From the IMG/VR virus record IMGVR_UViG_3300025131_000327, positions 1 through 27,524 of that record: a DNA stretch of 27,524 nt; one strand, written 5' to 3'. This DNA is from a virus. A program made the position numbers and the translations under genes. This document shows, piece after piece, positions 1 through 27,524 of the stretch. How positions within the stretch are numbered: the stretch's first letter is position 1; each line of letters opens with the position of its first letter. Under the pieces are notes generated by a model. The model saw only the letters and a program-made list of their open reading frames with translations, was not told the origin of the DNA and searched no databases.

Positions 1-279
1 CAATCTAGGAACTATGGCAGATAATTCGTGAGTTTTAAGATCAAACAACGTTCCAATTTCGGGCCCAATAAAATACTTTCCCAATATTTCTGAAAAATTT
101 GCTTTACGTGACAGCGATATATGATGTGTATGGAATGCATGTCTTTTTTGGTCCAGCTGGCTTTCACTAGGGCCCTTGTTGGTTGTTACTTTCTGCAAGT
201 TTCCAACCAACCAACATTGTTCTGCTCTCCTTACACGAGAAGAATATTCATTTTTATTTGCATTTTTCTTCTTTCCCAT
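1..279 (-). CDS. N-terminal part of an unidentified structural/baseplate-region protein, cut by the left edge
   Basis: The frame stays open from an ATG at 279 to the first base of the window, giving 93 codons with no stop. The ATG follows directly on the stop codon of the gp53-like gene, and a GGGAG sequence 8 bases upstream, inside the end of that gene, serves as ribosome-binding site. The visible part is a basic, lysine- and asparagine-rich start (MGKKKNANKNEYSSRV), then a region with several histidines (about residues 51-56), then a more ordered stretch ending IGTLFDLKTHELSAIVPRL. I do not recognise the family. Its place directly after a gp53-like baseplate gene, in the same operon, suggests a baseplate or other tail-tip component, but that is inference from position only. 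Confidence 0.7.
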   Translation of the reverse strand, partial: MGKKKNANKNEYSSRVRRAEQCWLVGNLQKVTTNKGPSESQLDQKRHAFHTHHISLSRKANFSEILGKYFIGPEIGTLFDLKTHELSAIVPRL

Positions 280-624
280 TTAGGCAACTCCCATAAGAGA
301 AGCAACAGAGTCCATTTCAAGAGGGATAATTATTTCTTCACCGATTTTAATATGATGTTCGGTGGGCGAATTGTTAAACATAGCAATAACCCACCAATAA
401 GACGCATCACCATAAAAATCATGAGCCAATTTATAAAATCGATCTCCGCGAGACCATGTATAACTTTCATAACTTAAGTTTTCCAACATAGTATCAGTAA
501 TTCGTTCAAATTTAGGTGTTCCAAATAACGATACGGAATTTAGATTTCTCCTTTCTTTGATCTGTTTAAACATGTCTTCTTTTGACAATCTAACAGTATC
601 TCTACTGGCATATCTATCTGGCAT
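280..624 (-). CDS. gp53: gp53-like baseplate wedge protein (LysM-type small baseplate protein)
   Basis: The protein has 114 residues. Its second half reads DRFYKLAHDFYGDASYWWVIA followed by a loop and IKIGEEIIIP, the pattern of LysM-like modules in T4 gp53 and related small baseplate proteins of contractile tails: an aromatic-rich helix, YG-D, WW-IA, then a G-x-x-I-x-I-P strand. The N-terminal half (RYASRDTVRLSKEDMFKQI) looks like an extended arm. T4 gp53 is larger (about 196 residues), so this is a compact version. It lies 14 bases after the gp48/gp54-like gene and just before another gene in the same operon, consistent with a baseplate assembly block. A P2 gpX-like LysM tail protein is the other reading; both place it at the baseplate. 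Confidence 0.7.
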   Translation of the reverse strand: MPDRYASRDTVRLSKEDMFKQIKERRNLNSVSLFGTPKFERITDTMLENLSYESYTWSRGDRFYKLAHDFYGDASYWWVIAMFNNSPTEHHIKIGEEIIIPLEMDSVASLMGVA

Positions 625-638
625 AGTTTCTACTCCGA

Positions 639-1661
639 TTATTTGTTACCATATGGAAAGTTGCCAAACCCTTTTGGATCCACGTTTGTTTTCTTATTCT
701 TTGTCAGGTTTTTTTGGATTTTTTGCGCATTCGCTAATTTTGCTCTTGCAGCAGTTCCCTTCTGCGCAGCAGCCAGACCGGCGGCCACCCCTTTGGCGGC
801 GGCGTAGGACTTAGCAGCGGCTTTTATCGCTTTTTTGGCATTTGCCACCTTCTTCCCCGCCTTGGAATTTGCGCCGACATCAACTGTTGTTTGCGTTCCC
901 AAATCATGCTGATGAAGAACTGAAAATTCTGATGACATCTGAATCTCATGAGGGATAATAAAAGGAGACGAGGCTACATAATCCTCAAACTCTTCCGGGC
1001 GAGGAGTGCCCAAAGGTGGCGGAACGTGTGGATCAAGCTTTTTAGAGCCTCCATAGAACCAAGGCGCCCGATCACTAAATTGTGGATTAACTTGTAAAGA
1101 TCCGGGCACAACCAAAAGGCCGGCTTCTGCTGCGTTTCCATTTCCCGTATAATTAACAAATTTTCTCATCGGCCAGCCCTTAGCACGAGATCTTTTCTGT
1201 GTTTTTTCTAAGCTTTGCACAGATGTATCAGCTATCAAGTTCATAAATTTCATTTTCAACAAAGGAGGTGAAGCAAGTGTTGTTGCTGAGAATTTTTCCG
1301 GGGTTTTGGATCCTTTTTTCTGTTCATAAATAAACTTCTTATATGAGGGATACATCATTTTAATATAATCCTGAACTCTTTTCCAATTTTCCCAAGCTTC
1401 TGCATGTGATTCTGCGACAACAGTCCATGCTAAGTTAATTTTTCTTTTTGTGCCTTGATAAGTTGCGATAGGATCCATGCGACCATATACATCTTGCTCA
1501 TTAAAAGAAACATTATATGATTCGCTATAATCAGTTATAAAAGCTTTAAATTTAACAACTCTCTTGGTGGGCAAATGATAAAATTCCAAATATATTCCAT
1601 TATTCTCAACAATTTTATCTGTACCACCTCTGAGGCCATGTTTAAAATATCCGACTGCCAT
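639..1661 (-). CDS. Probable baseplate tail-tube junction protein (gp48/gp54-like)
   Basis: The protein has 340 residues. The N-terminal 120 residues are the best-structured part: beta-strand-like segments (IYLEFYHLPTKRVVKFKAFI), then NEQDVYGRMDPIATYQGTKRKI, then a helical ENWKRVQDYIKMMYP stretch. This pattern of a beta sandwich with YGR-DPI-x-x-YQGT-R is one I associate with tube-initiator or baseplate proteins of contractile tails. Residues from about 265 on are alanine/lysine-rich, low complexity and probably flexible. The position directly after the tape measure gene and before the gp53-like gene matches T4, where genes 48 and 54 follow gene 29, and the length lies between those two T4 proteins. 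I cannot say which of the two it corresponds to. Confidence 0.5.
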   Translation of the reverse strand: MAVGYFKHGLRGGTDKIVENNGIYLEFYHLPTKRVVKFKAFITDYSESYNVSFNEQDVYGRMDPIATYQGTKRKINLAWTVVAESHAEAWENWKRVQDYIKMMYPSYKKFIYEQKKGSKTPEKFSATTLASPPLLKMKFMNLIADTSVQSLEKTQKRSRAKGWPMRKFVNYTGNGNAAEAGLLVVPGSLQVNPQFSDRAPWFYGGSKKLDPHVPPPLGTPRPEEFEDYVASSPFIIPHEIQMSSEFSVLHQHDLGTQTTVDVGANSKAGKKVANAKKAIKAAAKSYAAAKGVAAGLAAAQKGTAARAKLANAQKIQKNLTKNKKTNVDPKGFGNFPYGNK

Positions 1662-1673
1662 TAGTTATTTCCT

Positions 1674-4600
1674 CTAAGCCATACTTTCATTAAGCTTTTT
1701 ATTAAGTTTCCGTGTGAATGCATGCAACGAATCATCAGTTGCTTTTATATTATTGTGTGTTATTTTTAATTCAAGTTCAATTTTATTCTGCTTTTGAATA
1801 TCAATAACAGCTTTCGAAAGCGCTTGCACGGCTGAAGCTGCAGCCTTGGCATTTCCCGGTGTTATTTTTGCAATTTGCTCAAACACATCTGTTGTAGTGG
1901 TTACAATCTTGGGATCAATATCCCCCATTGCTATTAAGTTATCTTTCAAATCTCCTACTGATTTGGACATGCCAACAAGCTTTTTTATAGTATCTCCCTC
2001 AATAGATTCTATAGCGCTGGCAACTCCAAAAATAAACCCTGCTAAAGCGTTAGACGGTCCTAAACCAAAGAAAGAGGTAATTGCGGTCACAATTGAGAGC
2101 AATTGCAGGGCGGCCAACGATACAGTTAATATACCGACTGCGCCGGCAAACTTCACAAGCGAGGACGCGGCAGTTCCCAGTTTTCCAATCCCGATATCAT
2201 TCAGGAAAGAACCCAAAGTCTTATTAAGCAACGCCATTCCGGCGCCGGCTGCTGCTGATGCTGCGCCGACTGCGACCAAAACAACAGAAAAGGCGAGCAA
2301 TATGACTCCCGCGACTATGTAAGCAGCAAACGACGCAGCAACCGCCCATGCAGAAAGAGTTAGTACCGCCATAGCCCCGGCTACCGCCACCATTCCCAAT
2401 GCAATTTTAAGCAAATCAACATCTTGCAGGCTTGTAAAAGCGCCAACAAGAATCGACATTCCAAAAGCAGCTACAGCAATTCCAATACCGATCAGCAGTA
2501 TTGCCGCACCAAATGCGAGCAATGGAATAGTTGCGCCGGCGAGCGCTGGTGCCGCAAAAGCCAATATGGCCACTATTGCAACCATTCCACCCATAAAAAC
2601 AAGAAGAGCATATGTAACAGCGTGAATTTTATCCACCGACATCCCGTCAAATGACTTAACAAACAGTGCCATTCCTTTTGCGGCGATATAAATACCTGCG
2701 CCAATCATAACTATTGCGGCGCCGAAAGCTAACAATGCTACTGCGATCGATAGTATTTGTTTGGCTTTTATCTTCGAAAGATCTCTCAAAAATCTGCCTC
2801 TACGCTTAGGTGGCTTCTTGTCGGCGACCGGTGCCGGAGAAGTATCCTTGGGTATGAGACCCCCCCCTTTTCCGGGCATCTTTTTGCCGAGGAGAAAACT
2901 CCCTACCCCCATGGCTTTTATGGCCGTTGCACCTGCTTTCATAGCGGCCATGGCCATCGTTGTCTTTCTGATCGCTACAGCAAGAGCCACAAAACCTGCA
3001 GTACCCAAAATTACCCACTTTAACCACGGAGTGCTTAAAACCTTTGCAAGCAGTTTTGTCATCCAAGTCAGCGCATCAATCACAGGCTTAAATGCAACTG
3101 CAAGGTTTTGCATGGCAACCTGAAACTGTTTTGAAACATCTTTGGTCGCTACTTGCCTAGCCTTAAACTGATCAATAGTCAAACCAGCGTCTTTTGCTTT
3201 TTTCTCCATAATCGCAAGATTTTCTGCAGATGTTCCAAACAATTTCATAGCTTTCGTCATATCCGTTATTCCAACAGACGAAGCCAACGCTTTCTTTTCA
3301 AAACGGCTCATATGAGAAAACTGTTTTCCGGACATTTTCAAAGAATTCTGAAGCATTTTGATTCTTTCGCCTTCTGTGGCGTTGAGCATTTGAATCGAAT
3401 TCAAATAATCTCCGCCCAATAACGAATTCATGCGACCAACGGATTCGGCGGCAGAATCATATGTATCAAATTTGGAAGCCAAGCCGGTTAATTCGGAAAT
3501 CGCCAAACCAGTTGCAGCAGATTGGGCGGCTAAATTTTTGAAGACTTTTATGGCGCGGTCTTTTGTAAAAGCAGCGAGAGAGGCCATGGCAGGGCCAAAT
3601 TCGCTCATAATCTTCTTGGTCATATGTGGGCCCAAAGCTGTACCGGTTGCATACAAGTCCACTTGGAGTTGTTCTGCTGCTTTAGCAGAAAATCCCATAC
3701 CTTTTGTTGCGGTATTTAAGTTCTCGGTTATGTCGACACCGAAATTCTCGAACAGCGCAACAGTTTGACCTAAAGACACTCTTGTTTCGGCGCTGACCAT
3801 ATTGAAGTTAACAAAACTTCCCGCAAGTTTGTTCATTCCCGCGGCTGCTTCTGCCATTAAAAGGCCTGATTGTGCGGCGGTATTCATGGCGGTCGACAAT
3901 TCCTGATTGAACTCTCCAGTTCCTCCAGTAGTCTTGGCCAATTCTGCTCGATGAGTATCATAAGCCATGGTCATCTCAATTATATTTCCAACCATCGCAA
4001 AGAACATGGTGTTAAGAGCGGCCATTGGATTTCTTGCATATGCACCAGCTTTTCCAACTAATTCCAAGCCTTTAGCAAGGGCAGGGGATTTTGCGACTGC
4101 CTTGCCCATGGCTTCATTTGATTCGTTCTGAACTGCTAGATCCTTTTTCTTTGAGATCTGCATTTTTGACTCAGTTGCTATATTCTTTATCAGTTGTTTT
4201 TCGCCGACGGCGAGGGCTTCAGTCAATTTCTCTTGATTCTCTATTGCCCCAGAGTGCAAGTCAATTTTCTCTTCGAGTATCTCGTTAGCTCGTTGAAGAG
4301 CGGCAGTTTCCTTTTCTACCGCTTTGTCCATTTTCTTGGCATCACCGGTGTATGCCTTCTTCATTGCATTCAAAGCCTCTTGTGCTATTGTCTGTGCTGT
4401 CGTAGCGGCTGTTATTTCCCTTTGCCCCGCTGTAGCAGCAGCCTCAATAGCAACTTGCTGATTGAGGATGGCCAGCATATCCTCCTGTTCTTTCCTCCGC
4501 AATTCCGATAGCTGAATTTCATTTTGGATCTTATCTGCATGAAGGCCAAGCTGGGTATCTAATTGGATCCGGAGTTCCAGATCTCTCTTCATCTGCTCGG

Positions 4601-4727
4601 AGCCTCTTTCCCTTTCTTCTCGCAGTTTCATCATGGCCGCGGCTATTGCATCTGCACCCGCGGCTGTTTGGCCACCGGAAGGATCATCGGCAGTGTAAAA
4701 TATATTTATTGGTCTCCAATCGGACAT
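1674..4727 (-). CDS. Tail tape measure protein (T4 gp29 position)
   Basis: With 1017 residues this is the longest gene in the window. The first 200 residues are charged, alanine/glutamate/glutamine-rich and clearly coiled coil. A mixed helical region follows. From about residue 560 there is a series of long hydrophobic glycine/alanine-rich segments, several repeating a pattern like LLAFGAAIxxIGxGI followed by AAxGM. The last 70 residues are hydrophilic and helical. Coiled coil plus repeated membrane-like helices is typical of tape measure proteins, which set tail length inside the tube and may enter the host inner membrane during DNA ejection. It lies between the gp26-like frameshift pair and the gp48/gp54-like gene, the position of gene 29 in T4. 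No lysozyme or peptidase motif is apparent to me. Confidence 0.85.
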   Translation of the reverse strand: MSDWRPINIFYTADDPSGGQTAAGADAIAAAMMKLREERERGSEQMKRDLELRIQLDTQLGLHADKIQNEIQLSELRRKEQEDMLAILNQQVAIEAAATAGQREITAATTAQTIAQEALNAMKKAYTGDAKKMDKAVEKETAALQRANEILEEKIDLHSGAIENQEKLTEALAVGEKQLIKNIATESKMQISKKKDLAVQNESNEAMGKAVAKSPALAKGLELVGKAGAYARNPMAALNTMFFAMVGNIIEMTMAYDTHRAELAKTTGGTGEFNQELSTAMNTAAQSGLLMAEAAAGMNKLAGSFVNFNMVSAETRVSLGQTVALFENFGVDITENLNTATKGMGFSAKAAEQLQVDLYATGTALGPHMTKKIMSEFGPAMASLAAFTKDRAIKVFKNLAAQSAATGLAISELTGLASKFDTYDSAAESVGRMNSLLGGDYLNSIQMLNATEGERIKMLQNSLKMSGKQFSHMSRFEKKALASSVGITDMTKAMKLFGTSAENLAIMEKKAKDAGLTIDQFKARQVATKDVSKQFQVAMQNLAVAFKPVIDALTWMTKLLAKVLSTPWLKWVILGTAGFVALAVAIRKTTMAMAAMKAGATAIKAMGVGSFLLGKKMPGKGGGLIPKDTSPAPVADKKPPKRRGRFLRDLSKIKAKQILSIAVALLAFGAAIVMIGAGIYIAAKGMALFVKSFDGMSVDKIHAVTYALLVFMGGMVAIVAILAFAAPALAGATIPLLAFGAAILLIGIGIAVAAFGMSILVGAFTSLQDVDLLKIALGMVAVAGAMAVLTLSAWAVAASFAAYIVAGVILLAFSVVLVAVGAASAAAGAGMALLNKTLGSFLNDIGIGKLGTAASSLVKFAGAVGILTVSLAALQLLSIVTAITSFFGLGPSNALAGFIFGVASAIESIEGDTIKKLVGMSKSVGDLKDNLIAMGDIDPKIVTTTTDVFEQIAKITPGNAKAAASAVQALSKAVIDIQKQNKIELELKITHNNIKATDDSLHAFTRKLNKKLNESMA

Positions 4728-4789
4728 AAGTGTTTATCTCCATAGAACACAGTTATATACAATAATTAGGGAAGAACAGAAATAATATG

Positions 4790-4975
4790 TTATTTTGCGG
4801 AGGCTTTTTTCATTTCATCGGCTTCGGCTTGGAGTTGTTTTGTTAAACGCTTCAGGAACCAGCGACGAATTGTTATAGGCAAGTTATAAGATTCAAAGAA
4901 AGACCACCCTCCATGATACTTCAGGAGAAACAGTTCTTCATAGACACCTTCAATGTATTCTTCATTTAGGCCAAA
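4790..4975 (-). CDS. Second-frame extension of the gp26-like protein (gp51-position; probable frameshift product)
   Basis: This open frame overlaps the end of the gp26-like gene and encodes about 61 residues with strong protein character: FGLNEEYIEGVYEELFLLKY, then HGGWSFFESYNLPITIRRWF and a lysine/glutamate-rich helical end. It lacks a convincing start of its own. The only in-frame upstream candidates are a TTG at 5044 and a GTG at 5029, neither with a good ribosome-binding site, and the ATG that overlaps the gp26 stop is in another frame. A run of seven T (minus strand, 4979-4973) just before the zero-frame stop would let ribosomes enter this frame by a +1 or -2 slip, giving a fusion of about 336 residues. 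The place between tube and tape measure is where tail assembly chaperones made by frameshifting are encoded in many phages. A separate gp51-like product is the alternative. Confidence 0.6.
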   Translation of the reverse strand, partial: FGLNEEYIEGVYEELFLLKYHGGWSFFESYNLPITIRRWFLKRLTKQLQAEADEMKKASAK

Positions 4976-5801
4976 AAAAGTCCGTGGTGAGAGGAACCTC
5001 GAGGTCCTCGCAATGGCCGCAATCGTCACATTGGAATTTCGCAATTAAGCTTGTATTTGGGTTAACTTTATCATAAACATTTCTCAAGGTTCGTGAATCT
5101 GAAATTGGCATATTATCGACAAAGTAGTCAATAACTTTCTTATCTTCATATCCATTAACCGACTGAATCATCAATTTAAGCTGATGTGTCAGATTGTTTG
5201 ATTCTTTGCTTTTCTTATCAAAGTTCTTCAGAACCTCTTTTTCTTCTTTGCCGCGAAACAGCTTTACAACGCATTCAGCTTTCGTATTCGGAAGAACAAT
5301 TTTAAAGAGAGAGTCTCCAACAAAATTTGTGTTTTCAACTTCTTCTTCTCCGTAATCCATGGAAATACATTCTTCCAAGTCGAATTCTTCTTCTTGTTCT
5401 TCGCCACAAGAAGGGCATAAAACCTTTGCGTTGTAATATGAGCCATATCCTGAAATTCTTGCTTGAATCAGGATTGCGTTTTTATCTCCAAGAAGAATAT
5501 CCTCAACTCTGATCTTTTTGTTAAGGATCAGGCTTTGAGCCAAACGATCAAGGACAATTCTTTTCTTGATCAAGTTCGGAGAAGTTAAAATATCCTCATC
5601 TTTTGCCGTCATGAAGCGAATTTCAAGAGAATCCTGCTCATAAAGAGGATGCCCTTCAGCATAGTATCGGCCTTTTGATGGAAGATCGACATGCATCGTG
5701 GGAACAACAAAGTTTAAGGGATCTTGTAAGTTTTGGGAAAGAATGGGGCTGTCTTCATTAGGAGCCGCCCCAAGCCGCTCCTCGTTATTTCTAACTGACA
5801 T
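4962..5801 (-). CDS. gp26: gp26-like baseplate/tail assembly protein with two zinc-knuckle cysteine pairs
   Basis: The protein has 279 residues. An N-terminal extension leads into VDLPSKGRYYAEGHPLY (about residues 38-54) and EIRFMTAKDEDILTSPNLIKK, the typical opening of the T4 gp26-type base plate family. CPSCGEE near residue 133 and CDDCGHCE near residue 261 supply two CxxC pairs that probably bind one zinc ion together. It follows the tube gene and precedes the gp51-position frame and the tape measure gene, matching the T4 order 26-51-...-29. The protein ends FFWPK, and the codons for FF lie in a seven-T run that may be a frameshift site. The role is assembly of the baseplate hub or of the tape measure/tube complex. 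Confidence 0.75.
   Translation of the reverse strand: MSVRNNEERLGAAPNEDSPILSQNLQDPLNFVVPTMHVDLPSKGRYYAEGHPLYEQDSLEIRFMTAKDEDILTSPNLIKKRIVLDRLAQSLILNKKIRVEDILLGDKNAILIQARISGYGSYYNAKVLCPSCGEEQEEEFDLEECISMDYGEEEVENTNFVGDSLFKIVLPNTKAECVVKLFRGKEEKEVLKNFDKKSKESNNLTHQLKLMIQSVNGYEDKKVIDYFVDNMPISDSRTLRNVYDKVNPNTSLIAKFQCDDCGHCEDLEVPLTTDFFWPK
4973..4979 (-). promoter_or_regulatory. Candidate +1/-2 ribosomal frameshift site (seven-T run)
   Basis: On the minus strand the zero frame reads GAC TTT TTT TGG CCT AAA TGA. A phenylalanine tRNA on the second TTT can re-pair perfectly one base forward (+1) or two bases back (-2), and the next codon then becomes GGC, which opens the 61-codon second frame. The -1 frame stops after two sense codons (TTG GCC TAA), so the common -1 type of shift would give no extension here. 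The alternative is an indel error or a real mutation in the homopolymer. Confidence 0.5.
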
Positions 5802-5836
5802 CTAACACCTCATCGGTTAAGTTAATTTATTCTCGA

Positions 5837-6487
5837 TCAATCGCTATTTTTTGGGCGGGTACCCCAATCAAAACCTTTTTCGGTCAATCCCTTGGATTCA
5901 ATCTGGCTCACAAGAGCTGGATCAGATGGAGGCTGTTGAATCCCGCCTGCTTCTATCGATGCCCAATCATAGCGACACGTTATTGTGCATGTCATAAAAT
6001 CATCTGCTGAATAATCGAATTCGCCACCGAAAACAACTTTTTGAATCCACGGATTGTGGAAAAAATATGCTTCCGTAACTTGACCAGCAGAATCCAATTG
6101 CTGAACTTCAAGTTTCCCTAAAGCTGCGGCGGATCTAGCCTTCGTCACACCTGCAGAAGTTGCCGCATTGAGGCCTGATGGGAGGACATATCCGGCAGCT
6201 TGAACTGCTTGGTACAGAAATAACGAGGCATTACCTTCGTCGGCGGTTTCTTCAGATCCTGCAATATCGATAAAAGTCACATCAACTGTATTCCAGACCA
6301 CAGGGCCCGGGTACCAAAACGAATGTCCCAATATTTTATGCTCTTTCTCTGTCGTTGACCATTCAGGTTTTGCAACCTTTTGAATCACATATTGCTGAAC
6401 AACATTCCCGTTTCCAACGTTTGCAACCCACCGAAATTTCCTTTTCGGCTCAATATTTCTCATATGCCAAAATTTATTACTAGGCAT
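5837..6487 (-). CDS. gp19: Tail tube protein gp19
   Basis: The protein has 216 residues and the tail tube family pattern: an N-terminal arm, a beta strand NVVQQYVIQKVAKPEW, then HKILGHSFWYPGPVVWNTVDVTFID (the beta hairpin and loop that build the tube ring), and at the C-terminus EAYFFHNPWIQKVVFGGEFDY, DDFMTCTITCRYDW. These match T4 gp19, which polymerises as stacked hexamers on the baseplate under control of the tape measure protein. T4 gp19 is about 163 residues; the extra length here sits mainly in a central insertion (about residues 105-135, alanine/serine-rich). It follows the sheath gene after 54 bases, as 18-19 do in T4. The start has an excellent ribosome-binding site, AGGAGG. Confidence 0.9.
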   Translation of the reverse strand: MPSNKFWHMRNIEPKRKFRWVANVGNGNVVQQYVIQKVAKPEWSTTEKEHKILGHSFWYPGPVVWNTVDVTFIDIAGSEETADEGNASLFLYQAVQAAGYVLPSGLNAATSAGVTKARSAAALGKLEVQQLDSAGQVTEAYFFHNPWIQKVVFGGEFDYSADDFMTCTITCRYDWASIEAGGIQQPPSDPALVSQIESKGLTEKGFDWGTRPKNSD

Positions 6488-6541
6488 TTATATTGCCCTC
6501 CTATGTTCTTGCCTTTACTAGTATATAGTATCCTTTAGTTA

Positions 6542-9500
6542 TTATTCTGGAAATTGAGCGCCTGTTTTTGTAATAATAAAGTCGAGAGCAATAAATTCAA
6601 TTGCGCGAGCCGGCTTTATAAACAATTTTGCATAAAGAATGTTTTGGTCAATCATATCCGGTGTTGTTGTAGTTCCATCGAGAACAAACTTATAATCAAC
6701 AATTCCCAAACCATCTTTCACTTCTTCCAAAATTCCTTTTGCATCACCAGAGAAGCTATTCCAAGTTGATTCAACATTTTGTTCAAACAGCACATTTCTC
6801 GCTACTGCGCCAATTTTCCGCTTAAGGTAAATCAACAAACGACGAACATTAATCCTATCCAAAGCGCTTCGTTCCAATTGAAGAGTTTTTTGTCCGAAGA
6901 CAACAATTCCTTCAGCCGGGAAGTTTGCAATTGGGTTAATTCCATGATCATAAAGTTCATCTCTTTCCGCGGAAGTTAAGCGATCCTTAACATTGACAAC
7001 CCTCAATCCTGTTGTGCCATCTGAAAGCCCACCGCGGGAGAAGCCTGCAGGAGCGAACCAAACTTCTGAAGTTTGTTTAACTCTTCCAAAAACGCCCATC
7101 ATCGCAACTGTTGGAGGACTCGCAACAACAGATCTTGTTCTTCCATCGTGAATATCAACCCATGGATAGAATGTTGCGGCATAACTATGAATAGTTGTAC
7201 TAAGATTATCTCTTCTGTCGGCGACTGCGCCTGAAACTGTACCTCGCTTTCCGGTTGCCGTCAATTCCGAAGGCCTAATGTCTTCGATGGGGCGATAACC
7301 AGAATCAATATCTAAAATTGCTAAAGCATCACCACGGTCTCGGCAATAATCTGCTAATTTAGTGTTCAAGGTTGAATCAACCAATCCCGGAACTGCTGCA
7401 AGATTAAAATCTAAGAATTCTGGATCTCTCAGCATTTTTATGGCTGTTAAGACTGAGTACCAAGCATAGTTGCCGCGGCCATCAGTGCTCGAACCACCGT
7501 CTTTTGCAATATTAACAATTGAGAACGGATTTTTCTGTTTAATATCAACTCCGTCAAAACCGCCGTGCATCGGCATCGTAAAGGCTTTATATCCAGCATC
7601 TAACACGACTTTCCAGCCGTCGCCGCTTTGATACCTATATGCTGCCACTTTGTTTGATCCTTCTGCTTTATAATATGCTCCCAGTTGGGTTATTGATTTA
7701 AATCCAGTCACTGTATTTACCCTAGAACCGGTTGCGTAGATAGCATTATCTGTCCAACCTTTTGTAGAGCTTGAAGCTTGTCTTACATCGTCCAAAGAAA
7801 AGGCAAATGTGCGGAAAGTCGTAGAATTATCTGCTATCCATGAATCTTTTTCCTCTTCAAGTGGATAAGTTAGATCAGCATATGCGGGGGAGGGGTATCT
7901 TCCCGAATCTGCTCTAGAAGTTCTAATACCGAAATAGGCATTTTTTGCCAATCCACGCGTAGCGTTTGAAGCTGTTACGCGCAGAAGATAATCCGGCCAG
8001 ACCAAAGAGCCTGTAAATCGATATTTGTTAAGGGCCTTTTCACCGTTGCCAGTTTGGTCGAAAATATAAGAAGTAGCCTCGCCCTGATTATAGGAAGTAG
8101 TATCGTAGGCATAAGAACTGGCATAATCAGTATATCCAAAGGTCGTCTGTGCTGGGCCACCGGTACTTCCGGAGAAAATCTGGAATTTCTTTCTTCTTGC
8201 TGGGCCGAGGAATCCAAACGGAAGAAGTTTTGCATCGACGCCACCTGCTTTTACAGTTGGATGAACGTCAACTCGAACATATCTTGAATTGTTTGGATAG
8301 TCTCCGTAAATTTCAATTTTATCATTAGTATAATCCCACTTAAGGTATTGATCTCCAATAACTCTTCCGATAAATCTAGCAGATCGCGGGTTCAGGTTGA
8401 CTGACTCAAAAGATTCAAGAAGAACCGGATTGTCATCAGAATCACCTAGGGATCTAACTTCCACGTTAAAAGTTCCATAAGGATCGGCATCCTGATCGAT
8501 GGCTGTATAGGTAATATTTGAAATAGAGATTTTTAAATTCTTTGAAGCCCACGATCCTTCGGTTAGCCCGATAATCCTAAATAGTCTCTGTGTGGGAGTA
8601 TTAAGTGGATCAAATTCAGAAGCTATTCCCAAATCCTGTGAGATTACGTATCCCGTTTTTGCGGCTTTGGCAGGATAGCGATAATTACCCTTTTCAACAC
8701 TTCCCTGAACCAAAGGAGAAATAAACGCGTAAGTTCCGAACCCTGTTCCAGCCGAATCAGACAATTCTTTAATGTTGTCTTCAAAAGTCTCTCCAAGCCA
8801 ATAAAGCTCACTTTTGCCCGAATCAACCACGGTTGAGTTTGTCTCAATAGGGCTAGTATTAAAAACTTTACGAATAAAGTTGCCCTTGCTGGGATCCATT
8901 GAAACTCGCATAGTTTTTACAGTCTTGCCATCAAAACCGCCGGCTGTCGAGGAAGTAAGTTGCAACTGGATATCCGCCGTGTGCATTTGTCCTGAAAAAG
9001 GTAACAATTGTTTTGTCCGTGGGGTGGTGGACGCGCTCATAACGGATATTCCAGATCCTGAATTCATATAAAAGACTGCGGCTAAAGAACCAGTTCCATG
9101 TATAGCTCCCAGCGGCCACGCTTTATCGGCTGCTGATGAGGATGGAAGTAGCCAGAGCCCGTAAGCTCCACCATTATCAGTTAAGAGTGTAGCCGGAGTG
9201 GTTTTCGTGGTTTGCCAACCGGCTTGGCCATAAGTTGTACTAGTATCTACGTTGGGATGCTGTACGCCACCCAGACGAAGAAAGGTTACGGGAGCGGAAT
9301 TTCGAAGATAAGCCAAAGCAGCATATGCTCCATAATCCGGCGCAGTTCTATTTTCCCCACGCCAAAGATCCGAATCCGCAAATCCGCCGGGGGAAGGAAC
9401 GCCAAATGTTCTCGTGAATTCATCAACACTAGAGACAACGACCGGCTTAAGTATCGGCCCAAATTGTGATCGCCCGACAATAACCGGACCGACTTCCGAC

Positions 9501-9583
9501 TCAATTGGAACATTAATAATACTTTCGTCAATCTCTTCGATTTTTATCCCGGGAGATCTAAACCTAAAATTTTTAGCAGACAT
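6542..9583 (-). CDS. gp18: Contractile tail sheath protein gp18, enlarged
   Basis: The protein has 1013 residues. The N-terminus (FRFRSPGIKIEEIDESI, then GPVIVGRSQFGP and VSSVDEFTRTFG) is the classic start of T4-type sheath proteins. The C-terminal 250 residues are also diagnostic: an ANFPAEGIVVFGQKT strand, RINVRRLLIYLKRKI, then LFEQNVESTWNSF and a last strand with IEFIALDFIITKTG. These parts form the interlocking sheath core. T4 gp18 is 659 residues, so some 350 residues are extra, in the middle (about 130-700), beta-rich with many Ser/Thr/Gly/Tyr, and probably exposed on the outside of the sheath. A promoter-like segment lies 30-60 bases upstream, and the start has an AGGAG site. It is followed by the tube gene. 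Confidence 0.93.
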   Translation of the reverse strand: MSAKNFRFRSPGIKIEEIDESIINVPIESEVGPVIVGRSQFGPILKPVVVSSVDEFTRTFGVPSPGGFADSDLWRGENRTAPDYGAYAALAYLRNSAPVTFLRLGGVQHPNVDTSTTYGQAGWQTTKTTPATLLTDNGGAYGLWLLPSSSAADKAWPLGAIHGTGSLAAVFYMNSGSGISVMSASTTPRTKQLLPFSGQMHTADIQLQLTSSTAGGFDGKTVKTMRVSMDPSKGNFIRKVFNTSPIETNSTVVDSGKSELYWLGETFEDNIKELSDSAGTGFGTYAFISPLVQGSVEKGNYRYPAKAAKTGYVISQDLGIASEFDPLNTPTQRLFRIIGLTEGSWASKNLKISISNITYTAIDQDADPYGTFNVEVRSLGDSDDNPVLLESFESVNLNPRSARFIGRVIGDQYLKWDYTNDKIEIYGDYPNNSRYVRVDVHPTVKAGGVDAKLLPFGFLGPARRKKFQIFSGSTGGPAQTTFGYTDYASSYAYDTTSYNQGEATSYIFDQTGNGEKALNKYRFTGSLVWPDYLLRVTASNATRGLAKNAYFGIRTSRADSGRYPSPAYADLTYPLEEEKDSWIADNSTTFRTFAFSLDDVRQASSSTKGWTDNAIYATGSRVNTVTGFKSITQLGAYYKAEGSNKVAAYRYQSGDGWKVVLDAGYKAFTMPMHGGFDGVDIKQKNPFSIVNIAKDGGSSTDGRGNYAWYSVLTAIKMLRDPEFLDFNLAAVPGLVDSTLNTKLADYCRDRGDALAILDIDSGYRPIEDIRPSELTATGKRGTVSGAVADRRDNLSTTIHSYAATFYPWVDIHDGRTRSVVASPPTVAMMGVFGRVKQTSEVWFAPAGFSRGGLSDGTTGLRVVNVKDRLTSAERDELYDHGINPIANFPAEGIVVFGQKTLQLERSALDRINVRRLLIYLKRKIGAVARNVLFEQNVESTWNSFSGDAKGILEEVKDGLGIVDYKFVLDGTTTTPDMIDQNILYAKLFIKPARAIEFIALDFIITKTGAQFPE

Positions 9584-9615
9584 ACATTTATCTCCTATGC
9601 ATAGTTAAACTTTTA

Positions 9616-9644
9616 CTTATAATAAATAGATTGAAAAGAGTCAA
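9616..9644 (-). promoter_or_regulatory. Candidate promoter upstream of the tail sheath gene
   Basis: On the minus strand TTGACT (9644-9639) is followed by a spacer of exactly 17 bases and TATAAG (9621-9616), a near-consensus sigma-70-type promoter. Within it lies the 13-base CTATTTATTATAA (9629-9617), which occurs identically at 23866-23854, with a shorter form at 15439-15430. The site is about 33 bases upstream of the sheath ATG, in one of the few real intergenic gaps (83 bases). Confidence 0.5.
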
Positions 9645-9666
9645 AAGGAACAATAATCATAATTAA

Positions 9667-10563
9667 TCATTTTAAACTTTCAGGATTTTCGCCAAGTTCT
9701 CTATATTTTTTTGTAACATCGTTATGATCCGGCTCCTCACCCAATACCGACCTTTCCCTCGAGATTCTCAATTCGACTGGATTCTCTCTTACAACGTTGA
9801 TCGGCTTAACTTGATTTGCTCCATCGCCAATAAGGTAAGCTAAAACTTTAATATCAACTTTTGATTGAAATGTTCTTTCTTCTTCGCCCATGGAAAAAAT
9901 ATTGTTATCAACTCCATAATCGGTTTGAATAAAAGCTTCATAAAAATGACCATTACGTTTCAAGGGAAAATAATTAATTCCGCCCGTGTTTGTAACAAAT
10001 GGCGTAATCATCTCATTCATTTGTTGCTGATAATATGATTTGATTTTGACCTCATATGAAACATCAATATATACCGGAATTGGAATAGATACTGTTTTAT
10101 AAACTGTCTTTTTTCTTTTTTTTGGCAAAACAAAATTGATCTGCCTTCTGCTTCCGGCTTTGAGCGCATCAGCATTTGCAAAATTTGCTGTTTTATTTTG
10201 ATTAATCTTTTTTGTAATTTTGATTATTCCGCCACGATAATCATCAACCTCCGGAAGAGGAGCATATACCGCTCCTTTTTTTGTTCGGTCTTTAACAATC
10301 CCTGCTCTTCCAATCGTGATAAGAGGGTATACCAAGGCGCCGTCGGAATCATGGATTTCTTTATCGTTCTTGATCTGAAATGATCTTTCCGCGGTTGCCC
10401 AAATAACTGGGACTTTTTTAAATCCTTCATTTGTATTTGCGCTAATGTTTAAATGCTCGTCAACCCATTCAAACATGGCCATATCAATATTCTCTAAATT
10501 TGAAGGCTGAAGATATACAACATCTGCGTGTTCTAAACTGTTATCCATTTTGTTATTGGGCAT
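9667..10563 (-). CDS. gp15: gp15-like tail completion/sheath terminator protein
   Basis: The protein has 298 residues (T4 gp15 has 272). Indicative segments are MAMFEWVDEHLN near residue 28, VPVIWATAERSFQIKND, a central KKRKKTVYKTVSIPIPVYIDVSYEVKIKSY block, and QQMNEMITPFVTNTGG, a pattern typical of the T4 gp15 group. That protein caps the tail tube and sheath and docks on the neck. The gene starts inside the end of the gp14-like gene (11-base overlap), showing translational coupling, and it precedes the sheath gene, so the order 13-14-15 of T4 is kept. An ATG at 10548 is a possible later start, but the one at 10563 has an AGGG purine site at suitable distance. Confidence 0.7.
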   Translation of the reverse strand: MPNNKMDNSLEHADVVYLQPSNLENIDMAMFEWVDEHLNISANTNEGFKKVPVIWATAERSFQIKNDKEIHDSDGALVYPLITIGRAGIVKDRTKKGAVYAPLPEVDDYRGGIIKITKKINQNKTANFANADALKAGSRRQINFVLPKKRKKTVYKTVSIPIPVYIDVSYEVKIKSYYQQQMNEMITPFVTNTGGINYFPLKRNGHFYEAFIQTDYGVDNNIFSMGEEERTFQSKVDIKVLAYLIGDGANQVKPINVVRENPVELRISRERSVLGEEPDHNDVTKKYRELGENPESLK

Positions 10564-11044
10564 TGAAAGTTCCCTCTCTAACTCTTATGCACTTAGCGCC
10601 GATTTCAAAAGATTTATCTCCTCTCCCGAACAACCACTTTGGTTCTTCAAGCGATATTATTTCGTAATAAAGATCGGAGTATAAAACAAAATCTCCCACT
10701 CTCACATAAAGATTCTGATCTTCTGTGAGTCTTCTTTTATGAAAAGAAATGCTTATTGATTGAAGGCGATCAATTCCATAATTAGTTGCGGTCGTAGCGT
10801 GTCCATCAAACTTAACCATTGCCATGACACGCACAGGAGGGAGAAAACTTTTTTCCATAGATTCTCCATAAAGAGGGTGGAAATGTGTAGACTCCAGATC
10901 GATCGGATAGTAGAGGACTGTTTGGCCAATCACTCTTTCGATTAATTCATCATTAACCTGTTTTACCAAATTTCTCTCTTTTTGATTGAGAAACATTTGG
11001 GGTGGCGGAGCATCTGGTTGTGACCATTTGTTCTTTGTCGACAT
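10553..11044 (-). CDS. gp14: gp14-like neck protein
   Basis: The protein has 163 residues. Its core reads LVKQVNDELIERVIGQTVLYYPID, then THFHPLYGESMEKSF and PPVRVMAMVKFDG, which is the pattern of the T4 gp14 neck family, including the HPLYGE motif. The C-terminal half (VRVGDFVLYSDLYYEIISLEEPKWLFG) forms further beta strands. T4 gp14 (256 residues) forms, with gp13, the collar that seals the filled head and accepts the tail; this one is a shorter version. It sits between the gp13-like and gp15-like genes with 10-11 bases of spacing or overlap, consistent with a neck sub-operon. Confidence 0.75.
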   Translation of the reverse strand: MSTKNKWSQPDAPPPQMFLNQKERNLVKQVNDELIERVIGQTVLYYPIDLESTHFHPLYGESMEKSFLPPVRVMAMVKFDGHATTATNYGIDRLQSISISFHKRRLTEDQNLYVRVGDFVLYSDLYYEIISLEEPKWLFGRGDKSFEIGAKCIRVREGTFNAQ

Positions 11045-11054
11045 TTAGATTCTC

Positions 11055-12329
11055 CTAGCCCATAAAAATATAATTTGGCACACTAGTGTATACCTTTTGT
11101 GCGTTTTCTGTCATTGAAGCGTCATTTTCGATTAATTTTACATATGTCATTTCGTCAAGAATTGTTTTTAATTCTTCGCGAAGCTTATCTTGCTCTTCTT
11201 TAGCCTGACCAAGCAATTCAGAGTGGTTCAGAGTAACAGCATCGCCCGGAATAGGTATAGAGGTGAACTTGCCTCTAATCTGTCCCAACATCTCTTTAGA
11301 GAGTGCCAGAGCGAATCTTCTAATCCATTGCTTCCCTATTGAATTAATACTCTCATATGGTAGGTTTGCATACGGAATCGTATTCAAGTTATTAACCCCG
11401 TCGACTCCACCCGGCCTTCCAGATTGGCTTTCCCATGCATCTGTATCAACTGTAAATTCAAACCACATTCTCTTGTTGTTCAACAAACTTGGAGGAATTG
11501 GAAAAACTCTTAAGTTATTATCTCGAATCTCATATGAGTATTGAGAAGTTCTGGTGCGAATAGCATCTTCATATCCCGCTGCTTGAGCTTTGTTTTGCCA
11601 AACAGGAACCAATTGAAATGTTGAATCATCTGCGAATTGCCCATAAGTGCTTAAATTGCCTGTTGCCCCCAAGCCACCATAATATCCATAAAATCTCCAA
11701 ATTGCTCTTGGAGAAACATAATAAACACGGCGAATGAGAAGCCTTTTATCTGTATAGTTAATAGAAGAAGTGAGCGCTCCGCCTTCAATATTGCCAGAAA
11801 CAGCAGCAACCAAATCATAATCTTGGGTACTTGAAGTAAGTACGAAAGAAGCTGAATAAAAAGGCTGTGTTCCTCCCACAGTCGCTTCTGCTGATGCCGC
11901 ATCACCAAATCTTCTAGTGTATCCATAATCAAATTTCGTATATTTTAAGGCAACATTCCCACCGCTCAAACTAGCAGATAGTGATCCGGATTTATATTCT
12001 CCCAAATGATCAAAAGAACTTGTTGTGTTTCCTAATGAATCTCCCAAAGAATTCTTTGCTTGATGAATATTAATAATATACGAGTATTCTAAAGTTGCTT
12101 CTTCAAAAGCTGTATATACCTGTTCTTCTGTTATTTCAACCTCGAGAAGATCTCCTCCAAGTTTTTTATAAGTATATGCGACCTGAGCAACAGCGCCGGA
12201 AATGAAATCTGGTGAGTTTAAATACATTCCAAAAGGTACGGCTGTGGAAGTCACATTTGTTGTACTTCCGGTAGCGGGAAGTATATTAGCGCTTGTTTGG
12301 CTGTCTGGGGTTAAAGTAGGTATACCCAT
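11055..12329 (-). CDS. gp13: gp13-like neck / head-tail connector protein
   Basis: The protein has 424 residues. After a disordered Thr/Ser-rich start comes a helical block YTYKKLGGDLLEVEITEEQVYTAFEEATLEYSY (split about residues 52-84), which looks like the helical core of head-tail adaptor proteins. A long beta- and serine-rich middle follows. The C-terminal part has a second helical block (RRFALALSKEMLGQIRGKF, then NHSELLGQAKEEQDKLREEL) and a conserved-looking tail ending VPNYIFMG. This layout and its place before the gp14-like and gp15-like genes support a gp13 role; T4 gp13 is 309 residues, so this one carries an insertion. It starts after the gp23 terminator and has an AGGAG site 11 bases before its ATG. 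Confidence 0.6.
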   Translation of the reverse strand: MGIPTLTPDSQTSANILPATGSTTNVTSTAVPFGMYLNSPDFISGAVAQVAYTYKKLGGDLLEVEITEEQVYTAFEEATLEYSYIINIHQAKNSLGDSLGNTTSSFDHLGEYKSGSLSASLSGGNVALKYTKFDYGYTRRFGDAASAEATVGGTQPFYSASFVLTSSTQDYDLVAAVSGNIEGGALTSSINYTDKRLLIRRVYYVSPRAIWRFYGYYGGLGATGNLSTYGQFADDSTFQLVPVWQNKAQAAGYEDAIRTRTSQYSYEIRDNNLRVFPIPPSLLNNKRMWFEFTVDTDAWESQSGRPGGVDGVNNLNTIPYANLPYESINSIGKQWIRRFALALSKEMLGQIRGKFTSIPIPGDAVTLNHSELLGQAKEEQDKLREELKTILDEMTYVKLIENDASMTENAQKVYTSVPNYIFMG

Positions 12330-12383
12330 TCATCAGTTTCTCCTGTGGCAGAAAGGTCTTGTAGTAATTAGTTGTAGATAATA

Positions 12384-12420
12384 GAAAACCCCGAACCTTA
12401 TAAAAAGATCCGGGGTTTTC
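12384..12420 (-). terminator. Hairpin terminator after the major capsid gene
   Basis: A perfect 10-bp inverted repeat, GAAAACCCCG and CGGGGTTTTC, encloses a 17-base loop 35 bases beyond the gp23 stop. Read on the minus strand the stem ends in a GGGGTTTTC tract, as in Rho-independent terminators, and symmetry makes it potentially bidirectional. It separates the capsid block from the neck/tail block. Confidence 0.75.
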
Positions 12421-12454
12421 AAGAGTCTCATTCAAGCTCTATGGCGTTGAACTA

Positions 12455-14284
12455 TCAACTACCTCCGTCTTCTCCATCAAGCCCTCTGATAATAACCAGA
12501 CCATACATGTCGGGTCGAACCATTTTCTTAGCGTATCGAGTCATCACACCCTTGCGAGGTACGAAGTCTTCAACACCAAAGATGGTGGGAGTAACTTGCA
12601 GTGGCACATAAGGTGCGTACACATAACCAGACTCAAGGAATGAAGAACCTTTACGGCCAACAAGAACAACGTTCCTGTGGAAGTAGGGATCTACATAAAC
12701 TTCGAATTTCTTCGAAAGAGTTCCAGTTTTGAGGGCGCCGATGGTACCTTTAGCGGTATCAGCAGTTACACTAGCTCGGAAACCAGCGGTGAATTCCAAA
12801 ACGTTAGCAACTTCGGGTGAACAAACTACAAAGTTTGCTCCGCCTCGAAGTACTTTTCTATGAATTTCAGCGGAAACATCGTTGATGCTTTCAACCAAAG
12901 TCTCATACCATTCTGAAACGGTACCGGTGAAGTCAGGAGCTTTTGTAGCAGCGCCAACTTCGGCTCCGGTTGTTCTGTTTAGGAACATTCCCGGGCTTCT
13001 TGACCAATAACGCGTAGCAGCAGTTGCTCCGTTCACGAGATCGTTGAGAAGTTCTCTGTCGATTTCGAGTGCAATTTGCTCAGACAGAATGCTGGTAAGT
13101 TCCACTTCTGCATCCAAGTTATGATAAGCGTTGAGGTCTTGACCCAATTCTGGAGACCACTTGGCTTTCAGTTTCTTGGTTTGAGCGGTAACAGCGATGC
13201 TGTCCACTTTGATGTCAATCTCTGGGATTACATCAACGCCGCGGCCGTTAAAAGACTGTGAAGTAGTGTCGCCCGCGCCTTCAAGTCCCCATGGATCCGC
13301 GCCAAGAACAGAGCCAACAGCTCCGCCGATGTTGAAGTTGTCTCTAGTTGGATAGGTTCCAGCCAAAGTACCACCAACAAGCTGTGTACTATTCACAAGG
13401 GCGTTGGTCTGGACTCCGCTAGCGACACCAAAATCAACTTGGGCTGAAGCGGATGTACCAAAGACAGTAAAAATGAGGTTGGTTGTTCCCGAACCGGAAT
13501 ATTGAGTCAAGCGACGAACCAAGCCATAGTTTGTTCCGGCACCAAGACCGGTTATACCGGTCGCCAGTTGGGCGCGGGTGAAGTTAAATGCCGTAAGGTT
13601 GTCAAAGTCACCTTCTGAAAAGAGTGACGCCGATGCTTGAAATTGCATAACACAATAAGCCGTGTCCGAGCCAGACAAAGCCAAGATATCTGGGTCATAT
13701 CTAATAGACTTTTTGTCAGCTTCAGTAAGAGCTGCTCCTCCGCCTACGTTGATCAAGAACTTGCGTACAAGTGCCGGTGTGGCGGAACTAATAGCTCCAC
13801 TAGGGCTAGAATACGCACCACCCATCAAATAGGGGCCGCCCCTACTAAGAGAAGCTGTGGTGATAATATCAACACCACCAGTAATTTCGCTAGCAACCTT
13901 GGATCCACCATAAATGGATTTATCAACAGTATTGCCAAATCTAGCGCTATTATATGTAAAATCTAGGAAGAAAATCAGTCCAGAGGGTAAGCTCATAGGC
14001 TGAACGCTAACAATATCGTTAGCAATTAATCCGCCGAATACACGTCGGACGATGGGGAAAGCAACAGAAGAGAATCCTTCTACGTCGCCGGCCGCCATGG
14101 AAGAAGCTTCTTTCAAAAGCTGCTTCGCTTGGTTTTCCAAGAGACGTGACATCCCTTGTCGTTTAAAATCGTTATCAAGGCCTTCGAGCAGACCGGTTTT
14201 TTCCCACTTATTCAGCAGGGCTTCCCCCTCTTGTCGAAGATCCCTATCAACGATGCCTTCTGTCAATGTTTTTAATACAGACAT
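12455..14284 (-). CDS. gp23: Major capsid protein gp23
   Basis: The protein has 609 residues (T4 gp23 has 521). The N-terminal 60 residues are helical and charged like a gp23 propeptide, and LLKE at residues 56-59 fits the (I/L)xE rule of the T4-type prohead protease, so the mature coat protein would start at Ala60. Then comes the hallmark DVEGFSSVAFPIVRRVFG with NDIVSVQPMSLPSGLIFFLD, and near the C-terminus RGGANFVVCSPEVANVLE, KFEVYVDPYF and the end MYGLVIIRGLDG. Between residues 140 and 330 lies a Gly/Ser/Thr-rich insertion, probably an exposed domain. An AAAAGGAG ribosome-binding site precedes the ATG. It directly follows the scaffold gene and is followed by a strong terminator, consistent with very high expression. 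Confidence 0.95.
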   Translation of the reverse strand: MSVLKTLTEGIVDRDLRQEGEALLNKWEKTGLLEGLDNDFKRQGMSRLLENQAKQLLKEASSMAAGDVEGFSSVAFPIVRRVFGGLIANDIVSVQPMSLPSGLIFFLDFTYNSARFGNTVDKSIYGGSKVASEITGGVDIITTASLSRGGPYLMGGAYSSPSGAISSATPALVRKFLINVGGGAALTEADKKSIRYDPDILALSGSDTAYCVMQFQASASLFSEGDFDNLTAFNFTRAQLATGITGLGAGTNYGLVRRLTQYSGSGTTNLIFTVFGTSASAQVDFGVASGVQTNALVNSTQLVGGTLAGTYPTRDNFNIGGAVGSVLGADPWGLEGAGDTTSQSFNGRGVDVIPEIDIKVDSIAVTAQTKKLKAKWSPELGQDLNAYHNLDAEVELTSILSEQIALEIDRELLNDLVNGATAATRYWSRSPGMFLNRTTGAEVGAATKAPDFTGTVSEWYETLVESINDVSAEIHRKVLRGGANFVVCSPEVANVLEFTAGFRASVTADTAKGTIGALKTGTLSKKFEVYVDPYFHRNVVLVGRKGSSFLESGYVYAPYVPLQVTPTIFGVEDFVPRKGVMTRYAKKMVRPDMYGLVIIRGLDGEDGGS

Positions 14285-14309
14285 GTTTTTAATCTCCTTT
14301 TAAAATAAA

Positions 14310-15398
14310 TCACGACTTAATTCCGGCTAATTTCTGCCATCTAGAAGAAATAGCCTCTTCGATTGTGTCTCGTTCTCGTCGTCTTTTCGGAGACACAGTT
14401 AACAAGCTTCGTTTTTCAACTGCTTCACTTAGTGATTTTGGAGATCTTTTTCCGGATCCCCCCACCGTGTTTTGAAGTGTTTCAAAAATTGTTTTAGCCT
14501 GTTTAGGTGAATCAGCCCGTGATAATGCTTCGACAATATTTCCTTTTTGTCGCTCATTCAGAGAGGGATTAGATAAGACTTGATTCGTATAATATAATCT
14601 TGCGTTGGTTAGATTTGTCTCAACCAGCTTTGTTTTAAGTTGCTCAACTGTTGTTCCATATTTTTTATTTTTTGTTTCCATGACATTAATAATCTGGAGA
14701 GCTTGTTCCATTAATTTCTTTTGTTTATTGTTTTTATCTTCTAGCTCTTCAACTTTGTCTTTGATCGCATTCATTTCTTCGGCATATTCCCATTCCGCGC
14801 CTGTAAATGGCTGGAGGTGTCCGGTTGGAACAGTTCTGTAATCTACCTTAAGTTCTTCTTCAACTGCCTGTCGGATTTGGGATTCTGCAGCATATCTAGC
14901 TGTTTCCGGACTAGCTTCTTCTGCTTCGCCTTTTTCTTCTTCGTCAGAATCATCAAAGAAATCCATATCACCATCTTCCGTCAATTCAATTTCCTCATCT
15001 TCATCTTCGGTGAGGTCAATCTCGATCTCTTCGTCTAATTCCTCTTCCTTATCTTCCGAGACAAGAACCATGCTCTCTTCCTTGGGATTGAGTTCTCCGT
15101 AAATCTTTTCAATTTGCTCTTCAAGTTGTTCAAGATTAATTGTTATATCATTATCAGATTCTTCAACTGTTCTGTGCTTATAAGGAAATTGATCGTAGTT
15201 TTCTTCTTCCTCCACAACTTCTTCTTCACCTTCGGCTTCGTCTAGACCTAGATCAAGATCATCTTGTTCCAAAAGGCCATCGACGGCCGTTTTAACTTCT
15301 TCTGAATATTTTTCAATAATTGCTTGCTCTGCATTTTTCAGCGCGGCTTCTTTTAATGCCCCAGCATCAATAATTGCTTGTTCTAACATCGAAGACAT
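14310..15398 (-). CDS. gp22: Prohead core scaffolding protein gp22
   Basis: The protein has 362 residues. Residues about 45-175 are extremely acidic (long Glu/Asp runs); residues about 205-260 form a coiled coil rich in Lys/Glu/Gln; then comes a helical motif NARLYYTNQVLSNPSLNER with QKGNIVEALSRADSPKQAKT, and a basic tail ending RWQKLAGIKS. An acidic middle, coiled coil, basic C-terminus and position right before gp23 identify the T4 gp22-type scaffold, which forms the core inside the prohead and is later chopped up by gp21. Many (I/L)xE tripeptides (for example AIIE, LLE, LEE) are present as possible cleavage sites. A CTATTTAT motif and an AGGAG site lie upstream. Confidence 0.9.
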   Translation of the reverse strand: MSSMLEQAIIDAGALKEAALKNAEQAIIEKYSEEVKTAVDGLLEQDDLDLGLDEAEGEEEVVEEEENYDQFPYKHRTVEESDNDITINLEQLEEQIEKIYGELNPKEESMVLVSEDKEEELDEEIEIDLTEDEDEEIELTEDGDMDFFDDSDEEEKGEAEEASPETARYAAESQIRQAVEEELKVDYRTVPTGHLQPFTGAEWEYAEEMNAIKDKVEELEDKNNKQKKLMEQALQIINVMETKNKKYGTTVEQLKTKLVETNLTNARLYYTNQVLSNPSLNERQKGNIVEALSRADSPKQAKTIFETLQNTVGGSGKRSPKSLSEAVEKRSLLTVSPKRRRERDTIEEAISSRWQKLAGIKS

Positions 15399-15429
15399 AT
15401 TTTATACTCCTAAGTAAAATAATACTTTT

Positions 15430-15439
15430 TTATAAATAG
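15430..15439 (-). promoter_or_regulatory. CTATTTAT promoter-like motif upstream of gp22-gp23
   Basis: On the minus strand GACTACTATTTATAA lies about 32 bases before the gp22 start. It shares GACTnCTATTTATnA with the sites upstream of the terminase block and the sheath gene. Read on the plus strand the same bases give TATAAATAG, close to the T4 late-promoter core TATAAATA, but in that direction there is no gene to express. Confidence 0.35.
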
Positions 15440-15452
15440 TAGTCAGATTCAT

Positions 15453-15471
15453 TAAAATCCCTTTGGGTTAT
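15453..15471 (-). terminator. Weak hairpin after the 134-residue protein gene
   Basis: Just after the stop codon the minus strand reads AAAATAACCC AAA GGGATTTT: a three-base GC stem extended by an A/T stem with a bulge, followed by TTTT. It could be a weak terminator or mRNA end ahead of the gp22 promoter-like motif. Three GC pairs make it marginal. Confidence 0.3.
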
Positions 15472-15472
15472 T

Positions 15473-15877
15473 TTAGTTTATGATTATATAGCTCATTTTT
15501 ATCTCTGTATCATTAGCAACCGTTGTGCCGCTACTATTGACTAACATAAATTGATATTGATTATCTACCGTTAGGTAAGGAGCCGCAGTAAGACCAATAG
15601 CCTTTGATGAATGGCTAGAACTTAGACAAGTAAGAGCAACAAAGGCACCCTCATCTACTACTGAATTTGATAATACAATAAGGTTACTAGCTGGACTGGT
15701 AAAAACAGCACCATTTGCAGTCGTTCCGTTACTAGTGATAGTTAGAGTACCTCGGGCTCCAGTAGCGGATAATATATATGCAGAAGCCAGATCAACTGAC
15801 GCATCTGCTTTATTTGGAAAAGTAAAGCCATCTGATCCACTAAGAACTATATCCCCTGCAATATATTTGTAACTCAT
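15473..15877 (-). CDS. Small beta-rich probable virion protein (134 residues)
   Basis: I do not recognise a named family. The protein is almost entirely Ser/Thr/Ala/Gly/Val-rich with alternating hydrophobic strands (GTLTITSNGTTANGAVF, SNLIVLSNSVVDEGAFVALT, NQYQFMLVNSSGTTVAND), few charges and no signal peptide, so it should fold as a compact beta structure. It is third in a run of three such genes placed between the prohead genes and gp22-gp23, spaced by 1-12 bases. The setting suggests a capsid decoration, head-fibre or other virion surface protein made in the same transcript as the head genes. It is followed by a weak hairpin. Confidence 0.75.
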   Translation of the reverse strand: MSYKYIAGDIVLSGSDGFTFPNKADASVDLASAYILSATGARGTLTITSNGTTANGAVFTSPASNLIVLSNSVVDEGAFVALTCLSSSHSSKAIGLTAAPYLTVDNQYQFMLVNSSGTTVANDTEIKMSYIIIN

Positions 15878-15889
15878 TGTCTATATCCC

Positions 15890-16414
15890 CTATATCACGC
15901 GCCATTCGTCAGAACCGTTTGAGATCAAAGTTACTGAACCGTATGCGGCAATAATTTCAATTGAAGTTGCTCCATCAATCGTATCAGATCCTCCACGGGC
16001 AATCGTTATAGCGTTTGCTCCTGAAGCAGCATTTCCTTCGGCATCTTTAATGGTTAAAACAAATCCGGAACGAACACTAGCGCAGGTTGGAAGAGTTACA
16101 GTCTTTCCTCCGGTGGTTATGCCAATAACTCTATCAGCAGCGGTGGCTGATGTGTCAACAGCACTTTCTCTATAAGCAAAATTCATTTTTTCTACCTCAA
16201 ATAAGAAATCTCTTGGATTCAAACTCTGTGCAACAATATAAGCCTTATCTTCAAATGGAGGCAAAGGGCAAACATTTTGTGCGATCATCGACTTAACCGT
16301 AAACGGAATAAGAGAAAAGGGTATTTGATCAAGCGTTGGAGCTTTTCGCCTTTGTGCGCTTATATTAGCAGTTGTTTGTATTATAAAGCTGCTATCTGTG
16401 TATTTCCTCGCCAT
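15890..16414 (-). CDS. Probable head-fibre or decoration protein with phage-type beta repeat (174 residues)
   Basis: The first 85 residues are mixed (PTLDQIPFSLIPFTVKSM, then NPRDFLFEVEKMNF). The last 85 hold the beta pattern VTLPTCASVRSGFVLTIKDA, then NAITIARGGSDTIDG and YGSVTLISNGSDEWRVI, a motif that recurs in phage fibre and decoration proteins: a threonine/glycine-rich coil with regular ITI and VTLISNG strands. The start codon overlaps the previous gene's stop by one base (TAATG), so translation is coupled. No enzyme motif is visible. A trimeric surface protein on the head is my best guess; tail fibre is less likely because the gene lies among head genes. Confidence 0.7.
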   Translation of the reverse strand: MARKYTDSSFIIQTTANISAQRRKAPTLDQIPFSLIPFTVKSMIAQNVCPLPPFEDKAYIVAQSLNPRDFLFEVEKMNFAYRESAVDTSATAADRVIGITTGGKTVTLPTCASVRSGFVLTIKDAEGNAASGANAITIARGGSDTIDGATSIEIIAAYGSVTLISNGSDEWRVI

Positions 16415-16794
16415 TATTCGGTAATTCCTGTACCGGTCAATTCAAACATTCTATTCCTATCAATTCTTGTAAGTTCTGCCATAACTTGAAATCCAGTTGC
16501 GGATGTACAAGAAACAAAAATGTCAGTACACTTTACATTCATTGTAAGAGCGTCTTCGGTCGAATTGAACTCCCAATAATTCCCGGGAAAGCCTGTCATG
16601 CTACCAGTCGGAGCAAAGTGGACTCGAAGATTTCCGCTTCCTGATTGTGCTATGGTAATTGACTTTGTTACAAACGGAAAACTAATCTGCTTTTCGTATC
16701 CTGCAACCAATGTTGATCCACTTACCCATGGATGTCCACTAACTTGATAAGATCCAACATTACCAATGCCAACATCATAATAATTCCAAGCCAT
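16414..16794 (-). CDS. Small beta-rich probable virion protein (126 residues)
   Basis: The protein opens MAWNYYDVGIGNVGSYQVSG and continues with strands such as EKQISFPFVTKSITIAQSG, NLRVHFAP and LTMNVKCTDIFVSC, ending in AELTRIDRNRMFELTGTGITE. It looks like a single beta-sandwich domain. I associate the start NVGSYQVSGHPW with small virion proteins of marine T4-like phages but cannot assign a function. It has a good AGGAG ribosome-binding site, and its stop overlaps the start of the next gene. The location between prohead protease and scaffold supports a head-related role, for example capsid decoration. Confidence 0.75.
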   Translation of the reverse strand: MAWNYYDVGIGNVGSYQVSGHPWVSGSTLVAGYEKQISFPFVTKSITIAQSGSGNLRVHFAPTGSMTGFPGNYWEFNSTEDALTMNVKCTDIFVSCTSATGFQVMAELTRIDRNRMFELTGTGITE

Positions 16795-16810
16795 TTTCTA
16801 TTCTCCTAAA

Positions 16811-17047
16811 TTAGTCTCTTTCACCGAGATGTTTTCTAACAGTTCTTTGTTCTCTTCTTTGTTCTCGCTGCAAAGCCCTTCTAGCTCTTTTTCTCTTTTC
16901 ACGTCTCTTAACAGAAGGTGGCCGATATGACATTCTATCTCTAACTTCTTCGATAATTCTTTCTTTTTTACACTTTTTTATGAACCTTCTGACCAGTCTC
17001 TCTGCAGATTCATTATTCCTTTGCGTCACAATAACATTTGTTGCCAT
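16811..17047 (-). CDS. rpsU: Phage-encoded ribosomal protein bS21
   Basis: The 78-residue protein aligns along nearly its full length with bacterial bS21 (71 residues in E. coli). NESAERLVRRFIKKCKKE corresponds to the E. coli segment NEPFDVALRRFKRSCEKA, RIIEEVRDRMSYRPPSVKRRE corresponds to the segment with LAEVRRREFYEKPTTERKR, and the rest is a strongly basic helix rich in Arg/Lys, as in bS21. bS21 sits on the 30S platform beside the anti-Shine-Dalgarno end of 16S rRNA and takes part in initiation. Phage copies are known from marine viruses and are thought to replace the host protein and favour phage mRNAs. It lies 9 bases after one prohead-type gene and 16 before a virion gene, with AGGAAG upstream of its ATG. 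A purely virion role for this basic protein cannot be excluded. Confidence 0.88.
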   Translation of the reverse strand: MATNVIVTQRNNESAERLVRRFIKKCKKERIIEEVRDRMSYRPPSVKRREKRKRARRALQREQRREQRTVRKHLGERD

Positions 17048-17056
17048 AATTGCTTC

Positions 17057-17446
17057 CTATAGTAATTTTCCCCAATTTTCCATACCGGGGATTGATGAGA
17101 TATCAACTCCCGCATCACTTGGATTTTGCCCCGATAACGGATTTTTGTTAGATCCTTCTGGGCCCAATGGAGTCGTATTTTCAAAAACATTAACTCCACC
17201 AAGTTTTTGGCTTCCGATTGAATCTAAAAGTCTTTTCCGCGCGTCAATATTATTTTTTTCGGACTTTTTCTCTCTTTGTTGATTTAAAAGTTTTGTTTGC
17301 TTTCTTTCCTGCAGGATGTTTGAGTTGGTTAATCCAATCGCAGTCTCTTGAACAATCTTTGAAAGCATTCCCTCTTCCAAGAGAACCTCCCGAATACATT
17401 CTTTAATCATCGGTTGGATGATTCTTTTTAATTCGCTGACTTTCAT
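17057..17446 (-). CDS. Small prohead-type protein with LKRIIQ targeting-like N-terminus (129 residues)
   Basis: The gene begins right after the prohead protease gene (1 base between stop and ATG). Its N-terminus, MKVSELKRIIQPMIKECI followed by REVLLEEGML, is an amphipathic helix that shares LKRII(Q), the following acidic IxE and the LxE-EG block with the repeated module in the genes at 24672-27226. The middle is basic and helical (KQTKLLNQQREKKSEKNN) and the C-terminus is a flexible glycine/proline segment ending GVDISSIPGMENWGKLL. The function is not known to me. Position between gp21 and gp22, with several (I/L)xE tripeptides, suggests a prohead core or internal protein processed by gp21. 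Confidence 0.8.
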   Translation of the reverse strand: MKVSELKRIIQPMIKECIREVLLEEGMLSKIVQETAIGLTNSNILQERKQTKLLNQQREKKSEKNNIDARKRLLDSIGSQKLGGVNVFENTTPLGPEGSNKNPLSGQNPSDAGVDISSIPGMENWGKLL

Positions 17447-17447
17447 T

Positions 17448-18047
17448 TTAGTCCCTTAAAATCTCGTCGATGAGGGAATTGATTTTTTCTTTTCCCTCTT
17501 TAATATGTTTTTTCTTTGCTTCTTGAAATAAGAAAGCACCTGATGTCGAAGGCTCTTGGACAATATCAAAACAAATAAGTTGAAAATCATCCTCCACCAA
17601 AGTTTGACCTTGACTTTCTCGGACTGAGCCCATGCCTCGAGAAGAAATTCCAATTTTTACACCACCTTCGACTAAAGCTCTAAGAGTTTGGCCAGCGGGC
17701 GTGTTTAAAACCTGAAGTTTGCCCTTCACGCTATCTCCATCCCACCAACAGGCTGTAAATTTGTGAGAAACATTCCTCAAATTTACTACAGAGTCATCTG
17801 GATGATCAAGCTCTCCAACGGCTCTCCCCTCTGTGATGACTTTGTTATATTTCTTTATCTCTCTTTCGAGAATTGGCCGAGAATAAACCCGCCCATTGCC
17901 GTTCTGTCTATCAGCGGCTTGAATAACGCCGGATAAAAATAGAGCATTATGCTCTGTGATCATCCTCTTTTCTTGTTCTGTGAGTAAATCTTCGCAAACA
18001 CCATTAGGGCAAAGCTCATAATACTCTCTTAAAACTTGTTTTGACAT
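17448..18047 (-). CDS. gp21: Prohead core protease gp21
   Basis: The protein has 199 residues, close to T4 gp21 (212). Recognisable parts are LFLSGVIQAADRQNGNGRVYSRPIL near residue 37, the catalytic-histidine segment GRAVGELDHPDDS near residue 96, and the catalytic-serine segment VKIGISSRGMGSV near residue 130, with VEDDFQLICFDIVQEPSTSGA closing the fold. These are the landmarks of the T4-type prohead serine protease, which matures the head by cutting after (I/L)xE in scaffold, coat and internal proteins and finally itself. It lies in the T4 order portal-...-protease-...-scaffold-coat. Its ATG has an AGGA site overlapping the end of the 29-codon mini-gene. Confidence 0.92.
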   Translation of the reverse strand: MSKQVLREYYELCPNGVCEDLLTEQEKRMITEHNALFLSGVIQAADRQNGNGRVYSRPILEREIKKYNKVITEGRAVGELDHPDDSVVNLRNVSHKFTACWWDGDSVKGKLQVLNTPAGQTLRALVEGGVKIGISSRGMGSVRESQGQTLVEDDFQLICFDIVQEPSTSGAFLFQEAKKKHIKEGKEKINSLIDEILRD

Positions 18048-18049
18048 TC

Positions 18050-18139
18050 TTATTTCCTCGTTATGCCGGCGCGACCGGCACGAATAAGCATCCTCTGCTG
18101 CAGCGTCTCACCGGTTGAAGTTTCCATTTTTGTATCCAC
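18050..18139 (-). CDS. 29-codon mini-gene between the membrane protein and gp21
   Basis: A GTG at 18139 opens a frame of 29 codons ending two bases before the gp21 ATG. A very strong AAAGGAG lies 9 bases upstream, overlapping the stop of the preceding gene, and serves nothing else. The peptide is VDTKMETSTGETLQQ followed by RMLIRAGRAGITRK: a polar start and an amphipathic basic end. Without it there would be an unexplained 97-base gap with an orphan ribosome-binding site in a tightly packed region. An overlapping frame starting at an ATG at 18141 encodes a 26-residue Trp/Cys/Arg peptide and is a weaker alternative. The function is unknown; position suggests a small prohead core protein. Confidence 0.5.
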   Translation of the reverse strand: MDTKMETSTGETLQQRMLIRAGRAGITRK

Positions 18140-18144
18140 ATAAT

Positions 18145-18429
18145 CTAACTCCTTTCTATTCGAAATCCGTCTTCATCGAATAAATAGCATAAAATAAAAG
18201 ATGTTCCAGAAGATAAGCACCCTAAGCATAAAATATTTACCAAGGAAACATCAAAACTAAATAGTGTGCAAAATTGATTAATCAAACATAAAAATGCACC
18301 CACCCAGAATCCAACACACATTGGACAATGGAAAAAATAATATTTTGGACGAATTTTCTCTAATAATCTAGAATGAGCTAATATTTTAGTAAGCCCAAAT
18401 GAAACAAGAATGAAATAAAGTAAACTCAC
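18145..18429 (-). CDS. Small membrane protein with CPMCVGFWVG motif (DUF1360-like)
   Basis: The protein has 94 residues with a first membrane helix at the start (SLLYFILVSFGLTKILA), a second from about residue 38 (the FWVGAFLCLI stretch) and a third near residues 62-82 (LVNILCLGCLSSGTSFILCY). Between the first two lies FFHCPMCVGFWVG; a C-x-x-C-x-G-F-W-x-G motif next to a helix is the signature I know from DUF1360-type small membrane proteins. Function is unknown. It overlaps the upstream gene by four bases (ATGA). A predicted inner-membrane protein among prohead genes could help anchor or initiate head assembly at the membrane, as T4 heads assemble there, but that is inference. Confidence 0.75.
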   Translation of the reverse strand: MSLLYFILVSFGLTKILAHSRLLEKIRPKYYFFHCPMCVGFWVGAFLCLINQFCTLFSFDVSLVNILCLGCLSSGTSFILCYLFDEDGFRIERS

Positions 18430-18983
18430 TTTTCACCTAATTTCTTAGACTCGTAGACGTAAGGACGATAGCCATATCCGTAGCCATAATATTTCCCGGG
18501 AGGCATCGAGCCTTGCTTTTCTCTTTGCGGAACTTCGCCAAGTTCAGTTGAATGCTCTGGATCCGGATGAAGAAGAGAATCTTCGTAATCATCTTCAATA
18601 TCGTCGATAACTTTAAAATAAGGCTCTTCCATTTTTAAAAAATTATAAATTCCAAGCATACAGACACTAATTTTATTAATATGATCTTCTTTTGGCTCTA
18701 AAAGTGTGCCCATTAACGAGTTGGCAACGTTTCCGGATCTAATACTCGATCGATCTAAAGCGCCCTTTTTTGTCAAATAAGACAAAAAGCGGTCTTGAGA
18801 GTCATATGCTTCGGTCCCATAGTCTTCTTTCGGAAATGTTATAACTTTGCCATTTTTCTTATCTATAAGAATGTCTATTTCAGGGTGATCATCAAAAAGA
18901 TAATCACCATTCAAAGTTTTAAAACCTTCTATAGTGATTTCAGCTTCTAGTCCGGGATCAGATAATTTAAATTTAAGCTTCAT
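18426..18983 (-). CDS. Conserved protein of unknown function in the gp67/gp68 position (185 residues)
   Basis: I chose the ATG at 18983 (MKLKFKLSDPGLEAEITIEG) because a GAG lies at good distance before it; an ATG at 18998 would add five residues and overlaps the previous gene more. The N-terminal 70 residues look like a small beta domain (EAEITIEGFKTL, then EIDILIDKKNGKVITFP). The middle is helical (INKISVCMLGIYNFLKMEEP). The C-terminus is acidic, then Pro/Gly/Tyr-rich (PPGKYYGYGYGYRPYVYE), so probably flexible. No motif gives a function. Its neighbours, portal on one side and prohead protease on the other, put it where T4 has the prohead core genes 67 and 68. Confidence 0.75.
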   Translation of the reverse strand: MKLKFKLSDPGLEAEITIEGFKTLNGDYLFDDHPEIDILIDKKNGKVITFPKEDYGTEAYDSQDRFLSYLTKKGALDRSSIRSGNVANSLMGTLLEPKEDHINKISVCMLGIYNFLKMEEPYFKVIDDIEDDYEDSLLHPDPEHSTELGEVPQREKQGSMPPGKYYGYGYGYRPYVYESKKLGEK

Positions 18984-19803
18984 TATTATTAATCTCATGT
19001 ATCAATTCTTGAACTTTTAAAATCTGCAAAATCATCCCCTGATCGATATTCTTATCTTTGTTTGTTGCGATAGCTTCTTCGATCAGTTTTAATTTTTCTT
19101 TTGTCTCAACACATTCTTCTAGTTTTCGAGCTTTTTTAAGTTCTTTATTAAGACGTCCGATCTCTTCATCTAGATATATCATAATCCCCGACTTATTATC
19201 CGAAAAAGAAAATAAATAATTTTTTATTAAATTTCTCTGCTCTTTTAAAAGAGTATCAGCATATTTTTCATTAAATTTCTTAAGAAAAATATTAAAAGAG
19301 AGGTTATCAACTGGCTGCATTCTAATTTCTTGATGATTTTCCGAAATCATGGACTTGATAACGTTATTTTCCAAAAGAACTTTATTTTTCACAGAAACAT
19401 TCTGGCTAAAAATTTGGGATATGGTTGCTAAATTTTTATAATTTGGCAAAAAATGACCAAATGCTTGCTTTCCCAGTTTTTGGTTAATAAGCTTGATAAG
19501 AGAGGTCTGCTCATTAAACAATTCTTTTTCATCAACTTCAGAATGTCTTTTATATTTTGACTCTACTAATAATTTCTCCGCATTTCTGGGGGAAGCATTT
19601 TTTGTTTCATAAATTGCCCTAAAAGAATCCAAGTCTTTTTGAAGATTTGTGCCCTTTTTAAAAAACTTAACCAATATTCCCTCTATGAGTTTCTTTTTTT
19701 CTGACCTTTTATTAACAATCGCCAATGTAAGTTCTCGAATTAAAGACTCATAAAGAAAAGCGGTATTTCTTTTCTTATTATGCTTGAGTTTACTTGTTTT
19801 CAT
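18973..19803 (-). CDS. Conserved helical protein following the portal gene (276 residues)
   Basis: The protein is almost wholly alpha-helical and strongly charged. It begins MKTSKLKHNKKRNTAFLYES, followed by LIRELTLAIVNK; I associate this NKKRNTAFLYE start with a conserved but uncharacterised family beside the portal gene in marine T4-like phages. The C-terminal third is coiled coil (EEIGRLNKELKKARKLEECV and following). Its start lies 14 bases inside the end of the portal gene, with a GGAG site, so the two are probably translated together. T4 has the prohead core genes 67 and 68 in this place, but I see no sequence resemblance strong enough to equate them. Likely a head assembly or core protein. 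Confidence 0.78.
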   Translation of the reverse strand: MKTSKLKHNKKRNTAFLYESLIRELTLAIVNKRSEKKKLIEGILVKFFKKGTNLQKDLDSFRAIYETKNASPRNAEKLLVESKYKRHSEVDEKELFNEQTSLIKLINQKLGKQAFGHFLPNYKNLATISQIFSQNVSVKNKVLLENNVIKSMISENHQEIRMQPVDNLSFNIFLKKFNEKYADTLLKEQRNLIKNYLFSFSDNKSGIMIYLDEEIGRLNKELKKARKLEECVETKEKLKLIEEAIATNKDKNIDQGMILQILKVQELIHEINNNEA

Positions 19804-21706
19804 CTTTTTTCTCCAATTGGGAAATCAAACCATTCACCTCTTCATTTGAATTTAGAATTTTTATTTCTTCTTTTGAGTAATTAGCCTCGAGATTTTCATA
19901 AATGCCTCTTCCAACACGACTTAGTGCGTTTATATCTGGATATATATTTTCTCGAGATGAACTAGCCAGACGATCTGAATATTGTTTTTTCATGGATTTT
20001 TTTCTTGGGGCCAGATGGCGTCGCTTATCTAGTTCTTTTGGAACTGGCTTATACCATTTACCCTTGGACTTGGGTGTTGTTGTTACAACTTCATCTCTTT
20101 TTCCCGGAGTGGCCAAAAGCATATCTTCTCCTCCGGCTTCTTCTCCACCTAGGTCTTCCCCGCCTAGGTCTTCCCCGCCTAGGTCTTCTCCGCCTAGGTC
20201 TTCTCCACCCAGATCCATTCCGGCATCTTCTCCGCCGGCGTCGAGAGCTTCTTCTTCTGCCGCGGCCTCTTCAGCGGCCTTTTCGAGATCAGCAGTAAAA
20301 ATCTTATCAAAATACATTTCCCTTTGATTCCTCAAAGCATCTGCTTCCGAAAGATTAAAAATATTTTCACTAATCCACCTTTTACTAAAGAATCCTTCCG
20401 TTGCTCCTCCTGCAATCTCGAATTTAGTTCTCCAATATTCTAATTCTTGAAGCTCTGCGATTCTTGACGGATTATTCAAGCGCAATTTGAAAGAAATTAA
20501 ATCTTTGCTCTTAAACCCAAGAGTATAAAGATGAATAATCCCTATTTTTTCTAATTCGGAAACAATAGATCTTTGTAATCTCGTAATTGTTCTTGCAAAT
20601 CGAATATCTTTTTGAGCTAATGCTGTTTTATCTTCTGCTTCTTCGCCGGCAATTAAATAAGCAGCAGGAACTTTAAGGGCTGCGAAAAGTTTTTCCCTTA
20701 AATACTTTACATCATCAATATCTCCAGTATAGGCACCTCCGGCCAGAGAAGTAACATCAGATCCAACGCCGTTTCTAACTGGGAGAAAATAATCCTCTTC
20801 AACACTCAGGGGATTATATCGTAAATCAACACGACCTGTGTCTGGATCTATAACTTGATTTCGCTTCATTTGTGTCATAACACGCTGAACATACTGTTCT
20901 ACATCTTGTGGAGGTATATTCCCAACCTCAATTTTAAAAACTCTTCTCTCGGGAGAACGAACAATACGATAAGACATCATAGCGTCTTCAATAAGCGTCA
21001 ATTGCCGAAAAATACGTCTGGCGCCTTCTAAAACCGAAGTTCCATAGGGAGAAAACTTATCATTTCCCAGAATACGGAAATGAGCCATTTGCCAATTTTC
21101 AAAAGTTAAGCCACCGGAATTCCATTGGTACTGAATATAATTTGGATTTGTCGGATCTTGCCCTTCCATTCTTTCTATTTCTTGCGTGGGGAGGCCGATG
21201 GCATTTATTATTCCTTTTCCTTCTTCGATTTCCAAATAAAGGAAAAAGTCACCCTGTTTACACATTGTTCGACACCAGCCAAACAAATTAAACTCAATAT
21301 TTAAAATATTTTGATAAAGATCCTCCAAAATTTGTTTAATTTCATAATTTTTACAATCAATTCTTAATAATTCATTAATAAATGTCGAGGTTGTCATCTC
21401 ATCGGCATAAATATCTAAAGCAGAGGATATTTCAGGCATATATTCCATTTGATCAAAATCAGCATACCTCTCTGCTCGACCTTGTGCGGCAACATAATTG
21501 TAAGTTAAATTAGAGAAGGGATCATAAACAGATTTCTTAAATTGTTGTCCCGATGCTGAACGAAATTTATACTTGTCTAACTGCCTTCTTCTTTCTCGGC
21601 GGGGAGTTTGAGCTTGGTAGTTCACAATTGGTCCGGAAAAAAGCTTTGTCAATCTTCGAAAAAGACTCGAATCCGGATTTCTATTTCCCTTTTTGTCATT
21701 ATCCAT
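19790..21706 (-). CDS. gp20: Portal vertex protein gp20
   Basis: The protein has 638 residues (T4 gp20 has 524). Family landmarks include YNYVAAQGRAERYADFDQM and MPEISSALDIYADEMT near residues 70-108, MAHFRILGNDKFSPYGTSVL with EGARRIFRQL near residues 205-235, YRIVRSPERRVFKIEVGN near residue 250, and KYLREKLFAALKVPAAYLI near residue 335, all typical of T4-type portals. The dodecamer forms the head vertex that nucleates the prohead, docks the terminase during packaging and later the neck. The extra C-terminal length (from about residue 480) is acidic, low complexity, with a tandem GGEDL repeat, followed by a basic stretch. It starts six bases after the terminase stop, whose end supplies an AAAGG site. 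Confidence 0.93.
   Translation of the reverse strand: MDNDKKGNRNPDSSLFRRLTKLFSGPIVNYQAQTPRRERRRQLDKYKFRSASGQQFKKSVYDPFSNLTYNYVAAQGRAERYADFDQMEYMPEISSALDIYADEMTTSTFINELLRIDCKNYEIKQILEDLYQNILNIEFNLFGWCRTMCKQGDFFLYLEIEEGKGIINAIGLPTQEIERMEGQDPTNPNYIQYQWNSGGLTFENWQMAHFRILGNDKFSPYGTSVLEGARRIFRQLTLIEDAMMSYRIVRSPERRVFKIEVGNIPPQDVEQYVQRVMTQMKRNQVIDPDTGRVDLRYNPLSVEEDYFLPVRNGVGSDVTSLAGGAYTGDIDDVKYLREKLFAALKVPAAYLIAGEEAEDKTALAQKDIRFARTITRLQRSIVSELEKIGIIHLYTLGFKSKDLISFKLRLNNPSRIAELQELEYWRTKFEIAGGATEGFFSKRWISENIFNLSEADALRNQREMYFDKIFTADLEKAAEEAAAEEEALDAGGEDAGMDLGGEDLGGEDLGGEDLGGEDLGGEEAGGEDMLLATPGKRDEVVTTTPKSKGKWYKPVPKELDKRRHLAPRKKSMKKQYSDRLASSSRENIYPDINALSRVGRGIYENLEANYSKEEIKILNSNEEVNGLISQLEKKDENK
20146..20211. 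repeat. 15-bp tandem repeat encoding (GGEDL)n in the portal gene
   Basis: Four near-identical 15-base units (plus strand CCTAGGTCTTCCCCG or CCTAGGTCTTCTCCG) are followed by a degenerate unit with CCCAGATCC. They encode successive GGEDL pentapeptides in an acidic, flexible C-terminal part of gp20. Units differ only at third codon positions. The number of copies is likely to vary by slippage. Confidence 0.9.
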
Positions 21707-21711
21707 AGTTT

Positions 21712-23304
21712 TTAACCTTTATAAACCCAACTAAACTCTTCATATTGTTTTTTTGCGTCACTTTTCTTATTGTTTAAATCCGCTTTATGATCATAACCTT
21801 GTTGGCCCGGGACTCTTACATCTAATTGTGTATTTGCCAAAAACATTCCGCCAATTAAAGCTTTTTTATATTCATCATTTCTTCTATTTTGTATTATGGC
21901 CGTATCCCTAACCCAACAAGCTATGGCCAAGGACATCACTAAATCGTCGTTACAACTCCTCATCGCCTCTGGTCGACCATTATTCCACACAAATGTCCTC
22001 ATTTCATTAATTGTGCGCTTAGACCTAATCCTAATTAGTTTATTTCTTATGAATTCCTCTAACTTTGCTATAATTAGTGGTCTGGATTTTGATGATGTGG
22101 CGAAACCGGGTACGGAATTGCTCGTTGACTCGGCCAAATAAGAATCAACGTATTCTCCAGAACCTTTTATTGAAAAATAAATATTTTTATATTCCATATT
22201 TATTAATTTCTCTATTACGGCATATCCAACATTGTTATTTTCAATTACGAGGAGAGATCCTCCATATTCATTCCCAACATCAAAAAGAAATTTAGCAAAC
22301 AAATCAATTGAAGGTTTTCCAGCATATTCTGCAACAATCTCTAAATTATCCACATCCATAATATGAAACGCTGAAAAATCCCTACCATCTCCCCTAGCTA
22401 CATCTGCCGAAATGACGTATTTCTTCGTTGGTTGATATTCTTCCCAAATCCAATAATTTCTATCAAATCCCGAACGATATTTTGGCTCTTCTGTCAATTC
22501 GTAAAGATAATCTATATCATCCCCATGGATTACAGTTTCCCCTGAAGCGTTAAAATTACAAAGATATTCTTGTGCGATTTCTCTTTTTGAAAGACTCTTC
22601 GTTTCGTTTTCAAACCATGCCTGATCTCTCTCCGGGTGGACATTCCATGGCAGATTTGTCATAAAAAAATCATTTGCGCCGGCAATGGAATCGGAACACA
22701 TTTTATGAAACCAGTTTCCAACACCCAAGGGAGTTGAGAGGGCTATAACGCGCCCACCAGTTGAAATTGTGGGATATAGACCGGTCCAAAGCTCTTCCAT
22801 ATTTTCAATATGCGCAGCTTCATCAATAACCAGTAAAGAAAGAGCTTCAGAACGACCAGCGTCAGAAGACGTTGAGCTTGCTTTGATTTGAGATCCATTT
22901 GAAAGTTCAAAAGAAGCTCGGTTGTCAATCGATATTTTTGCAATCCTCATCCAATCGGGAAGATTTTTCATCATGGATTTAACTTTTTTTACCAAGTTCG
23001 AGGCTGTTTGAAATTTTGTAGCAATAACAAGGATGTTTTTATTACGATTAAACATCATCATCCACAATACATACGCGCCGGTGATCGTAGATATGCCTAA
23101 TTGACGCGCTTTGAGAATAACATTGTATCTGTGGTTATTATAGTCTTCTAGCAATTGGGATTGGAAGTCATATGTTTTAAAAGGAACGAGACCCTTGATC
23201 GGATGAACGATTTTTACATAATTATTGACAAAATAAGTGGGATTTTTGCCGCATTTAATAATTTCTGCTTTAATTTGTTTTTTTGAAATAGAATATTTTG
23301 ACAC
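21712..23304 (-). CDS. gp17: Terminase large subunit gp17 (packaging ATPase/nuclease)
   Basis: I start it at a GTG (VSKYSISKKQIKAEIIKCG), 10 bases after the previous gene's stop and preceded by AAGG; the ATGs at 23388 and 23364 would overlap that gene by 50-74 bases. The product has 530 residues. The ATPase domain has the adenine-binding segment KTYDFQSQLLEDYNN, Walker A ARQLGIST (about 66-73), Walker B SLLVIDEAAHIE (about 156-167) and coupling motif ALSTPLGVGNWF. The RuvC-like nuclease domain has YVISADVARGDGRDFSAFHI, LLVIENNNVGY and CNDDLVMSLAIACWV, carrying the acidic metal ligands. It cuts concatemers and pumps DNA through gp20, whose gene follows directly. Confidence 0.95.
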   Translation of the reverse strand: MSKYSISKKQIKAEIIKCGKNPTYFVNNYVKIVHPIKGLVPFKTYDFQSQLLEDYNNHRYNVILKARQLGISTITGAYVLWMMMFNRNKNILVIATKFQTASNLVKKVKSMMKNLPDWMRIAKISIDNRASFELSNGSQIKASSTSSDAGRSEALSLLVIDEAAHIENMEELWTGLYPTISTGGRVIALSTPLGVGNWFHKMCSDSIAGANDFFMTNLPWNVHPERDQAWFENETKSLSKREIAQEYLCNFNASGETVIHGDDIDYLYELTEEPKYRSGFDRNYWIWEEYQPTKKYVISADVARGDGRDFSAFHIMDVDNLEIVAEYAGKPSIDLFAKFLFDVGNEYGGSLLVIENNNVGYAVIEKLINMEYKNIYFSIKGSGEYVDSYLAESTSNSVPGFATSSKSRPLIIAKLEEFIRNKLIRIRSKRTINEMRTFVWNNGRPEAMRSCNDDLVMSLAIACWVRDTAIIQNRRNDEYKKALIGGMFLANTQLDVRVPGQQGYDHKADLNNKKSDAKKQYEEFSWVYKG

Positions 23305-23314
23305 ATCGTAAGCC

Positions 23315-23827
23315 TTAATATGGGGTATCGTTTTTTCCCAAACTAATAAATTTTCTTGTAGCATCTCGAACCAAATCTTCTTTCCCACTATATGGATTGG
23401 GCTCGCCCTTGATTGCTGAAATTTTATAATGCTTCTTACACTCGACCCAATTTCTATGCTTATTCATGCTTTGCATAAGAATGTCTGCTTCTTCCAAAGA
23501 TTTAAGGCTTAGAGATTTTCCAGTATGTGCTTTATATTGTTTTTGGATAAATTTTGCGATATTAACATATCGAGACTCAATCTCTCCCTGAAAATCTGTT
23601 CTATGAACTTCTTTGAGCATTACTTCTGATTGATATTTGATACAAAGCTTATCACCATAGAAAACAACCGAGAATCCATCCATTATTGGTCTTTCAGTAT
23701 GAGGAATATCTGCCTCTCTTTGTAAGCCGATTTTAACCTTTTCTCCGGTCTTGGGATCAACCGCTCCATCATATTTTTGTGAAAGTGCTTGAGAAATACC
23801 TCTAACAACATCTAACATCTTGGACAT
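23315..23827 (-). CDS. Conserved protein in the gp16 (small terminase) position (170 residues)
   Basis: The protein begins MSKMLDVVRGISQALSQKYDGA and contains IMDGFSVVFYGDKLCIKYQSEVMLKEVH (about residues 48-75), a beta hairpin with a following acidic helix, then FIQKQYKAHTGKSLSLKSL and a basic C-terminus. The length (170) and place directly upstream of the large terminase resemble T4 gp16 (164), the small terminase, but I see neither a helix-turn-helix nor the long coiled coil expected of that family, so I do not assign that function. The gene opens a transcription block: a promoter-like CTATTTATTATAAT lies 27-39 bases upstream, and a CGGAG site precedes the ATG. It may be a packaging accessory factor or a virion protein. 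Confidence 0.75.
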   Translation of the reverse strand: MSKMLDVVRGISQALSQKYDGAVDPKTGEKVKIGLQREADIPHTERPIMDGFSVVFYGDKLCIKYQSEVMLKEVHRTDFQGEIESRYVNIAKFIQKQYKAHTGKSLSLKSLEEADILMQSMNKHRNWVECKKHYKISAIKGEPNPYSGKEDLVRDATRKFISLGKNDTPY

Positions 23828-23852
23828 TTTATTATCTCCGTACTAAAAGTTT

Positions 23853-23866
23853 ATTATAATAAATAG
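23853..23866 (-). promoter_or_regulatory. Candidate promoter upstream of the packaging block
   Basis: The minus strand reads TTTTTGACTTCTATTTAT then TATAAT, a perfect -10 hexamer inside the 13-base CTATTTATTATAA that recurs upstream of the sheath gene. The -35 region at 17-base spacing (TGAACT) is poor. It lies in a 51-base gap before the 170-residue gene that leads into terminase and portal. Confidence 0.45.
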
Positions 23867-23878
23867 AAGTCAAAAAGT

Positions 23879-24241
23879 TCATTTACTTTTTATTTCTGGT
23901 CGCCATCCTACGCTCCATCTCTCTTCTCGACCTTCTATCAACCTTATATAGCAATCAAAACAACAACCGAACTTAGAAAAATAAACATCGTTGTTTCTTT
24001 TTATTTTATTCTTCTCGCAGAAGTCGCAGTTTCTCACAACACTGCTCTTATTCTTAAGTAGTTTTTTATTTGATTCTCGACTTCTCAATTTTGCTTCTTT
24101 TTCTTTGAGTTGGTGGAGATATTCTTTTTCTTTTTCGGAATCCCATCCGGATTTAGGATTTTGGATAGCATCTTCTCCATATTTATCAGAGATTGCCTTT
24201 TCCATCTTTGCAACATAATTGGGATCTTTTTTTTTACTCAC
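23879..24241 (-). CDS. Small zinc-ribbon-like protein (120 residues)
   Basis: The best start is a GTG at 24241 that overlaps the previous stop (GTGA), giving VSKKKDPNYVAKMEKAIS; the earlier in-frame starts lie inside the upstream gene and would add an unlikely Trp/Cys-rich leader. The first half is a charged helix region with YGEDAIQNPKSGWDSEKE, followed by a coiled coil. The C-terminal part has CDFCEKNKIKRNN and, some 20 residues on, GCCFDCYIRLIEGREERW: CxxC pairs that should bind one zinc ion. The function is unknown; a small nucleic-acid-binding or protein-binding accessory is possible. It closes the small-gene cluster just before the packaging promoter. Confidence 0.78.
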   Translation of the reverse strand: MSKKKDPNYVAKMEKAISDKYGEDAIQNPKSGWDSEKEKEYLHQLKEKEAKLRSRESNKKLLKNKSSVVRNCDFCEKNKIKRNNDVYFSKFGCCFDCYIRLIEGREERWSVGWRPEIKSK

Positions 24242-24675
24242 TTTGTAACCTCTTTGATTGCAAATGCAATTCCAATTGTTGAGCCGACCCCGATGGCAAC
24301 CCCAATTGTGAACCAAAGAATTGTTAAATCTCTCTTTGGCTTAAAAACCATTTTCTGAAGTCTTGTGAGTTCTTCGTTCTTGAGTTTTATAATCTCGTCC
24401 GATCTTTTTTGTAAAGCTGACATATCAACCTTGAGAAGATTATACTTCATATCGTGCTGGATTTTAAGTTTTTCTTTTTGTTGGGAGAGTTTTAACTTGA
24501 GTTCATCTTTGAGCTTTTTTGTTTTTGCTAAGATTTCAGCGATTGCTTTGGCGTCTAGAAGTGTTCCGGGGAAAGGTGCTTTTTGATCTTTTTTGAGGGT
24601 TATTGATTTTCCTGCCGCGAATGCAGTTGTTTGAAAGATCATCAAAAAACATAGAATAAGCGGTAAGATTTTCAT
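24238..24675 (-). CDS. Secreted coiled-coil protein with C-terminal membrane anchor (145 residues)
   Basis: The ATG at 24675 overlaps the preceding stop (ATGA) and opens a textbook signal peptide, MKILPLILCFLMIFQTTAFA followed by AGKS, with a signal peptidase I site (AFA-A). I see no lipobox. Residues 25-108 are a long, highly charged coiled coil (KTKKLKDELKLKLSQQKEKL and following). A C-terminal membrane helix (TILWFTIGVAIGVGSTIGIAFA) ends in a short basic tail. The predicted topology is a periplasmic coiled coil held in the inner membrane by its C-terminus, inverse to ordinary i-spanins. A role in lysis or at the envelope is possible; no family is recognised. An in-frame upstream ATG (24717) would bury the signal peptide. 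Confidence 0.78.
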   Translation of the reverse strand: MKILPLILCFLMIFQTTAFAAGKSITLKKDQKAPFPGTLLDAKAIAEILAKTKKLKDELKLKLSQQKEKLKIQHDMKYNLLKVDMSALQKRSDEIIKLKNEELTRLQKMVFKPKRDLTILWFTIGVAIGVGSTIGIAFAIKEVTK

Positions 24676-25148
24676 TTCAAATCTGATTTCAATGCGTTCA
24701 CAGATTCCGTAGCCCACATTATCGGACCGCTCAAGTCCGATAGGTCGGGCTTATCCAACGTGCCTTCTTCATCATATTTTTCTTGATATTCCTCTAATCT
24801 TCTTGCTATCTTGCGTAATGCCCAATAAATTTCATCAAGAGATCGTGGGGAGAGATTTTCACCACTGTTTATAGTAGCCAGATTATTACTAAGGACATCG
24901 GAAGGACCTAGAATTTCATATGCACGGTCGAAATCATATTCGTCTTCAGGGTTAATATCTTTATTAAGCTCTTCCACCACATTCTCAAGCTCTGTGTGTA
25001 ACTTTTTAATCTTTTCTGGATCGTGATCATGGTACCCCATAAATTTTTTGATCTTTTTCCCTGCACTTTTAAAAAACCCCTCCTCAGACAAGGTATTTTC
25101 AATCTCTTCTTGGATAATTCGCTTTAGTTGTTTTTTTGTAATCTTCAT
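24672..25148 (-). CDS. Small protein with MKITKKQLKRIIQEEI N-terminal module (158 residues)
   Basis: The first 24 residues are the shared module, ending LSEEG, and contain two possible prohead-protease sites (IQE at 12-14, LSE at 20-22). The next part, FFKSAGKKIKKFMGY, is a basic amphipathic helix. The remainder is charged and helical (KIKKLHTELENVVEELNKD, then SLDEIYWALRKIARRLEEY). The same length and layout appear in the second half of the neighbouring 403-residue protein (residues 248-403), so the two are probably paralogues or carry the same module on similar helical bodies. Its stop overlaps the next gene's start. I infer a virion-internal protein delivered into the prohead; the biochemical function is unknown. 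Confidence 0.82.
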   Translation of the reverse strand: MKITKKQLKRIIQEEIENTLSEEGFFKSAGKKIKKFMGYHDHDPEKIKKLHTELENVVEELNKDINPEDEYDFDRAYEILGPSDVLSNNLATINSGENLSPRSLDEIYWALRKIARRLEEYQEKYDEEGTLDKPDLSDLSGPIMWATESVNALKSDLK

Positions 25149-25159
25149 TTTTCTTATCC

Positions 25160-26371
25160 CTATCTTAGCGCTAGGGCTATTTCCCTTCGGATGGCTTCTT
25201 CGAGTTCTTCACGAGGGCTTTCAAATAGTTTCAATAATTTATGAACAGCCCACTTAGCGGGGTCTATTTTAAAAACCAGTTCTTGTAAAGGATCGGTAAA
25301 ATTCCAATTGACAACATTGCCGGCAGCTTCATCCACTTTCTTTTCAAATCCGCGCAGGTCATCTGCTACATCTTTGGCATAGGCTTCAATTTCTTCGGAT
25401 GACTGAAACTCCGGAAGAGGCTGTATTCTGTGGCCATTGCGGTCCGGCTTAAAGGAGGCTGGAATTTCAAACTTTTTTTGAAAGCCATGTTCCGCTATAA
25501 ACATGGCAAGGTTAGAAAGTTCTGTTTCTAACTTTTCCAATATTTGGTCGGCGCCTCCGCCTTCTTCACCTAGAGCCCTTCCAATCTCTTCTTGGATGAT
25601 TCGCTTTAGTTGTTTTTTGGTAATTTTCCTTTCTCTTATTCCTTTAGGTATACCAAGACGTGGCCACTTTTCTCCTGTCTTGCGCAGTTCGGGCTCCTTG
25701 GAAAGATCTAGGCTCTTGCCCGGCAGCTGCCTCGGATCTCCGTGTTTACTCTTATATTGTTGCAACATAAGGTCGGAATGCCCGTACCCGGGGAGCTCCC
25801 CCTCATAGGGGCCGTCACGCTTGACAGCGCGGCGATCATTCCAACCTTCGTCGGCGAATTTTTCAAGATCTTCATATTGTTCGATTGTTAGATTCCCAGC
25901 CTCATAATCCTCTAGAAATTTATCCGACCATTTGCGGTGATAGCTATCCCAGCTTGTTTCAGCCTCCGGTTCTGACTCTGTCCCTGACCGAAGACTCGTT
26001 CTCTCTGGTCCGCGACGTTGGTGCGACTTGTGGGTTGCTACATTAAAACCAAGTTCTGCAAAAAGATTTGCAAAAACAGCAAAGATAATTTCACCAAAGT
26101 CTTCATTCAAGAGCGTTGATTGCTCTCCGAGCGGCTGTTCTTCTCCCATTTCCGCTGTTTTTTTCTTTACCATAGCATCTGCTTCTTCGAAGCTAATACC
26201 AAGCACGTCTGCAAGTTTTTGCGTTTCATTTCTAATATCTTCTGGATCCGGATCTGCAGGGTTGTCGGCTCCTTCAAAAGGCACATAGTGCCCTTTCATC
26301 CCTCCTTCGAACATGGCCCTTCCAATCTCTTCTTGAATAATTCGCTTAAGCTGCTTTTTGGTAATCTTCAT
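25160..26371 (-). CDS. Fused two-module protein with two MKITKK-type modules (403 residues)
   Basis: I start at the ATG at 26371, preceded by AAGGAATAAAAGA; a TTG at 26392 would overlap the previous gene. The first module (residues 1-24) is followed by an acidic region, a CUE/UBA-like-looking helix pair (IRNETQKLADVLGISFEEAD, weak), a hydrophobic FGEIIFAVFANLFAELGF segment, and a hydrophilic stretch rich in Tyr/Asp/Gly/His. At residue 249 a second near-identical copy begins (KITKKQLKRIIQEEIGRALGEE), followed by a helical domain of about 135 residues. The DNA just before the second copy still looks like a ribosome-binding site, with AGG where other copies have ATG. It therefore looks like a fusion of two genes. 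The function is unknown; probably internal virion protein(s). Confidence 0.8.
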   Translation of the reverse strand: MKITKKQLKRIIQEEIGRAMFEGGMKGHYVPFEGADNPADPDPEDIRNETQKLADVLGISFEEADAMVKKKTAEMGEEQPLGEQSTLLNEDFGEIIFAVFANLFAELGFNVATHKSHQRRGPERTSLRSGTESEPEAETSWDSYHRKWSDKFLEDYEAGNLTIEQYEDLEKFADEGWNDRRAVKRDGPYEGELPGYGHSDLMLQQYKSKHGDPRQLPGKSLDLSKEPELRKTGEKWPRLGIPKGIRERKITKKQLKRIIQEEIGRALGEEGGGADQILEKLETELSNLAMFIAEHGFQKKFEIPASFKPDRNGHRIQPLPEFQSSEEIEAYAKDVADDLRGFEKKVDEAAGNVVNWNFTDPLQELVFKIDPAKWAVHKLLKLFESPREELEEAIRREIALALR

Positions 26372-26388
26372 TCTTTTATTCCTTCTAA

Positions 26389-26898
26389 TCAATTATTTGT
26401 AAATATATGAAACAGCATATACCCGGCAGATCCCAATAACAAGATACTCCCTAGTGCCGCTGCTGTAGTGGCGGCTGCTCCTAGACCTAATGCGCCAAGT
26501 TGTCCAGCGGCTCCCATATATCCCATTGCGCCGGCGAAACCTACGGCTGGATGCCATCCTTTTGTCTTATCTTGGCTCGGATAATTTGATTGATAATCTG
26601 GATCATCCAGTTTTTGAGAATGTGATCTTCTCATTTTTCCGAGTTTTCCTGCCGCTGTGGGAGTAAAAACTTCTTCCAAAGCACCTTTTTCCGTTGCTTG
26701 CTTCTTTAGAAAATCTACAACCTTATCTTTCTGATCTTGCGGTAAAGAAAACATAATTTCTGAAAATCGTTTTGCTACTTCTTCTTCGTCATTCGTATCA
26801 GCAAATTTTTGAGCCTCTTCTGCGGCTTTTTCAACTTCTGCCTGCTTTTCAAGCTCTTCTTTAATAATTCTTTTTAAGGTTTCTTTTGTAATTTTCAT
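26389..26898 (-). CDS. Protein with targeting-like N-terminus and hydrophobic Gly/Ala-rich C-terminus (169 residues)
   Basis: It begins MKITKETLKRIIKEELEKQA, the module in variant form (IKE at residues 12-14 as possible cleavage site), then a charged helical region (VEKAAEEAQKFADTNDEEEV and FSEIMFSLPQDQKDKVVDFL), a linker, and from about residue 117 a Gly/Ala-rich hydrophobic tail (AVGFAGAMGYMGAAGQLGAL and then a clear membrane helix before FHIFTNN). Such a tail could insert into a membrane. If the N-terminal module carries the protein into the head, it could be an ejected protein that acts at the host membrane on infection. I do not recognise a family. The stop is 17 bases before the next ATG. 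Confidence 0.8.
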   Translation of the reverse strand: MKITKETLKRIIKEELEKQAEVEKAAEEAQKFADTNDEEEVAKRFSEIMFSLPQDQKDKVVDFLKKQATEKGALEEVFTPTAAGKLGKMRRSHSQKLDDPDYQSNYPSQDKTKGWHPAVGFAGAMGYMGAAGQLGALGLGAAATTAAALGSILLLGSAGYMLFHIFTNN

Positions 26899-26914
26899 TT
26901 ATTTGATCCTCTTT

Positions 26915-27226
26915 TTAGCATGCTCGACCATAGTCTTGTTCATGAAAATCAAGAGCCCTTTGTGCTCCTTTTTCGTCCATTCCATGAACTTTCATTAAAG
27001 CTTGTATGATTACTTCGCAAGGTTCTCCTCCATGGTCGGAAATCGTTTGCTCAACCGTTGTTTTTTCACGCACATACGGATCCTGTGGAGCAGGAGGGGG
27101 CGGTTCTTGGAACCTAGAAGCGACCGGTCCTCTTCCAGCTTCCCATCGAGTAGGATCGGATTCTTTGATCATTTTTTCAATCTCTTCTTTAATAATCTTG
27201 CTCAACAGCTTTTTTGTAATCTTCAT
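26915..27226 (-). CDS. Small protein with MKITKKLLSKIIKEEI N-terminal module (103 residues)
   Basis: The ATG at 27226 sits four bases after the previous stop, and the shared AAGGAATAAAAGA ribosome-binding segment overlaps that stop. The N-terminal module has IKE at residues 12-14. Residues 25-55 are proline-rich and flexible (FQEPPPPAPQDPYV). The C-terminal 45 residues look like a small helical domain (EVIIQALMKVHGMDEKGAQR, then ALDFHEQDYGRAC) with two cysteines. No family is recognised. It belongs to the run of module-bearing genes and is probably a virion-internal protein, but this rests only on the shared N-terminus. Confidence 0.78.
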   Translation of the reverse strand: MKITKKLLSKIIKEEIEKMIKESDPTRWEAGRGPVASRFQEPPPPAPQDPYVREKTTVEQTISDHGGEPCEVIIQALMKVHGMDEKGAQRALDFHEQDYGRAC

Positions 27227-27230
27227 TCTT

Positions 27231-27524
27231 TTATTCCTTGTGGTCAATTCCAAATTCTTCTGCTAGTTTTTTGGACAAAGCGTCCGGGTCATCTTTATGT
27301 TTTTTCATAAGACGTTTTATATCTTTCTTATAATTAGTATTTAGATCATCATTTTGCTTTTTGTGTTTATCTTCAACTTCTTTTATAATCTTATTAAACT
27401 TTTCAACTTCTTTTTGTTTCTTCTCCGAAACTTCTTTGTGAGATTTATTAATGATGTTGATTTCTTTATCGTGATTGTCTTTGATCTTTTGAACTATTTC
27501 CCAAGCCTTGTCTTTTTTCTTCAA
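27231..27524 (-). CDS. Lysine-rich coiled-coil protein, cut by the right edge
   Basis: The frame is open to the last base; its first codon in the window is a TTG, which may or may not be the start, so I treat the gene as partial at its 5' end. The 97 visible residues are nearly all Lys/Glu/Asp/Asn/Gln/Ile with no proline before residue 80, thus a continuous coiled coil, ending in a short segment DPDALSKKLAEEFGIDHKE. I associate the ending with a family of uncharacterised coiled-coil proteins in marine T4-like phages. It lacks the MKITKK module in its visible part. Its stop codon is four bases from the next gene, whose ribosome-binding site it contains. Confidence 0.75.
   Translation of the reverse strand: MKKKDKAWEIVQKIKDNHDKEINIINKSHKEVSEKKQKEVEKFNKIIKEVEDKHKKQNDDLNTNYKKDIKRLMKKHKDDPDALSKKLAEEFGIDHKE

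Follow-up and report, generated by a model that had tools for sequence, protein, structure and literature searches.

The internal proteins IPI, IPII and IPIII of phage T4 are otherwise unrelated and share an N-terminal leader, the CTS (MKTYQEFIAE then A), which has a hydrophobic-x-x-hydrophobic-(I/L)-x-E spacing and a gp21 site; they are accessory, variable cargo in a phage with a gp21-type protease and a gp23-type capsid (PMC9026906, PMC12373910, PMC3012670). In the mutational map of this leader, residues 4 and 7 direct targeting and residues 8 and 10 processing (PMC9026906). The core proteins of T4 are fragmented by cleavage, and most of the material is removed (PMC9026906). Core-protein genes of T4 lie in the slot next to gp21. 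Alt, an ADP-ribosyltransferase packaged by T4, is cut by gp21 and has an N-terminal propeptide of 7 residues. The ejection proteins of SPN3US and phiKZ are numerous internal proteins with propeptides removed by the prohead protease, two of them short (20 and 24 residues) and most of 111–254 residues (PMC10052503).

The stretch of viral DNA analyzed here, referred to as the window, is 27,524 nucleotides long (IMG/VR record IMGVR_UViG_3300025131_000327). It carries a repeated N-terminal module that is likely to be a capsid-targeting tag resembling the T4 leader in its action, a conclusion resting on comparative evidence only.

Tagged Genes of the Window

The module MKITKxQLKxII(K/Q)EE was found on the minus strand of the window in five copies distributed over four adjacent genes. 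Four copies are initiated by an ATG (27226, 26898, 26371, and 25148) and the fifth is internal, as the earlier note, made without database searches, had claimed. Tagged protein 1 (103 aa; 26915..27226, minus strand) begins with the tag MKITKKLLSKIIKEEIEKMIKE (27161-27226), then S, and has two (I/L)xE sites: IKE at residues 12-14 and, adding to the earlier count of second sites, IKE then S at residues 20-22. Tagged protein 2 (169 aa; 26389..26898, minus strand) begins with MKITKETLKRIIKE, then E, and lacks a second (I/L)xE; its C-terminus is hydrophobic and Gly/Ala-rich, with a helix at 141-167 in an AlphaFold model of low confidence. Tagged protein 3 (403 aa; 25160..26371, minus strand), probably a two-gene fusion, begins with MKITKKQLKRIIQEEIGRAMFE, then G, and contains the internal copy RKITKKQLKRIIQEEIGRALGE, then EG (25565..25630, minus strand), whose first codon is AGG for ATG. 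Tagged protein 4 (158 aa; 24672..25148, minus strand) begins with MKITKKQLKRIIQEEIENTLSE, then EG, and gave the top profile match in the window (E=3.5e-13).

The bodies behind these tags were described previously as largely dissimilar, and this held: when all the loci were compared at E<=0.01, the tagged bodies of the window matched themselves only. No known family was found for them by PHROG and Pfam comparison, and no homologues beyond the near-identical contig IMGVR_UViG_3300025141_015523. The AlphaFold models of the tagged proteins (mean pLDDT 51 and 57) were too poor for a fold search; a helix covers tag residues 5-20 in these low-confidence models. The claim that each copy forms an amphipathic helix is weak, since 9–76% of shuffles reached the hydrophobic moments observed, which is not significant. 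The claim of an (I/L)xE at residues 12-14 in every copy held for five copies and not for a sixth, the N-terminus of the protein starting at 17446, where the first site is IQP.

Spread of the Tag and Co-occurrence with the Prohead Protease

A set of 481 tagged proteins was obtained from related loci. Matches to the profile lay at start codons in 105 of 109 cases in six large contigs, and in 45 of 51 cases in S77 loci (0.98 Mb) picked without regard to the tag. The control phage DNA (80 marine podovirus loci, 0.71 Mb) contained no copies, and this difference from the 45 start-codon copies of the S77 loci excludes a chance origin. The N-terminal position was not kept by the internal copy of the window, by copies in further double-tagged proteins or by a small number of copies at C-termini. 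The IMG/VR matches numbered at least 120, and records of 185–293 kb, that is, jumbo phages, held 24–41 copies each. The tag appeared in only seven stretches of the GTDB prokaryote contigs (257 Gb), all within what appear to be phage contigs. The earlier expectation from a profile search was thus met, with matches almost exclusively at N-termini, in phages with a gp21-type protease and absent from the control phages; the module being common in cellular genomes outside prophages, which would have refuted the proposal, was not seen.

The S77 protease was present in all seven tagged records above 150 kb and in 26 of the 40 tagged records overall. The 14 S77-negative records were considered as possible counter-examples and look like fragments without head genes: all 14 also lack gp23 and 13 lack a terminase. 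S77 also stands alongside the tag in the uncultured 484-kb phage LR756508.1 and in two MAGs.

Among cultured phages, tblastn with the short tag query gave a single weak match, which led to the uncultured huge phage LR756508.1. Tag A was not found in lambda, phiKZ, SPO1, T4, KVP40, S-PM2, Cr30, RM378, P-SSM2, HTVC008M or R11Z, nor in RaK2 or GAP32, and therefore no phage with published virion proteomics provides direct evidence. A generic frame scan recovered the known T4 leaders (internal proteins, gp24) and gave only background levels in RaK2 and HTVC008M. No mention of the tag, or of a marine capsid-targeting code, was found in the open-access literature searched.

Conserved Residues, Predicted Cut Sites and Tag Swapping

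The spacing L8/I11/I12/E14 is kept in 96% of the 481 tagged proteins. I12-x-E14 is nearly invariant, with 98% conservation of E14, in contrast to the variable K13 and residue 10. A second (I/L)xE at residues 18-24 was found in 55% of the proteins, versus 5–8% further on. Its presence was associated with Glu at residue 15 (240 of 385 proteins with E15 versus 10 of 57 without; odds ratio 7.8, p=1.3e-10), and this association persisted within genomes (permutation p=5e-5). The trade-off between the two sites was first noticed in one family and then tested on all of them; it could partly reflect subfamilies with short and long leaders. The only site of the 26898 protein is IKE then E, of the disfavored kind, an observation which counts against the capsid-targeting explanation.

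In other phages, homologous bodies bear a tag of another type (MKLLMENWRKFLNE), matching at 67% over 109 aa (E=1.7e-43) in one swapped-tag pair and at 36% over 270 aa (E=5e-50) in another. In one family of six sequences, the homology starts exactly past E14, under three different leaders.

Alternatively, the module could stay on the protein as a docking helix, bringing accessory proteins to a different phage assembly (a replication or transcription complex, the tail or an intracellular compartment). That many unrelated proteins share a short helical leader, modeled as a helix at residues 5-20, albeit with low confidence, would agree with this. It is nevertheless unlikely: E14, in contrast to the variable K13 and residue 10, shows the conservation expected of a protease P1 residue, the tag co-occurs with S77 and is located beside gp21, and a docking helix predicts neither the site trade-off nor an exchange of leaders precisely at the E14 boundary.

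Probable Fused Gene and Tandem Arrays

The AGG codon of the internal copy (25630-25628) is also present in the near-identical contig IMGVR_UViG_3300025141_015523. Upstream of it lies AAAGGAATAAGAGA, which resembles the AAGGAATAAAAGA located ahead of the 27226 and 26371 starts. Since AAAGGAATAAGAGA looks like a former ribosome site with stop and start, the 403-aa gene (25160..26371) is likely to be a fusion of two tagged genes, an inference from sequence alone. Eight other double-tagged proteins were found among the 481, and 208 of 321 pairs of successive tagged genes are separated by a gap of about 60 nt or less.

These tandem short-gap arrays and fused genes would also be expected of a neutral recombination hot spot, in which new genes are captured by duplicated copies of a gene start (the ribosome site and the first codons) and the peptide has no function. 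This explanation is very unlikely, because the tag is conserved at the protein level despite varied synonymous codons, those of the window's copies included, and because unrelated leaders on homologous bodies retain the residue spacing. A role in recombination could, however, coexist with the tag function.

Head Genes and Proposed Cargo

The window encodes a gp21-type prohead protease (Peptidase_S77; 17448..18047, minus strand; PHROG 207, E=7e-55; Pfam PF03420, E=6e-28), which presumably removes the tags, the cleavage itself being inferred. A gp23-type major capsid protein (12455..14284, minus strand; PF07068, E=8e-73) has a predicted propeptide of residues 1-59 (codons 14108-14284), ending in LLKE, then ASSM; this LL(K/R)E site, of the same kind as that in the tag, is conserved in the capsid protein of 29 relatives. 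The protein at the gp22 position (14310..15398, minus strand) had no confident PHROG or Pfam match; it precedes gp23 and has an acidic coiled-coil composition, on which basis it is a probable prohead core/scaffold protein and, by inference, the likely docking partner of the tags.

Directly after gp21 lies a protein (17057..17446, minus strand) with the N-terminus MKVSELKRIIQPMIKECIREVLLEEG, whose relatedness to the module was claimed before. This was only partly upheld, as the leader is related but distinct and belongs to a separate conserved gp21-adjacent family (MKKxELKKxLKPLIKECIKEVLFEEG). Relatives encode tag A or tag B proteins in this slot (80 distinct downstream genes examined), some tagged genes adjoining gp21 immediately downstream.

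The location of several tagged proteins in the gp21-adjacent slot, together with the fragmentation and removal of T4 core proteins, would fit a scaffold or core role only, with tagged proteins entering the prohead and then being degraded and expelled, never reaching the host as cargo. This is considered unlikely, as the diversity of the bodies (446 in 314 unrelated clusters, 253 of them singletons) and the enzyme-like cargo of tag B (ART, NUDIX, GNAT, and Zeta_toxin) suit effectors better. One tag B protein, encoded on a related contig, has an ART-PolyVal domain (E=6.6e-8). The 'YRG' proteins of LR756508.1 were also considered as ADP-ribosyltransferases, without confirmation by Pfam. No function is known for most tagged bodies.

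Proposed Mechanism

The capsid-targeting reading proposed in the earlier note is therefore supported comparatively, with added support from the T4-like spacing, the swapped tags on homologous proteins and the within-genome site trade-off. The data show where the tag lies and how it is spread, its co-occurrence with the protease, the residue spacing, the swapping of tags and the site trade-off. Packaging and cleavage remain unproven, with no virion proteomics for any tagged phage in the records examined, and docking, ejection and an effector role are likewise inferred.

While the head is being assembled, the leader (roughly residues 1-14) would bind the prohead core through a docking face made up of L8 and I11 and pull the tagged protein inside. 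The gp21-type protease would then cut after (I/L)xE: after E14 if residue 15 is small (A/S/T), or after the second (I/L)xE near residue 22 if residue 15 is Glu. In the KRIIQEEIENTLSEEGFF leader the predicted cut falls after LSE, in an IIREAIILN leader it falls after IRE, and in the fused 403-aa protein the internal tag would allow a second cut, giving two products. The freed body would stay in the head, travel in the virion and probably be ejected with the DNA. The bodies would make up a varied accessory set, probably of effectors for host takeover or counter-defence.

A bolder reading, considered more likely than not, is that an uncultured, mostly marine lineage of T4-related phages, many of them jumbo, has an open modular code for cargo loading, with several interchangeable leaders, one spacing and one protease. 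Each phage would carry an arsenal of up to about 40 fast-turnover proteins, enzyme-like effectors and fused polyproteins cut in the head among them, delivered with the DNA. If the targeting explanation is true, the first 14 residues would suffice to recognize hundreds of 'hypothetical proteins' of environmental phages as packaged, and probably injected, while the pre-loaded proteins per phage would rise from the three T4 internal proteins to dozens. It would also provide a straightforward way to pick out injected effectors and counter-defence proteins from the genomes of phages that have not been grown, an exchangeable loading tag for T4-type heads, and a cut-site rule, in which residue 15 picks the site, directly testable with peptides.

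Comparison with Known Systems

Neither the tag A nor the tag B profile matched anything in T4, MKTYQEFIAE included; therefore the tag would work like the T4 leader without being its homologue. Membership of the phiKZ/SPN3US propeptide type is not met either, as phiKZ has no match to tag A, tag B or S77, whereas the window has S77. T4 Alt is comparable as a packaged, gp21-cut enzyme with the activity suggested by the ART-PolyVal domain of the related contig, but the tag sequence differs and no Alt homologue was found in the window.

The T4 CTS is the closest likeness. Both are N-terminal leaders common to otherwise unrelated, variable proteins, in phages combining a gp21-type protease with a gp23-type capsid, and both have the same hydrophobic-x-x-hydrophobic-(I/L)-x-E arrangement, the spacing of L8/I11/I12/E14 being identical to that of T4 leader residues 4, 7, 8, and 10 (Y4, F7, I8, and E10). 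The tag differs from the CTS in being longer (14–22 residues, with a frequent second site), in reaching up to 41 copies per record versus three internal proteins in T4, and in having interchangeable leader classes and fused double-tagged genes.

Tagged Genes of the Window

Four adjoining minus-strand genes of the window, at 26915-27226, 26389-26898, 25160-26371 and 24672-25148, start with MKITK(K/E)xLxxII(K/Q)EE(I/L), the N-terminal module proposed as a capsid-targeting leader (tag A). A fifth copy is located inside gene 25160-26371, with AGG (25630-25628) in place of the start codon and, directly upstream, AAAGGAATAAGAGA, which is close to the AAGGAATAAAAGA preceding the starts at 27226 and 26371. 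Therefore, this gene probably arose when two tagged genes fused. The AGG was also observed in the near-identical, independent contig IMGVR_UViG_3300025141_015523, and eight further double-tagged proteins were detected among 481 tagged proteins. The five copies in four adjacent genes claimed in the earlier note were thus confirmed, one being internal with AGG for ATG. The T4-type head block (S77 prohead protease of the gp21 type, 17448-18047, minus strand; gp23-type capsid protein; terminase) is present. The fold of the four tagged bodies, that is, the proteins without their leaders, is unknown, hence no function was assigned to them and the inferred effector role remains weak here.

Additionally, a homologue of ribosomal protein bS21 is encoded between gp21 and gp23 (16811-17047, minus strand; PF01165, E=2.1e-9), an arrangement shared with Microcystis phage Mel-JY01. 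The protein at 24238-24675 (minus strand) has a signal-like N-terminal segment and a hydrophobic C-terminal segment and might be a spanin-like lysis protein; its Pfam search gave no match.

Occurrence in Phages With a Prohead Protease

The occurrence of tag A exceeds chance. In 80 S77 loci (0.98 Mb), picked by the protease alone and not by the tag, 51 copies were found, including 45 at a start codon, while 80 marine podovirus loci (0.71 Mb) contained none. In six large contigs, 105/109 matches were at the start codon. For many of the 486 unique tagged proteins, the source locus had been retrieved with a pattern requiring a start codon, and therefore the N-terminal claim is based on these two samples only; the expectation that the module occurs at N-termini only largely held. 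Tag residues are constant while synonymous codons vary freely, so selection acts on the peptide. Tag-like sequences were also observed at the extreme C-terminus of some proteins, e.g., GKITKAKLKQIIKQELSEIVK-stop (L033 ~11327, L038 ~4490, L097 ~5442); T4 Alt is likewise cut at both ends.

A degenerate tag pattern matched at least 120 stretches in IMG/VR and only 7, within four metagenome bins, in 257 Gb of GTDB contigs; the module is thus not common in cellular genomes, whereas a common occurrence there outside prophages would have refuted the earlier reading. Because S77 was present in two of the four bins and a gp23-type gene on one tagged contig, at least these contigs are phage DNA binned with bacteria. 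The tagged, apparently phage-derived contigs as a whole (L205-L211) belong to MAGs named Peribacter, Halobacteriovorax, Methylococcaceae TMED69 and Gemmatimonadetes, and one of them, 306 kb long, carries both gp23 and S77.

The claimed association with a gp21-type protease held for all tagged records >150 kb and for 26/40 overall. The 14 S77-negative records all lack gp23, and 13 lack terminase, the remaining one having it at the contig edge; they are therefore read as probable fragments without the head block. The gene immediately after gp21 bears tag A or another leader in many relatives. A longer leader, MSxWSSFExxxLIMENWRxFLxE, is conserved on the large protein encoded there in many relatives (L051, L046, L064, L112 and others). 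In LR756508.1, a distant uncultured phage (484 kb), variant tags are arrayed around the S77 gene. This protease (L287:5481-7202) is split by an intein that contains a LAGLIDADG domain, and several proteins (L288, L289, L290) begin with M(K/R)FKxLL(F/K)E, which may be a third leader; the ADP-ribosyltransferase identity of some of them, with a YRG motif, was not confirmed.

Diversity of Tagged Proteins and Exchange of Leaders

The 486 proteins yielded 446 bodies in 314 clusters (253 singletons). Large records (185-293 kb) carried 41, 32, 29, 28, 28 and 24 copies, and tagged genes were frequently in tandem arrays. Known-family matches were rare: 136 diverse tag A proteins gave one match each to L,D-transpeptidase, GNAT acetyltransferase, ParB-like nuclease and FliG_C. 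A second leader of the same phages, tag B (MKLLMENWRKFLNE), was observed on many unrelated proteins (e.g., L151:7325-7696, L254:5732-6295, L236:7302-7832, L175:2947-3324), including an ART-PolyVal ADP-ribosyltransferase, a NUDIX hydrolase, a GNAT acetyltransferase, a zeta-toxin-like kinase and a weak HNH match. An ADP-ribosyltransferase, Alt, is among the proteins packaged by T4 (PMC9026906); Ip1-3 of T4, which have nothing but the leader in common, act as inhibitors of type IV restriction enzymes (PMC12373910).

The tags are interchangeable between homologous bodies. With leaders removed before comparison, the tag A protein L191:960-1382 and the tag B protein L175:2947-3324 showed 67% identity over 109 aa (E=1.7e-43). 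L045:704-1729, which carries tag A, and a protein of L041 with tag B showed 36% identity over 270 aa (E=5e-50); the genes of this second pair both adjoin gp21. One small body family was found behind VKITKLQLRRIIAE, MKLLLENWRKYMKE, MKKLLTEWRKYLSE and MKHLREYIRQILLE; the leader has 14 residues in all members, and homology starts directly past the Glu. In the L038/L163/L154 family it starts past a second LxE.

Two Putative Cut Sites

An (L/I)xE, the gp21-type cleavage motif, with Glu at residues 18-24 was present in 55% of tags versus 5-8% in later windows (218 observed versus 124 +/- 7 in column shuffles). A trade-off with residue 15, first spotted in one family and afterwards tested on all tags, was detected: the second site accompanied Glu in 240/385 tags and other residues in 10/57 (p=1.3e-10), with Ala in 1/28. 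The association held within genomes (Mantel-Haenszel odds ratio 13, permutation p=5e-5) and with one protein per body cluster, the large cluster apart (p=4e-7). A split between short and long leaders is a possible alternative account. We favor cleavage, itself inferred, that would likely follow E14 if a small residue comes next, at position 15, and the second site in all other cases.

Comparison With the T4 Leader

In the T4 IPIII leader MKTYQEFIAE, residues 4 and 7 serve targeting and 8 and 10 processing (PMC9026906), a spacing of i, i+3, i+4, i+6. L8, I11, I12 and E14 of tag A, among its most conserved columns, match it in 96% of tags; W8, F/Y11, L12 and E14 of tag B and the T4 gp24 leader MAKINELLRE|S also fit. 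Since neither tag profile found a match in T4, the shared spacing reflects either convergence or very deep divergence.

Tag A thus probably functions like the T4 capsid-targeting sequence without being its sequence homologue; the analogous, more extended leader proposed earlier is supported by comparison, while sequence homology to the T4 leader failed. By inference from T4, the leader would dock on the prohead core; the encoded S77 protease would cleave after (I/L)xE, as inferred from site conservation, the trade-off and leader boundaries; and the bodies, by analogy, may be packaged in the head, ejected and act as effectors. No description of the tag A/cargo code was found in the searchable open-access literature. 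The T4-type leader principle is known; what is probably new is the tag A variant, which differs from the T4 sequence in its length and its two alternative cut sites, and whose phages differ from T4 by how many genes are tagged, by having interchangeable leader classes and by carrying fused double-tagged genes.
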